Shown here: in pieces, positions 1-64,000 of the stretch | Layout of the letters: each line of letters begins with the position of its first letter | How positions within the stretch are numbered: position 1 is the stretch's first letter | DNA from: Echinicola arenosa | GTDB taxonomy: Bacteria > Bacteroidota > Bacteroidia > Cytophagales > Cyclobacteriaceae | NCBI RefSeq assembly: GCF_014841125.1 | Contig: NZ_JACYTQ010000002.1 | Coordinates: forward strand, 186,001 to 250,000 | Direction of reading: 5' to 3' | Length of the DNA: 64,000 bases | Made by a program: the position numbers and the translations under genes | Notes under the pieces: generated by a model | Told to the model about the DNA's origin: nothing | Database searches by the model: none | What the model saw: only the letters and a program-made list of their open reading frames with translations

Positions 1-167
1 AGGCTTTTAGCTACATACCGATGCTTTTCATGCTGAGCATATTCCAGGGACCTGGAAAAATCGCCATCATATTTTGCCCCGCTGAAATCTGCCATTTCCC
101 CAATACTCAACCGGAAAATTCGATCGATTGCTGTATAGGTCTGATCTAAATCTTTCTTATTGGCCAT
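1..167 (-). CDS. Cyclopropane-fatty-acid-synthase-like SAM methyltransferase, N-terminal fragment
   Basis: Only the first 55 codons lie in the window; the gene continues past position 1. The ATG at 165-167 opens a protein beginning MANKKDLDQTYTAIDRIF, with the pieces GEMADFSGAKYDGD and SLEYAQHEKH. I recall this N-terminus from Bacteroidota proteins annotated as cyclopropane-fatty-acyl-phospholipid synthase-family SAM-dependent methyltransferases; the SAM-binding motif would lie outside the window. The gene follows the desaturase and its small partner on the same strand, which fits a lipid-modifying role. The family call is from memory of similar N-termini, so confidence is moderate. Confidence 0.55.
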   Translation of the reverse strand, partial: MANKKDLDQTYTAIDRIFRLSIGEMADFSGAKYDGDFSRSLEYAQHEKHRYVAKS

Positions 168-324
168 AATTCAATCCATTAATAAAATTAGAGAATATTA
201 GAATGTCATAAAAAGTACCGTTGCTTTACTCAACCCATATCTTTAATAAAAAGTTATACTGCCCGTAAATACACACTTACCTTTAAGGTAGTATTGTTGA
301 CCTACGAAGTGTTTATTATGAAGA

Positions 325-597
325 CTAGAAACTACTGAATTTCTTTTCAACTCCTTTCTCATAAAAACTCCTATGAAATTCATTTCTAAGGACATGCCAT
401 TTCCCACCCATGCTATGCTCCATTCTTACCTCCTTAACAACCGTAAAGTCTTCCTTATTCTTGAGGCTTTTTTGGATCATCTTATCGTAAATAACCACAT
501 CCAATTCCTCATTATTTAGATAGTAGTTCCTTTGTGTAAACCTATTGTCCAAACGCTCATCATAAATCTGCCTCGTAATTTCCAGAAATGTCTTCAT
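325..597 (-). CDS. Small hypothetical protein overlapping the desaturase gene
   Basis: A 90-residue soluble protein with no signal peptide or membrane segment, rich in charged and aromatic residues (it starts MKTFLEITRQIYDERLD). Its ATG at 595-597 overlaps the desaturase stop by four bases (ATGA), so the two are probably translationally coupled. I do not recognise the family. The coupling suggests it acts with, or modulates, the desaturase, but the sequence gives no direct clue. Confidence 0.6.
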   Translation of the reverse strand: MKTFLEITRQIYDERLDNRFTQRNYYLNNEELDVVIYDKMIQKSLKNKEDFTVVKEVRMEHSMGGKWHVLRNEFHRSFYEKGVEKKFSSF

Positions 598-1679
598 ATT
601 TGTTGAATTCCTAACTGCCTGAGCATTTTTATATGATCCAAAAGGGCCTCAAAAAAAGACTTTTTCACATTATAAGGTAAATTATATTCCTTTGCTGTTC
701 TAGAAACAATCCCTGACAGCTTTTTGTAATGGACATGGCAAATATTGGGAAATAAGTGGTGTTCGACCTGAAAATTTAATCCCCCAATTAACCAGGAGAA
801 CAGGGTACTTTTTGGAGCATAGTTACTAGTAGTTGCCAATTGATGTAATGTCCATTCATTATGAATTTGACCCTTTTTATCAGCATGAATAAATTCAGTA
901 CCCGGAACAATATGGGCCGTTTGAAAAACAAGGCTTATGCAAATTCCGGTGACAAAATGCATGCCTAAAAAGGCCAAAACCACAATATAAGCAGGTAGTG
1001 GTACCATTATTAATGGCAGGAACAGGGCGTATGAATAATAAATGATTTTCCAAACCGCAATTTTTAACAATTCTTTTGTAAAACTACTTTTTCTATCAAA
1101 AAAGCCCATTTTATTATAGCGACAAGCTCTTACAAAATCCTTTAATGTAATCCATGAAATAGTAGAAAGTCCATAAAACAACCAAACATATAGATATTGA
1201 AAACGGTGTATCCAATAATGCTTAGCATGAGGAGAAAATCGCAAAAAAAATGGCACATTAATATCATCGTCTCCTTCTTCTATATTTGTGTAAGTATGAT
1301 GAAGGACGTTATGTTGTATTTTCCAAACATCGGAATTAGCTCCTATTAAATTCATAGTATATCCTAAATACCGATTGACAGCACGGCTCTTAGAATAGGA
1401 ACCGTGAATAGCGTCATGCATTACCCCCATTCCTACACCAGCCATTCCAAATCCACTTGTAATATATAAAGTGAACAGAAGAGCAGTATTTTCTACCATT
1501 CCTGAACCAATAAAAATAAGCGGAATAAAGAAAATAGAAAGCATAATTACAGTTTTCACTATCATATTTCCATTTCCATATCTGCTAATATTATTTTTTT
1601 CAAAATAGTTATTCACTTTAGTTCTCAAAGTTTTGTCGAATCCAGACCTGATGCTATGTGTAAATTTCAAATTTTTCAT
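594..1679 (-). CDS. Membrane fatty acid desaturase (acyl-lipid/acyl-CoA, front-end type)
   Basis: A 361-residue integral membrane di-iron desaturase. The three histidine boxes are visible: HDAIH at residues 88-92, HNVLHH at 123-128, and QVEHH at 304-308. The Gln in the third box is typical of front-end (delta-5/delta-6) and related desaturases such as linoleoyl-CoA desaturase. Hydrophobic stretches lie around residues 40-85, 165-180 and 205-255. The length is normal for the family without a fused cytochrome b5 domain. It would insert a double bond into membrane acyl chains using O2 and an external electron donor. A small overlapping gene and a methyltransferase-like gene follow on the same strand. 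Regiospecificity cannot be read from the sequence. Confidence 0.9.
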   Translation of the reverse strand: MKNLKFTHSIRSGFDKTLRTKVNNYFEKNNISRYGNGNMIVKTVIMLSIFFIPLIFIGSGMVENTALLFTLYITSGFGMAGVGMGVMHDAIHGSYSKSRAVNRYLGYTMNLIGANSDVWKIQHNVLHHTYTNIEEGDDDINVPFFLRFSPHAKHYWIHRFQYLYVWLFYGLSTISWITLKDFVRACRYNKMGFFDRKSSFTKELLKIAVWKIIYYSYALFLPLIMVPLPAYIVVLAFLGMHFVTGICISLVFQTAHIVPGTEFIHADKKGQIHNEWTLHQLATTSNYAPKSTLFSWLIGGLNFQVEHHLFPNICHVHYKKLSGIVSRTAKEYNLPYNVKKSFFEALLDHIKMLRQLGIQQI

Positions 1680-2040
1680 TGGGCATTATTTATATAAATC
1701 TCTCCTCAATTAGCATCGCTAGCAATTCTGTATTTTGAAGCAATATCTAGTGCAATATTGAAGCGTATTACTAAGTTGGTGTTTTTATTACCATATTCCC
1801 TTACATAATGATGAATAGAGTTTGTATATATCACACCTAGAACCAAAAAATCATTTTTTTGTATTAAATCCTTCTTATTATTCTTAGTAAAAGAAAGGAA
1901 CCCATTTCGGATACCTAGTGAAACTGGGTCCTTTAGAACTAAATATGCTCACAATAATTTAATTCAGTGTAAACCTGTCTTCCACTAGATAGATCCGTGG
2001 GATCAGTCAAAAACAGGTCTGCAGGTGCTAAAGCGATTAA
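1680..2040. other. Intergenic stretch without a supported gene
   Basis: AT-rich spacer between the antiporter and desaturase genes, both on the minus strand. It should carry the desaturase promoter, but I could not find a convincing TTG/TAnnTTTG pair. I see no open reading frame worth reporting and no strong hairpin. Confidence 0.5.
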
Positions 2041-3249
2041 TTATGTTTTGTTTTTACCATTTAACAAACCAATTATTTTCCTCATCAAAAAAATCCATGC
2101 TGGACTGATAATAAGTGACACTGAAATAGTTGAAATTACTAATTGATAGGTATGTTCTGAAATAAGACCTATATAAATGCCAGTTGCTCCTAGGATAAAG
2201 CTAAACTCTCCTATCTGAGCCAAAATAGCACCTGTCAACAAACTATTGGCCCAAGACTCCCCCAAAAAGCGGACAATTATGGCATTAATAAAATTATTGG
2301 TAATGAAGACCAGTAAAGTCATGATAGACAAGATCAATAAATTCTCAGTCAAAAAGTCTAAATCTATCAACATCCCCACGGACACAAAGAATAAGGCCAC
2401 AAAAACGATTCTAAACGCATGGAGACTGCTATGTACCCATGTAGTTTCTTTGGCTTTTGATACAATTACTCCTGCAACAAATGCTCCCAAGGCAGAGGAA
2501 AGACCAAAAAATGCCGTTAGGATGGAAAAGCCAAAACAAAACGCAAAAGCTAAGAAAACCTGTATTTCACGATCCTGTCTGATTTTCTCACCAAATGGTA
2601 GACGTAATTCCTTTTTCCTCAAGACCCATAGGGTTATGCCCAAGATCAGGAATCCACCAAGAACCTGTTTTGCTACATCCAGGGAGGAAGGTGCTGTTCC
2701 CGCTAAATAATTGAGAGAAATTAACATCGGCACCACCAATATGTCCTGTACCAGCAAAATTCCAATAACATTTTGACCCAAATCGGATGTTATTAACCCT
2801 TTGTCTTGCAGATAATTTATAACAATGGCAGAGCTACTAAGGCTTATCACAAAACCCAGTACGATTATCTGATAAAGATCCCAATGAAAAATAGAGCCCA
2901 CACCCCAAACCGCTCCCACACTGAATATCACCTGAACAAGGGTTCCTATGACGGGAATACGCCAGTTAGCTATTATTTTTGGAAGCGATATCTCCATGCC
3001 AATAAAGAAAAGTAAAAGCACCAGCCCGAAAGCCCCAAAACTAGAAACAAGCGATTTGTCATTTACTAAGCTTAAACCATTTGGCCCCAATAAAATTCCC
3101 ACCAGAATGTAAGCTATCACATAAGGTTGCCCTATTAATTTAAAAATAAAGCTAGTTACAATAATCCCAATAGAAATGACGACCAAAATAAAAATGACAG
3201 GATCAATAAAGGCCGCTGCCAAATCGATTTGTATATTAAAATTCTCCAT
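2041..3249 (-). CDS. CPA2-family monovalent cation:proton antiporter (transmembrane domain only)
   Basis: A 402-residue polytopic membrane protein of the Na+/H+ exchanger (CPA2, KefB/KefC) superfamily. Visible hallmarks are GQPYVIAYILVGILLGPNGL near the N-terminus, SLSSSAIVINYL, GLSSALGAFVAGVIVSKAKE, LFFVSVGMLIDLDFL, and AQIGEFSFILGATG in a late helix. About 12 hydrophobic segments can be drawn. The protein ends right after the last helix, so the cytosolic RCK/TrkA-N domain of full KefB-type proteins (about 600 residues) is absent. It should exchange K+ or Na+ for H+ across the inner membrane. No neighbour encodes a separate regulatory subunit. Confidence 0.88.
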   Translation of the reverse strand: MENFNIQIDLAAAFIDPVIFILVVISIGIIVTSFIFKLIGQPYVIAYILVGILLGPNGLSLVNDKSLVSSFGAFGLVLLLFFIGMEISLPKIIANWRIPVIGTLVQVIFSVGAVWGVGSIFHWDLYQIIVLGFVISLSSSAIVINYLQDKGLITSDLGQNVIGILLVQDILVVPMLISLNYLAGTAPSSLDVAKQVLGGFLILGITLWVLRKKELRLPFGEKIRQDREIQVFLAFAFCFGFSILTAFFGLSSALGAFVAGVIVSKAKETTWVHSSLHAFRIVFVALFFVSVGMLIDLDFLTENLLILSIMTLLVFITNNFINAIIVRFLGESWANSLLTGAILAQIGEFSFILGATGIYIGLISEHTYQLVISTISVSLIISPAWIFLMRKIIGLLNGKNKT

Positions 3250-3704
3250 ACCGGATTAACCTCAGTATTTAACTCTAAATTTGATTTCTCTTTTCCTCAA
3301 TGGTTAAAACACTAATCATTTCAGTGACCTAATTCTCACTAAGTGAGATATTACTACGATACAACCAATAAAAATTTTCTTCTAGTCTTTTTTCAACTAC
3401 CCATTTATCATTTTCCAGAAAAAAACAATCTGCAAAAATATTTTTTTTACAAAACTTAAAAATAAAGAGGACTTCTAACTCTTAGTAAAGTTGCTTTCCT
3501 TCAAATAGCAACTCCAATTTAGAACGAGTTTTCCTTAGTTTTTTAGCAGCACTATCCAATCAATAATAAGATCATCGGTAAGAAAGGGAAACATTCTTTT
3601 AAGCAAAATATTCTACTCTCTCCAACTTCTAACAATTTTCATATACTTATCATCAATGTTATAGTGACCGCTTTTTTCCCTTGGAACTTAATTTTCTTAT
3701 AAAA
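3250..3704. other. Intergenic stretch without a supported gene
   Basis: About 450 bases of AT-rich DNA between the cupin and antiporter genes. Only short chance frames are present. I see no RNA gene, repeat or terminator. Confidence 0.5.
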
Positions 3705-4082
3705 TTACTGGCCCAGTTCTACATCTTCATATCCACTCTTAATAATTGTAGAGATCATTTTAAACCTAAAATTTGCTTTAATACTATTGGACATATGAGC
3801 CGGTATAATTATAGATTGACCTGAGTTTAGGATTTTAGAATTACCATCGACGATAATTTCCGCCTTGCCTTCAATGACCTGAATGAAGTTATCATAGGGA
3901 CATTTTTTTTCTAGTAATGCCTCTCCTGAATCAAATGAAAAGGCTGTAACGTTTCCTGTCGTTTTTTTAATAATCGTTTTACTAAGAACGGCATTTGGAA
4001 TATAATCGATCAATTCTACAAGGATTAAGATTTCCGATTTTTGCATTTCAAAATGTCCCATGAGTTTTTTGTTTAAATCCAT
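3705..4082 (-). CDS. Small single-domain cupin protein
   Basis: A 125-residue beta-barrel protein of the cupin superfamily. The conserved fold shows as GEALLEKKCPYDNFIQVIEGKAEI followed by LNSGQSIIIPAHMSNSIKA, the G-x5-P-x-H-like second motif. The histidines of the first motif are largely replaced, so metal binding is uncertain. I start it at the ATG at 4080-4082; an in-frame TTG at 4094 would add four residues. It probably binds a small ligand or acts as an accessory sensor in the cytoplasm. No neighbour indicates a pathway. Confidence 0.75.
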   Translation of the reverse strand: MDLNKKLMGHFEMQKSEILILVELIDYIPNAVLSKTIIKKTTGNVTAFSFDSGEALLEKKCPYDNFIQVIEGKAEIIVDGNSKILNSGQSIIIPAHMSNSIKANFRFKMISTIIKSGYEDVELGQ

Positions 4083-4097
4083 TAAAGACCCCAAAAA

Positions 4098-4214
4098 CTA
4101 GAATACATGACATCCTAAAATGACATAAATTCGATAGCCTTTTTCATCACCATATTCGGTAAGTACCCAACCATCACCCCCTTTTGCTATTGAATTATTT
4201 ACAAATCTTTTCAT
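4098..4214 (-). CDS. Possible 38-residue ORF upstream of the cupin
   Basis: An ATG at 4212-4214 opens a 38-codon frame (starts MKRFVNNSIAKGGDGWVL, ends GCHVF) and stops at 4098-4100, 15 bases before the cupin ATG. A purine-rich GGAGAGGGGGG tract lies just upstream and would be a good ribosome site. The peptide has no recognisable domain. It may be a leader peptide, a decayed fragment or chance; confidence is low. Confidence 0.25.
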   Translation of the reverse strand: MKRFVNNSIAKGGDGWVLTEYGDEKGYRIYVILGCHVF

Positions 4215-5007
4215 AATCCCCCCTCTCCAATAAGCACTGAATGGAAATTATTTCTACCATGCCTCTCAATATAAAGATGATCAATATTTCCTTCTATTGT
4301 GTTACAGTTGAAAAGGCTTCACTTATATATTTCTCATGTTTAATTTTCAATTATCACTTGTATTTCTATTAAAATTCTAACCAAAACAACAATTAACTTT
4401 CTCCTATCTATAATCCAAAATTTAGAAATGAGAATCCATCATGACCAGAAACCTATTTAAAATCAGCTGCTTTACCGCCATTTCTGAGTCCATATAGGAC
4501 AGAAATTCCCCCCATTATGGCGCTATTCAACCACCTCCTAAAAAACTCTAATTTTCCTCTGGTTTCATACCTTCCAAACCAGGAGTTGGATAGGCTAACT
4601 TGAATAATTCCGACAATGTTGTTTAGTTGAAAGAATCAAAGGAGAATATCTCCCAAAGGCCCCACCTGCCTGAGAAATGGAAGGCAAAGAGGAAACTTCG
4701 GTCTCCAGACAAGAAACGAAAACTCGAGCTGAGACCACTTTAAATTCGTTTACTAAACAACTTTGATAATCCGGATTAAATCACAAAAATCCTTGTGATG
4801 CTTCTTTCTATGCTTCATGCCTGTATCTCCCAACTTATACTACAAAAGCCGACCCGAATTTGCCTTTAAAATATTACTTCAAAACAGCGCTAAATTGAAA
4901 AGTTGTCTTTTCCCAAAATAAAGCAAAATATACAATACAAAAACGTCTATTGACAAATATAAGGGCTACCTTTAGCAAAGGCCCAAATATTATAATTAAC
5001 TGAAGCA
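4215..5007. other. Long intergenic stretch, nothing identifiable
   Basis: About 790 bases between divergently oriented genes (small ORF/cupin and GH130). Base composition is uneven, with a more GC-rich part around 4600-4740, but I see no frame with family features, no hairpin terminator and no repeat. It may contain decayed coding DNA; I cannot identify a parent gene. Confidence 0.4.
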
Positions 5008-6471
5008 ATGAAAGTTACAGCAGAAAGGAAAGATTTCAGATTTTCGCCAGATTCCAGTAGGGTTGTAGCCAGATTTTTCTGGAATGGGAAAGAGCGAACC
5101 GAAAAAATGATAGATAGAGTACTTTCTATGGGAGAAGAACAGGTCAAATTAACTTTAGAACAAACCTTGCGAGAATTTGCCAGTCGCCATCGAAATATTT
5201 CCAAGATATTCCACAAGCATTTTGAGAAAATTCAAGAACTGATTAAAATAAAGAATGATCTTTATGATAGTCTCTCTGATTTTCAAAAGATGCTGATTGG
5301 TTCCTATTGTACAATGGAATATTCTATTGAATCAGCAGCAATATTCAACCCTTCTATTATCAAGGACTTTGATCAGTCCTACCTTGAGGAGGGAGAAATG
5401 AGAGTAATCCTCTCCTTTAGAGCCACCGGCGAAGGGCATATTTCTTCCATTGTTTTCCGGAGAGCGATTATCGACAAAAATAACAACCTACAAGTTATGA
5501 AATCAGGAGACCAAATAGACTTGGCTGAAGTAACACATAAAAGGTTATATGACAAAAACCGGTTTATCAAGAAGCTTACTGAAATGAATATACCTAAAAA
5601 ATATTCTAAAAGCATTATGGAAGACCTGCCTGATAACTTTGAATACTATTCCTTAACTACTGCGGTTGCTAAAATCTTAAATGATAAAGCCATCAGTATG
5701 GAAAGAAGAATGGCGTTGAATGAGATGACCTGGCTTGTTGACTCATTTTATGATGTCCAGTTCCAAATGGATTCTGATCTTACCGAAAGAGTACTATTTC
5801 CCATTTCAAATTCTGAAAGCAGGGGGATTGAAGATGCCAGATTTGTAAATTTCACAGAAAGTAATGGAACCGAAAAGGTATATGCAACTTATTCAGCTTA
5901 TAATGGCCATAATACACTTCCCAAACTATTATCTACGGAAGATTTTTATACCTTCAGAGTGATGCCCCTTCATGGAGAAGGAGCCCAAAATAAAAACCTT
6001 GCACTATTCCCTAAAAAAATAAAAGGGAAATATGCCATGTTGGCCCGGATCGACGGTGTAAATAACTACATCATGTTTTCTGACAAAAGTACGCTATGGA
6101 ACTCCCCCATGAAAATCCAGGAACCTCAATTCCCCTGGGAATATACCCAAATAGGGAATTGTGGATCTCCAATCTGGACAAAAGAGGGTTGGCTGATTAT
6201 AACCCATGGTGTTGGCCCAATGAGAAGGTATAGTATAGGGGCCTCCCTTCTTGACTTGGAAGATCCTACTATAGAAATTGGAAGACTAAAAGAACCTCTT
6301 CTTACTCCTTTGGAAAAAGAACGGGATGGATATGTTCCAAACGTGGTCTATTCCTGTGGTGCCATCATTCATAATGCCAACCTGATTTTGCCCTATGCAG
6401 TGTCCGATTATTCTTCAACCTATGCTGTCATATCCATGGATGAACTCCTAGAAGCCCTCAAAAACTATTAA
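5008..6471 (+). CDS. GH130-family beta-mannoside phosphorylase/hydrolase
   Basis: A 487-residue cytoplasmic protein (no signal peptide) with the five-bladed propeller features of glycoside hydrolase family 130. It has GIEDARFV with the predicted general acid Asp at residue 276, a GNCGSPIWTKEGWLIITHGVGP stretch (residues about 385-410), and near the C-terminus a YVPNVVYSCGAI...ILPYAVSD segment. It carries about 160 N-terminal residues ahead of the usual propeller start, seen in longer GH130 members. Family members phosphorolyse or hydrolyse beta-mannosides such as beta-1,2- or beta-1,4-linked mannose. It converges with a glycosyltransferase operon 14 bases away, which suggests turnover of an intracellular mannoside. 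Linkage specificity cannot be set from sequence alone. Confidence 0.85.
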   Translation: MKVTAERKDFRFSPDSSRVVARFFWNGKERTEKMIDRVLSMGEEQVKLTLEQTLREFASRHRNISKIFHKHFEKIQELIKIKNDLYDSLSDFQKMLIGSYCTMEYSIESAAIFNPSIIKDFDQSYLEEGEMRVILSFRATGEGHISSIVFRRAIIDKNNNLQVMKSGDQIDLAEVTHKRLYDKNRFIKKLTEMNIPKKYSKSIMEDLPDNFEYYSLTTAVAKILNDKAISMERRMALNEMTWLVDSFYDVQFQMDSDLTERVLFPISNSESRGIEDARFVNFTESNGTEKVYATYSAYNGHNTLPKLLSTEDFYTFRVMPLHGEGAQNKNLALFPKKIKGKYAMLARIDGVNNYIMFSDKSTLWNSPMKIQEPQFPWEYTQIGNCGSPIWTKEGWLIITHGVGPMRRYSIGASLLDLEDPTIEIGRLKEPLLTPLEKERDGYVPNVVYSCGAIIHNANLILPYAVSDYSSTYAVISMDELLEALKNY

Positions 6472-6485
6472 ATATTGCAAAATTT

Positions 6486-7493
6486 TCATTTTCGAACTCC
6501 TTCGTAAGTTGCAATGTAATTTTCCACCATGGCCCCGATGCTAAACTTACTTATAGCATGTATTCGGCAATCAATTGAACTAATAGATTTTAAGCGTCCA
6601 ACCTTTTCAATTGCCTCATCTATATTTTTCACTAAATATCCTGTTTTTCCATCTTTTATGAGCTCTTTCATACTGCCCCTATCAAAAGCGATAACAGGAG
6701 TTCCACACATCATTGCCTCTATTACACTTAATCCAAATGGTTCCTCAAAATTGATAGGATGAAGTAAAGCCTTAGCTCCCGCAAGTAGTTTTTTACCTTT
6801 ATCTTGCTCAAGATTCCCCCAATAACTTACCAAATCATCATCGATAAAAGGCTTTACTTTTTCATTAAAATAAACTTGATCTTGAATCAAACCTGCAATT
6901 ATCAGACGATGATTCGATCTTTTTGCAATTTCTATAGCAATATGAGTACCTTTCTCCGGATGAACTCTACCAAAAAACAAGAGGTAATCTTCTTTAACTT
7001 CTCGAAATTCAAAAATCAAGGGATCGATTCCATGATAAACAGTGGCAATATAATCCAGTTCTTTTGACCTATCAGCATCGGATATGGATACATAAGCAGT
7101 TGTTGCATTATATTTTTTATAAACAGGAATGATTTTAGAAGATGAAAAACCATGTATGGTTGTAATCATCGGCGTTTTAATCAATGCAGAGTACGTAAGA
7201 GGTAAGAAATCAAAATGATTATGAATGATATCATACTGATGGGCCTGCTCCATTAGATTACTGATATGCAAACACTCTGCTACTTTAGGGTCCACAGCTC
7301 TATCCTCTTCATAAGGAACCGCACATGTAGACTGGAGTTTTCCTTTTGTAAGGGAATCTGCTGTTGCAAAAAGCGTAACATCCATGCCTCTTTCCAAAAG
7401 TCCCTCACAAACATTGGAAGCCACCTGTTCCCATGGCCCATATTTTTTAGGAGGTGTTCTCCATGCAATAGAAGAGAGAATGGCTATTTTCAA
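6486..7493 (-). CDS. Glycosyltransferase family 4 (GT-B fold), TTG start
   Basis: A 335-residue cytosolic glycosyltransferase. The N-terminal domain begins MKIAILSSIAWRTPPKKYGPWE, typical of a GT4 subgroup; the C-terminal nucleotide-sugar domain has FGRVHPEKG (about residue 173) and EEPFGLSVIEAMMCGTPVIA with the family E-x7-E motif (about residues 246-254). The start codon is TTG at 7491-7493, overlapping the TGA of the upstream fusion gene as TTGA, which indicates translational coupling. The N-terminal match to the family supports this start. It would add a sugar, perhaps mannose, to an unknown acceptor; donor and acceptor are unknown. Confidence 0.88.
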   Translation of the reverse strand: MKIAILSSIAWRTPPKKYGPWEQVASNVCEGLLERGMDVTLFATADSLTKGKLQSTCAVPYEEDRAVDPKVAECLHISNLMEQAHQYDIIHNHFDFLPLTYSALIKTPMITTIHGFSSSKIIPVYKKYNATTAYVSISDADRSKELDYIATVYHGIDPLIFEFREVKEDYLLFFGRVHPEKGTHIAIEIAKRSNHRLIIAGLIQDQVYFNEKVKPFIDDDLVSYWGNLEQDKGKKLLAGAKALLHPINFEEPFGLSVIEAMMCGTPVIAFDRGSMKELIKDGKTGYLVKNIDEAIEKVGRLKSISSIDCRIHAISKFSIGAMVENYIATYEGVRK

Positions 7494-9778
7494 AGATATA
7501 TTTCTTTATTTAAAAGATTAATTTTCTTTTCGGGTATTTCAGGCTGTTCGCTTTTATAAAATTCCTCATGAGCTTGCAGCACAACCAAGTGAGATATTAG
7601 ATAAGCAAGCGAACTCTCCGCTCCTTGGTTTCTATTCACTCCATAACTTTCAAAACCATCACAACAACCTTTTGTTTCAAAATCATATAAACTCATTCTA
7701 AGATCATTTTCTCCTAAAAACCACATAAATGAAGTAAATAGTTTTTGCAGATATGTATTTTTCCTTGTTAACAGAAATGCTTGATAGTACATTAGAACCA
7801 TTGATAAGGCATCTATAGGTTGCTGGGCATAGACTGATCGGTGACCATTTTTGACATACCACTCTTTATTTCCAATAATGGATAAAAAACCACCCTTCAT
7901 GGTATGCTCTGTTAGAAAACCCATGGTTTCCATAGCTATTCCAAGCACCTCATCATCTTCTAATACTTCAGCAGCATGCATCAAGGCCAGTGGCATGATT
8001 CCATTATCATAGGCCAAAAGAGACTCAAACCATTTCCAATCTGAAGTGGATTGCCTCTTATATTGTAAAGTCAGCTTATTCGTTAGTGCCCTTAACAATT
8101 CAATCATTTGTTCATCAAGCATGTTGGTTTTCAAGTAATAACTCATCCCAATAAGCGTAGTGGCGATGCTTCTAATTGACCTTAAGTTTTGGAAATTGGG
8201 TACCGCATCAAAAAACAATAATCGGCCAGTTTGGAAATAGGCATCATTTGGGGCATTTCCCAAAAGGTAACCTAAAGCCCAAACGGTTCTTCCAAATGAA
8301 TCTTCAGAGCCTACTTCATCCTTAAACGTTCTGTTGAATCCCAGAAAGTTCTTAAATGTGCCGTCCGGATTTTGCATATAATGAATATAACTCAGGTAAA
8401 TAGGCATATACTCCAATGCCATTGGCTCATGTTTCTGCTTATTGGCCATTAGGACCATTAAAAGTGCTCTGGCATTATCATCTAGGCAATACCCTTCCTT
8501 AAGATTGGGAATACCATATTTTGCATGTTGGATAATCCCGGTATCATCGGTCAGTCGCTTGATGTGAGTTAGTGAAAACTTAGGCAATAATTGAATATTC
8601 AAAATGATTTTTCTTTTTTCTGTATTGATTGGTTGTTCCACTAATACGGAGTTTAAAAGATCTTTATACTTTCTACCTATCTCGGACCAAGTTATCGTCT
8701 TTCCATATTCAAGTGCTTTTTCTTTGATCTCTTTTAGTTGTTCAGGATTATCGAATAATCCGTTCAAGAGCATTGAAAGTTCTTCGTGGTTTTTAAAACC
8801 AAAAATTTTTCCTTTTCCATTTGCAAGAAGTTCTTCTGCATGCCAATAGGGTGTAGATGCCACTGCACAGCCTGCACCAAATGCATAAATAAGGGTTCCA
8901 CTGGTAATTTGGGTTTTAGCCAGATAAGGAGTAATATAAACATCACAAGCCGTAAGATACCTTATCAGTTCACTTTCATCAATAAACTCATTTATGAATA
9001 ACACATGGTCTTGCACTTCCAAATTTTTAGCTAGAAGATGAAGATAATTTCGGTACTCTTCTCCAGCATATTTGATTACATTAGGATGTGTTTTCCCCAA
9101 TATTAAATATATGGTATTGGGATATTTTTTAATTACCTCAGGAAGTGATTTTATCACCGTTTCGATTCCTTTATTGCGGCTGATAAAGCCAAAGGTTAAC
9201 AATACCTTCTTTCCATCAAAGCGAAATGTTTTTCTCACTTCAGAAGCATTATAGTGGATATCAGGAACCCCGTGTTCTATTAATTTTATTTTTTCTATAG
9301 GCACAAGGTATATCTCTTCAAGCAACTTAACGGCCTTATTACTCATGACCACGATCGCTTTGGTCATCCTACTTATCTCTTTTAGGATGATCTTTTGATT
9401 ATATGAAGGTGAATCAAGAACAGTGTGAAGTGTAACAATAAATGGCATTTCGAGCTTATGTAATAGAGGAAGAATATACACCCCACTTTCACCTCCAAAT
9501 ATTCCAAACTCGTGCTCAAGCACACAAAGATCCAAACCGCTTAAATTGATAAAATCAGCTGCTTCAAGATAATCTGCTTGCTGGTCCTGTTGTAATGTCA
9601 TCCTTACCTCCTTGGGATAGACATGGTGTTCATCATTATCACTAAGTGCTATCACATAACCTTCATACTTAATATCATCATCTTCAAATGCCTTTTTTAT
9701 CGAACACTGAAGATTTTGGGTGAAGGTGCCAATTCCACATTCTCTTGGAGGGTAAGTACTAATGTATCCTATTTTCAT
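7490..9778 (-). CDS. Fusion of a GT4 glycosyltransferase and an (alpha/alpha)6-type domain
   Basis: A 762-residue cytoplasmic protein in two parts. Residues 1 to about 375 are a GT4 glycosyltransferase: start MKIGYISTYPPRECGIGTFT, FGFISRNKGIETVIKSLP near 195, and a TSGTLIYAFGAGCAVASTPYWHAEELL acceptor/donor region near 290-320. Residues about 395-750 are all-helical with repeated W/G-rich motifs (EGYCLDDNARALL, GSEDSFGRTVWALG, NRNQGAESSLAYL), resembling glycosidase-like (alpha/alpha)6 toroids. The DDNAR and GSEDSFGRT motifs offer candidate acidic residues. The protein may make and trim or gauge the same glycan. It is coupled to the next GT4 by a four-base overlap. The second half could be catalytic or only structural. 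Confidence 0.82.
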   Translation of the reverse strand: MKIGYISTYPPRECGIGTFTQNLQCSIKKAFEDDDIKYEGYVIALSDNDEHHVYPKEVRMTLQQDQQADYLEAADFINLSGLDLCVLEHEFGIFGGESGVYILPLLHKLEMPFIVTLHTVLDSPSYNQKIILKEISRMTKAIVVMSNKAVKLLEEIYLVPIEKIKLIEHGVPDIHYNASEVRKTFRFDGKKVLLTFGFISRNKGIETVIKSLPEVIKKYPNTIYLILGKTHPNVIKYAGEEYRNYLHLLAKNLEVQDHVLFINEFIDESELIRYLTACDVYITPYLAKTQITSGTLIYAFGAGCAVASTPYWHAEELLANGKGKIFGFKNHEELSMLLNGLFDNPEQLKEIKEKALEYGKTITWSEIGRKYKDLLNSVLVEQPINTEKRKIILNIQLLPKFSLTHIKRLTDDTGIIQHAKYGIPNLKEGYCLDDNARALLMVLMANKQKHEPMALEYMPIYLSYIHYMQNPDGTFKNFLGFNRTFKDEVGSEDSFGRTVWALGYLLGNAPNDAYFQTGRLLFFDAVPNFQNLRSIRSIATTLIGMSYYLKTNMLDEQMIELLRALTNKLTLQYKRQSTSDWKWFESLLAYDNGIMPLALMHAAEVLEDDEVLGIAMETMGFLTEHTMKGGFLSIIGNKEWYVKNGHRSVYAQQPIDALSMVLMYYQAFLLTRKNTYLQKLFTSFMWFLGENDLRMSLYDFETKGCCDGFESYGVNRNQGAESSLAYLISHLVVLQAHEEFYKSEQPEIPEKKINLLNKEIYL

Positions 9779-10270
9779 GCCTTTCTTCCTAGTAATTATA
9801 AAATCCTTTGAGTAATATCATCCTTCATAGTATTTAGATAGGAGATTTCTTTATATTAATCCATTTCCCAGACTCCTACCGTACAACTAATTGAATAATA
9901 CGTGAGGCATTTTTCAAAAATCATTAATCACTGAGCTTCAATTAACACTTCTTCAACATCAAAGTTATATATCACTCGTTTTAAATAGCTTACACTATTA
10001 GAACATACATTTATATATTTCACAGATTTACAAACACTTGAGTGACCAGTAGTACTCTTAAAACAAACGAGATCCTAAAAGGGGAACAAATATCAAGCAT
10101 AGCATCATTATTAATTAGCTAAAAAATTAGAAAAAGTGAATCATTCTTCACATAAACTAAATAGCATTACGAATCTTGATCTTATCACTTTCAAAATTTT
10201 ATAGAAAACCTAATCTCTTAGCCTGCCCACTCTATTAATATATGCAGTAAGTACTTCATATTTACTCTCC
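9779..10270. other. Intergenic stretch inside the sugar cluster
   Basis: About 490 AT-rich bases split the minus-strand sugar cluster into two units. A promoter for the GT fusion gene is expected here, but I could not locate a clear TTG/TAnnTTTG pair or any terminator hairpin. No coding frame is supported. Confidence 0.45.
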
Positions 10271-11458
10271 TTATTGAAACCTCTTAGCGACCTCTTCTCG
10301 GATTTCATCAAAAAATGGAGTTTTTCTTTCCTGAACACACTTAGCAGCATACAGGTATAGGGCAGCACTCCAACTTTGCCAATCTTGCCCACAAGGAAGA
10401 TCATCTATTGACCTTACCCATTCATTAAATCCAAAGGGTAATTTACTGTCCTTGGATTTTTTAATCATATGAGTAAGACTTACCAGTTTCGTTTCGGCTA
10501 GTTCGTATTGATGAGCGGCTACGAGTGAACTTACATAGATACTGCATACAAAAGGCCAAATCCCTCCATTATGGTACTCACCGGGCATGTTATATTTGCT
10601 GTATCTGGAGTGCCAGTCAGGGTCTCCCGGTTCAATAAAAGGAAAGAAATTAGGAGGTAGGTCTGATGTCTGCTTCCCTTCATTTTTTTGTATTTGGCAC
10701 CATTTTTCAATCCATTCAATAATTGCTGAGGCCCTTTTTAATGATGCTATTCCTGATAAAATCGCCAAGCTATTGCCCAAAAGATCAAATCGGTCACTCC
10801 GGAAAACTTTATATCTCCACAATGAATAATAAGGAGGATTTTCCCATAATAATCTTCCAACACCACCCAATTCACTATTTTTGTCCAAATTAAGAAACCT
10901 TATCTCTTTGAAAAGTTTCGAAGCCCTTTCTCTACACCCCAAAAGCATCAGGAAACTAAATACCAGGGTATTTACAAACAATCCATAACCAATCACCCAC
11001 TGTTCATCCCGCCAATCACTGGTAGGCAGTTGGGCGACAAGGTATTCATCATTGGGACTCTGATATTCCATCCATGTCAAGGACTTTTTAACTGCCTTTT
11101 CTAAGAACAGAGGTTCTCCAACTATCCTTCTGAAAACACTAACGCCCAATAAAAATAACGGAGTGGTATCACTTGCCCCTTTATTATCCACTTCGTGGAC
11201 CAATGAAGGAATGTGACCTTTGGGAGATTGGTTTTGGGCAAGCTTCTCCAGTACCTTTCTGGTACTTTTTATCAACTTCTCATTTCCTGACACGCCAACT
11301 CCTAAAATTGAAAGCATAAGATCCCTAGTATAGGGCTCAGGATAACCAAACCCAGCTGTTCTTGGCAGTCCCAAAAAAGGGCCTTCAGTATTATATAGAA
11401 GAACACTCACAGCTGCTTTCTTTGCTTCTTCAATTAATTTGGTGTTTTCATAATCCAC
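10271..11458 (-). CDS. GH100-like (alpha/alpha)6-barrel glycosidase
   Basis: A 395-residue cytoplasmic protein without a signal peptide. Motifs resemble the neutral/alkaline invertase family GH100 and related amylo-glucosidase-like toroids: EPYTRDLMLSILG (residues about 41-53), TSDWRDEQWVIGYGLFVN (about 146-163), YHNGGIWPFVCSIYVSSL (about 300-317), and QDWQSWSAALYLYAAKCV near the C-terminus. YTRD and the HNGG-WP box match GH100 landmarks. The chosen start is a GTG at 11456-11458, nine bases after the upstream GT4 stop. Linkage to glycosyltransferases suggests it cleaves or processes their product; a sucrose invertase role is possible but not supported by context. Confidence 0.7.
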   Translation of the reverse strand: MDYENTKLIEEAKKAAVSVLLYNTEGPFLGLPRTAGFGYPEPYTRDLMLSILGVGVSGNEKLIKSTRKVLEKLAQNQSPKGHIPSLVHEVDNKGASDTTPLFLLGVSVFRRIVGEPLFLEKAVKKSLTWMEYQSPNDEYLVAQLPTSDWRDEQWVIGYGLFVNTLVFSFLMLLGCRERASKLFKEIRFLNLDKNSELGGVGRLLWENPPYYSLWRYKVFRSDRFDLLGNSLAILSGIASLKRASAIIEWIEKWCQIQKNEGKQTSDLPPNFFPFIEPGDPDWHSRYSKYNMPGEYHNGGIWPFVCSIYVSSLVAAHQYELAETKLVSLTHMIKKSKDSKLPFGFNEWVRSIDDLPCGQDWQSWSAALYLYAAKCVQERKTPFFDEIREEVAKRFQ

Positions 11459-11466
11459 GTCTTCTC

Positions 11467-12609
11467 TTAATTAATACCTAACCTATCTTGAACAATCTTT
11501 ACAAATTTTCGAGCCACTACACGGTAATCAAAATTAGTTACTATATGCTGCCTCGCCCTTTCTCCTATTTTATCCCGCAAAACCTTATTGTTCATTAGTC
11601 TCAATAAATACTTAGCGATATCATTCACATCTGCTCTATAATCGACCACTCTTGGGCTTGCAAATACCTCTATATGCGGTTCTTCATAACCAGACTCGAT
11701 ACCCAGCACAGCTTCATTGATTTCAATTTCTTGCGCCACCCTTGCCAAAAAACCTGTTTTATTATGCACAATCGTGTCCAACATTCCCATAGCCTTAATA
11801 CCAACCACAGGCTTTTTGCACGCTCCAGCTTCAACTTGTGGCATGCCAAACCCCTCCAATCTAGAGGGAGCAGCATAAATATCACATGCTGCGATCAGAT
11901 AAGGCATGAAATTTCGAGAAACCGTATTAGTGACATATTGGACTCTCTTTTCGATCCCCAATAATCCCGAAAGCTCTTGATCAACTACATTCTGAAGATT
12001 AGTTCTTTCCTGAGGCCATACTTTACATATATATTTCCAGTCGGAGACTTCATTTTCAATAATAGCCAGTGCTTTCATAACCTCTTGAGCCCCTTTTGAT
12101 GTGGCATCCCCTCCAACAGTCAAGATCATCAATTGATCTGGGGATACTCCAAGAGCCTTTCTGATGGCCAAAACCTTTTCATCATCTGCCTTAACTGGAC
12201 AAAATACATCCGTCTTACATCCCACAGGCAAAACTTCGATATTCTCGCCTTTTATGCCATCACGAATATACATCTGCTTGACCCAGTTTGAAGTGACCAA
12301 AATTAAAGGAAGCTTATTTAAAACCTCCCGATAATTGCCAATAAAGCCATCAGCTACTAGCCATGGAACGGCCAATAGTCCATGCAAATTAGGTTGAATA
12401 ACTATATCCTGAATATATCCCCAATATCCTATTCCCACCACAATATCTGGTTTAAACCACTGATAATACCACTCTTTCTCCTGTGATGATTGAAAATGGA
12501 CAGCATGAGCATCTATGCCTATCTCCAACAGACCTTGATACAACAAATCACCTTGGGTAGAAAGTCCTCCAGGAGAGGGAGGATAATCATATAACACTAA
12601 TACCTTCAT
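11467..12609 (-). CDS. Glycosyltransferase family 4 (GT-B fold)
   Basis: A 380-residue cytosolic GT4 protein. It starts MKVLVLYDYPPSPGGLSTQG (the Pro/Gly-rich nucleotide loop), has TVGGDATSKGAQEVMKAL near residue 165, and SRLEGFGMPQVEAGACKKPVVG with the E-x7-E pair near residue 255. Its 5' end overlaps the PIG-L deacetylase gene by 23 bases, and the GH100-like gene follows after eight bases, so the three form an operon. It presumably transfers a hexose from a nucleotide sugar. The pairing with a deacetylase raises an N-acetylhexosamine-containing product as one possibility. Confidence 0.88.
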   Translation of the reverse strand: MKVLVLYDYPPSPGGLSTQGDLLYQGLLEIGIDAHAVHFQSSQEKEWYYQWFKPDIVVGIGYWGYIQDIVIQPNLHGLLAVPWLVADGFIGNYREVLNKLPLILVTSNWVKQMYIRDGIKGENIEVLPVGCKTDVFCPVKADDEKVLAIRKALGVSPDQLMILTVGGDATSKGAQEVMKALAIIENEVSDWKYICKVWPQERTNLQNVVDQELSGLLGIEKRVQYVTNTVSRNFMPYLIAACDIYAAPSRLEGFGMPQVEAGACKKPVVGIKAMGMLDTIVHNKTGFLARVAQEIEINEAVLGIESGYEEPHIEVFASPRVVDYRADVNDIAKYLLRLMNNKVLRDKIGERARQHIVTNFDYRVVARKFVKIVQDRLGIN

Positions 12610-13252
12610 CTCTTTGTTTGTTTAACCATTTGACAGCATCCTCAGCATTAAGAAAACACCAAAAAGCTTCCGTCCAACTACATGCCTTAAACTCCCAGCT
12701 TTCATGGGAAAAACCATATACACCACTGATTAAAGCCCGCTTTGCTTTGAATACACTTCCTCCAAGGTGTAAGTGAAGATAGGCATCTGGAATAGGTTTA
12801 GGCACATGACGCTTGTTGTTGTCATGGTAGGCAAAAAGCCACAATTCATCGGTCTTGATACGCTTCTCTTCCCATAATTTTATAACTGATTTACCGATTT
12901 CTTCATGCCTAAGATGCTGGGTATATTCGCCGAAAGGACTATGAGAAAAAAACAAATCCATTGGTTTAGAAGACAATAAGTTCACAATAGTATTTTCAAG
13001 TAAATTTGAATCTAATGGTTCTTGATCGGGGCCATCGTCAAGATTAGCCATTACGCCCTTGGCACCAAACACTTCAAGAGCTCGATAAAATTTAGGTGCC
13101 CGGTCTCCATCATTTGCCCTACAAAGACAAATGATGGTCCAGTTCCATTCAGGATTTTCTAATATTAATCCTCCTATCCAAATGGTCTCATCATCTGGGT
13201 GAGCCACCAGGACTGTGGCATTTATTTCTTTTGGATAGTTCTTACTTTTCAT
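12587..13252 (-). CDS. PIG-L/LmbE-family zinc deacetylase
   Basis: A 221-residue cytoplasmic protein with the hallmark VAHPDDE motif; His18, Asp20/Asp21 are the expected zinc ligand and catalytic base, and HLRHEEIG about residue 120 supplies the third zinc-ligand His. Family members remove N-acetyl groups from GlcNAc-type sugars (for example in GPI-anchor, mycothiol and bacillithiol biosynthesis). It is the first gene of a minus-strand operon and overlaps the following GT4. Against a bacillithiol role, the GT4 lacks the BshA-type N-terminus and no BshC-like gene is present. The substrate is more likely a glycan intermediate of this cluster. Confidence 0.85.
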   Translation of the reverse strand: MKSKNYPKEINATVLVAHPDDETIWIGGLILENPEWNWTIICLCRANDGDRAPKFYRALEVFGAKGVMANLDDGPDQEPLDSNLLENTIVNLLSSKPMDLFFSHSPFGEYTQHLRHEEIGKSVIKLWEEKRIKTDELWLFAYHDNNKRHVPKPIPDAYLHLHLGGSVFKAKRALISGVYGFSHESWEFKACSWTEAFWCFLNAEDAVKWLNKQRDEGISVI

Positions 13253-13579
13253 TCATTTCCCTCCTAATATGATAGGTTTATAAATATTAAGAACATTAAC
13301 TCTATGATGAAAGCATTGCACCAAAGTCTCCCGTCTTTGGTTTTTAAATGATATTCTTCAATAGAATTATACCTAGAATGAATATCACAACATCACGTCG
13401 AAAAAAATTGTGACTGCTCTATTGAGCCAGTTATTTTTGACCTTCATTCATCAAAAGCACTGTTTTGGGTAGTTAATCAAATCAGAATAGCAATGTAGAT
13501 CATGCAAAGTAGTAGAGCCATTCTCTACTACTCTACTCAGAAGCGTTTATCATCCATAGATTTGATTATGATAGCAGGG
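13253..13579. other. Intergenic stretch upstream of the PIG-L operon
   Basis: About 330 bases that should contain the promoter of the PIG-L operon on the minus strand. I found no convincing promoter pair, RNA gene or frame. Confidence 0.4.
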
Positions 13580-13702
13580 CTAGATTTCTTTATTCTCTTT
13601 TTCCCTTCTCTTGGCTTCTTTTGCAGCCCTCTTTTCTTTTAAACTTTTAACTGGCTGCTTTTTATCTGATTTCGGTTTACTATTTTTTTCTTTAGACATC
13701 AT
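13580..13702 (-). CDS. Lysine-rich 40-residue small protein
   Basis: A short frame with start at 13700-13702 (a second ATG follows directly at 13697-13699) and stop TAG at 13580-13582. The product has 40 residues, begins MMSKEKNSKPKSDKKQ and ends RREKENKEI, with a central PVKSLKEKRAAKEAKR. It is strongly basic, lacks hydrophobic segments and is probably disordered at its N-terminus with a helix in the middle. Similar tiny SLKEKRAAKxAKR proteins occur, as I recall, in many Bacteroidota. Function is unknown; ribosome or nucleic-acid association would fit the charge but is inference. Confidence 0.6.
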   Translation of the reverse strand: MMSKEKNSKPKSDKKQPVKSLKEKRAAKEAKRREKENKEI

Positions 13703-14180
13703 ATTTGATTTTAGTAGACAAATTTATCTTACTAAGAAATCTATAAATATCTCATTTAATAAACCTTACAGTAAAAATAATAAACTTGCATATATCACAC
13801 ATCCCACACCGACATAAGCGATTGATTATTTAACAGTTCTTTAGCCATCAGTGGATAATCACCTTTATTCATCCTTTCAAACAGACCGTAATAAATCTTT
13901 GTACAGTACTATACCTTCTATTAAGATTCTACTCAGAAATGTTAAAGGGAATATCTATCCCCGTCAGAACTAAAAATGTTTCCGGACTACCTTTGTATAA
14001 ACTGCTACCATTTCAGCAACAGGCTATGGAAGCAATATTCCAAAAGTTTCAGTAAATGAAATACCAGAGAATTGGCAAGGACTTTTTCACAGGGGAGAGA
14101 TTGGGCTTTAAAACAGTTTTGTTTTCGAAAATAGAAATTAAATCATCAGAAAAGTATAACGCAATAACCGCTTTTGTGCC
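13703..14180. other. Intergenic stretch without a supported gene
   Basis: About 480 bases between the AraC gene and the small Lys-rich gene. I see only short chance frames and no repeat or hairpin of note. Confidence 0.45.
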
Positions 14181-14741
14181 TTATAAATTTTCCAGATTCT
14201 GATTCCGCTTTTGTTTTAATTTCTTATAGTACGAAGGAGTAAGACCTGTTACTTTCTTAAATTGATTGGAAAGATGGGCAGCACTACTATAATGCAATTT
14301 ATAGGAAATTTCCGAAAGACTTAATTCATCATATAGCAACAATTCTTTCACCCTTTCGACCTTGTGGAGAATAATAAATTGCTGTATAGTTACTCCTTTT
14401 ACTTCTGAAAAAGTATTGGCTAGGTAGGTATAGTCATAACCCAACTTCTCGCTTATATAGTCCGAATAATTGGTTTTAGGCAACTCATCGTCATAATGAA
14501 CCATCTCGATTATTAGATTTTTTATTTTTTCAATGAGTATACTCTTTTTGTCCTCTAATAATTCTAATCCAGATTTTAATAAATTCTTCCCGAATTGGCG
14601 CCGCTGTTCCGCTGACATTTTCTCACGAAGTTCTATGGTACCTAACTCGACCAAAAAATGTTGAAACCCTAATTTTTTAAGTTCTTCCTTCACCATCATT
14701 TTACATCGTAAGCTGACCATATATTTGATATAGAGTTTCAT
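14181..14741 (-). CDS. AraC-family transcriptional regulator with HMA-like N-terminus
   Basis: A 186-residue protein. The C-terminal half (about residues 85-178) is an AraC-type double helix-turn-helix: SDYISEKLGYDYTYLANTFSEVKG for the first helix pair, ERVKELLLYDELSLSEISYKLHYSS and AHLSNQFKKVTGLTPSYYKKL for the second, with the family GLTPSYYK end. The N-terminus reads MKLYIKYMVSLRCKMMVKEELKKLG, shaped like a heavy-metal-associated (HMA) beta-alpha start but with one Cys instead of CxxC. I use the ATG at 14739-14741; a GTG at 14750 would add three residues. It is not obviously tied to a neighbouring operon, although the zinc island follows. Confidence 0.85.
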   Translation of the reverse strand: MKLYIKYMVSLRCKMMVKEELKKLGFQHFLVELGTIELREKMSAEQRRQFGKNLLKSGLELLEDKKSILIEKIKNLIIEMVHYDDELPKTNYSDYISEKLGYDYTYLANTFSEVKGVTIQQFIILHKVERVKELLLYDELSLSEISYKLHYSSAAHLSNQFKKVTGLTPSYYKKLKQKRNQNLENL

Positions 14742-15207
14742 TCTTTCCACTTATGCGTATAATAATGAACGGATACTGAAATGGACTAGTTATACTAAAG
14801 TATTAAAATTCCATCTTTCAAAAATTTATCCCCCTTGTTTCTTTTAATATTTACAGTTAGACCAACTTTTTAACATCATTTTTCACAATATATAATACCA
14901 CATTAATTATAAATGTATATCCACAATTGCACCAGTAAAGGTTAAAAGCGAGTCGAAATGTTCGTTTTGATTAAAATATCAACTGCTTCGGTCTTCAGGC
15001 TTCAAACTTCTGACCACTTAAAGTAAAGGATTTAAGGTTACTGGCATCATTGCGGATAATCAGATTCTATTATTTAACCGTCAACCAAACTATACTATTT
15101 GTTTTAAAATTCTGCTTGAATAGATTAGTCTCAAGACAACAAGTTCTTATTAAAACGTCTTGAATCTAACTACTAAATGAATTGAAGGTTCAAACAGGAA
15201 AAGATGA
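14742..15207. other. Intergenic stretch without a supported gene
   Basis: About 470 bases between the DUF4625 lipoprotein and the AraC gene. No frame, RNA gene or obvious terminator is visible. Confidence 0.45.
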
Positions 15208-15672
15208 TTATTCAATCTTAATACTCAACCCCTGCAAGGTCTGCCATCCCTCCTGATCTGTCAGGCGGATCATGAAATGATAATCGCCAGGATCTATATC
15301 AGCAGGAATTTCGATTTCAGCGGTACCCACATATTCTGTCAAACCCTCAGGAATAGTAAATGTCTGAATCAACAACAGCGGATTCACCGGCGTTTTGATC
15401 GGATCCTCATTGCAGCTATTCACCTCTGTACTATGGGTATGGTGATCAAAATTGTGATGAATATCCAAACTATAACTTCCCAACTCCACATTGTCTGAGA
15501 AATATGCCTTGAACTCCAAAGTTGTCCCCCGCTCAATTACGCTGCATTGCAGAGGAAATGAATCATCCTCTACCAGTATCTCCGGATATTCTGTATCAAT
15601 CAGGGGCTTTTCATCCTCCCCACAGGAAGCAAGAAAAATCATCATTAAAATAAATAGTCGCCAATTTTTCAT
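15208..15672 (-). CDS. DUF4625-type lipoprotein, zinc-regulon partner of the TonB receptor
   Basis: A 154-residue lipoprotein: signal MKNWRLFILMMIF followed by the lipobox LASC, so the mature protein is tethered to a membrane facing the periplasm or the surface. The domain matches the beta-sandwich DUF4625 pattern of the larger lipoprotein at 18830: YPEILVEDDSF, RGTTLEFKAYFSDN, SYSLDIHHNFDHHTHS, and IPADIDPGDYHFMIRLTDQEGW. The DIHHNFDHHTHS segment has five His and could bind zinc. It overlaps the 3' end of the TonB receptor gene if the upstream ATG at 15699 is used; the ATG at 15672 gives the cleaner signal. It probably captures zinc or helps load the receptor; this is inference. Confidence 0.78.
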   Translation of the reverse strand: MKNWRLFILMMIFLASCGEDEKPLIDTEYPEILVEDDSFPLQCSVIERGTTLEFKAYFSDNVELGSYSLDIHHNFDHHTHSTEVNSCNEDPIKTPVNPLLLIQTFTIPEGLTEYVGTAEIEIPADIDPGDYHFMIRLTDQEGWQTLQGLSIKIE

Positions 15673-15688
15673 ATTATTCGATTGGATT

Positions 15689-17932
15689 TTAGAATTCATA
15701 ACTTAAGGATACACTGATATTCCTGCCGGCTTCTGGCAAATTGATCAGTCGATAGAAACTCGTGTGGTTCAGGTATCGGGTATTGAAGAGATTTTGGACT
15801 TGAAGGTCAGTCTGGATTTCCTGTCCGAAAACCGAAATAGCCGATCCGGCCCGTAGATTCACCAACTGATAGCCTGGGGTTACTTTCTCAGGAGGCACAA
15901 TGTTTTCCTGTCTGGCGGTAGCTCTGAAATCCACTGCGAAGTAAGGATTACTGAAAAAACCTTCCGTCAAAGGCTTGTAGGTGGCATTGATAATCCCTGA
16001 TGTAGGCGGTGAAAAAGGCAAGGTAAATCCTTGCTTGTCTCCTGACTTCTGCTCGCTGTACACATATTCTCCCAGCAACTCAAAACTCCATTTCGAATTC
16101 AACTGATACAATGCACTCAGTTCGGCTCCGTAGCGCAAAACTTCCGCCTGAGTATAGTTGAAAACCTGATTTCCGGCACCATAGAGCACATCCATTTCGG
16201 CAGTAGGGTTGAGGTAAATGTAATTGGAGAAATAATTCACAAAGGGACTAAAGGAAAGCAGCCACTTTTCTTTCTTCAACTCCCCTCCAAGGTCAAGTTG
16301 CAGGGAACGCTCAGGATCTAAGTTTGCGTTGCCCCGCTCATAGCGGAAATAGTGATAATTCACCCCATTTGCCGCCAACTCCTTCGCAATGGGCATGCGG
16401 AAACTGGTTCCAACATTTGCCTTCAGCACCAAATCTCCCGGATTATAATTCACCCCCACTGACCAAACCAAGCTGTTGAATTTACGCTGAAATTCCTCTG
16501 CCCTGAATAGGTAATCATCTTCAGTCGCTTGAGAAGCATCTTCCACACTCGGAAACCAATCCTGATATTCCTCCACATGGATCTGACTATGATCAAAGCG
16601 AAGGGCAGCTGTCAGTTGCCAAAGCGGAGTCAGTTTGTACTTATCGATCGCAAAAAAACCATAACTATATTGTTGAAATGCCGGAATCAAAAATCCCCAA
16701 CCGCCAATATCATTGTGCTGGTATTCACCACTGGCACCAAATCCCAGCTCATGTCGGTCCAAAAAAATTTCGTCTTTCACGTTTATGGAAAACACCTCTT
16801 TATCAAATGCCCGCTCCTGGTTCGACGGATAAAGCATCTCAGCCGGGTAGATGGCAGGCATATAGCCATGGTTGACATACTGGCTCCACTCCTTTCTGTC
16901 ATTTCTCTGATAGCCGAGATCCAGTTGGAGAAAATTTTTTCCGGCCGCATAGCTGACTTTATTGATCACTTTGGTATGCGTCACTTCCTGAAAAGGCAGA
17001 AGAATATCCCGACTGGAACGGTCATGAAGCCCCGTATCCACCTGCCTTGGCTCCAATCCGTGGGCATTGGCAAAGAAACCTGCTTTGGTACTTACTCTAC
17101 TCACTCCAAGTGTATTCCGGAAATTCTTCCCCAGAAATCCTACCCTAGTTGAAAAATCAAGTTCCTGCCCGGCAGAATTTCTGACTTGCCCCTCGTGTAA
17201 GGCTACACCAAAATCATAAACAAACACAGAGTCTGTAGGAACTCTAAAGTCCCCATAATCAGCCACTGTCAGCCTACCTTCGGCAAACCAGTTGTTTTTT
17301 CTGTAAAATACATTGGCTGAACCTCCAAACCAGCCATTGTTGGATCGGGCACCGAGCTCGACTGAACCCCCGAAACCATCTTCAGCTGGTGCCAGTTTTT
17401 CCCGGATATCGATCACTCCTCCTATCGCATCAGAACCATATTTGAAGGAAGCCGGACCTTTGATTATTTGAATCTGATCAGCGGCAAATTGATCCACTTC
17501 TAGCCCATGATCCGCTCCCCATTGTTGGCCTTCATGTTTAAGCCCATTTTCCACTACCATGACCTGATTGAACCCCAGTCCACGGATCAAAGGTTTGGAG
17601 GCTCCCGAACCTATTCCTATCATGCTGATACCTGGAATTCTTTCCAAAGACTTCATCAAACTCCCACTTCGGTTTTCCCGAATAAAATCTTGCTTGATCA
17701 GCTCTACATTGTTGGACTCCTCCCTTCTGATCATCTCTGCCTGATCAATGACCACCACCTCTTCGAGTTCTTGAATTCTGGGGAAAGTATCCAATTTAGC
17801 AGGAATAACAGTATCCCAACGCCTTTGAGCTTGCCCTTCAGTACTATCAAGATAAGTAGCTTCTAAAAGGCGCTGTTCTGGGACATAGCTAAAAGAAAGT
17901 AAACTAGTAACAAAGAGTAAAAGATAGGTCAT
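15689..17932 (-). CDS. TonB-dependent outer membrane receptor, probable zinc importer
   Basis: A 747-residue receptor from the ATG at 17930-17932, which gives a signal peptide MTYLLLFVTSLLSFSY; an upstream in-frame ATG at 17986 lies before the predicted transcription start and is unlikely. The plug domain (about residues 65-180) shows MKSLERIPGISMIGIG, KPLIRGLGFNQVMVVENG and IIKGPASFKYGSDAIGGVIDI. The remainder is a 22-strand-type barrel ending in a terminal Phe (SLSYEF). Its promoter carries Zur-type operator sites, and it is divergent from the regulator gene and followed by a His-rich lipoprotein. By analogy with ZnuD-type receptors it probably imports zinc or a zinc complex. Copper or a metallophore remain alternatives. 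Confidence 0.88.
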   Translation of the reverse strand: MTYLLLFVTSLLSFSYVPEQRLLEATYLDSTEGQAQRRWDTVIPAKLDTFPRIQELEEVVVIDQAEMIRREESNNVELIKQDFIRENRSGSLMKSLERIPGISMIGIGSGASKPLIRGLGFNQVMVVENGLKHEGQQWGADHGLEVDQFAADQIQIIKGPASFKYGSDAIGGVIDIREKLAPAEDGFGGSVELGARSNNGWFGGSANVFYRKNNWFAEGRLTVADYGDFRVPTDSVFVYDFGVALHEGQVRNSAGQELDFSTRVGFLGKNFRNTLGVSRVSTKAGFFANAHGLEPRQVDTGLHDRSSRDILLPFQEVTHTKVINKVSYAAGKNFLQLDLGYQRNDRKEWSQYVNHGYMPAIYPAEMLYPSNQERAFDKEVFSINVKDEIFLDRHELGFGASGEYQHNDIGGWGFLIPAFQQYSYGFFAIDKYKLTPLWQLTAALRFDHSQIHVEEYQDWFPSVEDASQATEDDYLFRAEEFQRKFNSLVWSVGVNYNPGDLVLKANVGTSFRMPIAKELAANGVNYHYFRYERGNANLDPERSLQLDLGGELKKEKWLLSFSPFVNYFSNYIYLNPTAEMDVLYGAGNQVFNYTQAEVLRYGAELSALYQLNSKWSFELLGEYVYSEQKSGDKQGFTLPFSPPTSGIINATYKPLTEGFFSNPYFAVDFRATARQENIVPPEKVTPGYQLVNLRAGSAISVFGQEIQTDLQVQNLFNTRYLNHTSFYRLINLPEAGRNISVSLSYEF

Positions 17933-17943
17933 GTGAAGTAAAA

Positions 17944-17958
17944 TGCAATTACATTGCA
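17944..17958. promoter_or_regulatory. Zur-box-like operator A (TonB receptor promoter)
   Basis: TGCAAT-TAC-ATTGCA is a perfect 6-3-6 inverted repeat. It overlaps the -7 element of the receptor promoter by two bases, so a bound regulator would block RNA polymerase. Sites of the same form recur at six further places in this island. Confidence 0.8.
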
Positions 17959-17986
17959 AATATACAAACACAACCACATGAAACAA
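17957..17986 (-). promoter_or_regulatory. Promoter of the TonB receptor
   Basis: On the minus strand, TTG (17984-17986), 19 bases, then TATATTTG (17957-17964) match the Bacteroidota consensus TTG-N19-21-TAnnTTTG exactly. Transcription would start near 17950, leaving a leader of about 18 bases to the ATG at 17932. Confidence 0.75.
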
Positions 17987-17993
17987 TGTTGCA
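17979..17993. promoter_or_regulatory. Imperfect Zur-box-like operator B
   Basis: TGAAAC-AAT-GTTGCA is a 6-3-6 repeat with one mismatched pair. It covers the TTG elements of both divergent promoters (receptor and regulator). Confidence 0.5.
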
Positions 17994-18019
17994 TTAAAAA
18001 ATAATGATTTTTATATTTG
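17989..18019 (+). promoter_or_regulatory. Promoter of the Fur-family regulator
   Basis: TTG (17989-17991), 20 bases, then TATATTTG (18012-18019) match the Bacteroidota consensus. The start site would fall near 18026, inside the large palindrome, giving short-leader, autoregulated expression. Confidence 0.75.
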
Positions 18020-18043
18020 CAATAGTATTGCAAATATAAAAAT
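18007..18043. promoter_or_regulatory. 37-bp perfect palindrome containing Zur-box-like operator C
   Basis: Centred on G18025, the arms 18007-18024 and 18026-18043 are exact reverse complements. The core at 18018-18032 is TGCAAT-AGT-ATTGCA. It covers the end of the -7 element and the start site of the regulator gene, and ends three bases before its ATG. This is the strongest operator of the set and points to autorepression. Confidence 0.85.
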
Positions 18044-18046
18044 ATA

Positions 18047-18421
18047 ATGGGAAACACCATCGCTAGAACAAAAATCCACAAAATAATCAGAGAGTCAGTT
18101 CATCCAATTACTTACAGTGAAATAAAAAAGCAAATGGATGGTTCCTGTAGCAGGGTTACCATTTATCGCATTCTATTACGAATGGAAAAAGATAAACTGA
18201 TTCTAAGGTTTCCAGATGCGAATGGAGACTTCCGCTATTTTTCCTGCAAAGATAAAGGCACCCCCCGTTCTGAACACAGCCACTTTCACTGTCTCCAATG
18301 TGATAAGGTCTTAAGTTTAGACTCAAAAAACCTTAAAACTTTTGTTCCAACAGCGTTTTTGACTCAGTCCATCAGTTTTCTGGCTTCTGGAATTTGCCCG
18401 AATTGTTGTTCGACAAAATAA
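18047..18421 (+). CDS. zur: Fur-family metalloregulator, probable zinc uptake regulator Zur
   Basis: A 124-residue Fur-family protein. The winged helix (residues about 5-65) includes ITYSEIKKQM and the recognition helix SCSRVTIYRILLRMEKDKLI. The dimerisation domain has the regulatory-metal stretch HSHFHCLQC (His77, His79, His81, Cys82, Cys85) and a C-terminal CPNCC (Cys117, Cys120) that would complete a structural Cys4 zinc site. At 124 residues it is at the short end for Fur proteins. It is divergent from the TonB receptor across a palindrome-rich promoter region. The operators (TGCAAN3-like palindromes, unlike GATAATG Fur boxes) and the COG0523 GTPases in the putative regulon favour Zur over Fur, PerR or Nur. 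Confidence 0.85.
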   Translation: MGNTIARTKIHKIIRESVHPITYSEIKKQMDGSCSRVTIYRILLRMEKDKLILRFPDANGDFRYFSCKDKGTPRSEHSHFHCLQCDKVLSLDSKNLKTFVPTAFLTQSISFLASGICPNCCSTK

Positions 18422-18573
18422 ACGAAGGGTTTTTAATAGGAATGTATCTGCATGTATTTAAACCAATCTTTTGTACATATTTTCAATTTTGGATTACCAG
18501 GATATTACTCCACCCCAACACCTGTAGGCAGCTTCCTTCTCATAATATTCTATTTACCGCTTAAATAATCTTA

Positions 18574-18604
18574 TTGACACCGCTTGCATTTGCAACTATA
18601 TTGC
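18574..18604 (+). promoter_or_regulatory. Promoter of the double-DUF4625 lipoprotein
   Basis: TTG (18574-18576), 20 bases, then TATATTGC (18597-18604) fit the Bacteroidota promoter pattern with one deviation. The -7 element lies inside operator D, which implies repression by the same regulator. Confidence 0.6.
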
Positions 18605-18605
18605 A
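18591..18605. promoter_or_regulatory. Zur-box-like operator D
   Basis: TGCAAC-TAT-ATTGCA is a 6-3-6 inverted repeat with only the innermost pair unmatched. It overlaps the -7 element of the lipoprotein promoter. Confidence 0.7.
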
Positions 18606-18614
18606 TAATATTTG

Positions 18615-18629
18615 CGCAATATTGTTGCA
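18615..18629. promoter_or_regulatory. Zur-box-like operator E
   Basis: CGCAAT-ATT-GTTGCA keeps the 6-3-6 layout, with two mismatched pairs (outermost and innermost). It lies just after the predicted start site, 24 bases from operator D. Confidence 0.55.
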
Positions 18630-18829
18630 ACAATAAAAAACCTATTACTCATCTATATTCTTTGTTATGAAAGAACAAATGAAAACACATCAAGCTGATA
18701 GACCAAATTGTATAATCAACCTTTCCTTAACGGCTTTTCAACCTTGGCGTTATTGAATGTAGTTGTAGAAAATTTGGACACGTATTTTGAAAACTTTTTG
18801 AACCTATAACAAATTTATATTACGCAAAA

Positions 18830-19609
18830 ATGAAAAACATGAACAAATTAAAACACGTATTTCTGATTTCCCTTTTGGGAATGGCCCTGTTCTCCTGCCA
18901 GGATGACGAGGACCAGACCTTTGACGCGCCGGTAATTTCTTCTTTTGAGTTTGGAGAAGGTGGATCTCATTCTACTGATGGCACAGCATATCGTGGCTCT
19001 GACCTACATATGGAAGCTGAAATCCTTGCGCAAGCAACTGTAGCCTCCATTACAGTATCCATCCATGGACATGATATTGAAGTGGGTGAAGGTGAAACCG
19101 AGTGGGACTTTTCCGAAACTTTTACAGATGAGAAGTACATGGTGAAAAACCCTACCTTTCATGAGCATATTGATATCCCTGCAACAGCTCCTGCGGGAGA
19201 GTATCATGTAGTACTGGAAGTTACTGATGCTGTTGGAAACACCACTGAAGTGGAAGGCCACTTAGAGGTAACGTCTCCTGTGACCATCAGTGATTTTGAA
19301 ATGGATGAAACCGTAGTTCGTGGATCTGATTTCCATGTAGAATTTATGATCGATGCCATGTATGGAATTCATAATATAACAGTTGATATCCATGCCCATG
19401 GATTGACACCAGGAGCAGGTGAAGTAGAGTGGGATTTTGAAGAAGAATTCGAAGAAGGCTACCATGAGTTAACAGAAGCAGAATTCCATGAGCACATCGA
19501 TGTTCCAGCCACAGCTCCCGCAGGAGAGTATCACGTGATATTTACCGTGGAAGATGAAGAAGGAAATACTGTAGTATATGAATCACACATTGATGTGACA
19601 GCCAACTGA
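18830..19609 (+). CDS. Lipoprotein with two tandem DUF4625 domains, His/Glu-rich
   Basis: A 259-residue lipoprotein with lipobox LFSC (Cys23). After it come two homologous beta-sandwich repeats, about residues 33-147 and 150-257. Each repeat has RGSD (55-58, 164-167), an IHxH segment (78-81, 187-190), a GExEWDF segment (88-94, 197-203), and FHEHID.PATAPAGEYHV (110-127, 219-236). The His and acidic residues are among the best-kept positions, as expected for metal binding. It has its own promoter with two operator-like sites and ends at a strong terminator. It is probably a periplasmic or surface zinc-binding protein made under zinc limitation. DUF4625 has no established function that I know of. 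Confidence 0.85.
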   Translation: MKNMNKLKHVFLISLLGMALFSCQDDEDQTFDAPVISSFEFGEGGSHSTDGTAYRGSDLHMEAEILAQATVASITVSIHGHDIEVGEGETEWDFSETFTDEKYMVKNPTFHEHIDIPATAPAGEYHVVLEVTDAVGNTTEVEGHLEVTSPVTISDFEMDETVVRGSDFHVEFMIDAMYGIHNITVDIHAHGLTPGAGEVEWDFEEEFEEGYHELTEAEFHEHIDVPATAPAGEYHVIFTVEDEEGNTVVYESHIDVTAN

Positions 19610-19625
19610 TACTGATATGGCCTTT

Positions 19626-19670
19626 AAAAGAAACGGAGCTGATAGTTTAATCAGCTCCGTTTCTTTTTTT
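19626..19670. terminator. Bidirectional intrinsic terminator
   Basis: A 17-bp perfect stem (arms 19627-19643 and 19650-19666) with a six-base loop, A-rich before and T-rich after. It serves the plus-strand lipoprotein and probably also the convergent minus-strand operon ending at 19690. Confidence 0.9.
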
Positions 19671-19689
19671 AAATTCACTTTCTTATTCC

Positions 19690-20123
19690 CTATTGATAAA
19701 CTGTAGCATTTTCCAAGATATAGTTACACTGATAGATATCCGTTGCATTGAGTTTGAGCTTACCTTTGAAGGTCATTATTTCATCCATAACAAACCTTGG
19801 ATGATCCTTGGGTACTTTTAACTCAATAATGGATTCCGGTCCAGCTCCCCCACAGAAAAAACAAGCTGCAAAGGGATTGGCGGAAAGGATAAAGATATCC
19901 TCACCCGGATCGATTTCCAGCAAGAACCCTTGAATGACCACTTCCTTACCGTTCAGCTCCAGTACTGAAGGACCGAACTTGGGAAAGTAATAGTAGGCAT
20001 CCACCTCTTTGCTATATTTGTCGATAAACTTCACATCCTTTAATGTATCCCAAGTAATCCTGGTCTGGCTGTAAGCTGTAAAGCCAGCTAAGCAAATAAA
20101 ATAACTAAACTTCTTCTAAGCAT
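19690..20123 (-). CDS. Periplasmic CFFCGG-motif protein, frameshifted in its signal peptide
   Basis: The continuous frame from GTG at 20034 encodes 114 residues with EVVIQGFLLEID, LSANPFAACFFCGGAGPES and a C-terminal beta-rich segment. Upstream in the same frame lies SYFICLAGFTAYSQTRITWD, the end of a signal peptide, but that frame has no start codon. In the next frame the ATG at 20121-20123, overlapping the permease stop, reads MLRRSLVILFA and then hits TAG. Adding one base in that codon region would join the two halves into a normal secreted protein of about 145 residues. So either the gene has a one-base deletion or the sequence has an error. The CxxC pair could bind metal or be redox active. 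It is last in the ATPase-permease operon. Confidence 0.7.
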
Positions 20124-21474
20124 CTGACAAACTCTTTGATATATCTATTCTATAAACTGAAATGGCCGGGATAAGCGCTGAAAGAAAACCTATTGCCAAT
20201 GTCACAATGAACAAATACCCCTCTCCCAAAATCGGCCCGGCTTCCAAAAAATCATAATGGTATTCTGATTTAAGTAAGACAGACATCAATAACAGCCCAA
20301 GCCTACTGAAAATCAAACCTATTACAAACCCTGAAATCGCTATCAATAGTCCTTCCTGAAACATCATTCCCAGCAACTGGAACCTAGAGGCCCCATAGGT
20401 TCTCAAAAGCGCCATCTCGTAAGTACGCTCTCTCAAGCCCAAGTACAGGCTGATGAAAACGCTGATGCCTGAAACCAGGATCACAATCAGGGCCACCATA
20501 TTTAATGAAGTTGTAGCTATCCCCATCAGACTAAAGAGTTTTGTCAATTCATAATTGGGCAAGGCGGCCTGCATATTGGTATTTTCATTGACCATACGCG
20601 GAAGTTGCACCAAACCCAAAGGGTTTTTAAACTTAACCAACAAGGCAGTAATCTCGCGATCTTCCTCATGGTGATGGTGCTCGCCCTCTTCCTCATGGTG
20701 ATGATGTCCGACTTCCTCCTCATGCCCATGACCATGGTCGTGAACATGAGCTGCTTCATCTCCTTCGGCATGTTCCACACTTGCTACCGTATGATCATGG
20801 TGATCTTCTCCAATATCTTCTGAATGAACCTCTTCATGTTCCCCTTCATCATGCTCGTGACTCTCATGGATATCCCATACGCTCTGGATATCCGTCAGGA
20901 TCAACTGATCAACCACAGAACCCGAAGCTTCAAATACTCCCTTTACCACATAAGCCTGGTCATCATGTACATGACCGCCTTCCATCAAGCCATGGGAGCC
21001 GTGAAATGTATCCCCAACTTTTAAACCTGTCTTTCTTGCCACTGCAGCTCCAATGGTAACTTCCATGGATTTCCCCCACAGTTTACCTTCGGCAAGATTC
21101 ATCGAATAGTTTTCAGGATACCTTTTATCGGTTCCTACAATACGAAAGCCTGAATAGGAATCACCATAGGAAAGAGGAATCCCGTAATCGATCAACCTGT
21201 TTTTCAAGAGCGTGTTGGCTTCGGAAAGTTGGATGTTTCCAGTCGGAACATCAACCTGGAATACAGCTGATAAAATCAATTGAAGAGGACTTCCCTTTGC
21301 ACCCACCACCATATCAATACCACGTATATTGGAATTCATCTGTTCCTTGAGGTGTTTGTCGATATGCAGCATAAGAGAAATCAAACCTACCCCCAGGGAT
21401 AACAGCAGGAGACTCAGCCCTGTAGAAAGAGGTTTGGCAGTCACATTTTTAATACTCAATCGGAAAATATTCAT
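20116..21474 (-). CDS. FtsX/MacB-like ABC permease with a histidine-rich periplasmic loop
   Basis: A 452-residue permease with the LolCE/MacB layout: an N-terminal TM helix (about residues 17-37), a large periplasmic domain, then three C-terminal helices in the FtsX domain (about 317-342, 365-395, 415-440), including YLGLRERTYEMALLRTYGASRFQLLGMM. Inserted in the periplasmic domain at residues 203-270 is an extreme His/Glu tract with 22 His, including two HHHH runs; HGSHGLMEGGHVHDD at 158-172 adds more. Such tracts are typical of zinc or nickel handling. The partner ATPase starts upstream with a five-base gap, and an operator-bearing promoter drives both. It may move zinc-bearing proteins or zinc between periplasm and envelope rather than act as a classic ZnuB. 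Confidence 0.88.
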   Translation of the reverse strand: MNIFRLSIKNVTAKPLSTGLSLLLLSLGVGLISLMLHIDKHLKEQMNSNIRGIDMVVGAKGSPLQLILSAVFQVDVPTGNIQLSEANTLLKNRLIDYGIPLSYGDSYSGFRIVGTDKRYPENYSMNLAEGKLWGKSMEVTIGAAVARKTGLKVGDTFHGSHGLMEGGHVHDDQAYVVKGVFEASGSVVDQLILTDIQSVWDIHESHEHDEGEHEEVHSEDIGEDHHDHTVASVEHAEGDEAAHVHDHGHGHEEEVGHHHHEEEGEHHHHEEDREITALLVKFKNPLGLVQLPRMVNENTNMQAALPNYELTKLFSLMGIATTSLNMVALIVILVSGISVFISLYLGLRERTYEMALLRTYGASRFQLLGMMFQEGLLIAISGFVIGLIFSRLGLLLMSVLLKSEYHYDFLEAGPILGEGYLFIVTLAIGFLSALIPAISVYRIDISKSLSDA

Positions 21475-21479
21475 GGGAT

Positions 21480-22136
21480 TCAGATAGGGATAACTACTTT
21501 GTTTTGTTCGGACAAGGTTATGGATACAGTAAACGCTGACTTTAACCTCTGGTCATGGGTAATGATGATCAGGCTGGATTTGGATTTTTTGGTCTGATCT
21601 TTCAAAAGCGCTACCACCCTTTGGCAGTTTTTATCATCCAGTGCAGCGGTCGGTTCATCAGCCAAAATCAACTTGGGTCGGTTAATGACCGCCAGGGCAA
21701 TGGCTGCCCGCTGCTGCTCTCCCTGAGATAGTTGACGAGGATAGCTCTTAAGCTTTCCCAAAAGACCTAGGTCATCCAACACTTTTTTGATTTGGTAGGA
21801 ATCATGGGGCTTTTGGGCCAAATATTGGATCATTCCCAAATTTTCTTCCAATGTAAGTGCTTGGATAAAATGGGGACGTTGAAAGACAATGCCAACATTG
21901 GCACCTCTGAATATATCCAATTGCCTGCCCGTCAACTTGGAAATGTCCGTTTCTCCAATTTTAATATTACCGGTCTTTGGTTTCAAAAGCCCAGCAATCA
22001 GGTGCAAAAACGTGGTTTTGCCAATACCGGACTCTCCTAGGATCAGTAATTCCGAACCTTCAGAAACCGATAGGTCTGGAAATTCAAATTGATTGTTTTC
22101 ATTGTACTCAAATGAAACCGAACGTGTGGTGATCAT
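21480..22136 (-). CDS. ABC transporter ATP-binding protein (LolD/MacB type)
   Basis: A 218-residue ATPase. Walker A is GESGIGKTT, the Q-loop lies in GIVFQRPHF, the signature is LSQGEQQR, Walker B is LILADEPTAALD and the H-loop is ITHD. The compact length is usual for LolD/FtsE/MacB-type ATPases paired with FtsX-like permeases. I start it at ATG 22134-22136 (MITTRSVSFEY); the longer frame back to a TTG at 22187 would begin upstream of the predicted transcription start. It energises the His-rich permease encoded five bases downstream. Its promoter overlaps operator F. Confidence 0.88.
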   Translation of the reverse strand: MITTRSVSFEYNENNQFEFPDLSVSEGSELLILGESGIGKTTFLHLIAGLLKPKTGNIKIGETDISKLTGRQLDIFRGANVGIVFQRPHFIQALTLEENLGMIQYLAQKPHDSYQIKKVLDDLGLLGKLKSYPRQLSQGEQQRAAIALAVINRPKLILADEPTAALDDKNCQRVVALLKDQTKKSKSSLIIITHDQRLKSAFTVSITLSEQNKVVIPI

Positions 22137-22157
22137 ATTCTTAAGATTTGGCCAATA

Positions 22158-22187
22158 CAAAGCTAGGAATAAATTCTTTATTTGCAA
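22158..22187 (-). promoter_or_regulatory. Promoter of the ABC operon
   Basis: On the minus strand TTG (22185-22187), 19 bases, then TAGCTTTG (22158-22165) match the Bacteroidota consensus. The start site would be near 22150, which decides the ATPase start at 22136. Confidence 0.7.
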
Positions 22188-22197
22188 TAATGTTGCA
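22183..22197. promoter_or_regulatory. Zur-box-like operator F
   Basis: TGCAAT-AAT-GTTGCA, a 6-3-6 inverted repeat with the innermost pair unmatched. It covers the TTG elements of both the ABC promoter (minus) and the MerC promoter (plus). Confidence 0.75.
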
Positions 22198-22223
22198 TTT
22201 AATTCAGTAAACGATTAATATTG
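22193..22223 (+). promoter_or_regulatory. Promoter of the MerC-GTPase operon
   Basis: TTG (22193-22195), 20 bases, then TAATATTG (22216-22223) fit the Bacteroidota consensus with one mismatch. It lies between operators F and G, about 30 bases before the MerC ATG. Confidence 0.65.
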
Positions 22224-22236
22224 CAACATAATTGCA
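22222..22236. promoter_or_regulatory. Zur-box-like operator G
   Basis: TGCAAC-ATA-ATTGCA, a 6-3-6 inverted repeat with the innermost pair unmatched. It touches the -7 element and covers the expected start site of the MerC operon. Confidence 0.75.
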
Positions 22237-22251
22237 TTAACGTTTTCTTTT

Positions 22252-22723
22252 ATGAAAAATTCCTTTGTGGGCATCCATCTGGATTTTATCGGATTTTCTG
22301 CTTCAGTGGCCTGTGCCATACATTGCGTAGCGCTACCTTTTTTGATCAGTGTCCTTCCCTTTATTGGCTTGGGTTTCTTAATGAATCACTGGATTGAGTA
22401 CAGTGTGATCCTGCTAAGTTTCTTCTTGGCAGTCTTTGCACTTTCCCATGGGTTCTGGAACCATCACCGCAATTCCCTTGCTATTGGTCATTGTGGGATT
22501 CGGAATCATCTCGGCTGGACTAATCTTTGGCCATGGTGCAGAAGGGCATCTCATTTCTCCTACTGGTCCGCTTCATTTGATCGACAAAAACAAACATGCA
22601 CTATCCATCGAACATTTCATTACTCCATTTGGAGCTTTGGTAGTGAGCCTAGGCCATTATATTAATTGGCACTATATAAAAAAATCAAAAACCGGCTGTG
22701 CTGCCGGTGGAAATTTAGAATAA
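22252..22723 (+). pseudogene. MerC-domain membrane protein gene with a one-base frameshift
   Basis: The first frame (from ATG 22252) gives a typical MerC start: GFSASVACAIHCVALPFLISVLP with the CxxHC metal motif, then MNHWIEYSVILLSFFLAVFALSHGF. Around 22460-22475 the MerC-like reading moves to the +1 frame (ITAIPLLLVIVGFGIISAGLIFGHG, then HFITPFGALVVSLGHYINWHYIKK) and ends at 22723. The remaining first frame turns into non-hydrophobic noise. Together the two frames make a normal four-helix MerC protein of about 155 residues. The gene therefore has one extra base, is mis-sequenced, or uses frameshifting. MerC-domain proteins move Hg(II) or other soft metals; within this zinc regulon a zinc role is inferred. 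The GTPase starts eight bases later. Confidence 0.75.
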
Positions 22724-22730
22724 TCATTCC

Positions 22731-23924
22731 ATGCAAAACAAAATTCCTGTAACCGTACTGAGTGGCTTTCTGGGTGCTGGCAAAACAACTCTTCTTAACC
22801 ATATCCTTCAAAACCGGGAAGGGTACAAGGTCGCTGTGATAGTAAATGATATGAGTGAGGTAAATGTGGATGCAAAGCTGGTCCAAAATGAAATAAAGCT
22901 GAGTAGAACAGAAGAAAAACTTATTGAGATGTCCAATGGCTGTATCTGCTGCACATTAAGGGAAGACCTTATTGAGGAAGTACAAAAGCTTGCCCTTCAA
23001 AGGAAGTTTGACTATCTCCTGATCGAAAGCACAGGTATTTCCGAACCCATTCCTGTAGCGCAGACCTTCTCTTTCGAAACGGGGGACAGCCTGCTGGACC
23101 TTTGCCATATCAGTAGGCTGGACACCATGGTAACCGTTGTGGATGCTTTTAATTTCTTCAATGACTTTGGTTCTGCAGAGACCATTCTTGATAGACAAAT
23201 GACAGATGACCCGGAGGACGCAAGGTCTATCGTCAATCTACTTACAGATCAGGTAGAATTTGCCAATGTTATCATCCTTAACAAAACCGACCTGGTTTCA
23301 GAAGAACAGCTAAAGCTTCTGGAAGGACTATTGATCAAACTTAATCCGGAGGCAAAGATCATCCGGTCATCCTATGGACAGGTAAGCACCAAAGAAGTGG
23401 TGGACACTGGTCTGTTCGATTACTACAAAGCGGAGCAGGCAGCTGGCTGGCTCAAGGAACTGAACAAGGAACATGTTCCGGAAACTGAAGAATACGGCAT
23501 CAGCAGTTTTGTGTTTAGGGATCACAGACCCTTCCACCCAGGAAGGTTCTGGAACTATATCCGTAATTCCTGGCCAACTAATGTAGTAAGAAGCAAAGGG
23601 CTTTTTTGGCTGGCATCCAGGCCTCATCAGGCTCTATTGTGGAGTCAGGCCGGTGGCTCATTGAAGGCAGAAATCTTTGGCAATTGGTGGGCCGCATACG
23701 CTGAAAAAGAGCGACTGAACAACCCTGGTTATGTAGAAAACAGGGATTTGATAGCCGAAAAATGGGATCGCCAATACGGTGATCGTATGAACGAGCTGGT
23801 AATCATAGGCCAGGATTTGGATGAGGAAAACATCTCAAACCAGCTTAGGAAATGCTTGGTTACTGAAAATGACAGCAAAAACTTCAACCTTAATACCCAA
23901 TTAAAAGATGAATGGCCCCTTTAG
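22731..23924 (+). CDS. COG0523 (CobW/ZigA-type) zinc GTPase chaperone 1
   Basis: A 397-residue G3E GTPase. Walker A GFLGAGKT sits at residues 12-19, the metal-binding motif CICC at 71-74, the ESTGISEP switch at about 101-108, and the guanine-recognition NKTD at 184-187. A CobW C-terminal domain follows ([20 protein letters not shown], about residues 260-375). This is the ZigA/ZagA/YciC class that delivers zinc to client proteins during zinc starvation. It lies eight bases after the MerC gene in the operon controlled by operators F and G. All GTPase motifs are intact. Confidence 0.92.
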
Positions 23925-23994
23925 GAATTAGAAAACCTATATCAAGTAATTTAGGAAACCTCAAATCCCTACACTGACTTAAACTCAACAGCAT

Positions 23995-24972
23995 ATGACA
24001 CTGCCAACACCTCCATCCAAAATCAAGGTCTACCTCCTGACAGGTTTTTTGGGGGCCGGAAAAACCACAGTTTTAAACGGCCTTTTACAGGCCAAGAAAG
24101 ACGAGGAGAACATCATTATTGAAAATGAATTTGGCAAAGTGTCCATCGACTCCCATTTGGTTGAAACAAGGTATTGCTCCCTTTTCGAAATGAACAATGG
24201 CTGCATTTGCTGTACACTGGACAATGAATTGGTGGAAGTCCTGGCTTCCATTCTCAATGCGGAGGTACAACCGGACAACCTTTTTATTGAAGCTTCCGGC
24301 GTGGCTGATCCTGGTGGAATAATAGCACTTTTTAGCCAAGAAGAGGTCGCCAACTTCTTCCAGCTCCATCAGGTAGTTTGCGTAGTGGATGCTACGGTAG
24401 TGGAAGACTGGATGGAAGAAATTCCTGAGGTCAGTCGACAGCTGGCTGCTGCGGATTTGATTGTACTGAATAAAAAATCCTTGGTATCCCCCTCTTACCT
24501 GCCTCAGCTCACACAACTGGTACAAGGTGTCAATTCCCTTGCAGAGATAATGGTTACCGACCATGGAATTATTCCCCATGATATTCTCACCAAACAGAAA
24601 AAACCTTGGGACCCTGCCAAAACCATCCCTGAAGTAGAAGCCAAATCTCCGCATCCTTTGAAGAGCATGTTGTTTGAAGTGGAAGAACTGATCGACCGGG
24701 AAATGCTGCTCAATCAGCTCACCCTGTCCTTCTTCCTGAGCTATCATCAACTTTACAGGATGAAGGGCTTGGTGTGGCTTTCCGATAGTACTCTTCCCCA
24801 TATAGTCCAAACACATGGCAGACAAGTGCATATTGCCCCCTTGGAAGGCGAGGTAAAATTGCCCTATCCCAAATCCCAATTGATTTTTATTGGCAAGGGG
24901 CTTGAACGAAAATCACTGGAGAGAAAAATTCAAAGAACGCTAGCATCCCAAAAATCCAATTCAAAATTATAA
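23995..24972 (+). CDS. COG0523 (CobW-type) GTPase 2 with altered NKxD motif
   Basis: A 325-residue second G3E GTPase. Walker A GFLGAGKT is at residues 17-24 and CICC at 70-73 ([12 protein letters not shown]); EASGVADPGG follows at about 100-109. The base-recognition motif reads NKKS at 159-162 instead of NKxD, so the Asp that selects guanine is missing. The C-terminal domain is shorter than that of its neighbour and lacks a His-rich tail. It is only about 30% like the first GTPase by eye, so they look like old paralogues with different clients, not a recent duplication. The gene lies 70 bases after the first GTPase and probably shares its transcript. Confidence 0.88.
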   Translation: MTLPTPPSKIKVYLLTGFLGAGKTTVLNGLLQAKKDEENIIIENEFGKVSIDSHLVETRYCSLFEMNNGCICCTLDNELVEVLASILNAEVQPDNLFIEASGVADPGGIIALFSQEEVANFFQLHQVVCVVDATVVEDWMEEIPEVSRQLAAADLIVLNKKSLVSPSYLPQLTQLVQGVNSLAEIMVTDHGIIPHDILTKQKKPWDPAKTIPEVEAKSPHPLKSMLFEVEELIDREMLLNQLTLSFFLSYHQLYRMKGLVWLSDSTLPHIVQTHGRQVHIAPLEGEVKLPYPKSQLIFIGKGLERKSLERKIQRTLASQKSNSKL

Positions 24973-25341
24973 AACAAGAATATTAAACTTTTATTTCAAT
25001 TCAATCCTGAAGCTGTTTCTCTACTTTTTATCTCAGGTTAACTTAATATATAAAATTATTAACGTCCGACTGAAATAAAGTGGGCAGGTTGAAATAACAT
25101 TTTGTCACTTTATTTTTTGATGATAAACAAACTAAGGTAAAGCTATAGTCTGATTACATATAATATTGACTTTCTAATGAATTTATGATCAGATTAGCAA
25201 ATTAACCTTGGTTATTAACCCATTTTTAACCTAAATATTAACCGTATCATCTTTATATTTTGAGCCATATTTGAGTTGCTGAATCGATTATGCGATTTTA
25301 TCAACTCATATTAATTCAATCAAATCCATAATAACCTACAA
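24973..25341. other. Intergenic stretch upstream of the mannan PUL
   Basis: About 370 AT-rich bases between the second GTPase and the first PUL gene. No gene is visible. It contains the phased TTAACC repeats and a promoter-like TATATTTTG described separately. Confidence 0.55.
25202..25262 (+). promoter_or_regulatory. Four phased TTAACC direct repeats before a TATATTTTG promoter element
   Basis: TTAACC occurs at 25202-25207, 25215-25220, 25226-25231 and 25238-25243, spaced 13, 11 and 12 bases, close to one helical turn. TATATTTTG follows at 25254-25262, ten bases after the last repeat. SARP-type regulators are known to bind direct repeats spaced about 11 bases just upstream of the promoter, and the convergent gene at 37307-39832 encodes a SARP-like domain. 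The link between the two is inference. Confidence 0.5.
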
Positions 25342-27153
25342 ATGAGAAAAAAACTACAAGCGATCTTTTACATCGCCTTACTTGGTGCGTTTTTAGTATC
25401 CTTTACTTCATGTATCAATGAAGATGACACTATTGCGGAACCACGGGGAACTATCACAGGTACTGTTACCGATGGCGAAGGCCAACCCATTTCAGATGTA
25501 AATGTTTCTTTATCCGGAATAGGAGAAGAAGAGGTTTCTGTCACCACTGGAAGTGATGGAAAGTATATTTTTGAAGATGTCACGTTGAAGACACGTGCAG
25601 TGAAATTTTCCAAGACAGGCTGGCTTGCCGTCAGCCTAACCGTAAATCCCGAAAAGTACAACAGTGAAAACATCGCTACAGCAGATGTTTCATTGGTATT
25701 TGCATCTGCAAAGATTACCGGTACGATCAAAGACGGGAGGAATGGGGATGCACCCTTGGAAGGTGTAACCGTCAGTGTGGGTGTAGCAGGTACAGCAACC
25801 ACAGGAAATGACGGGGCTTTTACATTGGAAAACCTTATCGTCGATGAATACATCGTTACATTCAGTAAGACAAATTATGAAACCATCACCAAGACTATCA
25901 GTGAGTCTGATTTTGTAGATGGCATCGCAGCCCTGGATATTACCATGGGTAGTAGCGAAATTCTACGAGGATTGACCTACGCAGACCTATTGACCGCTGA
26001 AAAATGGTACTATAATGAATATCGTGGTGGACGTAATGCCGACGCATATCCTCACTGGGATTGGGCATGTAATTATATGTCAACACTTGATTTCCGTGGT
26101 GCATGGCAGGAACAAAATGAAGGGTCTACGCTTCAGATCAGAAACAACGATGCCGATCGAAGCAACCCTGCAGACCTCAATGTCTTCGATTCTTATGTAT
26201 ATGGCAGTAAACTGATCACAGAGGACAACAAGATTTTGTCCTTAAGAGTCAGTACGCATAATGCCGACGAAGCCAATCCAGCCTATTTTGGTGTTCAAGT
26301 GGTAGACCTTTCAGCCGCCCAACCAACTGCAGTAAAAATTGGTGAAAACAGGACTTACGCCTCAGGAAGCTACGGTGATGTTGAGTTCGACCTGAGTGAG
26401 TATGTTGGCAAAGAGGTCATTGTAGCTGTCGGCATCTACAGACAGGCTACAGGCGATTACTGGAAGCAACTGGTTCTTAGAGCAATTCGATTTGCTGACA
26501 GAAAAGTAGAGAACTGGGACTGGTTGCCAGGCACAGAAGTGATCGAAGGCTGGAAGTTGACTCAAGAGACCGTGCGCTCTACTATGCCACATACCAAAAT
26601 GTCCTTCACGGGAATTAGCCCAGTTGGAGGTAATCGAGACAACTATGTAGATGCCTATCGCGCATGGAGAGGCGTGGATCATGTCGCAGCAAACTGGTTC
26701 TTTGCTCCGCTGAGGAAAGATCCAGAGGTCTTCCCTTCTGAAGGCTATCTGATCAAAACCCGCAATACACCAGATGTGGACACCAAGGTACCAGAAGCCT
26801 ACCTGTACTCTAAATTCTCGATCAATGCAGGAAGCAACCAGTTGACCTTGAGCACCCGTAATTTCGGAGATAACCTCACCTACTTTAAGATTACTGCAAT
26901 AGAGGATGATGGAACCGTAACACATCTGGATCCATCTACCAATACAGCTGATGAAGCCAGTGCGGCTGAAGACGGTTGCTGGAAATTCAAGCATGGTGAT
27001 GGAGGAGCAGGGAACCCAGAAGGTTATGCCTCTTTCGTATATGACTTGTCTCAATTTAATGGAAAAGATGTAACACTCGCCTTGGGTGTATACAATGGTG
27101 AAGCCAATTCAGGTGAGAACAAATTGGTAATCCACAGCATCGATCTGAAATAA
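25342..27153 (+). CDS. Surface lipoprotein with carboxypeptidase-regulatory and duplicated CBM-like domains
   Basis: A 603-residue lipoprotein with lipobox FTSC (Cys24). Two carboxypeptidase-regulatory-like beta-sandwiches follow: ITGTVTDGEGQPISDVNVSL (about residues 38-112) and ITGTIKDGRNGDAPLEGVTV (about 128-205). The rest contains two related beta-rich segments, about 215-390 and 405-603, each with the order L.LS.R, YF, DLS...GK.V..A.G.Y and a final LV stretch, suggesting a duplicated carbohydrate-binding fold. It heads the PUL operon, 16 bases before the GH76 gene. It probably binds glycan at the cell surface, like SusE/F-type proteins. No catalytic motif is evident. Confidence 0.72.
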   Translation: MRKKLQAIFYIALLGAFLVSFTSCINEDDTIAEPRGTITGTVTDGEGQPISDVNVSLSGIGEEEVSVTTGSDGKYIFEDVTLKTRAVKFSKTGWLAVSLTVNPEKYNSENIATADVSLVFASAKITGTIKDGRNGDAPLEGVTVSVGVAGTATTGNDGAFTLENLIVDEYIVTFSKTNYETITKTISESDFVDGIAALDITMGSSEILRGLTYADLLTAEKWYYNEYRGGRNADAYPHWDWACNYMSTLDFRGAWQEQNEGSTLQIRNNDADRSNPADLNVFDSYVYGSKLITEDNKILSLRVSTHNADEANPAYFGVQVVDLSAAQPTAVKIGENRTYASGSYGDVEFDLSEYVGKEVIVAVGIYRQATGDYWKQLVLRAIRFADRKVENWDWLPGTEVIEGWKLTQETVRSTMPHTKMSFTGISPVGGNRDNYVDAYRAWRGVDHVAANWFFAPLRKDPEVFPSEGYLIKTRNTPDVDTKVPEAYLYSKFSINAGSNQLTLSTRNFGDNLTYFKITAIEDDGTVTHLDPSTNTADEASAAEDGCWKFKHGDGGAGNPEGYASFVYDLSQFNGKDVTLALGVYNGEANSGENKLVIHSIDLK

Positions 27154-27169
27154 TTCAATAAACCTTAAC

Positions 27170-28615
27170 ATGATACAAAATCGAATGATGATCACAATTT
27201 TGAGTCTTTTTGTGCTGCTGTTTACAGCATGCGCTGAAAATTCATCTGACACTGACCCGACAACTCCTCCAACCGAGATGAGTCTTTCGGAACAGAACCT
27301 TATGAGAGCAATGGAGCTGACTGACAATGCCGTTTCTGCTCATTTTACAGGGACAGGCATGGCGATGGCCAGGTATTATAATCCTTACACCGGAGCTCGA
27401 TCTGATGAGACTGGCAGTGTATGGATGTACACAGCCGCTGTGGAAGCTGTCAACGCAGTCCTTCATGGACTTCAAGCCCAGAAAGAGCATGGAAATGCCA
27501 CGCTTTACGACGAGAATTTTGACAAGTACACCGGACTTCTCGCGCAATTATATGACAATGCGGACTACTACTTGGGTACTTTTGAACTCATCTCTTATAC
27601 GCAGACCAAAGAATGGTCTGTGTATGGAGTAAACCGGGGCAATGCAAAGGGAACAGCTAAGGTAGCCGGAATTGAAAATGTTTACGATGACCAAATGTGG
27701 CTTATTCGTGAATTGTTAGAATCCTACAAAATCACAGGTAAAACTGCCTATCTGGAAAAAGCAGAATACTTGACTGATTATGTACTAGATGGTTGGGACA
27801 CCACTAGAAATCCAGATGGAACAGAACGCGGAGGGATCACGTGGGGACCTGGATATGTAACCAAACATGCCTGCAGTAATGGACCGATGGTAAGCCCTTT
27901 GGTTTGGCTGCATGAGATCTATAAAGGTAAAAACGATGAAATCACTTACCGGTACATTGACGCAGAAGACAAGGAAACCAGAAAAGCCATGCAGGTGAAG
28001 AAAAGTGAATACTACGCTGATTATGCCAAGAAAGTATATGATTGGCAGAAGAGTAGTTTGTTGCGATCTGATGGGGTCTACGATGACATGAGAGGAGGGT
28101 GTTCTCCTGGAAATCCTCAGACTGTGACCATTGATGGGACAGTTTTTCGTAAAGGGATTACTTGTCAAGACCGAGTAGGGCCTGCTATTTCTTACAATTC
28201 CGGAACCATGCTTTCTGGTGCAGCGGACATGTATAGGATGACAGAAGATGGCACCTACCTTCAAGATGCCAAAGAACTTTCTGACAAAAGCTTTCAATAT
28301 TTCGCAAAACCCGACCAAACCCATGATGGATATTACACCTACAACATTAGTGGGTTCAACAATTGGTTCAATGGTGTTTTGATGCGTGGATATGTTGATG
28401 TGCAGCCTGTATACGGTACTGCCTCAAGTTACATCGACACTTTTCAGAAAAATCTTGACTATGGATACGAGAACTTCCTCTATGAGGGTTTTTTGCCCAC
28501 CAATTTACTGGTTGGTTGGAGCCTTACAGCCAATAACAATAGAACCGAGGGAATGTTCAACTTCGCATTTGCAGCAGAATATGCCGTATTATCACGATAT
28601 GAGCTGACAAAATGA
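27170..28615 (+). CDS. GH76-family alpha-1,6-mannanase-like lipoprotein
   Basis: A 481-residue lipoprotein, lipobox FTAC (Cys21). The body is an (alpha/alpha)6 barrel of glycoside hydrolase family 76. The paired catalytic aspartates appear in VYDDQMW (Asp173-Asp174). GGITWGPGYVTKHACSNGPMV (about 224-244) and ISYNSGTMLSGAADMYRMT (about 342-360) match family landmarks. GH76 enzymes are endo-alpha-1,6-mannanases acting on yeast mannan backbones and lipomannan-like glycans. As a lipoprotein next to SusC/SusD it probably cuts polymer at the cell surface. It is also related to GH125/GH88-type toroids, but the DD motif favours GH76. Confidence 0.82.
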   Translation: MIQNRMMITILSLFVLLFTACAENSSDTDPTTPPTEMSLSEQNLMRAMELTDNAVSAHFTGTGMAMARYYNPYTGARSDETGSVWMYTAAVEAVNAVLHGLQAQKEHGNATLYDENFDKYTGLLAQLYDNADYYLGTFELISYTQTKEWSVYGVNRGNAKGTAKVAGIENVYDDQMWLIRELLESYKITGKTAYLEKAEYLTDYVLDGWDTTRNPDGTERGGITWGPGYVTKHACSNGPMVSPLVWLHEIYKGKNDEITYRYIDAEDKETRKAMQVKKSEYYADYAKKVYDWQKSSLLRSDGVYDDMRGGCSPGNPQTVTIDGTVFRKGITCQDRVGPAISYNSGTMLSGAADMYRMTEDGTYLQDAKELSDKSFQYFAKPDQTHDGYYTYNISGFNNWFNGVLMRGYVDVQPVYGTASSYIDTFQKNLDYGYENFLYEGFLPTNLLVGWSLTANNNRTEGMFNFAFAAEYAVLSRYELTK

Positions 28616-28623
28616 TATCACTT

Positions 28624-28656
28624 TTTTGGCATCCCATTAAATATGGGATGCCAAAA
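28624..28656. terminator. Hairpin between GH76 and SusC genes
   Basis: A 14-bp perfect stem (arms 28624-28637 and 28643-28656) with a five-base loop. The 3' side lacks a clean T-run on the plus strand, so it may be a partial terminator or an mRNA-stabilising/processing hairpin that sets different levels for the GH76 and SusC messages. Confidence 0.55.
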
Positions 28657-28714
28657 TCTTCAAAAGTAGATAAAGCCTTATTTAGATAGTAATTAAACAA
28701 ATAACCCAAAAAAT

Positions 28715-31700
28715 ATGCAAAAGATATATAAGCAGATTTGCATAGGACTGATGAAGCGTTCCGTATTGGGAATGATCATACTGTCCTTTGCTAGTATTCC
28801 TAGGCTTGCATTAGCATTAGAATCCAACTTCTCCCCTTTCGCGGGACAAAGTCAACAGCAAAATGATAAAACCGTTTCAGGCACGGTGATATCAGAAGAT
28901 GGCACTCCTATGCCAGGAGTCAATGTGTTGCTTAAAGGAACCCTGAAAGGCACTACTACGGATATCGATGGAAAGTACCAGTTGAATGTCCCAGACGACA
29001 ACACTGTTTTAACATTCTCATTTATCGGTTATACCACTCAAGAAATCACAGTAGGGACAAGATCAATCATTGAGGTATCTATGGTTCCAGACACGCAACA
29101 ACTGGGTGAAGTCGTAGTGGTAGGTTACGGGATGCAGGAAAAAGTTACCATGACAGGTTCAGTAGCGAACATCAAAGGTGATGAAATGCTCCGAACCAAG
29201 AACGAAAACCCTCAAAACATGCTTACAGGTAGGGTTGCAGGTGTTCGAGTATGGCAAAAAAGTGCTGAACCAGGTACTTTCAATGCCAGCTTTGATATCA
29301 GGGGATTAGGATCACCTTTGATAGTGATCGACGGTATCCAGCGGACCATGGCCGATTTTCAGCGACTAAACCCTACTGATATCGAAGAATTATCAGTGCT
29401 TAAAGATGCTTCAGCAGCTATCTATGGAGCACGTGCTGCAAATGGTGTCGTACTGATCACAACCAAAAAGGGGAGTAACGCAGGCAAAGCTACAGTCACC
29501 TATAATGGGTCATATACTTTGCAGAGTCCATCTGGATTCCCTGAGCTAGCGGATCCTTATGAAACCATGACGCTCTATAACGAGAGAGCCATGAACAACA
29601 TCAATGGTGGCAACCTGATTTATCAGGATGACGATTTTGAAGCTTTCAGGACTGGCAGAAGACGCACCACAGATTGGAATGCCTTGCTGATCAGTGATTA
29701 CGCCCCACAAAGCCAACATGATATTAGCATTACAGGCGGCAATGAAAAGACCCAATATTATATTGCTGGTGGATACCTTTATCAGGAAGGCATGTTCAAG
29801 TCTGGCGACATGAACTACAACAAAGTCAACTTAAGATCCAATATCACCACAGAAATCGCCAATGGGTTGAAGTTTAACCTAAACTTAAGCGGCGTGGCCG
29901 ATCAGCGAAATTCTCCTTATTCCAGTGCTGTAGAGATCATTCGAAATTACTGGAGACAGGGGGTATTATTCCCTGCTTATGCTGATCCCGAAAACACCAT
30001 GCTGAACTATGAAGGACTTGACTTGGAACAGAATACCATCGCTATGATGAGGGCAGATGTTTCAGGACACAGAAAGTACAAGCAAAAGTACTTTCAGTCC
30101 TCAGCATCATTGGATTATGACTTTGGTACAGTTTCCGAAGCATTAGAAGGTCTTACTGTAAAAGGATTGGTCAGCTATGACTTTAGGGGAGATGATAATG
30201 ACATTTACAGAAGAGAATACTACCAGTACATGTATGATCCAGTTACCGAAGCTTATATATCCAAGCTATATAACAACAGTTCTCCAAACCAAATCAGAAG
30301 AGAGATTTTTAGCAAGCAGCAATTTTTAGGACAATTTCTGATCAACTATAAGCGTACTTTTGGCGACAACCATGATATATCTGGTCTCCTGGGGTTTGAG
30401 ACCCAAAACCGTAAAGGGGATAACTTCTACGCACAACGTGACTTGGCATTTGCCATGGAATACCTTGTAGGAGGTATGAATGAAAACCAACAAGGTGGAA
30501 TGCAGGGTGGTTCTGGGGATTTATATGAAATTGCCAACTCCGCCATGTTTGGAAGGGTAAATTATGCTTATGGTGATCGTTACATCGCTGAAGTTCAATT
30601 CCGATATGATGGATCATCAAAATTTGTAGAGACCAATCGTTGGGGATGGTTCCCCTCCGGTTCCATCGGTTGGCGTCTATCTGAGGAATCCTTCTTCAAA
30701 TCTGCTTCAGGACTTTCTTTTGTAGATCAGCTTAAATTCAGAGCCAGTTATGGTATGACGGCTGATGACGGTTCATTGGCTTATGATTGGTATCCTGGTT
30801 ACATCTACCCCGCTACCAGTGGTAATGCCCAGAATGGTTACTACAACCAATATGCCCCAGGGTATATGCTCAATGGTGAATTTGTATATGGAGCGTCTGC
30901 GGTTGTTCCCAATGAAAACCTGTCATGGTGGACTGCCAAGACATTTAACGTCGGCTTGGATTTCGAAGCATGGATGGGCAAGTTTGGCTTTTCCGTGGAT
31001 TATTTTGACCGTCGTAGAGAAGGGCTTTTCTCTACTCGTTCGGGTGACGTGCCTACTGTTGTGGGTACTGGAGCACCTAGAGAAAACACCAACAGCGACC
31101 GACAATTTGGGGTTGATCTGGAGATTTCCCACCGCAATATGATTGGTGAAGTTTCTTACAGCGTAAAAGGAATAGCTACAATCACCCGTAGACAGCACTT
31201 AATTGCAGCTGAAAAGGGGCCATATGGCAATTCCTATGATCGTTGGAGAAATGACAACCTCACGGATCGTTACCAAGGAGTACAATTTGGTTATGTGTCA
31301 GCAGGAAGATTCACTGACTGGGAAGACATCTGGTCCTACGATATTTATAAGGACAGAGGTATTTTACCTGGTGACTATAAATATGAAGATTGGAATGGAG
31401 ACGGTGAAATCAATGGATTGGACCAGCATCCTTTTGCCTATGACCAAACACCATGGTTGAACTTCAGTATGGCACTTGATGCCAAGTACAGGAATTTTGA
31501 TATGAGTGTCCTATTCCAAGGTTCTGCTTTGGGCTCCATGCAATATCAAGAGCCATTGTATTCAATTTGGGGCAGTAACGGTGGTGGTGCCTTAGAGCAA
31601 TACCTTGACAGATGGCATCCAGTAGATCCATTGGCGGATCCTTATGATCCAGAAACGGAATGGATCAGTGGTTATTATGGCTACACAGGTCACTATCCAT

Positions 31701-31942
31701 TTGGGAACTCTGAGTTCAACAGGGTAAGCACTGACTATTTGCGCCTTAAGAGTATCGAGCTGGGTTACACCTTTAAACCGCGCAATATCCCTTCGACTAA
31801 CATCCGGTTCTTTGCCAATGCTTACAATCTCCTGACTTTTACAGGGGTGAAGTTTGTCGATCCTGAACACCCAGGAGATGAACTGGGAAGAATGTACCCG
31901 TTGACAAAAACCTATACGGTGGGCGTAACTGCGTCATTTTAA
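28715..31942 (+). CDS. SusC/RagA-family TonB-linked outer membrane transporter (PUL 1)
   Basis: A 1075-residue SusC-like protein. After a signal region (LGMIILSFASIPRLALA) comes the carboxypeptidase-regulatory domain (VSGTVISEDGTPMPGVNVLL, about residues 53-125), the SusC signature VVVVGYGMQEKVTMTGSV (about 132-150), a plug domain (LTGRVAGVRVW, LKDASAAIYGARAANGVVLITTKKG, about 165-255) and a beta barrel ending VGVTASF. It imports oligosaccharides across the outer membrane with the SusD protein encoded next. Its neighbours (GH76 and a GH-like gene) point to mannose-containing oligosaccharides. Confidence 0.95.
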   Translation: MQKIYKQICIGLMKRSVLGMIILSFASIPRLALALESNFSPFAGQSQQQNDKTVSGTVISEDGTPMPGVNVLLKGTLKGTTTDIDGKYQLNVPDDNTVLTFSFIGYTTQEITVGTRSIIEVSMVPDTQQLGEVVVVGYGMQEKVTMTGSVANIKGDEMLRTKNENPQNMLTGRVAGVRVWQKSAEPGTFNASFDIRGLGSPLIVIDGIQRTMADFQRLNPTDIEELSVLKDASAAIYGARAANGVVLITTKKGSNAGKATVTYNGSYTLQSPSGFPELADPYETMTLYNERAMNNINGGNLIYQDDDFEAFRTGRRRTTDWNALLISDYAPQSQHDISITGGNEKTQYYIAGGYLYQEGMFKSGDMNYNKVNLRSNITTEIANGLKFNLNLSGVADQRNSPYSSAVEIIRNYWRQGVLFPAYADPENTMLNYEGLDLEQNTIAMMRADVSGHRKYKQKYFQSSASLDYDFGTVSEALEGLTVKGLVSYDFRGDDNDIYRREYYQYMYDPVTEAYISKLYNNSSPNQIRREIFSKQQFLGQFLINYKRTFGDNHDISGLLGFETQNRKGDNFYAQRDLAFAMEYLVGGMNENQQGGMQGGSGDLYEIANSAMFGRVNYAYGDRYIAEVQFRYDGSSKFVETNRWGWFPSGSIGWRLSEESFFKSASGLSFVDQLKFRASYGMTADDGSLAYDWYPGYIYPATSGNAQNGYYNQYAPGYMLNGEFVYGASAVVPNENLSWWTAKTFNVGLDFEAWMGKFGFSVDYFDRRREGLFSTRSGDVPTVVGTGAPRENTNSDRQFGVDLEISHRNMIGEVSYSVKGIATITRRQHLIAAEKGPYGNSYDRWRNDNLTDRYQGVQFGYVSAGRFTDWEDIWSYDIYKDRGILPGDYKYEDWNGDGEINGLDQHPFAYDQTPWLNFSMALDAKYRNFDMSVLFQGSALGSMQYQEPLYSIWGSNGGGALEQYLDRWHPVDPLADPYDPETEWISGYYGYTGHYPFGNSEFNRVSTDYLRLKSIELGYTFKPRNIPSTNIRFFANAYNLLTFTGVKFVDPEHPGDELGRMYPLTKTYTVGVTASF

Positions 31943-31985
31943 CAGAAGCTAGTTGAGACCTTGGAAAATTAAATTGAATCAAATC

Positions 31986-34043
31986 ATGAAAATAAGAATC
32001 ATATTATTGCTATTCAGCTTATTGTACATTTCCAGTTGTACAAACCTGGATGTGCCTCCACCAAATGTAATCGGTGACGAGACACTAATGACCAGTGAAT
32101 CAGGCATGGATGTATACATAGCAGGCATGTACAGCAAGATGCCATTTGAGGACTTCAAGTACATGGCGCAATGGGGAGTGGAATATAATTCCTGGCTCGG
32201 TTCACTTGGAATTGAGGGTACTGGAGAAGCTGTAAACCGTGATGGTATCAGTTCAGCCTTCACCGGAGAAAGAACCCCTTATTGGGGAAGGGCCTTCGGT
32301 TTATTAAGAGAAGCAAATTACTTATTGGAAAAACTGCCAGACTATGCAGATGCATTTCCAGAGGTGACCTATAATCACTATTTGGGTGAAGCCTATTTTG
32401 TAAGGGCATTTGTATTTTCTGCCATGGCAAAACGTTTTGGTGGAGTTCCATTGGTAACCAGTGTATTGCGATATCCAGCAGAGGAAGGAACCTTGGAAAT
32501 CCCTCGTTCTACTGAAGAGGAAACTTGGAACCAAGTATTGGCTGACTATAATAAAGCTATTGAATTATTGCAGCCCACTAGCCCAAAGTCCGGATATTCC
32601 AATAAATATGTGGCACTCTCCTTCAAGTCTGAAGCCATGCTCTATGCAGGTAGTGTCGCCAAATACAATGAAACTGTACCAGGAAGACTTACAGGTACTG
32701 GCCTAAAGACTGGGGTAAGGGTTATTGGCTTTTCTGAAGAGAGTGCCCAAGCTGCGTCAGTTAAGTATTTCAAGGAGGCTTACTCTGCTGCCAATGAAGT
32801 AATCAAAAGTGGCCAATATTCTTTATACACAAAAAAATGGGCGGCAAATGACCCTGAAGCGCAGTACCAGAATATGGTGGACATGTTTAGTGACCCTACT
32901 AGCCCTGAAAACATCTATGTAAAAGAATATCAGTTCCCTGTAGCAACGCACGGGTATGATGCCTACAGCGCTCCCTTTATTTTCAAAGCTCCATTAGCAT
33001 CAGGTACTTGCCCGACATTGGATTTTATGGAGCTGTTTGAAGGTTTTGACAGATATCCTGATGGAACCATTAAAGTAACTACTGGATCGAACAATACAGA
33101 AGGCGATTACTTGATGTATGATTCGCCAATGGACTTCTTTCAAGACGCAGAGCCTCGTCTTCGTGCCTATGTTATTTTCCCTGGAGATATTTTCAAAAAT
33201 CAGGAGATTGAAATCCGGGCAGGGGTTTATACCGGATCTGAGCCTATTCAGCCATTATTCAATGACTATTCCTATGCGACTGCTGAAACTCGCTATCAGC
33301 AATTGCCTATCTATACACAGGCACCAAAGGAGCTTTTCCTCAGTGCAAGAGAAGGAGGAAGCCAAGAGTTGGTCAATATTGATGGTGAACAGATCACTGC
33401 CGCTGGAGCCAATGGTCCTTTTTACAATAATGGAGAAAGCACCCTCACAGGACTTTATGGAAGAAAATGGTTAAACCCTGATCCTTCTTTTGAAGCTGGA
33501 GAAGGTAGGTCTGATCAACACTTCGTATTGATGAGGTATGCAGATATCTTGCTCAATGCAGCGGAAGCAGCTGTGGAATTGGGACTTGCTGGAGGGACTT
33601 CACCTGATGGGTCGGACATGCTTCAAGTAGCGACCTCTGGAATCAATGATATTCGCGAACGTGCCGGAGCAAGCCTGCTTAGTGGAATGCTTACTTCTGA
33701 TATTGAAAGTCGTAATATCGTACGAAAAGAACGTAGAAAAGAACTTGCCTTGGAGCATAAAACCAAATGGGACCTGCGCAGATGGCGAGTGCAGCATTAT
33801 GAAGAAAGAGATGGATTCTGGGGTGAGATCAGAGACAAGGAAGACTTTAGTATGAACTCCCGCTATCGCTTCAGAGGTCTTTATCCTTTCTTATCTGCTG
33901 AAAGTGGCAAATACTTCTTCGATGCCCGTTTCCAATGGGTTAGTTTGAAGACCTTCGAATACAATATTATCGACTACTATTTCGCCATTCCGGGTGGGGA
34001 AGTTTCCAAGAGTCCGGTAATCGATCAACAACCCAACCGATAA
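31986..34043 (+). CDS. SusD/RagB-family glycan-binding lipoprotein (PUL 1)
   Basis: A 685-residue SusD-like lipoprotein. From the ATG at 31986 the signal is MKIRIILLLFSLLYI with lipobox ISSC; a TTG at 31953 would only add residues before the signal. TPR-like helices include RAFGLLREANYLLEKLP and GEAYFVRAFVFSAMAKRFGGVPLVT (about residues 95-155), and the C-terminal SusD domain has MRYADILLNAAEAAVELG, IRERAGA and KERRKELALEHKTKWDLRRW. It caps the SusC barrel and binds the glycan. It is longer than most SusD proteins (about 500-600) because of loops in the second half. Confidence 0.95.
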   Translation: MKIRIILLLFSLLYISSCTNLDVPPPNVIGDETLMTSESGMDVYIAGMYSKMPFEDFKYMAQWGVEYNSWLGSLGIEGTGEAVNRDGISSAFTGERTPYWGRAFGLLREANYLLEKLPDYADAFPEVTYNHYLGEAYFVRAFVFSAMAKRFGGVPLVTSVLRYPAEEGTLEIPRSTEEETWNQVLADYNKAIELLQPTSPKSGYSNKYVALSFKSEAMLYAGSVAKYNETVPGRLTGTGLKTGVRVIGFSEESAQAASVKYFKEAYSAANEVIKSGQYSLYTKKWAANDPEAQYQNMVDMFSDPTSPENIYVKEYQFPVATHGYDAYSAPFIFKAPLASGTCPTLDFMELFEGFDRYPDGTIKVTTGSNNTEGDYLMYDSPMDFFQDAEPRLRAYVIFPGDIFKNQEIEIRAGVYTGSEPIQPLFNDYSYATAETRYQQLPIYTQAPKELFLSAREGGSQELVNIDGEQITAAGANGPFYNNGESTLTGLYGRKWLNPDPSFEAGEGRSDQHFVLMRYADILLNAAEAAVELGLAGGTSPDGSDMLQVATSGINDIRERAGASLLSGMLTSDIESRNIVRKERRKELALEHKTKWDLRRWRVQHYEERDGFWGEIRDKEDFSMNSRYRFRGLYPFLSAESGKYFFDARFQWVSLKTFEYNIIDYYFAIPGGEVSKSPVIDQQPNR

Positions 34044-34073
34044 GGATTTATCAATAACCTAGAATTTTAGAAG

Positions 34074-34886
34074 ATGAAAAATATAGCATACCTAATATTA
34101 GCGACGCTGTTTTCCCTTAGTTCTTGCAGCATGTTTGAACTGGATAACTACGATCTTCCAGCCGAGACCCTCAAAGGTGAAGTAGTGGATTTGGAGACCG
34201 GAGAGCCTATACTTACAGACCAGGGAAGTGAAGGTATTCGTGTTCGTTTAACCGAGTTAAGCTGGGGAGACAATGTTTCTCCAAACCCTGATTTCTTTTG
34301 CATGCCTGATGGTACATTCCAGAACACCAAACTTTTTTCAGGAACCTATAATGTAAGAATAGATGGACCCTTTATCCCACTTATTCGCGAGGATGATCGA
34401 GGAGTACCCCTTGCAGACGAAACCCAAACTTTGGACATCAGGGGAGTTTCCAATGTAACCTTTGAAGTACAACCTTTTTTGAGAGTGGAATGGGTAAAAG
34501 ATCCTGAAGTGATCAATGGAAAAGTAAGGGCTCAAATCCGTGTAACCCGAGGTGTATCAGAGGAGGAGTTTCGCTCCAAAATCGAACCAATGGGCGGCTA
34601 TAGCAACAGCTTTCAGAATGTAACAGATATTCAGTTATTTGTGAGCTATTCATCCACTGTCGGCTATCGTGCCAGAGATGAGCGTTGGTCAAGCCAGTTG
34701 GAGTTTTCAGGTTCATCATTCAACTCGATGCTGGGTGAGACCATCACCATTGAATCCAATGGAACGATCCCTGAAGGCAGAATGGTCTTTGTGCGGGCAG
34801 CTGCTCGAATAAATTTCGACACCCCAAGGGGAAGCGGAACCCGACGTTGGAACTACAATGATGCACGTCAAGTGTTGGTTTATTAA
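34074..34886 (+). CDS. DUF3823-type PUL lipoprotein
   Basis: A 270-residue lipoprotein with signal MKNIAYLILATLFSL and lipobox LSSC. The DUF3823 pattern is visible: ETLKGEVVDLETGEPILTDQGSEGIRVRL (about 33-60), LFSGTYNVRIDGPF (about 95-108), and VSNVTFEVQPFLRVEW (about 125-140), then a second beta-rich domain. DUF3823 proteins regularly follow SusD in PULs and are thought to be accessory glycan-binding surface proteins. It is the last gene before a strong terminator. Confidence 0.85.
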   Translation: MKNIAYLILATLFSLSSCSMFELDNYDLPAETLKGEVVDLETGEPILTDQGSEGIRVRLTELSWGDNVSPNPDFFCMPDGTFQNTKLFSGTYNVRIDGPFIPLIREDDRGVPLADETQTLDIRGVSNVTFEVQPFLRVEWVKDPEVINGKVRAQIRVTRGVSEEEFRSKIEPMGGYSNSFQNVTDIQLFVSYSSTVGYRARDERWSSQLEFSGSSFNSMLGETITIESNGTIPEGRMVFVRAAARINFDTPRGSGTRRWNYNDARQVLVY

Positions 34887-34895
34887 GAAGAAAGT

Positions 34896-34945
34896 AATTG
34901 AAAAGCCATCCGACTAGTCGGATGGCTTTTCAATTGATTTTTATA
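34896..34945 (+). terminator. Intrinsic terminator ending the SusCD operon
   Basis: A perfect 40-bp palindrome (arms 34896-34915 and 34916-34935) is followed by a T-rich tail. It separates the SusC-SusD-DUF3823 unit from the putative glycosidase gene. Confidence 0.85.
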
Positions 34946-35082
34946 TAGAAATCAACCCTCTAAACCATTTCTTAAGAACAGTTATTTTAATGCGCTTTTT
35001 GTCAGAGCCACCTCTTGACTGATAAGATGAAGTGCGGTAAAACTTACTGGCATAATTGCGAAAAATCAGATATTCGATAACC

Positions 35083-37287
35083 ATGCAAAAAACTACTTTA
35101 CGATACCTCCTTGGCCTTCTCCTATTTCAGGCTTGTGCCGAGCCTCCACAGGACCAAAATACTCCAAAAATTCAAGAACGAGAAAAAACAGCTTTTCAAA
35201 CTTCCAATCCTTGGAAGCCAGTAACAGACGTGAGGGCAGACGTGGCAATTGTCTATAGTGTAAAAGACCATCACGGAAAAGCAAATATGACCTTTGAAGA
35301 ACGTGTCCAGACTTGGCGTGACAAAGGGTATACAACCCATTTTATGTCTGGAATTGCTTGGGGTGAATACCAAGATTATTTCACTGGCGAATGGGATGGT
35401 GAATGGCACCTGGATGAAGGACAAGTTACCCAGAAAGGTGATACCCTATGGCATGGGCGCATGGTACCCTACATCGTACCGTCCATGAATTTCATCGAAT
35501 ACATGAAAGAAAAGGTAATCAAAAGGGTGATTGATGCAGGCATAGATGCTATATACCTTGAAGAACCTGAGTTTTGGGCCAGGGCAGGCTATAGTGAAGC
35601 CTTCAAAAGAGAATGGAAGGACTATTATGGCTTTGACTGGAGACCTCAGCATGAATCGGCTGAAAACACCTATCTGTCCAATAAGCTGAAGTACCACTTA
35701 TATTATCGAGCGGTAGAGGAATGTTTTTCCTTTGCAAAGGAATATGGCAAAACAAAAGGAATGGAAGTCCGCTGCTACGTCCCTACCCATTCACTGGTGA
35801 ATTATTCCCAGTGGATGATCGTCAGCCCAGAAGCAAGTTTGGCCTCTTTACCAAGTGTGGATGGTTACATTGCCCAAGTATGGACGGGGACTTCTCGAGA
35901 ACCCAATTATTTCAATGGCCAGGCAAAGGAGCGGGTATTTGAAACAGCTTTTTTGGAATATGGCTCAATGGAATCCATGACCGCCCCTACTGGTAGAAAA
36001 GTATATTTCTTGACCGACCCGATCGAAGATTGGCCAAGAGATTGGGCTGACTATAAGAAAAACTACCAAGCCACCTTTGCAGCACAACTGCTCTATCCAA
36101 TGGTGGCTGACTATGAAGTGATGCCTTGGCCCGACCGTATCTATGAAGGACTTTACAGAACCAGCGCAGACAGTGACAAGAAAGAGCGTATCCCCCGTTT
36201 TTATTCCACCCAGATGCAAGTGATGATCAACACACTGAACGATATGCCACTTTCTGAAAATAAAGTGAGTGGCTCCCACGGAATAGGGATCCTGATGTCA
36301 AATTCTCTCATGTTCCAGCGCTTCCCTACCCATCAGGGCTATGATGATCCTCAATTGTCCAATTTTTATGGACAGGCCTTACCGCTACTCAAGCGAGGCG
36401 TGCCAGTCAAAACAGTCCATATTGAAAACGCCTCCTTTCCTCGAACTTGGGAGGATGTGAACATCCTGACCATGTCCTATTCCAATATGAAACCAATGGA
36501 AAGGGAAGCCCATGAACATATAGCAAATTGGGTTAAAAAAGGTGGGGTTTTGGTTTACTGTGGCAGGGATGAGGATCCATTTCAAACTGTTCAAGATTGG
36601 TGGAACAAGGATGGAAACAACTTCAAAGCTCCTTCTGAAGACTTATTTCAGAAACTGGGACTTAAAGCCCCATTTGAGGCAGGCGAATTCAATTATGGCC
36701 AAGGCAAAGTAGTGGTTATTCGCCAAGACCCTAAGGAATTTATTTTGGAGGAAAATAATGATGCTGAGTTTGTGAACACCATCAAGAAATTGTATGATGA
36801 AGATACCGAGTCTGGTATGCTTGAATTCAAGAATCACTTCTCTTTGACCAGAGGACCCTATGAAATCATTTCTGTTGTCAATGAAAACGAAGACCAATCT
36901 CCATATCATGTCAAGGGAAAATTTATTGATTTGTTTGACCCTGAAATCCCTGTACTTAACGAAAAACAAGTACAACCTGGAGAACAAGCGTTTTTGTACA
37001 ATATCGAAAGTGTAAAGGAACCGCAAACTCCAAAGGTTTTGGCAACGGCCTCTAGGATTTACGATGAGAAAGTGGATAAAAACGGATATTCTTTGGTCGC
37101 AAAAAGTCCACTGAACACAACCAATGTAATGAGGATTCTCCTACCGGAAAAAGCAAAAACCATAGCCATCACAGATGCTACCGGAAAGGTTTTAGAAGCA
37201 GAAAGTTCATGGGATGAATCCAGTAAAACTTGTTTCTTGAGCTTTGAAAACAATCCCGATGGAGTTTATGTGAAATTGAAATGGTAA
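35083..37287 (+). CDS. Putative TIM-barrel glycosidase with amidotransferase-like domain, lipoprotein
   Basis: A 734-residue lipoprotein from ATG 35083 (MQKTTLRYLLGLLLFQAC; lipobox FQAC); a TTG at 35056 is less likely. I do not recognise the family. The N-terminal 350 residues look like a (beta/alpha)8 barrel with IDAIYLEEPEFWARAGYSEAF, whose Glu residues near 160-163 are catalytic candidates, and RCYVPTHSLVNYSQW. Residues about 385-540 resemble the Rossmann-like trimerisation/class I amidotransferase-like domain of GH42-type enzymes (GIGILMSNS, VNILTMSYSNMKP, WVKKGGVLVYCGRDED). A beta-rich C-terminal domain follows. The layout recalls GH42 and GH164. It probably cleaves a product of the preceding PUL but has its own transcription unit. 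Confidence 0.65.
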   Translation: MQKTTLRYLLGLLLFQACAEPPQDQNTPKIQEREKTAFQTSNPWKPVTDVRADVAIVYSVKDHHGKANMTFEERVQTWRDKGYTTHFMSGIAWGEYQDYFTGEWDGEWHLDEGQVTQKGDTLWHGRMVPYIVPSMNFIEYMKEKVIKRVIDAGIDAIYLEEPEFWARAGYSEAFKREWKDYYGFDWRPQHESAENTYLSNKLKYHLYYRAVEECFSFAKEYGKTKGMEVRCYVPTHSLVNYSQWMIVSPEASLASLPSVDGYIAQVWTGTSREPNYFNGQAKERVFETAFLEYGSMESMTAPTGRKVYFLTDPIEDWPRDWADYKKNYQATFAAQLLYPMVADYEVMPWPDRIYEGLYRTSADSDKKERIPRFYSTQMQVMINTLNDMPLSENKVSGSHGIGILMSNSLMFQRFPTHQGYDDPQLSNFYGQALPLLKRGVPVKTVHIENASFPRTWEDVNILTMSYSNMKPMEREAHEHIANWVKKGGVLVYCGRDEDPFQTVQDWWNKDGNNFKAPSEDLFQKLGLKAPFEAGEFNYGQGKVVVIRQDPKEFILEENNDAEFVNTIKKLYDEDTESGMLEFKNHFSLTRGPYEIISVVNENEDQSPYHVKGKFIDLFDPEIPVLNEKQVQPGEQAFLYNIESVKEPQTPKVLATASRIYDEKVDKNGYSLVAKSPLNTTNVMRILLPEKAKTIAITDATGKVLEAESSWDESSKTCFLSFENNPDGVYVKLKW

Positions 37288-37306
37288 GCCAGGCCACTTT
37301 ACTTTC

Positions 37307-39832
37307 TTATAAGCTGATACTTGAATAAGAATGACCAAATTCCTTACCTGTGACTCTATTGTACTCAATCACAAAAGTCCTGTAGGCAATTTTGGATTCT
37401 TCTTTCATACTTAATTTCAACATTGCCTTGACTTGATACACTAAAGCTGTTTCATTTAAAGGATCAATATTAAAAAGGGCTTCAGCCAGCGAAATAGTAG
37501 TCTGATACGATTCGCTGGCAAAGCTTTTTTCCACCTCTAGTATCAAGACTGGTTCAAGTTTGGTTTCTGCTTCCTCTTTGAACAAGTCAAACAAGGGATC
37601 ATCCGAAAGATACAAGAATTTACCACGGTGGACGATTCCTGCGAACTCATCTCTATACGTATTCATTTCATGAGCAGAAATGATCTCCAAACACCTTAAG
37701 TAGTCACAATAGGCTTCTTCATGGAGAACAATCTTATAGTGCCCTTTTTCGTGGACCAATTCTATTCCATCCAGTTCGCTCAAGGTTTTACGTAGGTTAT
37801 TAATCGTCACCCCTCGAGAGTTTTTAACCTTATCGGCAGGTTTATCTGGCCAAAGTAAATTACTGAGATGCTGTGAAGTAATCCCATCCTCTGAAATACT
37901 GTAATGCAAAATAAGACAAAAGACTTGCTTCAATTGTGCACTGAACATGTAGGTAATGTCTCTGGACTTTGAGTCCCGAACCATAAAATTCCCAAAAAGG
38001 TAGATGGAATTGGGCTGAACCGTCTGTTCCTTCTTGGAAACGGAAATATATCTATCCGATTCTACATCGGCCTTTTCTCTTTCAGATGATTTGAGTTTAA
38101 ATCGTCTGTACAAAAAGTACCCCATCCCCATAGCTATCATCGCAACACCTAGTAGCAGTGCAATGAGACTTGCTTTGCGATTTTGCTTTTGCGGAAAATC
38201 TGACAATTCTTCCTTTGTAATAGCCGGAAAAGCCAACGAATAAATTTTCAGATCCGAGGAAATATCATCCTCAAACTCCTGCACAACAGCATACAGGTTA
38301 TTGAGTCCTTTGTCAAAATAGAGGTTGGCATTCGTAGTTATTTTGTCCGAACGGATCGGAATGGAATCTCCTAATATTTCGTAACTTCCATCTTTCAGGG
38401 AAAATCGATACAGGCGAAGGTAGGACTCAGAAAAATGCTCAGGATAGCAAAGCGTATATAAAGTGGAATCGTTTAATAATACCATTCCTCGAACGGGAAC
38501 GACATTATCATTATCCCACGGAATCTCCCAAAGTTTGGTGACATCTTTGGTATCCATATCTACGCGATAGAGGTCATAGTAGTATTTCCTTCCAACTGAC
38601 TGGTCTCCAGACTCATTCCCCATCCCTCCTAAAACATAGACGCTGTTGTTTTCTGGTTGGTAACCAACTGAGGAGAAGTAGCGTGGAGAAATTACGTCAC
38701 CAGTAAAACCCTCTTCCACTTTCCATTCTTTTTGTTCCAAATCGAAAGTAAAGAAGTCTTTGCTATATTTCATATTACCAAAGCCTCCGAAAATACTGTA
38801 TTGAGATTTGGAATGGTTTATATAGGCCCCATGGTGATGAAGCTGGGTTGGAAGTTGTTCATAGCTTTCTTCAGTCCATTGATAGTTATCAAGATCAAGA
38901 CTTGCGACAGTTGGTCCTTCATAGGGTTTGTCATAATACACCTCATAGGTATACAATCTATTTTCTAAAGTATCGATGAAGTTAGTGCCCAAGATAAGTT
39001 TGACAGGGTTTTTCTGGTCAAACACCTCAAGATGTGTATTGCCTGTCTGTACGTTATATCTCCAAATGGAATCCTGGTTATAGTAGTATATTTCCTTTCT
39101 TTGGGGATTATAATTTGCTCCTGCTACAGATTTTGAACTAAAGGAAACTTGATGTTTCCAGAAATAGGCATAATTCTTCAGCCAATCAGGGTTGATCACC
39201 TCGCCGTAAGGATTTCCATTTATATCATGGACAATATTACCCTCATTTTCATACAAGGGGAAACTGTAGGTTTCTTCTCCTACAACGGACAAGTTTTTAA
39301 TTGCAAAAGCAGGCACGTCAATGATATGATCACTTTTCCCAAAAAGAATCCTTGGAAGATAAGTGTCATCCAACTGCTGGTTTTTGGCCGAAAATATTTC
39401 GTTATCGATGGATAAGGTAATGGCATCCCCTATTAGATCAAATGAGATTTTCACATCAAACCATTGCTTTTTGAACAGCTGGTCTTTGTCCATATTGGCC
39501 ACAATGAGATTGCTTTTCCCTTCCTCATTAAACTTAAAGACAATGCGATCACCCTGACTGTCATAGAATAAATTAAAAATTCTTCTGTTTACACCATTTT
39601 TAATTCTGAGGATATATCCTATTTCATCGATAGGGCTCAATGATAGGCTAAAGTCAATCGTAAAATGATCAGAAAATTCAACTTCGTGCTCTCCAAAAAT
39701 ATCGTAGGAGGTACGCTGGTCTATCGCTTCTTCGTTGCCATGAAATTTTAGCCCCCCGGTGAAGTAAGATTGAGACATGATGAAGCCGAGAATCAATGAA
39801 ACTAATAAGTGAATTTTAGTAAATAGGAGCAT
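37307..39832 (-). CDS. One-component membrane regulator: LamG-like, kelch-like, TM helix, SARP-like DNA-binding domain
   Basis: An 841-residue protein. A signal peptide (LLVSLILGFIMSQS) leads into a concanavalin-like/LamG domain (about residues 35-195: FTIDFSLSLSP, WFDVKISFDL, DVPAFAIKNLSV). Kelch-like propeller repeats follow (about 210-530: YSIFGGFGNM, SVYVLGGMGNES). One TM helix lies at about 550-572, then a cytoplasmic winged helix at about 607-705 with LSNLLWPDKPADKVKNSRGVTINNLRKTLSEL and HEKGHYKI, and a TPR-like BTAD domain to the end. This puts a glycan-sensing exterior and a DNA-binding interior on one chain. It converges on PUL 1, 20 bases away, so it is the likely PUL regulator. Homology to SARP is at motif level. 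Confidence 0.78.
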   Translation of the reverse strand: MLLFTKIHLLVSLILGFIMSQSYFTGGLKFHGNEEAIDQRTSYDIFGEHEVEFSDHFTIDFSLSLSPIDEIGYILRIKNGVNRRIFNLFYDSQGDRIVFKFNEEGKSNLIVANMDKDQLFKKQWFDVKISFDLIGDAITLSIDNEIFSAKNQQLDDTYLPRILFGKSDHIIDVPAFAIKNLSVVGEETYSFPLYENEGNIVHDINGNPYGEVINPDWLKNYAYFWKHQVSFSSKSVAGANYNPQRKEIYYYNQDSIWRYNVQTGNTHLEVFDQKNPVKLILGTNFIDTLENRLYTYEVYYDKPYEGPTVASLDLDNYQWTEESYEQLPTQLHHHGAYINHSKSQYSIFGGFGNMKYSKDFFTFDLEQKEWKVEEGFTGDVISPRYFSSVGYQPENNSVYVLGGMGNESGDQSVGRKYYYDLYRVDMDTKDVTKLWEIPWDNDNVVPVRGMVLLNDSTLYTLCYPEHFSESYLRLYRFSLKDGSYEILGDSIPIRSDKITTNANLYFDKGLNNLYAVVQEFEDDISSDLKIYSLAFPAITKEELSDFPQKQNRKASLIALLLGVAMIAMGMGYFLYRRFKLKSSEREKADVESDRYISVSKKEQTVQPNSIYLFGNFMVRDSKSRDITYMFSAQLKQVFCLILHYSISEDGITSQHLSNLLWPDKPADKVKNSRGVTINNLRKTLSELDGIELVHEKGHYKIVLHEEAYCDYLRCLEIISAHEMNTYRDEFAGIVHRGKFLYLSDDPLFDLFKEEAETKLEPVLILEVEKSFASESYQTTISLAEALFNIDPLNETALVYQVKAMLKLSMKEESKIAYRTFVIEYNRVTGKEFGHSYSSISL

Positions 39833-40401
39833 CGGGTTAATTATAAATCAAACTCATATATGGGGAATGATCATATTAATTCAATATTTTTCAAGTCCAC
39901 GAAATTAAAAAAAACAGTTTGTCATTTCGTCAAATCATTTACAAAAGTTTAATCTCGGGGATTAAACCTAATCCATCAATGCACACCCAATGTTGCACAT
40001 ATCTCAATATTGCCTTTTGCTATACTATTTCCTAATTGATTCTAAACTAATTCTTTTGGGAAGATCTTGGCCTTCATTCTTAATTAGTCTCCTTCAAATA
40101 GGTTCTTGATCTACGCTTAGACTAATTCGCAAAATGTATTGGTTCATATTGATGGATAAAGAATCAAGCTGAAGTAACTCCTCTGATTCAAACACATAGT
40201 CATTCATTCAAATGTAAAATTTTCGCAATTTTGACACGAATGCTTTCTTAATTATGTTGAAAGATAATTTACCTTCTCTCCAATATCATACATATAAGCA
40301 AATAATCAATGACAGATGGTTTATTTAGATTCCAGGATACCTTATTCCCCCTTCAGGATATTTCTTGCTTGATTTTATGGATCCATAATCTGTGCCTGTC
40401 A
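39833..40401. other. Intergenic stretch upstream of the LamG-SARP regulator
   Basis: About 570 AT-rich bases with no supported gene. An 8-bp inverted repeat, GTTTAATC-N5-GATTAAAC at 39947-39967, lies 115 bases upstream of the regulator start and could be an operator. No RNA gene is visible. Confidence 0.45.
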
Positions 40402-41412
40402 CTATTTGGCAAAGCCTTCCCCATACAGATAGTTCCAGCTCTTGGGTAAAAAATCCAATACGTCTAGACCATTCGCTGAATCATTAAATTTAGCTATGAT
40501 CAAAGCCGTCTTCCTTGGTCCTACCCTTTCTGTTGATTGATGGGTGTGAAACACATAGAACAGGTCTTCATCCACTGAAAAGAAATCTCCATGCCCGGTG
40601 CCTGGTACACCCAATAATTCTTGGCTAAGAGCGGGCTGAGCATCCATTTTTTTCCATGGCCCCAGGGGATGCTTACTAATAGCAACACCTACTGCATAGT
40701 GCTTGCTTCTAAAATCATTCGCACTGTAAATCAAATAATAATGCCCATCATGGAATAAAACAGATGGGCCTTCCGTCACGGTCCAATTTGCCTGTTCTGC
40801 ATTCTCCCAAGGCTCGGTAGCTTCGATGCAAAGTTGGCTGCTTTCCACCTTTATACCACTCAGGTCTTCCTTCATTTCTGCGGCATAAATTCTATTACCA
40901 CCATCGGCTACTTTTACGAAATACAAATAGGCTTTCCCATTTTGATCCCGGTAAAAGAAAGGATCTATCATCTTACCATCTCCTTCAATGGCCTGCTTTA
41001 CCGTCTGGCGAAAAGGGCCTAATGGGCTATCACTTTCTGCCAAAGCAATATGTTCATTGGCCGTATAAGCCATATAAAACTTCCCACTTTCCCAAAACAC
41101 CTGCGGTGCCCAGAACCCATGGTCTCCAAAAACATCCTCCTCATGGAGGCAAAAACCCTCTTTTAGCTTTCCTGCCGGTCCTGACCAATGCTTGGCATCC
41201 TTGGAAGTATAAACTTGGAATCCTTCATCTGCTCTTCCTGTACCATACAGATAATAAGTCCCTTCATGATAAAAAATGCTTGGGTCGGCCATTTGCAGGA
41301 CTTCGCCTTGATCCACCTGTGCCCATAGTACCGATAGTTTCAAAAAGCCCAAAGTACTAAGCACTAATACTCTGAGCAGGTCAAACATGTTATTTGTGTA
41401 TTGCTTTTTCAT
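40402..41412 (-). CDS. GH43-family glycosidase, secreted
   Basis: A 336-residue protein with a signal peptide ending near WAQ (residue 32). The five-bladed propeller of GH43 is clear: MADPSIFYHEGTYYLYGTG with the base Asp43, KMIDPFFYRDQNGKAYLYF with the pKa-modulating Asp149, and TEGPSVLFHDGHYYLIYSA with the acid Glu214. Family members are beta-xylosidases, alpha-L-arabinofuranosidases and exo-galactanases; specificity is not readable here. It follows the sulfatase genes on the same strand and belongs with the sulfated-glycan PUL. The decayed sulfatase tail lies just upstream. Confidence 0.9.
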   Translation of the reverse strand: MKKQYTNNMFDLLRVLVLSTLGFLKLSVLWAQVDQGEVLQMADPSIFYHEGTYYLYGTGRADEGFQVYTSKDAKHWSGPAGKLKEGFCLHEEDVFGDHGFWAPQVFWESGKFYMAYTANEHIALAESDSPLGPFRQTVKQAIEGDGKMIDPFFYRDQNGKAYLYFVKVADGGNRIYAAEMKEDLSGIKVESSQLCIEATEPWENAEQANWTVTEGPSVLFHDGHYYLIYSANDFRSKHYAVGVAISKHPLGPWKKMDAQPALSQELLGVPGTGHGDFFSVDEDLFYVFHTHQSTERVGPRKTALIIAKFNDSANGLDVLDFLPKSWNYLYGEGFAK

Positions 41413-41427
41413 ACAACTAAAGGTAAA

Positions 41428-41651
41428 TTACTTTTTTTGAATGACTGGAATTTCGGCATCCACTGTTGTTTTCCAACTTTCAAGCATGCCATGAAGCTCT
41501 TCAACCTTCCATCCAGATTGAATTCAAGTCGTTTGAAATCCTCAAATTGCACGGCCCTTGCCATTCTACTCTCCCAATTTCCGGTTTCACTTGGATAGTA
41601 CCGAAACAAGGGTTTTTCATCTGGCTTTTCTCCATCTACTGAATCGTCCAT
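41428..41651 (-). pseudogene. Decayed C-terminal remnant of a sulfatase
   Basis: Between the intact sulfatase and GH43 genes, one frame encodes PLFRYYPSETGNWESRMARAVQFEDFKRLEFNLDGRL, which follows the usual sulfatase C-terminal pattern (YP...R.A...DFK...F..DGRL). In another frame, directly after it, VEELHGMLESWKTTVDAEIP ends at a stop at 41428-41430 and matches the last helix of sulfatases. An internal deletion plus a frameshift best explains both. The remnant starts inside the last codons of the intact sulfatase, so the two copies probably were tandem duplicates that recombined. Confidence 0.55.
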
Positions 41652-43075
41652 TCTTTTGGTGCTTTAAACCCTTCTTTGCCCACATGATAGGCAGGAACAT
41701 TTTGATCGGCCTGAATCTCCTCATACACTTGGATCCATGATTTCATTTTCAAAAAACGCTCTTCATAAGCTTTTTTCACATTTTTGGTTTCGTAGGGATC
41801 ATTTTGCAAGTTGAACAATAGATCTTCTTTTAGTTCCATGCCCGGATTACCCCCATTTTCCAGCACCAGCTTCCAGCTTTGGGTGACCATTGCCCCACAG
41901 CCCAAGTAAAAATCACGCTCAATCCGCTCTTCCTTACCCTCTAACACAGACACCATACTGAGTCCATCCAAAGCCAGGTTAAGTTCGCCTTTATATCCAG
42001 CCAATTCAACTAATGTGGGAAACATGTCCACAAAGCCCATCACCTGATCGATTTTTTTGCCTCCGTCAAATTTACCTTTCCAGTAAACTACAGCAGGCAC
42101 TCGCACGCCGCCTTCCCACTCTTGGAATTTATGACCTCTGAGATTTCCAGCAGTACCACCTTCACCCGGAGCAGGACCATTATCACTATGAAAGATCACA
42201 ATGGTATTTTCCAGTATTCCCTCTTCGGCCAGGGCATCCATAATTTGGCCAATCCCTCTATCCAGTGCCCTTACCATCGCTTCATAGGTTTGCTTTTTGG
42301 TATTCCCTCTGCCCATTTCTCCATAGCCTTTATTGGTGGAAAAGCGAGGTAAACTTTTATCAAAACCACTTGCCAATAAATCCTCCTCCTTTGCCTGCAG
42401 TGGCGAGTGAGGAGCGTTAAAAGCTACATACATAAAAAATGGGGACTCCCCATTGTATTCCTTGATGCAGTCCACTGCTTCTTCTGCTAATAAATCCGTG
42501 GCATAGCCTTTATCATAGGAAGGAGCAAAGTCATCATGCCAGTCAAGCTCACCTTCCCGCTTATGGGTAAAATAATCGATCGCACCGTTATAATGGCCAT
42601 AAAAATGGGTGAATCCCCTATTGAGTGGATGATAGGCTAATTTTGAATGTCCTAAGTGCCATTTTCCTATCATTGCACGATGCTTATACCCAGCCATTTC
42701 CAAAATTTCAGGTAAAAATACTTCCGCAGTATCCACCCCAAAATCACGCCAAGGAGGAATGACTGTCTCCCTTAGCCCATAGCGGTCAGGATATCTCCCG
42801 GTCATCAAACCTGCGCGGGTAGGGGAACATACAGGTGCTACGTAATACCTTTCCATTATCATTCCCTTGGAAGCTAAATCATCGATTCGGGGCGTGGGAA
42901 TTTCACTACCATTGAATCCCACATCTCCATATCCCAAGTCATCTGCCAGTATCAGGATAATATTGGGACGCTCTTGGCCATAGCCTATGCTCGGTAGTAA
43001 AACCACCATAAGAAAAGCCGCGATTATAAACAGGGTGTTGACAAGGTTTTGGGTTATTTTATGCTTTGCTTTCAT
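41636..43075 (-). CDS. Secreted sulfatase, arylsulfatase B-like (S1, CSPTR)
   Basis: A 479-residue type I sulfatase with a signal peptide (LFIIAAFLMVVLLPSIGYG). The formylglycine site is CSPTRAGLMTGRYPDRYG with Cys83. Metal ligands appear in ILADDLGYGD (about 43-50) and HSDNGPAPGEG (about 295-305). MIGKWHLGHSKLAYHPLNRGFTHFYGHYNGAIDYFTH is close to the GalNAc-4-sulfatase/ARSB-like group. The active Cys must be oxidised by a maturation enzyme not present in this window. It acts in the periplasm, removing sulfate from oligosaccharides imported by the PUL transporter. Exact S1 subfamily needs a tree. Confidence 0.92.
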   Translation of the reverse strand: MKAKHKITQNLVNTLFIIAAFLMVVLLPSIGYGQERPNIILILADDLGYGDVGFNGSEIPTPRIDDLASKGMIMERYYVAPVCSPTRAGLMTGRYPDRYGLRETVIPPWRDFGVDTAEVFLPEILEMAGYKHRAMIGKWHLGHSKLAYHPLNRGFTHFYGHYNGAIDYFTHKREGELDWHDDFAPSYDKGYATDLLAEEAVDCIKEYNGESPFFMYVAFNAPHSPLQAKEEDLLASGFDKSLPRFSTNKGYGEMGRGNTKKQTYEAMVRALDRGIGQIMDALAEEGILENTIVIFHSDNGPAPGEGGTAGNLRGHKFQEWEGGVRVPAVVYWKGKFDGGKKIDQVMGFVDMFPTLVELAGYKGELNLALDGLSMVSVLEGKEERIERDFYLGCGAMVTQSWKLVLENGGNPGMELKEDLLFNLQNDPYETKNVKKAYEERFLKMKSWIQVYEEIQADQNVPAYHVGKEGFKAPKEWTIQ

Positions 43076-43111
43076 TAAAAATCAATTTGTTATAGGAATA
43101 TTTTTTATCGG

Positions 43112-46100
43112 CTAATGTTCTGCAAACCCCTGAAAATCATTTAGATTATGATCGATTGGCTTAAGGCCTTCTTTATAGCCAGATGGAGACACCCCATATT
43201 TATCTTTAAATGTCCTACTAAAATAATTGGGATCACTGAAACCGACCGCATAAGCCACTTCGGATACATTTCTGCCTTCCAGCAATAAAACAGTAGCTTC
43301 CTTCAAACGGATGGCCTTTACAAATTCAGTTGCACTTAGGTTGACCAGTTTTTTCAATTTCATATGAAGCAAGGTCCTGCTTACTCCAGCTTCTTTACTA
43401 AAGCTGGTGATATTAAAGGAAGGGTCCTCCAGGTTTTGATTTACTATCTCAATCAGTTTTTTCAAAAATTCATGGTCTTTGTTATTTACTGGTTTCTCAT
43501 AATTATCGATGCTTCCGAATTTCAAAAAATGCTGTTTTAAACTGTTCCTGGATTCCAGAATATTCTTAACTATCAATCTTAATTCTTGCAAATTGAAGGG
43601 TTTGGGCAGATAAGCATCAGCGCCAATTCCAAGACCTTCTATCTTATTCTCAAAAGTTGATTTGGCGGTGAGCAAAATAAAAGGGACATGGCTGGTATCA
43701 ATATTGCCTTTGATGATCTTACAAAGTTCCACTCCACCCATTTCAGGCATCACAACATCTGAGATAATCACATCAGGAACATTTTTGTTGATTTTATCCA
43801 AGGCCGAGAGTCCATTTTTCGCTGAAATAACCTTGTAATATTGAGAAAAATAATCGACGAGGAACTTTCGCATCTCTTCGTTATCTTCCACAATCATCAA
43901 ATCAAAAACCACTTGATCTTCTTCTTCCAAAGCCATTTCACCTCTTTCATTTTCATTTATTTCAAAAAGCCCTTCATCAATTGATAGTGATTTATTGCCA
44001 ACTACTTTCTTATAACTTTCCTGATCTTTGGCCTTGATATTAATGGGTAGCAAAATAGTGAAGCGCATTCCCTCATCTTTCATATTTTCTGCCTCAATAC
44101 TTCCTCCCAAATACTTGGTAAGACTATTGACCAGAGCCAGGCCGATTCCCGAACCTGAACTACTATCCTTATTGTCTTTGGCCTGATAGAATGGCAGAAA
44201 TATTTTATTTCTTTCCTGTTCAGATATGCCGATACCATTATCTTCCAGTTCTATCCGAATGGATTCTTCATGTCCATCTTTTGATGGAATCATACTTACT
44301 TTCATATTGATTTCACCAAATTCCGGCGTGTTTTTTATAGCATTGGACACCAGGTTGGTGATGATTTTCTCTACCTTATCTGCATCAAACAAGATCTCCT
44401 TATTCTCACTTTCAGAATAAAAATTAAAGGAAATGTTCTTCTTGTTATACAAAGGAATGAATGCATTAAATGTATCCTTCAAAAACAAAACAATATCTCC
44501 TTGCCTTAGCTTCAAACAAGTATGGTCTGATTCTGCCTTCCTAAATTCCATAAGCTGTTCAATCAAAAAATGTAACCTTCCCGCATTCCTTTTGATCAAC
44601 TTAAAATCTTGATTTTCTAGACTATTTTTCTGACTGTTTTCCAAAAACTTATCAATGGCAGCAATGATCAAAGTCAATGGCGTCTTGAATTCGTGGGAAA
44701 TATAAGTGAAGAAATTAAGCTTATGTTGGTGTAATTCCTCCATCTTATCCTTTTCAACCTTTTCCAGCTGGTAAACCATCTTTTCTTTGCTTCTCCTATT
44801 GAGGTACATTTTATAGGCATATATCACCAAGATCACCAACAGTAAATACAATAGCTTTGCCCAAACCGTCAACCAAATTGGCGGCTTTACACTTAATTGA
44901 ATGGTCCTTTCCGGGGACCATATTCCATTGGGATTGGCTGCCTTTACATGTAAGACATAATCTCCAGGTGATAGATTGGTATAGGTAGCCGAGTTCTTCT
45001 CTGCTGGCTTATTCCAAGTCTTTTCAAAGCCTTCCAAATAGTAGGAATAGACATTCTTGCCTGATGAAAAATAATTGGTGGCCACAAAGTCAAATGTAAT
45101 TACATTTTGATAGTAATTGAGTTCGACATATTCTGTCTCATCGATCTGAGCATCAAGTATTCCCTCACTTCCTCCTGCCTGCAAAGGCTTATTAAAAAGC
45201 TTCATTTCCATAAAATGTACACTGGGAGGTATATCCACTGGCTTAATGCTATCCGGATGAAAATGATAAAGACCATTCACTGTACCAAAATACATCCTGC
45301 CTTTTTTGTCCTGAAAACTGGACTTAAAGTTAAATTGCACATCCCGTAAGCCTTTTGATTTATCATAAGTGACAAACTCCCCAGTTTCTGGCCTTAATAC
45401 TGTAAGCCCCTTATTTGTGCTCATCCAAAGGGCTCCGCTCTTATCCTCCAAAATTCCATAAACATTATTATTAGGGAGACCATTATGCTTGGTATAAGTG
45501 ACAAACTTTTGTTCTGCATCATTCCATCTTAAGAGTCCCCCATTTAATGTCCCGAACCAGATCCTGTTTTTCGAATCCTGAAATGCACTGATCACTTTAT
45601 TGGCAGTCAATCCATGATTACCAGGTAAATCTTTGTTAAACCAAGTCAGACTATCTATTTCTTTGTTATATCGATATATCCCGCTGTTCCTTGTACAGAC
45701 CCAAAGGTTTCCACGATCATCCTCAAGCATGTCGAAGATGAATTTCTTACCTATTCCTTCTGGTTTAAATAAACTGAAACGATCATTTTCTTTATCATAG
45801 ATATTTACCCCCTGCCAAGTACCAACCCATAAAGTGCCTTGGGCATCATATAGCAGAGAAAACACATTGTTATGGGATACAGAAGTACTTTCCTCGGGAT
45901 CGTGCCTATAAACAGTAAATTTCCCTGTGGATGGATTATATCGGTTAAGTCCTTCAAGAAAAGTCCCCATCCAAATATTCCCGGCATCATCTTCTACAAT
46001 GGCATGAACATTATTTCCACTGATACTATTCCTGTTTTTATTATACTTTAAATAGTTGAAATTTTCTCGCTTGCTGTCCCAAATGGTTACCCCTACATCT

Positions 46101-47188
46101 TCTGAACCAATCCACAAATTGCCCTTACTATCTTCCATGATTTGGCTAACCGCTTTCCCTCCCAAAGCAGATTTACCGCCATCAGCAACTAATTTGACAA
46201 AACCGGTATCTCTTAATTTTACATAATTGACTCCCCCAAAATAGGTCCCCATCCACATGATGCTTTCCCTGCTTTTATAGATGCAGTACACAGATTGATC
46301 ACTTAATGCATAGGGAGATTGGTCAAATGATTGGGAATAATGCTCAAAGTCACCATGCCTCTTGTCATAAATATAAAGCCCGTTTTCAGTTCCTAACCAT
46401 AGTCTATTTTGATCATCTTCACTGATGGCCCTGACCAAGGAAATATCCAAACCAGCAGCTGAAGAGTTTATTTTTTCAAATGCATCTCTTTTAGAAGAGT
46501 AACGGAAAACGCCTTCCTTTGCCCCTAACCACATGGTACCTTGACTATCTTTAAACATGGAATAAAAATTATTTCGAGCCAGTATATTAGGCCTGAAATC
46601 AGGGTATTCTTTAATCGTTTCCCCTTGCTTGTTTACCAGATATACTCCCTCTACCGTCATCAGCCAAAACACATCCTTTTTATACTCAGCAATAGCTAAT
46701 GTGACACCTTCTCTTAATTTGCTCACCTCATTTTTCTGATTCACTAGAAAAAGTCCATCCGTAGAACAGACGTACAAATGGGAATCACTGGATTCGAAGA
46801 GATATTTGATATAGCCTAAAGGCTTTCCTTCGAAATGGATATTTTCTATCCTGTCAGTTTTATAATCAAATCGGTCCAGACCAATCGATGTGCCTATAAA
46901 AAGTCGCTCCCCATTCACGGCTTCCAAGCAAAGTATCTCATCAGCACTTAAGCCCTTCTCTTCATTTGCTTCACTATAATAGGTCTTTAGATCATAGCTG
47001 TTGTACCTGTTCAGCCCTTCTCTAGTTCCTATCCATATATAGCCTTTATGGTCCTGGACCATACTATAGACCGTGCTATGTGAAAGCCCATCTTGGGTGG
47101 TCAGTTTATGGAATACAGGCTTTATCCCTGCCCACAATTCCATATATGCCCCCATAAATAGAAGCAGGGTAAGTAAAATCCTTTCCAT
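43112..47188 (-). CDS. Hybrid two-component system regulator (HTCS) of the sulfated-glycan PUL
   Basis: A 1358-residue single-chain signal system. After a signal peptide come two-component regulator propeller repeats (WIGTREGLNRY, LWLGTENGLYIYD and many more, about residues 25-690), a Y_Y_Y domain (YYLEGFEKTWNKP, about 700-770), a TM helix at about 770-793, and a HisKA domain with YISHEFKTPLTL (phospho-His near 833). An HATPase domain follows (DNGIGIS, GSGIGLALVNSL, about 960-1065), a receiver with IISDVVMPEMGG (Asp near 1144), and an AraC-type HTH (about 1250-1343, VGFSDPNYFSRTFKDKYGVSPSGYK). It senses PUL oligosaccharides in the periplasm and activates the surrounding SusCD/sulfatase genes. 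Confidence 0.95.
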   Translation of the reverse strand: MERILLTLLLFMGAYMELWAGIKPVFHKLTTQDGLSHSTVYSMVQDHKGYIWIGTREGLNRYNSYDLKTYYSEANEEKGLSADEILCLEAVNGERLFIGTSIGLDRFDYKTDRIENIHFEGKPLGYIKYLFESSDSHLYVCSTDGLFLVNQKNEVSKLREGVTLAIAEYKKDVFWLMTVEGVYLVNKQGETIKEYPDFRPNILARNNFYSMFKDSQGTMWLGAKEGVFRYSSKRDAFEKINSSAAGLDISLVRAISEDDQNRLWLGTENGLYIYDKRHGDFEHYSQSFDQSPYALSDQSVYCIYKSRESIMWMGTYFGGVNYVKLRDTGFVKLVADGGKSALGGKAVSQIMEDSKGNLWIGSEDVGVTIWDSKRENFNYLKYNKNRNSISGNNVHAIVEDDAGNIWMGTFLEGLNRYNPSTGKFTVYRHDPEESTSVSHNNVFSLLYDAQGTLWVGTWQGVNIYDKENDRFSLFKPEGIGKKFIFDMLEDDRGNLWVCTRNSGIYRYNKEIDSLTWFNKDLPGNHGLTANKVISAFQDSKNRIWFGTLNGGLLRWNDAEQKFVTYTKHNGLPNNNVYGILEDKSGALWMSTNKGLTVLRPETGEFVTYDKSKGLRDVQFNFKSSFQDKKGRMYFGTVNGLYHFHPDSIKPVDIPPSVHFMEMKLFNKPLQAGGSEGILDAQIDETEYVELNYYQNVITFDFVATNYFSSGKNVYSYYLEGFEKTWNKPAEKNSATYTNLSPGDYVLHVKAANPNGIWSPERTIQLSVKPPIWLTVWAKLLYLLLVILVIYAYKMYLNRRSKEKMVYQLEKVEKDKMEELHQHKLNFFTYISHEFKTPLTLIIAAIDKFLENSQKNSLENQDFKLIKRNAGRLHFLIEQLMEFRKAESDHTCLKLRQGDIVLFLKDTFNAFIPLYNKKNISFNFYSESENKEILFDADKVEKIITNLVSNAIKNTPEFGEINMKVSMIPSKDGHEESIRIELEDNGIGISEQERNKIFLPFYQAKDNKDSSSGSGIGLALVNSLTKYLGGSIEAENMKDEGMRFTILLPINIKAKDQESYKKVVGNKSLSIDEGLFEINENERGEMALEEEDQVVFDLMIVEDNEEMRKFLVDYFSQYYKVISAKNGLSALDKINKNVPDVIISDVVMPEMGGVELCKIIKGNIDTSHVPFILLTAKSTFENKIEGLGIGADAYLPKPFNLQELRLIVKNILESRNSLKQHFLKFGSIDNYEKPVNNKDHEFLKKLIEIVNQNLEDPSFNITSFSKEAGVSRTLLHMKLKKLVNLSATEFVKAIRLKEATVLLLEGRNVSEVAYAVGFSDPNYFSRTFKDKYGVSPSGYKEGLKPIDHNLNDFQGFAEH

Positions 47189-47270
47189 GACATTTTGGGT
47201 TGATTGCTAATAGTCATTGATTGTATAAAACTAATCTTTCTGACCTATAAATCAAGGACATGCCAGCATA

Positions 47271-48701
47271 TCAAGGCAACTTGCTTTTCCAATCAAGCAA
47301 CATCCCTGCTAACCTCGACACCATCTGTGGCCGGGTATCGGCTATGTTATTGGTCTCTGCAATATCATCCCTGAGATTGTACAGCTCTATTTGAGTACTG
47401 TCTTTATTCATCAGTAATTTATAATCTCCATCCAAGATAGCCAAGCGGGGACTTCTATATCTGGGATTGCCGGGAGATATGTCAAACTCTCCTCCATATT
47501 CCCAAAATATAGGTTCGTTCCTATCTGACGCATTACCTAACAATACCTGACTACGATCTTCCCCATCTATGTCAGATGCGGGTGTCTCAAGGCCCAACAG
47601 AGCAACCAAAGTAGGCAAAATATCAGTGGCATGAACTGTGGACTCCATGAGGCTACCCGGTCTGAAATGGCCCGGCCATCTCGCCATAAAAGGCACCCTG
47701 ATGCCTCCTTCATAAAGGCTCCATTTTCTACCCCGGAAAGGTCCCGCATCACCTGGGGGATTCAAATTCTCCTTATAATAATAAGCCCAGTCTGTGGGAC
47801 CATTATCACTGGTTAGAATAATCAGGGTATTATCAAGAACACCCATTTCTTCCAACCCATCCAGTAGCCGTCCTATTTCTTTATCCAACTGGTAGATTAC
47901 AGCAAGGTATTCCTGAAAGTAATGATTGTTGGCATAATCAGTAAACTTACCCAAATGATCTTCCTTAGGGTGAAAAGGATCATGTACATCATTGGGCCAA
48001 AGATCGATATAGAAAGGTTCTCCTTGGTTTTCCTTTATAAATTGAAGAGTTCTATCCACATATATTGGGGTTTTTTCATGCTTTTCCACCCATGTAACCT
48101 GCCCCCTCCCTAATGCAGCACTTTCTTTGGAAAGGCCATCATTTTTATCCAATAACCTGTCTCCTAATCCTTCAAAAGACACTAAAGATTCATCAAATCC
48201 ATAAGCTGTTGGCAATGGCGCTTCCCCCACATCCCTTCCTCCTCCCATGTGCCATTTTCCAAAATGGGCAGTTGAATAACCCGCCCTTTTGAACACTTTG
48301 GCTATAGTAGTGACATTTTCATCCAGATAGTTGGCCATACCTCTTTTTTCATTTCGCTCTCTGCTGGCCAAAAAGGAGGTGATTTTAAATTTTGAAGGGT
48401 ATTGTCCTGTCATCAGCGTTACCCTGGAAGGAGAACAGATTGGAGAACCCACATAAAACCTTTTGAGCGTCACTCCATCTCCGCCAATTCTGTCCATATT
48501 AGGAGTCTGTATATCACAGTTTCCATAAGCACTCAAATCACCATAGCCCATGTCATCTATAAATATCATGATGACATTGGTTTTATTTTTATTTTGACCA
48601 AATACTTCGGTTTTCAAGGAGCTATACACAAGGCCAACAACCATCATTAAAGTTACTCTAGTAAAGAATGCCTTAATATTGCTCTTCTTAATATTCTTCA
48701 T
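47271..48701 (-). CDS. Secreted sulfatase, arylsulfatase A-like (S1, CSPSR)
   Basis: A 476-residue type I sulfatase with a signal peptide ending near FGQ (residue 36). The formylglycine site is CSPSRVTLMTGQYPSKF with Cys89; ligands are seen in IFIDDMGYGD (about 46-55) and LTSDNGPTDWAY. HFGKWHMGGGRDVGEAPLPTAYGFD supplies the Lys/His substrate-pocket residues. It differs clearly from the other two sulfatases here, so it probably targets another sulfate position on the same glycan. It lies upstream of the HTCS gene on the same strand. Confidence 0.92.
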   Translation of the reverse strand: MKNIKKSNIKAFFTRVTLMMVVGLVYSSLKTEVFGQNKNKTNVIMIFIDDMGYGDLSAYGNCDIQTPNMDRIGGDGVTLKRFYVGSPICSPSRVTLMTGQYPSKFKITSFLASRERNEKRGMANYLDENVTTIAKVFKRAGYSTAHFGKWHMGGGRDVGEAPLPTAYGFDESLVSFEGLGDRLLDKNDGLSKESAALGRGQVTWVEKHEKTPIYVDRTLQFIKENQGEPFYIDLWPNDVHDPFHPKEDHLGKFTDYANNHYFQEYLAVIYQLDKEIGRLLDGLEEMGVLDNTLIILTSDNGPTDWAYYYKENLNPPGDAGPFRGRKWSLYEGGIRVPFMARWPGHFRPGSLMESTVHATDILPTLVALLGLETPASDIDGEDRSQVLLGNASDRNEPIFWEYGGEFDISPGNPRYRSPRLAILDGDYKLLMNKDSTQIELYNLRDDIAETNNIADTRPQMVSRLAGMLLDWKSKLP

Positions 48702-48790
48702 AATCTCTTTATATCTATTATTGATTTAACCCGAAATTTGCATTAGGAATCGTAATGGATAGGCTAATGCATTTTTTTTGGGTTTAATGA

Positions 48791-51127
48791 TCAATCAGTG
48801 GTAGCTACACCATTTACGGTCTCAGAAGTATACAGCCCCATATCAAAGGCACCTTCATTGTTCTTAGTTTTTACCTCTATGGATACTACATTTTTTCCTT
48901 CTTGCAAATACTCCTCTGCCCCTTCCAAAATGATATGCGTATAATGCCTTTTTCTTCCTCCACCATCATTTAAGGTTTTCACCAAATGCCCATTTATAAA
49001 AACTTTGGCTTCAGAACGAGGGGCATAGTATTTTAAATAGATTTTTTCCGGAACAGCCTGTAATCCAAATGTTTTTCTCAAATGAAGTTCATCTCCTTCC
49101 CAAGGACTTGATGGGGGTAAAAACGGATTATCACCACCACTAAATGGCGCAGCCTGTTCCTCCCATTTGGCATCTTTATAGTCCAAAGCAGTCCAATTTT
49201 CATTCACCTTGCCAAAATTGACTTTCCATGTTTCAGGTGAATGTTCAGAGTCGGTCAGTAAATCATGTTTTTTCCATCTGGGCTCATAAAGAGGCTTAAT
49301 CCACTTCTTTACTTTTTCAGGATCAATTTTCACCACCTCCCGATCATAGGTGATCATGCCGTTCACCTCTCCTTCTACATCAGTAGTCTGGGTATAAATC
49401 GCAGCAGAAAGCCCCCAACTGATCAATCCCTCCAGGTTCTTAATGATAGAATGAAACTCGTTTTCATATTCTGCCTTGTCTTGGTAGGTCAAATAGCCCC
49501 AGTTCCTTTTATCCCACCATAAATGATCTTTTACAGGCAGTCCCAAACCTCCAAATTCTCCCAGAACGGAAGCCCTGTTTTCCTCTGGCAATTCCATGCC
49601 TGGACCTGGATACAAGTGAACATCAATCATATCACCGACTTTCCTGTCTGCCCAGCCACTTGGAGCATCTACCAATCTGCTCGGATCATATTGTTTGGTC
49701 CAATGGGCCAACTTCTCTGTTTCATATTGTCCCCACCCCTCATTTAAAGGTACCCAAACTACAATGGATGGAAAATTATACAGGTTATCCATCATGGACT
49801 TAAGCTCTCTTTCAAACTGTTGAGCGGAAGCCAAGGGTCTTTCCCAGTCCAAAAGGGCATCATGCTTGACATGCTGAACAGATTTCTCTTCAGCAATAAA
49901 ACCAGATGGCATATCCTGCCAGACTAACATTCCCATCTTATCACAATGGTAGTAAAACCTGGCTGGTTCTACCTTCACATGCTTTCTTAGCATATTGAAA
50001 CCCATTTCTTGGGTCATTTTGATATCATAGACCATCGCCTCCTCTGTAGGTGCTGTGTAAAGTCCATCAGGCCACCATCCCTGATCCAAAAGTCCAAACT
50101 GGAACAAGGGCTCATTATTTAACATAATCCTCGTATAGCCATTGCCATCTTTTCCCAAGGAGATCTTCCGCATACCAAAATAACTCTCTACCATGTCCAC
50201 CAACTCCCCCTCATTATTATAGAGTTTTATTTCCAGATCATAAAGGTGAGGGTTATCTGGCGACCAAAGGATCATATCATTTATTGGCAATATTGCAGTG
50301 GAATGATTGGACTTTTCACCTACCGTAATTTTAGTTCCAGCAATATTTTTACCATTGGAAGCAGCAAGGATTTCAAGCACATAATCCTTTGACAATGCAG
50401 GATATTCCACCGCTACGCTTAGCTCCTTTCTGTCAATATCAGGACTAAGGCGAAGGTTTTTGATATAATCTACAGGTACTGATTCCAACCAAACGGTTTG
50501 CCAAATACCGGTTACCGGCGTATACCATATTCCCTTGGGGTCGGACACTTGTTTTCCCCTGGCTTGCATGCCTTCATCAGTGGGATCCCAGACCCTGAGC
50601 ACCAATTCATTATCGCCCCCTTTTACATATTGGGAAATATCAAAAGTAAAAGAATCATATCCGCCTTTATGCGCTCCCACTTTCTTGCCATTGATATAGA
50701 GTACCGTCTCCCAATCCACTGCCCCAAAATGCAGGAGCGTCCGCCCTTCTAATTTGGATGCATCAATTTGGAGATTTCTTCGGTACCACAGATAATTTTC
50801 ACTGCCCACCAACTTTTTCACACCACTCAGGGAGGATTCAACAGGAAAAGGCACCAATATCTCCCCTTGATATTGCATTGGTAATGCGGATTTGTTTTCA
50901 CTAATAGCAAATTCCCAAGTACCATTCAGGTTGGTCCATTCTTTCCGTTGAAGTTGTGGACGGGGATAGGCAGACCATACATTTTTAGCATCTACTTGGT
51001 CTGTCCATGGCGTTTTCATTTCATAAGAAAGCAGTCCATTTTCATCTTCCTGGCTGTTAGCAGGGGTTGAAGTGAAAAAAGTCAAACAGGCCATGATAAT
51101 ACTTATAGAACAATATGCAGTTTTCAT
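48791..51127 (-). CDS. GH2-family glycosidase (beta-galactosidase-like), secreted
   Basis: A 778-residue enzyme with a signal peptide ending ANS (residue 25). The GH2 sugar-binding domain (WTNLNGTWEFAI, WYRRNLQI, LHFGAVDWETVLYINGKKVGAHKGGYDSFTFD), the immunoglobulin-like domain and the TIM barrel follow. The acid/base is in VPLNEGWGQYE (Glu near 463) and the nucleophile in SVLGEFGGLGLP (Glu near 523). A C-terminal beta-sandwich (about 640-770) is appended and may be a carbohydrate-binding module. GH2 covers beta-galactosidases, beta-glucuronidases and beta-mannosidases; with sulfatases around it, a beta-galactosidase on sulfated galactan fits but is not proven. Confidence 0.9.
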   Translation of the reverse strand: MKTAYCSISIIMACLTFFTSTPANSQEDENGLLSYEMKTPWTDQVDAKNVWSAYPRPQLQRKEWTNLNGTWEFAISENKSALPMQYQGEILVPFPVESSLSGVKKLVGSENYLWYRRNLQIDASKLEGRTLLHFGAVDWETVLYINGKKVGAHKGGYDSFTFDISQYVKGGDNELVLRVWDPTDEGMQARGKQVSDPKGIWYTPVTGIWQTVWLESVPVDYIKNLRLSPDIDRKELSVAVEYPALSKDYVLEILAASNGKNIAGTKITVGEKSNHSTAILPINDMILWSPDNPHLYDLEIKLYNNEGELVDMVESYFGMRKISLGKDGNGYTRIMLNNEPLFQFGLLDQGWWPDGLYTAPTEEAMVYDIKMTQEMGFNMLRKHVKVEPARFYYHCDKMGMLVWQDMPSGFIAEEKSVQHVKHDALLDWERPLASAQQFERELKSMMDNLYNFPSIVVWVPLNEGWGQYETEKLAHWTKQYDPSRLVDAPSGWADRKVGDMIDVHLYPGPGMELPEENRASVLGEFGGLGLPVKDHLWWDKRNWGYLTYQDKAEYENEFHSIIKNLEGLISWGLSAAIYTQTTDVEGEVNGMITYDREVVKIDPEKVKKWIKPLYEPRWKKHDLLTDSEHSPETWKVNFGKVNENWTALDYKDAKWEEQAAPFSGGDNPFLPPSSPWEGDELHLRKTFGLQAVPEKIYLKYYAPRSEAKVFINGHLVKTLNDGGGRKRHYTHIILEGAEEYLQEGKNVVSIEVKTKNNEGAFDMGLYTSETVNGVATTD

Positions 51128-51199
51128 TAATCCATATTTTGAAATGATGTATTATGTTTCAATAGTTTTAGGCCATTCCGCTAAAACATAAAAAGATAG

Positions 51200-51245
51200 C
51201 CAGTCAATGCTTCCATCCTCTAGTAAGATGGAAAGCATCAACTGA
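51200..51245 (-). terminator. Hairpin between SusD and GH2 genes
   Basis: A long imperfect stem (arms about 51201-51217 and 51227-51244) with a nine-base loop. On the minus strand it is followed a few bases later by a T-run, so it can end or attenuate the SusCD transcript before the GH2-sulfatase genes. Confidence 0.6.
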
Positions 51246-51258
51246 CTTACCTTAACCT

Positions 51259-52680
51259 TCAATATCCATCGTTCTGAACGAGATTTTCATTGGCATTGAT
51301 CTCTCCTTGTGGGATGGGATACAATACATTGTATGGCTTGGCATCCTTTCCTCTTTCCAAAGCCTTTTCAATGAATTTTCCATGGCGTAAAAGATCACTT
51401 CTTCTTTTGGTCTCAGAGTAGAATTCCCAAGCCCTTTCCTGTAGTATATGATCCCTTAAACTGCTTTGATCAAAGTTGGCCAACTGTAGTATTTCCATAT
51501 TTTCCCCTGCCCTCGCCCGAACAAGGTTGATTAAGTCTATGCTTTCCTGGTTAGGCCCTTGAAGCTCATTTATTGCCTCCGCCTTGGACAGCAAAATATC
51601 CGCATATCGGACCATAGGAAAATCATTTTCCTGATCTGCTCCTATACGGTTGGGATCCAAAAATTTAAAACTTCTCGAATTGTCATTACCCAGTAACTGA
51701 ACCAATTGACCGTCATTTCTCACATAACTGGTCAGAATAAGGTTCCTTCTATTGTCCTCAGGGGCAAAGGAATTGACAAAGGCATCATAATACCTGAACT
51801 GGGCGGCGAAGTTTGGCCCATCAATCGGATAAGCCGGAGGAAGGGAAAGTGACAACCACTCTGTTCCCATGCCACTAGCATCACGGGTCTGAGGCATTAC
51901 AAAGATAAATTCTGAATTGACCTCATTCTCAGGCGCAAACATGGCTTCATAATCGGGGTATAAATCATATACGCCCAATCCAATAAGCTCATCTGCAGCA
52001 TCAATGCATTTCTGCCATTGTTTGGTGTTGAGGAAAAACTTGGTCAATATGCCCAAAGCAGCTCCCTTTGTGATCCTGTTAGCCTCTACTTGTACGCTTG
52101 GCAGTCCATCGGCAGCAGCCCTTAGTTCGGATTCGATAAACTGGTTCATCTCACTAGCAGGGGCCTTTGCCGGATAAAGCTCTGGTGTGCTGCTCAGCGT
52201 CAATGGTACTTCGCCAAACCACTTGGTCAATAAGTAATAGCTGAAAGCACGGATAAACCTTGCTTCAGCGATCCTCTCATCTTTATCAGCTTGGGAATAA
52301 TTTACCGCTTCCACATTATCCAAAAACAAGTTGACATCCCTAATGGCATTCCATCTGCCATCATAAACGCCACCTATCCAGGGATGCTCAGAATTAAAGG
52401 TAAAATCCTGTATAAAAGCCGCATCCCGAGCTTGCCCTCCTCCTGATTCGAAAAACAGATCAGAAGGACCTTCTTCTAGGTAATGCCACTGGATAAGTCC
52501 AAAACGATGGACTTGCATATACCCGTAGGCAGAAATCAACAAGGATTCCAACCCCACCTCATTATTAAGAATATTACTGGGGCTAAGCTGGTCATAAGGT
52601 TCTTCAACCAGCTGCTCTTCACAAGCGTTCAGGGTGGTCAACAAAAACAACCCTGCGATATATAAACTATATTTTTTCAT
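51259..52680 (-). CDS. SusD/RagB-family glycan-binding lipoprotein (PUL 2)
   Basis: A 473-residue SusD-like lipoprotein: signal MKKYSLYIAGLFLLTT, lipobox LNAC. TPR-like and SusD motifs include IRDVNLFLDNVEAVNYS, IAEARFIRAFSYYLLTKWFGEVPLTL (about residues 140-165), MVRYADILLSKAEAINEL (about 355-372), LVRARAGENMEIL and ILQERAWEFYSETKRRSDLLRHG (about 410-432). It partners the SusC protein encoded 29 bases upstream and binds the polymer at the cell surface. Confidence 0.95.
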   Translation of the reverse strand: MKKYSLYIAGLFLLTTLNACEEQLVEEPYDQLSPSNILNNEVGLESLLISAYGYMQVHRFGLIQWHYLEEGPSDLFFESGGGQARDAAFIQDFTFNSEHPWIGGVYDGRWNAIRDVNLFLDNVEAVNYSQADKDERIAEARFIRAFSYYLLTKWFGEVPLTLSSTPELYPAKAPASEMNQFIESELRAAADGLPSVQVEANRITKGAALGILTKFFLNTKQWQKCIDAADELIGLGVYDLYPDYEAMFAPENEVNSEFIFVMPQTRDASGMGTEWLSLSLPPAYPIDGPNFAAQFRYYDAFVNSFAPEDNRRNLILTSYVRNDGQLVQLLGNDNSRSFKFLDPNRIGADQENDFPMVRYADILLSKAEAINELQGPNQESIDLINLVRARAGENMEILQLANFDQSSLRDHILQERAWEFYSETKRRSDLLRHGKFIEKALERGKDAKPYNVLYPIPQGEINANENLVQNDGY

Positions 52681-52709
52681 TTGTTTTCAATTTAAATTCA
52701 CAGCGTTAC

Positions 52710-55700
52710 TTAAAAGGAAAGTCTACATCCCACGCTATAAGTCCTAGCATTGGGATAGGCGTTATAGTCAGCCCTAGCTGAATTCGCTCCATTGTTCAGG
52801 GAATTGACCTCGGGATCAAAACCCATATAGTCAGTGATCAACAACAGGTTGCTTCCCTGAAGGTAAAAGTTCACCCCTCTTAGGAATTTATGATTGGACA
52901 CATTGAAGTCATAGCTGAGCCTCAAGTTTCTTAAGCGGATGAAAGTAGCGTCTTCAACAGAAAGGCTATTCACCGTACTTCCTCCATAAGAGGTGGGGTT
53001 CACTCCGGATGGCCAAGCATTGGTTGGATTTTGAGGTGTCCACCTGTTTAACAGGGGCTCCGCCAAACGGTTTCTTCCTGGATCAATCGGATAAAGGGAG
53101 TTCAGCAAGTTCTGGTTAAGCAGACTTTGGCCAAAATCTCCGGCAAAGAATATATCCAAATTCAACCTTCCATATTGGAAATTATTACGTAATCCCAAAG
53201 AAAAATCAGGGAACGGGCTTCCAATAACCGTTTTGTCAGCATCACTGATAGCTCCATCGGGCACCCCTTCAGGCCCACTGATATCCCTGAATTTGGGATA
53301 ACCCGGCTGGGCATTTGGCTGCGGCGAATTGGCGATATCCTCACCTTCTTGCCATATACCATCTACAATATGTCCATAGTAACTATTTAGCGGCTGGCCT
53401 TCGGTTACTATCGTAATGTCAGAGGTAAATGGCAGTCCTCCTTGAAGAATCTGGTCACTTCCGGCCAGATCAGTTACTTTGTTCTTCACCTTGGTAAGGT
53501 TAAAGCTTGTTGTCCAAGCAAACTTTTGTTTGTCTATATTATATGATTCAATAGCCAGTTCAAACCCTTTGTTTTCTACAGAGCCCACATTGTCCAAGAT
53601 GGAATTAAAACCAGAGGATTTTGGCAGGGGTAGGTTGAGCAATAAGTCATCCGTATTTCGGATAAAATAATCTGCAACGAAATTTAAACGTCCTGACCAA
53701 AGTTCCAAGTCCACACCTATATCAAACTGAGTGGTCGTTTCCCATTTCAAATTCGGGTTAGGGATCCTTGTTGCCGTTATCCCTTGCTGCTGCAGTCCAT
53801 TGATCAAAGCCAGTCCACCAGCTCCTAAAGTGGAAAGAGACATGAAATTCCCGATACTCTGGTTACCGGTTTTTCCCCAGCTGGTTCTTAATTTCAGATT
53901 GGTAACCACTTCTGAACTGGAAAGAAAAGACTCTTGTGAAACCCTCCATGACAGTGCCATACTTGGGAAATAACCATATTTATTATTTTCCCCAAACTTG
54001 GAAGAACCATCAGCTCTCATGGAAAAAGTAACATAGTATTTACTATTATAGTCGTAATTGACCCTTGTAAGGTATGAGATCAGCTTATTAGAGTTTTTGT
54101 AACTGTTTACTTCATCTCTTTCTGTATTTCCCAGTCCAAAATTATTGGTCAACAGTGCATCTGAAGGAAAGCCATCAATGGTACCACTAAAACCTTTGTT
54201 GATAAAGTCCTGATAAGTATAGCCTGCCAAAAAGTTGAAATTGTGGACAGACCAACTCTTCTTATAGTTGACCGTGGCCTCGAGCATTTTATTGGATTTA
54301 TCACCTGTGATGATTGTACCGATACCACTGCCATTGGCAATCCCTGTCTTGGTAGTGGACTGTACATAGGTATCCTTTCTGGCATTCAGCCTGTCAAATC
54401 CCAAGGTCAGCTTGGCATTAAGGTCTGGGATAATGGTATACTCACCAAAGACATTTCCCAAAAGCCTGGTATTCTCCTCTTCCGTATAGACATCCGCAAT
54501 GATCAGGGGATTGTCCATATCTATACTAAAATCCTGATAAGGTGTTCCGTCGGGATTGAACTTGTCAATGGTCGGATCTATTTCCATGGCCGAATTGACC
54601 ACACCTGCACTGGCATTGAAGCCCGTTCCAAAAGGCACATTATCATTTTTCACATAGGAGTTGGTCAGGTTAACACCGTACCTGAACTTATCACTGGCTT
54701 TAAATTCTGCATTTAACCTGGCTGAAAGGCGCTCCATACCAGAACTTATCAAGATGCCTTCTTGATCATAATAGCTTACTGAAGAATAAAAAGAACTCTT
54801 GTCATTTCCGCCACTGACGGCCAAGTTATGATTTTGTATATACCCTGTTCTGGTAATCTCATCCAGCCAATCAGACTGCTCGGTAACTTGTGACATATCA
54901 TACAATGGATCCAATCCGCTGTCTTCTTGAATATCATTGACCACCTGTGCAAATTCTGTGGAGCTCAGCAGGTCCACCTTATTGGCCATTCGCTGAAGAC
55001 TGCCTGAAAAATCATAGGTTACCTGAGTACCCTTATTGCTTCCTCTTTTGGTAGTGATCATGATGACACCGTTCGCTCCCCTAGAACCATAGATTGCAGT
55101 AGCAGAAGCATCTTTGAGTACCTCTATTGATGCAATATCATTGGGGTTGATCAGGTTGAGAGGATTTTTAGGGTTTCTATTGTCACTGATTCCTGTACCG
55201 GAACCTGAAATGGAAGGGCTGTTGTCAATCGGCATCCCATCAATCACATAGAGTGGCTCATTGCCAGCATTGATAGATCCTACCCCCCTGATCCTCACAT
55301 TTACGGACCCTCCAGGTTCTGCGCTGTTCTGGTTGATCTGGACACCAGGCATCCTACCGGTCAGCATCTGGTCAATATTTTGTAAAGAACCCAAGTTCAG
55401 TTCATCCGGTTTGACAGAAGCTACAGATCCAGTAAGGTCGCTTTTCTTGACGGTACCATAGCCCACTACTACCACTTCATCCAGATCGGAAAGATCCTCT
55501 TCCAAAGTGACATTTAGAAAATCCTGATTACCTACCCTCACTTCTTTGGGAGTAAAACCCAAAAAGGAAAATACCAGTATATCATCACTGGAAGTCTCAA
55601 TACTAAATTTGCCATCTAGGTCTGTGATAGTTCCTTTCGTACTCCCTTTGATAATAATATTAACACCTGGCAGACTTTCTCCTGCCTTATCGACAACAAG

Positions 55701-55811
55701 TCCGCTGATCGCTCCATTTTGAGCGAAACTTTGTGATGCTAAAAGGAATATAACCCCTAATAGCCAACATTCTTTTTGGGCCAATAGCCATCGTAAAATT
55801 TTTGGTTTCAT
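52710..55811 (-). CDS. SusC/RagA-family TonB-linked outer membrane transporter (PUL 2)
   Basis: A 1033-residue SusC-like protein. Signal VIFLLASQSFAQ is followed by the carboxypeptidase-regulatory domain (ISGLVVDKAGESLPGVNIII, about residues 34-108), the signature EVVVVGYGTVKKSDLTGSVASV (about 112-133), the plug (LTGRMPGVQI, RIRGVGSINAGNEPLYVIDG, LKDASATAIYGSRGANGVIMITTK, about 145-245) and the barrel ending in Phe (CRLSF). It is the first gene of PUL 2 and takes up sulfated oligosaccharides. Confidence 0.95.
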   Translation of the reverse strand: MKPKILRWLLAQKECWLLGVIFLLASQSFAQNGAISGLVVDKAGESLPGVNIIIKGSTKGTITDLDGKFSIETSSDDILVFSFLGFTPKEVRVGNQDFLNVTLEEDLSDLDEVVVVGYGTVKKSDLTGSVASVKPDELNLGSLQNIDQMLTGRMPGVQINQNSAEPGGSVNVRIRGVGSINAGNEPLYVIDGMPIDNSPSISGSGTGISDNRNPKNPLNLINPNDIASIEVLKDASATAIYGSRGANGVIMITTKRGSNKGTQVTYDFSGSLQRMANKVDLLSSTEFAQVVNDIQEDSGLDPLYDMSQVTEQSDWLDEITRTGYIQNHNLAVSGGNDKSSFYSSVSYYDQEGILISSGMERLSARLNAEFKASDKFRYGVNLTNSYVKNDNVPFGTGFNASAGVVNSAMEIDPTIDKFNPDGTPYQDFSIDMDNPLIIADVYTEEENTRLLGNVFGEYTIIPDLNAKLTLGFDRLNARKDTYVQSTTKTGIANGSGIGTIITGDKSNKMLEATVNYKKSWSVHNFNFLAGYTYQDFINKGFSGTIDGFPSDALLTNNFGLGNTERDEVNSYKNSNKLISYLTRVNYDYNSKYYVTFSMRADGSSKFGENNKYGYFPSMALSWRVSQESFLSSSEVVTNLKLRTSWGKTGNQSIGNFMSLSTLGAGGLALINGLQQQGITATRIPNPNLKWETTTQFDIGVDLELWSGRLNFVADYFIRNTDDLLLNLPLPKSSGFNSILDNVGSVENKGFELAIESYNIDKQKFAWTTSFNLTKVKNKVTDLAGSDQILQGGLPFTSDITIVTEGQPLNSYYGHIVDGIWQEGEDIANSPQPNAQPGYPKFRDISGPEGVPDGAISDADKTVIGSPFPDFSLGLRNNFQYGRLNLDIFFAGDFGQSLLNQNLLNSLYPIDPGRNRLAEPLLNRWTPQNPTNAWPSGVNPTSYGGSTVNSLSVEDATFIRLRNLRLSYDFNVSNHKFLRGVNFYLQGSNLLLITDYMGFDPEVNSLNNGANSARADYNAYPNARTYSVGCRLSF

Positions 55812-56517
55812 AAGTTGGATTTATTGATTAGAAATGGTAATTCGGTTACTTTCTATAGTTTAACCATATTAGTATGGGCGAAATCCCACAGGCTCTTATT
55901 GAAGTATTGCTCTTTATCAAGGGCTTAACTTATTTTTTTGTGGGTTTTGTAAGATATAAGGTACTTGAACTATATTTCAACTATTAGCACGGATGTGCAA
56001 AAGGCCTGTGCTTATGTAAAAAACAACATCTATTGGGATATAAATGAATGATTCATTATATAAACTGACGAATTTATTCCACTCATAAGCAGCACAATAA
56101 AGACCAAATCATTAAAAAAACAGCCATTCAGCGCATGACCAGACGTTTGGAAGCACACCGAAAGGTAAGCTGGATTTTCATTGTCCTTCATGCTATTTTG
56201 AATTTGCTATGCATGGTTGTCAAATATCAACCTTCACCTAGACGACAAAAAATAAATCTACCTGATACTTGAAATCACTTAGAAAGTGAACAATCAATAT
56301 TTGGAAATAGTAATAGGTTTCATAAAACCCTTGCAGACTGAAAACAAAAAACTCACCATCTCTCATGTGATTTTCGGTGGATTTCCCTCATTCAAAAGGA
56401 ATGTCTAAGCAATAAGCTAACTGATTTAAAAAGAGAGTTTCATAAACCGAAAATGGATGGTCAATAAATAAATCGTCCAAACCTCAGCGTTTTTATAATG
56501 CCGATGTTCTCTACCTT
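55812..56517. other. Intergenic stretch upstream of PUL 2
   Basis: About 700 bases. The PUL 2 promoter and the HTCS binding site should lie near 55812-55950, but I could not fix them. Frames in the rest are short; one of 45 codons on the plus strand near 56136 has no features. No repeat or RNA gene is seen. Confidence 0.45.
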
Positions 56518-58140
56518 TTATTTTGGGCTAGGAAAGTTCCGGTTATGGGAATATCGCCTATAAGTATCAAAAACATCCTGATCCGGACCTACCACTCTAG
56601 GGTCTTGGGTCTTTTTGAGTTCCAGTACCAAGGCTTCATTTAACCTTTTTTCCACATCAATATATTCCGCCTTACCAACTAAATTTTCCAAGCAAGCAGG
56701 ATCATTCTGAATATCATACAATTCAAATTCAGGTCTTTTTGCAACTGCCAAATCAAAATAAGGCTTGATATCTCTATCCTCGTGATGCTCCAACAGATAG
56801 GTCTTAGTCGGGCAATCATCGATATCCGTATAAGCACTTTGTGGGATATAGTTACCGTCTGAACCTATGCCATGCATGGGCAATAGCTTTGATTCATCTT
56901 TAGGATCATATTTTTGAGGAGCTCCTGCAGGCCACCTTTCAGGTTTCATATTCCAAATATACAGGTAATCCTTGCTACGAATTGCCCGCTGCGGATAGCC
57001 CCAGTTTTGATACCTTGAAGAAGAATGACGCTCTCGTCCTGAAAGGGCGTAGTCCATGACCCGCCCCTTTATCTTATTGTCTTCTGAAGTAAGGATATTT
57101 AAAAAGCTCTGCCCAGCAATAGGCATCATTCCTTCTGGAGATGCTCCTGCGATTTCCAAAATGGTAGGAGCAATATCCACAAAGGACAATGGTGCATCAA
57201 TAATTCTTCCTCCTGGGAATGCAGTAGGGTACCGCACAGCCATGGGCACATGAATACCATATTCATAAGCATTGGCCTTGGCCCTCGGGAAGGGCTTGCC
57301 ATTATCAGAGGTAACTATCACAATAGTATTTTCCAGCTCTCCAATATCTTCCAAGTATTTTAATATCTTACCCAAATGCTGGTCGAACCATTCAATCTCT
57401 ACAGCATAATCCAACAAATCGCCCCGTATTTCGTCATTATCAGGAAGAAAAGCTGGCACCTCTACGTCCTCCAACTTCTTTCCCATTCTTTTCCATGAGC
57501 CTTTTTCATAGGCCCTGTGTGGTTCTGAAGCCCCAAACCAGAAAAAGAATGGTTGGTCCTTTTTTACATGCTCGATGAAATATTTAAAATTCTCATAGTA
57601 ATCCAGTCCACTCACTCCTTTTGCATATCCTTCAATCCCCTCTTTATCATCTTTATAGCGAATACCTGAATGATCAACTCCTCCGGCATCGGTAGTTCTC
57701 CAAAGTGAATCCTCAGGGCTTCTAGCATACTGAAAGGGAGCCACGCCTTTTCCGGTCCGTCCAGTTACATAACCATTATTATCCAATACATCAATAAAGG
57801 GCACGTACTTCTTTAGCCAAGCCGAAGCATGCTGGCCCGACTGCTCGTTTTGCCAAGGGTACCTACCGGTCACAATCGAACTTCTTGAGGGAGCACAACC
57901 AGGAGACCCAGCAATACAATTGGAAAAATAAACACCTTCACGGGCCACCCTATCAAAAGCAGGCGTATTGGCAAAATTACTGCCTGCAAAACTGGTGTGA
58001 GCGAAAGACTGGTCATCACTGATAACAAAAAGAATATTGGGGGATTTCAAGTCTGTTTTTTTCTCGGAGCAACTCCAACAGGCAAGCAATAAGATTAGCA
58101 ATGAATGCAGACAATTAGGTTTCTTGTAAATTATTTTCAT
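56518..58140 (-). CDS. Sulfatase lipoprotein, heparan N-sulfatase-like (S1, CAPSR)
   Basis: A 540-residue lipoprotein sulfatase from ATG 58138-58140; a preceding TTG would only add one residue. Signal HSLLILLLACW with lipobox CWSC (Cys24). The formylglycine site is CAPSRSSIVTGRYPWQN (Cys82), and ISDDQSFAH near residue 40 and VTSDNGKPFPRAKAN near 280 supply metal ligands. QHASAWLKKYVPFIDVLDNNGYVTGRTGKG resembles the N-sulfoglucosamine sulfohydrolase (S1_8) group. It lies 700 bases upstream of the SusC gene on the same strand and probably belongs to PUL 2, but with its own promoter. Confidence 0.9.
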   Translation of the reverse strand: MKIIYKKPNCLHSLLILLLACWSCSEKKTDLKSPNILFVISDDQSFAHTSFAGSNFANTPAFDRVAREGVYFSNCIAGSPGCAPSRSSIVTGRYPWQNEQSGQHASAWLKKYVPFIDVLDNNGYVTGRTGKGVAPFQYARSPEDSLWRTTDAGGVDHSGIRYKDDKEGIEGYAKGVSGLDYYENFKYFIEHVKKDQPFFFWFGASEPHRAYEKGSWKRMGKKLEDVEVPAFLPDNDEIRGDLLDYAVEIEWFDQHLGKILKYLEDIGELENTIVIVTSDNGKPFPRAKANAYEYGIHVPMAVRYPTAFPGGRIIDAPLSFVDIAPTILEIAGASPEGMMPIAGQSFLNILTSEDNKIKGRVMDYALSGRERHSSSRYQNWGYPQRAIRSKDYLYIWNMKPERWPAGAPQKYDPKDESKLLPMHGIGSDGNYIPQSAYTDIDDCPTKTYLLEHHEDRDIKPYFDLAVAKRPEFELYDIQNDPACLENLVGKAEYIDVEKRLNEALVLELKKTQDPRVVGPDQDVFDTYRRYSHNRNFPSPK

Positions 58141-58471
58141 CAAGATAACAATCCTTTATAAAGCAATATAACAAACTGAACATTTCAGATTCGACCACCA
58201 CTAATCACTCCAGAATATAACCAACCCTAAACTCAATCTGGCTCAATTCTTCACTCTGCAAAGAGCAATACTCCAATTAGTTCAAGTCTCACTACTTGAA
58301 CTATCCAAACCCAAGTCCCATCATAAGGATGCCCTATCTTATTCATCACCGGTAGCCTTTGCCCCTCCACATGAGTTGCAGGACAACTCAAGTTAAGTCA
58401 ACTTTCCAGTCCAACTACTTTTGTAAGATTAACCTTTGTCAAGACTAAGGTTAATCTTTTACTCATTGTTG
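58141..58471. other. Intergenic stretch with a degenerate repeat copy
   Basis: About 330 bases between the TraB-like and sulfatase genes. The part at 58363-58400 (CCTCCACATGAGTTGCAGG and following) resembles the start of the repeats at 59427 and 62158, so it may be a third, decayed copy. No gene is visible. Confidence 0.4.
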
Positions 58472-59341
58472 TTATCCTTTAATTGGGACAGGAGTAACTT
58501 GATAGCCAAGTTGTCTTAATCTTTGTATCAACCCTTGTTGATATAACAAATGACTGAAACCAATTGCTACAAAGCAATTATTTGATAAAAATGCTTTATC
58601 AAGGGTTTGGACCCACTTTCTATTTCTTTCAACTAACAAAGGATGGGACTGCTCTGTAATATCATTATCCAATGCATAATCAATATCGAAGTTTTTATAA
58701 GTTGATATCATCTCGCACCCTGACAAATCATCATTCAGCATATTTTCCATGGCTTGAATTGAATAAGAAGCATACAAAGAGTCCTGGAGTGAGTTGAAAT
58801 TTTCATAGGTATTTTTCAGTATCATGCGATGACTGCTATCCAATGAAAAAACCTGTTTATTCTTCTCCACGGCAATTTTTTCAATATAAGTATCCATAAG
58901 TTCATCAAATTCAGCTTCTTGTTCGCAAAAGTTCATGATATATAACCTGGATGTAGTAAAGGACAGTATTAGGGGATTTGCCTTGTAATAGGACGAGTCC
59001 TCTGCCTTTTTGACAAAATCAGCAAATATTTTTTCTTGTTGCTTATTCAAAATTTCATTCCATTTCCTCGCATTCCAAGAAGGTTGTTCGATTACAGTTG
59101 AATCTTGCCATACAGCTGTACGCTCTTCCACAAATAATACATCAGACTGCTCTAATAGATCGACAACATCCGGGAGGGAAAGGAAAAATGAAGGGCTTAC
59201 TTCATGAAAAGTACCAAACAAAAATGATTCTTTCTGATTTCCTTCTTTAGTAACTTTCCAGAGAATTGTTTTAGGATTGTTTTGTCCATAGAGAATCGTA
59301 GTAGATAAAAATAAGACAAAAGTTAAAATACTTTTTTTCAT
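58472..59341 (-). CDS. TraB/GumN (Tiki)-family secreted protein
   Basis: A 289-residue protein with signal peptide MKKSILTFVLFLSTTILYGQ. It has the family landmarks WKVTKEG...SFLFGTFHEVSPS (GTxH at about residues 43-46), LEQSDVLFVEE (about 64-74), and near the C-terminus FVAIGFSHLLYQQGLIQRLRQLGYQVTPV with a second GxxH. These paired motifs are typical of TraB/GumN/Tiki proteins, which are thought to be metal-dependent proteases; the bacterial role is not settled. It is probably periplasmic. Neighbouring repeats suggest a locally variable region. Confidence 0.85.
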   Translation of the reverse strand: MKKSILTFVLFLSTTILYGQNNPKTILWKVTKEGNQKESFLFGTFHEVSPSFFLSLPDVVDLLEQSDVLFVEERTAVWQDSTVIEQPSWNARKWNEILNKQQEKIFADFVKKAEDSSYYKANPLILSFTTSRLYIMNFCEQEAEFDELMDTYIEKIAVEKNKQVFSLDSSHRMILKNTYENFNSLQDSLYASYSIQAMENMLNDDLSGCEMISTYKNFDIDYALDNDITEQSHPLLVERNRKWVQTLDKAFLSNNCFVAIGFSHLLYQQGLIQRLRQLGYQVTPVPIKG

Positions 59342-59426
59342 TTTAAAGCTTATTGGGATATTGCTAAAAACTTAATTACCATTGGCAATATATTTTTTTT
59401 TCTTGATTTTAATATGAGTTTCTCTA

Positions 59427-59560
59427 ATCCGTTGTCCCTCCAACTGAGCTGTGGGGCAATTAAAGTTGAGTCTCTGACTCAGTTATAAACCTGTCAGTCA
59501 AATACGCGGTGAAGCCCCTAATATAGTTCAAGCTTCATGACTTGAATCTCCCATTACCAG
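59427..59560. repeat. Intergenic repeat, copy 1
   Basis: About 134 bases that align with 62158-62293 at roughly three quarters identity by eye, including the shared GAGTCTCTGACTCAG and AATATAGTTCA blocks. Both copies lie just downstream of, or between, minus-strand genes near FtsX-type permeases. Confidence 0.65.
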
Positions 59561-59582
59561 CATCCTGATGATTGAACAATAT

Positions 59583-62012
59583 CTACTCATCTTTCAGCAC
59601 ATTCACCGGATTGGTGATGGCCGCCTTATAGGTTTGCCAGCTTACTGTAACCAGGGAAATAATCAGCACCATAAAACCGGCCAAGCCAAACACCCACCAG
59701 CTCAAGGTGGTCTTATAGGCAAAGCTCTCCAGCCATTTGCTCATGGCATAATAAGCCACTGGGCAGGCCAGTACAAAGGCAATGGCTATCCAAAGCACAA
59801 AATCCTTGTTCAGCAGCATAAGGATTTCATTTGCACTAGCCCCATTTACTTTCCGGATGCCGATTTCCTTGGATTTGCTTCCGCTGACAAAAAGCGAAAT
59901 CGCCACCAAACCCAGCATGGAAATTACCAGCACAATGACTGTAAAGGCATCCAACAATTTTTTAAGCCGATATTCTTCATGGTACACTTCTGCATAATCA
60001 AAAGTCTGCACCAGTTTATCGGCGAGGTGTCCAGGATACCCCAAACTCTCCAGAAAATTGGCCACATCGGCAAAGATGCTTTCATGAAAGCCTTTCGAAC
60101 ACCTCACCTGGAACAGCCCTATTGGAAAACCTGTAAAATCCGTTCCCAAAATCATCGGCTTCATGGGATAATAAAGCGGTAAATTATACAGGTTTTCAAA
60201 AACCCCTACAATGGTCATGTCAGGACTGTTTTTCTTGGTAATTCTAGCACCGATCGGATCAACCAATCCTGCCTGTCTGACAAACTCTTCATTCACCATC
60301 ACTTCAAAAATACTCTTCCTGTCTTTCCGGCGAAGTGTTCCTCCTCTTTTCTCATAATCCGCAGCCTTGGTCGGGGAAAGATTCCGTCCACTTTTCAACT
60401 GAATATCATGCACCGCCAAATACTGATCATCACCATCAATCCATTGAGTTTCTATATTTCGATCAGTTGCAGGTACCTCAAGGTTCCATAAGCTGGAAGG
60501 CTTGTTCCTAAAAAGCCGCTGGCCTCTGGAAATACTTTCTACATGACTATTCGCGCTAAGCAAATTTCTAATCTCGTTAGAATCATCTAGTGCTCTCACT
60601 CCTACTATCTCCTCGATATCGAAACCTTTATCAAGGTCATGCACAAAATCCAGTTGCTTCCTTACCATGAGGATACAACTCATCAAGCCAATAAACAGAA
60701 AAAGCTGAAAGCCAATCATCAGCTTCTTGGTCCCTACAGATGCTGAAATGACTTTTCCATGTTCTTTGACAAATATGGAATTATAGGACAAAATGTACTC
60801 CATTAGCCCAATAATGACTCCTAGACCAATCACAATGCACAAAAAGGAAAGGATAATTTTATAATCTGTAACGATAGATAATTCGTATTCCGAACCAATG
60901 ATGTCTCCAATCAACTCACCTATCAATGGATAACTGATCATGGTCACCCCAAAACAGACTAAGGCATTGATCAATGACTCTAGCACAAACAGTGAAAGAA
61001 TATCCCCCTTACTAGCCCCTAGCACCCGACGGGTTACAAACTCTTTGGCACGGTTTAAATTCAAACCAAGGTTCATGATAATATAGTTGGTAAGTGCCAA
61101 TAAAAGCGTGATGATGCCAACCAAAGAAATTACCTGTATATATCTAAGCGAACCTTTTCTAGACTGACTGATATCATCAGAGTGCAGGTAAATCTCGTCT
61201 AAGCTTTGTAGATCAAGCTGGTATTGGTTTTCATCAAAACTTCCATTGGTACGACTAAAAAGTGGCTTGATTTTATTAATGAGCTCAGTGGTCAATTTCG
61301 TCGATAAGGCCTCCCGATCAGTAACATTCGGCGCATACACATATAGGTCATTGTACGGCAACCACCATTTGTGTTCAGTACCGTAATCTTTAGAACTTAA
61401 AAAGCTTGAATATACTATATTGGTCACAAAATCTGTCTCTATACTGGATTCAGTAGGAATATTTTCCATGACCCCCACCACTATAAACTCTCTATTCACT
61501 TCTCCATCTTCCTTTGCCTCTATCACCTTTCCCAGTGCACTTTCATTGGGGAAATATAATTGAGCCATCTTCTCGGAAAGCACTATCCCATTCGGTGTAT
61601 CCTCAAATTTTTCCAGATTGCCCAGCACCAACTTAAAGTCAAAAACAGTAAAAAAAGTGGGATCCACCATTAAAAACTCCTGTAGCACTTGCTCCCCATG
61701 CAGCTCCATTAGGTATCCATTCTGTTCTAGACGAACCACCTCTTCCACCTCAGGCAGTTTGTCCTTTAACAATTCCCCAAAAGGAGCATAAGTCCTTGTA
61801 TCCCTATATGCCGAATGAGGATCATTTCTCACCACCCTATAAATATCCTTTCGCTTGGAATGGAATGTATCCACGCTCAGCTCCTTGTACACAAAAAGAT
61901 AGGCATGGAAAAAGGCCATGATGGCAATACTCATCCCCAGAATGGTGACCAGATACACCTTATAGGACCTGATCATACGACGGATATATTCTTTTAATAT
62001 TCTAAAAAACAT
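59583..62012 (-). CDS. FtsX/MacB-type ABC transporter permease
   Basis: An 809-residue permease with two FtsX modules: an N-terminal TM helix (about residues 17-38), a MacB-type periplasmic domain (about 50-265), three helices (about 290-310, 340-370, 390-410), another helix near 430-450, a second periplasmic domain, and three C-terminal helices ending TNPVNVLKDE. The motif KEIGIRKVNGASANEILMLL is typical. No ATPase is encoded nearby. Such long permeases occur in tandem families in Cyclobacteriaceae and may act in envelope stress, peptide export or signalling; the substrate is unknown. Confidence 0.9.
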   Translation of the reverse strand: MFFRILKEYIRRMIRSYKVYLVTILGMSIAIMAFFHAYLFVYKELSVDTFHSKRKDIYRVVRNDPHSAYRDTRTYAPFGELLKDKLPEVEEVVRLEQNGYLMELHGEQVLQEFLMVDPTFFTVFDFKLVLGNLEKFEDTPNGIVLSEKMAQLYFPNESALGKVIEAKEDGEVNREFIVVGVMENIPTESSIETDFVTNIVYSSFLSSKDYGTEHKWWLPYNDLYVYAPNVTDREALSTKLTTELINKIKPLFSRTNGSFDENQYQLDLQSLDEIYLHSDDISQSRKGSLRYIQVISLVGIITLLLALTNYIIMNLGLNLNRAKEFVTRRVLGASKGDILSLFVLESLINALVCFGVTMISYPLIGELIGDIIGSEYELSIVTDYKIILSFLCIVIGLGVIIGLMEYILSYNSIFVKEHGKVISASVGTKKLMIGFQLFLFIGLMSCILMVRKQLDFVHDLDKGFDIEEIVGVRALDDSNEIRNLLSANSHVESISRGQRLFRNKPSSLWNLEVPATDRNIETQWIDGDDQYLAVHDIQLKSGRNLSPTKAADYEKRGGTLRRKDRKSIFEVMVNEEFVRQAGLVDPIGARITKKNSPDMTIVGVFENLYNLPLYYPMKPMILGTDFTGFPIGLFQVRCSKGFHESIFADVANFLESLGYPGHLADKLVQTFDYAEVYHEEYRLKKLLDAFTVIVLVISMLGLVAISLFVSGSKSKEIGIRKVNGASANEILMLLNKDFVLWIAIAFVLACPVAYYAMSKWLESFAYKTTLSWWVFGLAGFMVLIISLVTVSWQTYKAAITNPVNVLKDE

Positions 62013-62372
62013 ATTTCAATAATTATGTATATCAGCTATTTTTCCACTAATGACCAAAATGTAAAAGGAGCGTCCGTTTTTGGCACTGTCTTCCATCTCC
62101 CGTCTTCGGTCTCCCTACTTCCATCTCCCCTCTCCCGACCATTAAATCCACATCATTATCCGCTGTCCCGACAGCTAAGCTGCGGGACGACTAATCTTGA
62201 GTCTCTGACTCAGTAATAACATTGTCTGTCAAATGCACAGTGAAGCCCTAATATAGTTCATGCCACATGACTTGGATCAATCTCCCATACCAGATCCCAC
62301 CCCTACTACTTGTAAACATTTAATAAACCCTTAATGAACTTAATGCCTTAATGTTTTACCCTAAACCGATCA
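62013..62372. other. Intergenic stretch with repeat copy 2
   Basis: About 360 bases between two tandem permease genes. Most of it is the repeat at 62158-62293; a pyrimidine-rich tract (62085-62140) with recurring CCATCTCCC/TCTCCC units precedes it. No gene is supported. Confidence 0.55.
62158..62293. repeat. Intergenic repeat, copy 2, with a cruciform
   Basis: About 136 bases similar to 59427-59560. The start (62165-62188) forms a strong hairpin: GTCCCG-A-CAGCT pairs with AGCTG-CGGGAC. The copy at 59427 has partly lost this pairing. Confidence 0.65.
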
Positions 62373-64000
62373 TTACTCATCCTTCAGCACATTCACCGGA
62401 TTGGTAATCGCTGCCCGATAGCTCAGCCCACTCACCGTCAGTAAAGCCACTACCAGTGTCAGCAAACCTGCCAAGCCAAATATCCACCAGTCCAGTGTGG
62501 TCTTATAGGCAAAGTTTTCCAGCCACTTTTGTGTCACATAATAGGCCACTGGACAGGCAATCACAAAAGCCAAAACAATCCATTTCGCAAAGTCCCCATT
62601 CAGCATTAGCAGGATTTCCTTGACCGAAGCCCCATTTACTTTTCTGATACCTATTTCCTTGGCATGTCTTTCGGTCTTATATAAAAACATGCCCACAATT
62701 CCCATCAAACTGATCAGAATGGCCATTAGCGTGAAAAAGCTTACCACTTTCTGAAGCGTTTTTTCATCAGCATACATATAGCTCATCGTTCTCTCCACAT
62801 AATCCTTTTCAATAAAAACCCCATTACCTTTTCCAGTTTGCCATATATCCGGATGACTTTCTGCTACAAAAAACTGGTTTTCTTCCAGCAAATCCTCTAA
62901 GCCATTGACAAAACTTTGTTTACTTTCTGTACTAAACTTAACAGTTACCGGCCCTATTACTTGGGCTTTGTTGATCATTCTGAAAAACATTGGCTTCAAG
63001 GTCTTTTTGAATGTTTCAAACTTAAAGTCTGCCACTACCCCTATGATAGTTCCACTATTCGTAACTGTCCCTATTGGATGCTTTAAGTTCATGAGCTTGG
63101 CTGCCGCTTCATTAATAATGATTGACTCAGTTGCATCAGTAGTAAATGTTGTAGAAAAATTTCTACCTTCCTTTAATTGGATTTCATAGAGTGGGATGAA
63201 ATTTTCATCTACATTCATAAACTCCAGAACAAACTCCTGGGTAGGAGCATCTTTTAAAGCAACTACACTTTTTTGGCTAGAGCCATACACTGGCAAGCTC
63301 TCTCCAATAGCAATTCCCTTTACATCCGGATGCTGCAAAATCACATCTTCCAACAAACTTGTCCCCTGCATATTACGATAGACATGAATCACCTTATCCG
63401 TATTAAAGCCCTTACCTTGGTTCATCATAAAGTCCAACTGCTTGTAATAAGCAAATGAAAATACCAACATGGCTGTAACTATCACCAGCTGGGCCAAAAC
63501 TACCCCATTCCCAAAGAACAGATTATGTCGCGGGGAAGCCTGTTTTTCCAACACTTCTATTACCCCATGCCGACTTATATGACGGTAAAAATAAATACTG
63601 GTCAAAAATGCAGTAATAAAAATCAAGGCTATGGCAATCACAAAAAAGGACCAGTTTTCATTTATGGATAATACCAACTGATCACGTAAAAACTCATTGA
63701 TATACCCAAGGGAATAATGTAGAAGAAAAGCACCTATAAAACCTGCAACCAAGCATATTAAAAGCGATTCTATAAATACTATCTTTAGGGTATCCATTTT
63801 ATCCATCCCCATCACTTTTCTAAGGGCCATTGATTTGGTATTACGCTCAGAAATAGCTGAATAAAGTAACATAAAGTTGAGCAGGGAAATGATCAGCACG
63901 AGCACACCAATTCCAGCAAAAAGAAAGATCCCTTCTACAGACTGTGTTGCTCTGCTCCAGGTAATTTCACCAGAATGTAAATGAACATCCTCCAACGGCT
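62373..64000 (-). CDS. FtsX/MacB-type ABC transporter permease, 5' end missing
   Basis: The gene runs off the end of the window; about 542 codons are present and the real start lies beyond 64000 (the in-frame TTG at 63995 is internal, in a PLEDVHLHSGEI segment). It carries TM helices (about 25-45, 72-95, 110-130, 170-190 of the visible part), a MacB-like periplasmic domain and three C-terminal helices. Its last 100 residues closely match the 59583 permease: KEIGIRKVNGASVKEIL, ACPVAYY, FAYKTTLDWWIFGLAG, and the same TNPVNVLKDE end. It is probably a tandem paralogue of about 800 residues. Confidence 0.88.
   Translation of the reverse strand, partial: PLEDVHLHSGEITWSRATQSVEGIFLFAGIGVLVLIISLLNFMLLYSAISERNTKSMALRKVMGMDKMDTLKIVFIESLLICLVAGFIGAFLLHYSLGYINEFLRDQLVLSINENWSFFVIAIALIFITAFLTSIYFYRHISRHGVIEVLEKQASPRHNLFFGNGVVLAQLVIVTAMLVFSFAYYKQLDFMMNQGKGFNTDKVIHVYRNMQGTSLLEDVILQHPDVKGIAIGESLPVYGSSQKSVVALKDAPTQEFVLEFMNVDENFIPLYEIQLKEGRNFSTTFTTDATESIIINEAAAKLMNLKHPIGTVTNSGTIIGVVADFKFETFKKTLKPMFFRMINKAQVIGPVTVKFSTESKQSFVNGLEDLLEENQFFVAESHPDIWQTGKGNGVFIEKDYVERTMSYMYADEKTLQKVVSFFTLMAILISLMGIVGMFLYKTERHAKEIGIRKVNGASVKEILLMLNGDFAKWIVLAFVIACPVAYYVTQKWLENFAYKTTLDWWIFGLAGLLTLVVALLTVSGLSYRAAITNPVNVLKDE

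Follow-up and report, generated by a model that had tools for sequence, protein, structure and literature searches.

A compact group of ten genes in Echinicola arenosa raises the question of how a member of the Bacteroidota obtains zinc when this metal is scarce. The genes lie within a 64,000-nucleotide stretch of DNA, which was analysed as a whole and is referred to as the window. An earlier note had proposed that they form a zinc-starvation island of little-described parts under one operator. Open reading frames and Pfam and NCBIfam profile searches confirm ten genes of the claimed types at 15208–24972 (Table 1), and comparison of DUF4625 operons, ZigA loci and gene co-occurrence supports a zinc-starvation island under one operator. 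The gene set is real and conserved, and to judge from these sequence comparisons it most likely serves the scavenging of scarce zinc. Most of its parts resemble known zinc-starvation genes.

Gene order and conservation

The earlier note had counted four divergent units sharing one operator. The shared operator stands, and the units number five: DUF4625a alone and two divergent pairs. Most or all of the island is present in Algoriphagus iocasae, A. oliviformis and one further genome (G323). In the 19.9 kb read of G477, a genome of the same genus, MerC, ZigA and two operators are kept and the second GTPase is shortened. The receptor, the permease and DUF4625 give nothing above 30 bits in this stretch, and the ABC unit is represented by a 75-aa piece of the ATPase only.

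Table 1. Genes and operator sites of the island, with positions in the window.
Feature	Position	Strand	Basis or remark
DUF4625b, one-domain lipoprotein	15208..15699	-	PF15418, E 1.5e-37
TonB-dependent receptor, ZnuD-like	15689..17986	-	PF00593/PF07715
Operator TGCAATTACATTGCA	17944..17958		5' end of receptor gene; perfect fit to TGCAAYNNNRTTGCA
Operator TGCAATAGTATTGCA	18018..18032		immediately 5' of Fur-family regulator gene; perfect fit
Fur-family regulator, possibly Zur	18047..18421	+	PF01475, E 2.4e-8
Operator TGCAACTATATTGCA	18591..18605		5' of DUF4625a; perfect fit
Second, degenerate operator CGCAATATTGTTGCA	18615..18629		one mismatch to TGCAAYNNNRTTGCA
DUF4625a, two-domain lipoprotein	18830..19609	+	PF15418, two stretches, E 5.7e-58
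CFFCGG periplasmic protein, DUF3299-like, 5' end of frame broken	19690..20034	-	PF11736, below cut-off
MacB/FtsX-type permease, 22-His periplasmic loop	20116..21474	-	PF02687, PF12704
LolD/FtsE-type ABC ATPase	21480..22187	-	PF00005; TIGR02673 and TIGR02211 best, below cut-off
Operator TGCAATAATGTTGCA	22183..22197		between ABC unit and MerC; perfect fit
Operator TGCAACATAATTGCA	22222..22236		5' of MerC; perfect fit
MerC-family membrane protein, broken frame	22252..22723	+	PF03203, positions 1-66 of 108
ZigA-like COG0523 zinc GTPase	22731..23924	+	NF038288, 559.7 bits
Second COG0523/CobW GTPase	23995..24972	+	PF02492, PF07683

Two genes of the window have broken frames, which may reflect gene decay or sequencing error. 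MerC is split into two overlapping frames (22252–22665 and 22436–22723), and the CFFCGG frame has neither an in-frame ATG nor a signal peptide. Both genes are intact in loci L110 and L111, and MerC also in L278. The steps assigned to these two proteins may thus fail in this genome, unless the breaks are sequencing errors. An island that is decaying and partly non-functional here would account for the breaks as well as for the reduced cluster of G477. We consider this unlikely: the other eight genes are open with their family domains present, the operators are in place, and in a draft of 20 contigs an isolated frame break may stem from a sequencing error.

A palindromic operator shared by zinc genes

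Five sites at the island promoters fit the 15-bp palindrome TGCAAYNNNRTTGCA perfectly, and a sixth nearly so. The 5.39-Mb genome has 10 sites of the exact form TGCAAN5TTGCA, and 5 of these fall in a 4.3-kb section of the island; two of the five outside it also match the Y/R consensus. With a looser pattern of 17 letters and 3 mismatches, the window as a whole shows no excess of sites (17 vs 15.7 expected), and the case for an operator therefore draws on the exact form and on its conservation. A named genome collection yielded 488 DUF4625-related loci. Among the best 80 of these, which are dominated by Flavobacterium and come from related, non-independent genomes, 66 have the palindrome, perfect or one mismatch away, 5' of the DUF4625/TonB-receptor operon (−1200 to +120), vs 0/80 for the control, the same sequence read backwards. 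The other 14 operons lack it at that threshold, which counts against a zinc island. The search pattern does not constrain position 6; counted over both halves of 60 distinct sites, this letter is C or T in 96%.

The perfect palindrome also lies near ZigA genes in 21 of 28 loci of family relatives (reversed control 0/28); a 29th locus, L277, with a weak partial match, was left out of the scan. Counted against the zinc reading, of the 29 ZigA loci that the phylum sample offers once the window's own locus is set aside, 15 have no operator even at one mismatch, and 13 of these 15 belong outside the window's class. Taken on this comparative basis, TGCAAYNNNRTTGCA is very probably a zinc (Zur) operator, and it can serve in the search for zinc regulons across the Bacteroidota. 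An operator-like site at C20 was rejected as a member of the regulon; it is probably a chance occurrence, since the downstream gene lacks it in all 24 loci of relatives. A long untranslated leader between the operator and DUF4625a in Flavobacterium was likewise discarded, as the loci read hold a gene for a small CxxC protein there.

The island's Fur-family protein is divergent. A Cys that we presume to be the sensory one, its position being assigned from Zur sequences, is present in the window copy and in L110, L116, L094 and L106; it is absent from the Fur-family neighbours of L111, L112, L115, L146, L176 and L185. The divergence and the missing Cys in relatives both count against the zinc reading. 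Two Zur-like paralogues in the same genome (L004 and L006) keep the presumed sensory Cys, and either could be the real repressor instead of the island protein. The role of the sensory Cys in Zur has been described (PMC6103462). The paper on a zinc regulator of the Bacteroidota that was found concerns ZntR (PMC11960050).

Proposed zinc capture at the outer membrane

DUF4625 adjoins one ZnuD-like receptor type in 78 of the best 80 loci, and the pairing recurs in 12 of the 14 genomes that pass the DUF4625 cut-off when the phylum is sampled evenly. The genomic tie of DUF4625 to zinc genes has become much stronger. The lipobox Cys is followed by QDDED in DUF4625a and by GEDE in DUF4625b. DUF4625a-type frames with a lipobox have at least two acidic residues at +2 to +6 in 79/87 cases, an acidic stretch resembling published surface-export signals (PMC5080379). 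Export signals are weaker in DUF4625b, where 46/78 such frames have fewer than two acidic residues at these positions, a point counted against surface export; the lipobox search behind both counts made a few visibly wrong calls. For DUF4625b, an alignment of 49 sequences has invariant His, Asp and Cys columns, and a conserved loop reads HHNFDHHTH. The AlphaFold model of DUF4625b is a beta sandwich (pLDDT 84.6) with the His loop at low confidence. The fold was set aside as a clue to function, its Foldseek matches being diffuse and Ig-like (best E 1e-4, TM on query length 0.35–0.53, among the 50 matches listed). DUF4625 is a candidate zinc-catching partner of the receptor. No publication naming DUF4625 was found in the literature searched, consistent with its earlier description as undescribed. 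The candidate role gives a family of previously unknown function a testable one, zinc capture beside an outer-membrane zinc receptor.

The cluster could alternatively serve another metal or chelate (haem, iron, cobalt, nickel), with the receptor importing the chelate, the MacB-type ABC unit exporting the ligand and the Fur-family regulator sensing that metal. Among the NCBIfam models the receptor scores slightly higher as TonB-hemin (151.7 bits) than as ZnuD (NF038289, 134.6 bits, cut-off 950), both far below cut-off. A comparable operon of P. aeruginosa has been argued to export cobalt-pyochelin (PMC11481552), and COG0523 proteins are diverse (PMC2770081). This alternative is nevertheless improbable. 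Among solved structures the receptor's best relative is clearly ZnuD (E 7.1e-19; next 4.6e-9), the same operator accompanies ZigA in most of the family relatives, and a Pfam/NCBIfam scan detects no metallophore synthesis family among the ten proteins. Zinc is preferred as the metal because of this relationship to ZnuD and the score of the ZigA-like GTPase (Table 1).

The ABC unit and the CFFCGG protein

The permease loop holds 22 His by count on the translation, as the earlier note had claimed. The permease has YtrF, YbbP and MacB as solved relatives. A His-rich loop is found in 7/30 permease loci, and its tie to the operator is weak (one-sided p 0.047); this counts against the zinc reading, and the His-rich permease was dropped as a mark of operator control. 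PF11736 (DUF3299) is the most frequent family among CFFCGG members (6/12, below cut-off, best E 7e-4), and the window piece reaches E 0.043 and 14.3 bits against a cut-off of 22. The predicted CFFCGG model is OB-like at low confidence, with no fold match at E 0.001. Proof of DUF3299 membership through solved structures failed, the PA4066 chain, described as OB-like, being absent from the sequence-profile matches (E up to 10) and from the 50 fold matches listed.

Instead of transporting zinc, the ABC unit of a zinc-regulated cluster might also be a LolCDE-like machine for lipoproteins or envelope maintenance, standing in for a zinc-sensitive step. Its ATPase is nearest to FtsE/LolD models, and a paralogous trio elsewhere in the genome (L064) has no operator and a low His count. 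The CFFCGG gene lies near the permease in at least 18/30 loci, a lower bound as the sequence of some loci ends 1.5 kb beyond the match; most of the 18 are without operator, so that the trio is not zinc-only. We regard this as a somewhat unlikely explanation. The 22-His loop suggests metal handling, and growth under zinc limitation falls on loss of ZrgA in Vibrio or of the Zrg-type permease in Pseudomonas, mostly in strains already lacking other zinc uptake (PMC9820375, PMC9817125, PMC11481552).

MerC, the GTPases and ZnuABC

The phylum sample of 296 genomes is taken as the same set for the DUF4625, MerC, ZnuA and ZigA searches, the genome labels agreeing wherever they are listed. In it, 29 genomes have both MerC and ZigA vs 12.4 expected, the window's own locus left out. 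MerC adjoins ZigA in 7 and CFFCGG in 9 of 28 family ZigA loci. MerC genes are often found close to Fur-family regulators or ZigA. Of 30 MerC loci, those that score highest among 102 genomes, 15 have a Fur-family gene, a related receptor or the permease no more than about 1.5 kb away. A MerC in a Zur regulon had been called undescribed; no publication on one was found, as judged by titles and abstract openings, and the genomic linkage is supported. A family named for mercury thus gains a candidate zinc role. The names Bacteroidetes and Bacteroides are absent from the main text of a comparative COG0523/Zur study (PMC2770081).

ZnuABC is indeed missing from the window. The genome holds one PF01297 protein, encoded in a run with an ATPase and an ABC-3 permease that carries a DtxR-type repressor domain (PF02742) as a fusion; a separate frame in the run is read as DtxR/MntR-like. 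The run is not under the operator, the closest exact match of operator type (any spacer of 3 to 9) lying about 29 kb away on that contig. The earlier note had suggested that the ABC unit and MerC may replace ZnuABC or may load zinc onto lipoproteins. MerC is negatively associated with ZnuA (24/102 MerC genomes vs 106/194 others, relatedness uncorrected), DUF4625 has no significant association with it (ZnuA in 4/14 DUF4625 genomes vs 126/282 others), and the genome has two ZIP-family genes. Absence of ZnuA was accordingly rejected as a property of DUF4625 genomes.

A proposed route for zinc

The gene content, operator, conservation and linkage come from comparison, and we infer the roles of the proteins from them. 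We think it probable that the island is held under Zur-type repression through TGCAAYNNNRTTGCA and provides a zinc route from DUF4625 through the receptor, ABC unit and MerC to the GTPases. Repression would lift when zinc is scarce. DUF4625 lipoproteins on the cell surface may then catch zinc by the His-rich loop and pass it to the ZnuD-like receptor for entry into the periplasm. There a Zrg-like MacB-type module, made up of the ATPase, the His-loop permease and a protein that is probably OB-fold/DUF3299-like, would handle zinc or a zinc ligand. Passage of zinc through the inner membrane may fall to MerC, and its distribution in the cytoplasm to the two COG0523 GTPases. A wider proposal is more doubtful and offered tentatively: that the Bacteroidota might possess their own complete zinc route without ZnuABC, leading from surface DUF4625 through a dedicated TonB receptor, a His-loop MacB-type ABC unit and MerC to ZigA-type GTPases, with TGCAAYNNNRTTGCA as a lineage-specific Zur box.

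Comparison with known systems

The ABC part is largely described already. The FtsX-like transporter had been held to be undescribed in a Zur regulon, yet ZrgABCDE of Vibrio and PA4063–PA4066 of Pseudomonas comprise a Zur-regulated LolD/MacB-type ATPase, a separate four-TM MacB-like permease, a DUF3299-type protein and a His-rich element (PMC9820375, PMC9817125, PMC11481552, PMC8561739). The island likewise has a LolD-like ATPase, a separate MacB/FtsX permease, a His-rich stretch and putative Zur control, and its small periplasmic CFFCGG protein may be DUF3299-like. It differs in that the His-rich stretch lies within the permease, that the DUF3299 match of CFFCGG is below cut-off, and that DUF4625, MerC and a TonB receptor accompany the ABC unit; ZrgA (DUF2796) has no Pfam match among the ten proteins.

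The ZigA-like GTPase resembles the ZigA and COG0523 zinc metallochaperones, matching NF038288 over its full length, but stays under the equivalog cut-off of 600 bits, as do 30 of 36 phylum-sample genomes matching at E 1e-60. MerC is a mercury uptake protein, and the island protein shares its family (PF03203); the Fur-family, receptor or permease neighbours in 15 of the 30 MerC loci set it apart. Like ZnuD and other Zur-regulated TonB zinc receptors, such as ZnuK and ZnuL of Caulobacter (PMC4176598), the island receptor stands under a Zur-type operator. Unlike ZnuD-type receptors, it is encoded with a lipoprotein partner and falls below the ZnuD model cut-off.

In the BtuB-BtuG and SusC-SusD pairs, a TonB receptor is encoded beside a surface lipoprotein. 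The island resembles them in that one receptor type adjoins a lipoprotein with a surface-export-like signal. DUF4625 is of another family than BtuG and SusD, Ig-like with a His-rich loop, and its putative pairing with the receptor is seen here as gene adjacency. If the proposed role is true, DUF4625 and its receptor would be a metal case of the receptor and surface-lipoprotein strategy known in the Bacteroidota for sugars and vitamin B12.

Organization of the island and its operator

All ten genes that the earlier note assigned to the island were found at or near the coordinates it named, and the observation as a whole was confirmed, with corrections, among them that MerC and the CFFCGG gene are not intact. 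One divergent pair sets the receptor and DUF4625b against the Fur-family regulator, and another sets the ATPase, the permease and CFFCGG against MerC and the two COG0523 GTPases, ZigA and CobW2. DUF4625a stands apart from both, with an operator pair of its own. In the window, the MerC coding sequence is spread over two frames that overlap; the CFFCGG gene has neither an in-frame ATG nor a signal peptide. Both genes are intact in Algoriphagus iocasae and A. oliviformis, and MerC is open in G477, a genome of the same genus as the window. Just beyond the island lies an ORF that we take to encode an AraC-like regulator.

Six copies of the palindrome occur at island promoters, five perfect and one with a single mismatch. 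The exact form, TGCAAN5TTGCA, has 10 sites in the 5.39-Mb genome, 5 of them inside the island. Another, on contig C14, lies directly upstream of a DUF6660 protein gene, which is followed by a 1465-aa ORF, presumably an RND-type efflux gene, then by one more gene and by a Zur-like Fur paralogue (L006). This is possibly a metal efflux unit belonging to the island's regulon. The lone operator on contig C20 precedes a gene for a B12-binding radical SAM protein; none of 24 relatives' loci keeps it, and it is probably there by chance.

Coordinates of operators and of genes discussed in the text
Feature	Location	Strand	Remark
Perfect operators	window, cores 17944, 18018, 18591, 22183, 22222		fit TGCAAYNNNRTTGCA
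Operator with one mismatch	window, core 18615		against TGCAAYNNNRTTGCA
AraC-like ORF	window:14181-14750
C14 operator, perfect	G000:C14:514130-514144 (L008:9131-9145)		TGCAATGGGATTGCA
C20 operator, perfect	G000:C20:129614-129628 (L007:5615-5629)
Reduced island, G477	L278:8192-11270
Second ABC trio, own genome	L064:8528-10837
Small CxxC protein gene	L100:10329-10679	-
Small CxxC protein gene	L143:8784-9134	+
Small CxxC protein gene	L149:9187-9537	+
Small CxxC protein gene	L144:6165-6563	+

Conservation across Bacteroidota

An alignment of DUF4625b, searched against the collection of named genomes, yielded 488 confirmed loci, of which the best 80 were retained. Among named genomes, the best match to the window's DUF4625b is that of A. 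iocasae (92% identity); judged by this one gene, Algoriphagus or a near relative is the probable source of the window. Among these best 80 of 488, the receptor type (at least 250 bits to the window receptor) is present in 78, and an additional DUF4625 protein likewise in 78. The remaining genes are rarer in the same 80 loci: the regulator was found in 8, ZigA, CFFCGG and MerC in 3 each, and the permease, ATPase and CobW2 in 2 each. The receptor-DUF4625 unit is therefore widespread; the full island does not share this wide distribution. Among 296 genomes sampled evenly over the phylum, DUF4625 exceeds the cut-off in 14, and the receptor adjoins it in 12 of these (our own genome and 11 of 13 others). 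Of 16 regions that were read, 11 hold exact operators.

The operator's exact form is present in 49 of the best 80 of 488 DUF4625b loci, with 85 sites in total, against a chance level of 4 to 10 sites in five first-order Markov simulations. When -1200 to +120 around operon starts was scanned in the best 80 of 488 loci, a perfect operator was found in 46 and one with a single mismatch in 20 (66/80), and the reversed sequences gave none in 80.

The fullest islands belong to A. iocasae (L110), A. oliviformis (L111), in whose locus the second GTPase was not seen, and genome G323 (L094). By coordinates, MerC and the regulator of L094 are transcribed divergently and an operator separates them; L106 has these two genes arranged likewise. 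The G477 locus retains ZigA, MerC and two operators; its ATPase is reduced to a 75-aa piece and the second GTPase of that genome appears interrupted, so within the genus the island is prone to change.

Evidence for zinc

The reading of the island as a zinc-starvation system is well supported by sequence comparison. Against the ZigA model, whose cut-off is 600, the window protein reaches 559.7 bits. Of 28 family relatives, 21 have a perfect operator inside the ZigA locus, taken with flanks of about 1.5 kb; the reversed loci had none. In the wider phylum sample, the operator is present in 14 of 29 ZigA loci when one mismatch is allowed and in 8 when none is, and the reversed control again gave 0; 13 of the 15 operator-less loci fall outside the window's class. 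The receptor's top solved relative is ZnuD (E 7.1e-19; runner-up 4.6e-9), although among the NCBIfam models TonB-hemin scores slightly above ZnuD, both far under cut-off. The combination of receptor, COG0523 protein and Fur-family regulator resembles Zur regulons described in two publications (PMC6103462, PMC4176598), the former of which places 7-1-7 palindromes among the usual Zur box types.

Against the zinc reading, the neighbouring regulator is divergent, and the presumed sensory Cys is missing in L111, L112, L115, L146, L176 and L185; the own-genome paralogues L004 and L006 retain it. Judged from these residues, the operator may be bound by the neighbouring regulator or, alternatively, by either paralogue.

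MerC is found in 102 of the 296 sampled genomes. The best 30 MerC loci include an exact operator in 8, a Fur-family neighbour in 10, a related receptor in 3 and the permease in 2, and in the 28 family loci MerC lies beside ZigA in 7 and CFFCGG in 9. By counts that ignore relatedness, MerC occurs with ZigA in 29 genomes (12.4 expected) and with ZnuA in 24 (44.8 expected). The sole ZnuA-family protein of our own genome adjoins DtxR-type repressor sequences and an ABC-3 permease sequence, with no exact operator-type match within about 29 kb. The genome also has two ZIP genes, and MerC is thus not its sole possible zinc importer.

DUF4625 lipoproteins

As far as the literature searched shows, the pairing of DUF4625 with the receptor is new, and so is the operator; no mention of DUF4625 was found there. 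In DUF4625b, invariant His, Asp and Cys residues form a core around the motifs HHNFDHHTH and GDYH. Its predicted structure is a beta sandwich (pLDDT 84.6) with the His loop at low confidence, and the Foldseek matches listed are diffuse Ig-like folds. A lipobox is present in 87 of 92 DUF4625a-type ORFs and 78 of 80 DUF4625b ORFs, and two or more acidic residues follow at +2 to +6 in 79 of 87 and 32 of 78, respectively. Published surface-export signals comprise a polar or basic residue and then acidic residues (PMC5080379). DUF4625 would be a cell-surface partner that catches zinc for the TonB receptor.

In several Flavobacterium loci, and also in Mucilaginibacter, a small CxxC protein (about 116-132 aa) is encoded between the operator and the DUF4625/receptor genes; three members scanned gave no family match above cut-off.

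The ABC module

Thirty permease loci were compared, the own paralogue and 29 from relatives: 23 have the ATPase close by and 18 have CFFCGG. In 7, an operator is present with no more than one mismatch (reversed control 0), and local His density is only weakly higher there (one-sided p 0.047). A second ATPase-permease-CFFCGG trio of the own genome (L064) is low in His and lacks the operator; trios of this kind are frequent in the order. The candidate transporter may import or export.

CFFCGG is probably related, at a distance, to DUF3299, which matched 6 of 12 family members (best E 7e-4; runner-up family 2). As modelled by AlphaFold (pLDDT 64.5), the A. iocasae protein has an OB-like look, and a fold search with the model gave a best E of 6.5e-3 and no hit at 0.001. 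PA4066 is described as OB-like.

The earlier note regarded an FtsX-like transporter in a Zur regulon as undescribed. This is not supported, an ABC transporter being an already known kind of member: ZrgABCDE, which aids Vibrio growth under zinc limitation, joins an ABC ATPase to a MacB-like permease encoded separately and to small periplasmic proteins. The ten island proteins gave no match to DUF2796, one of the parts that define Zrg. The module may therefore work like Zrg but is not classed with it.
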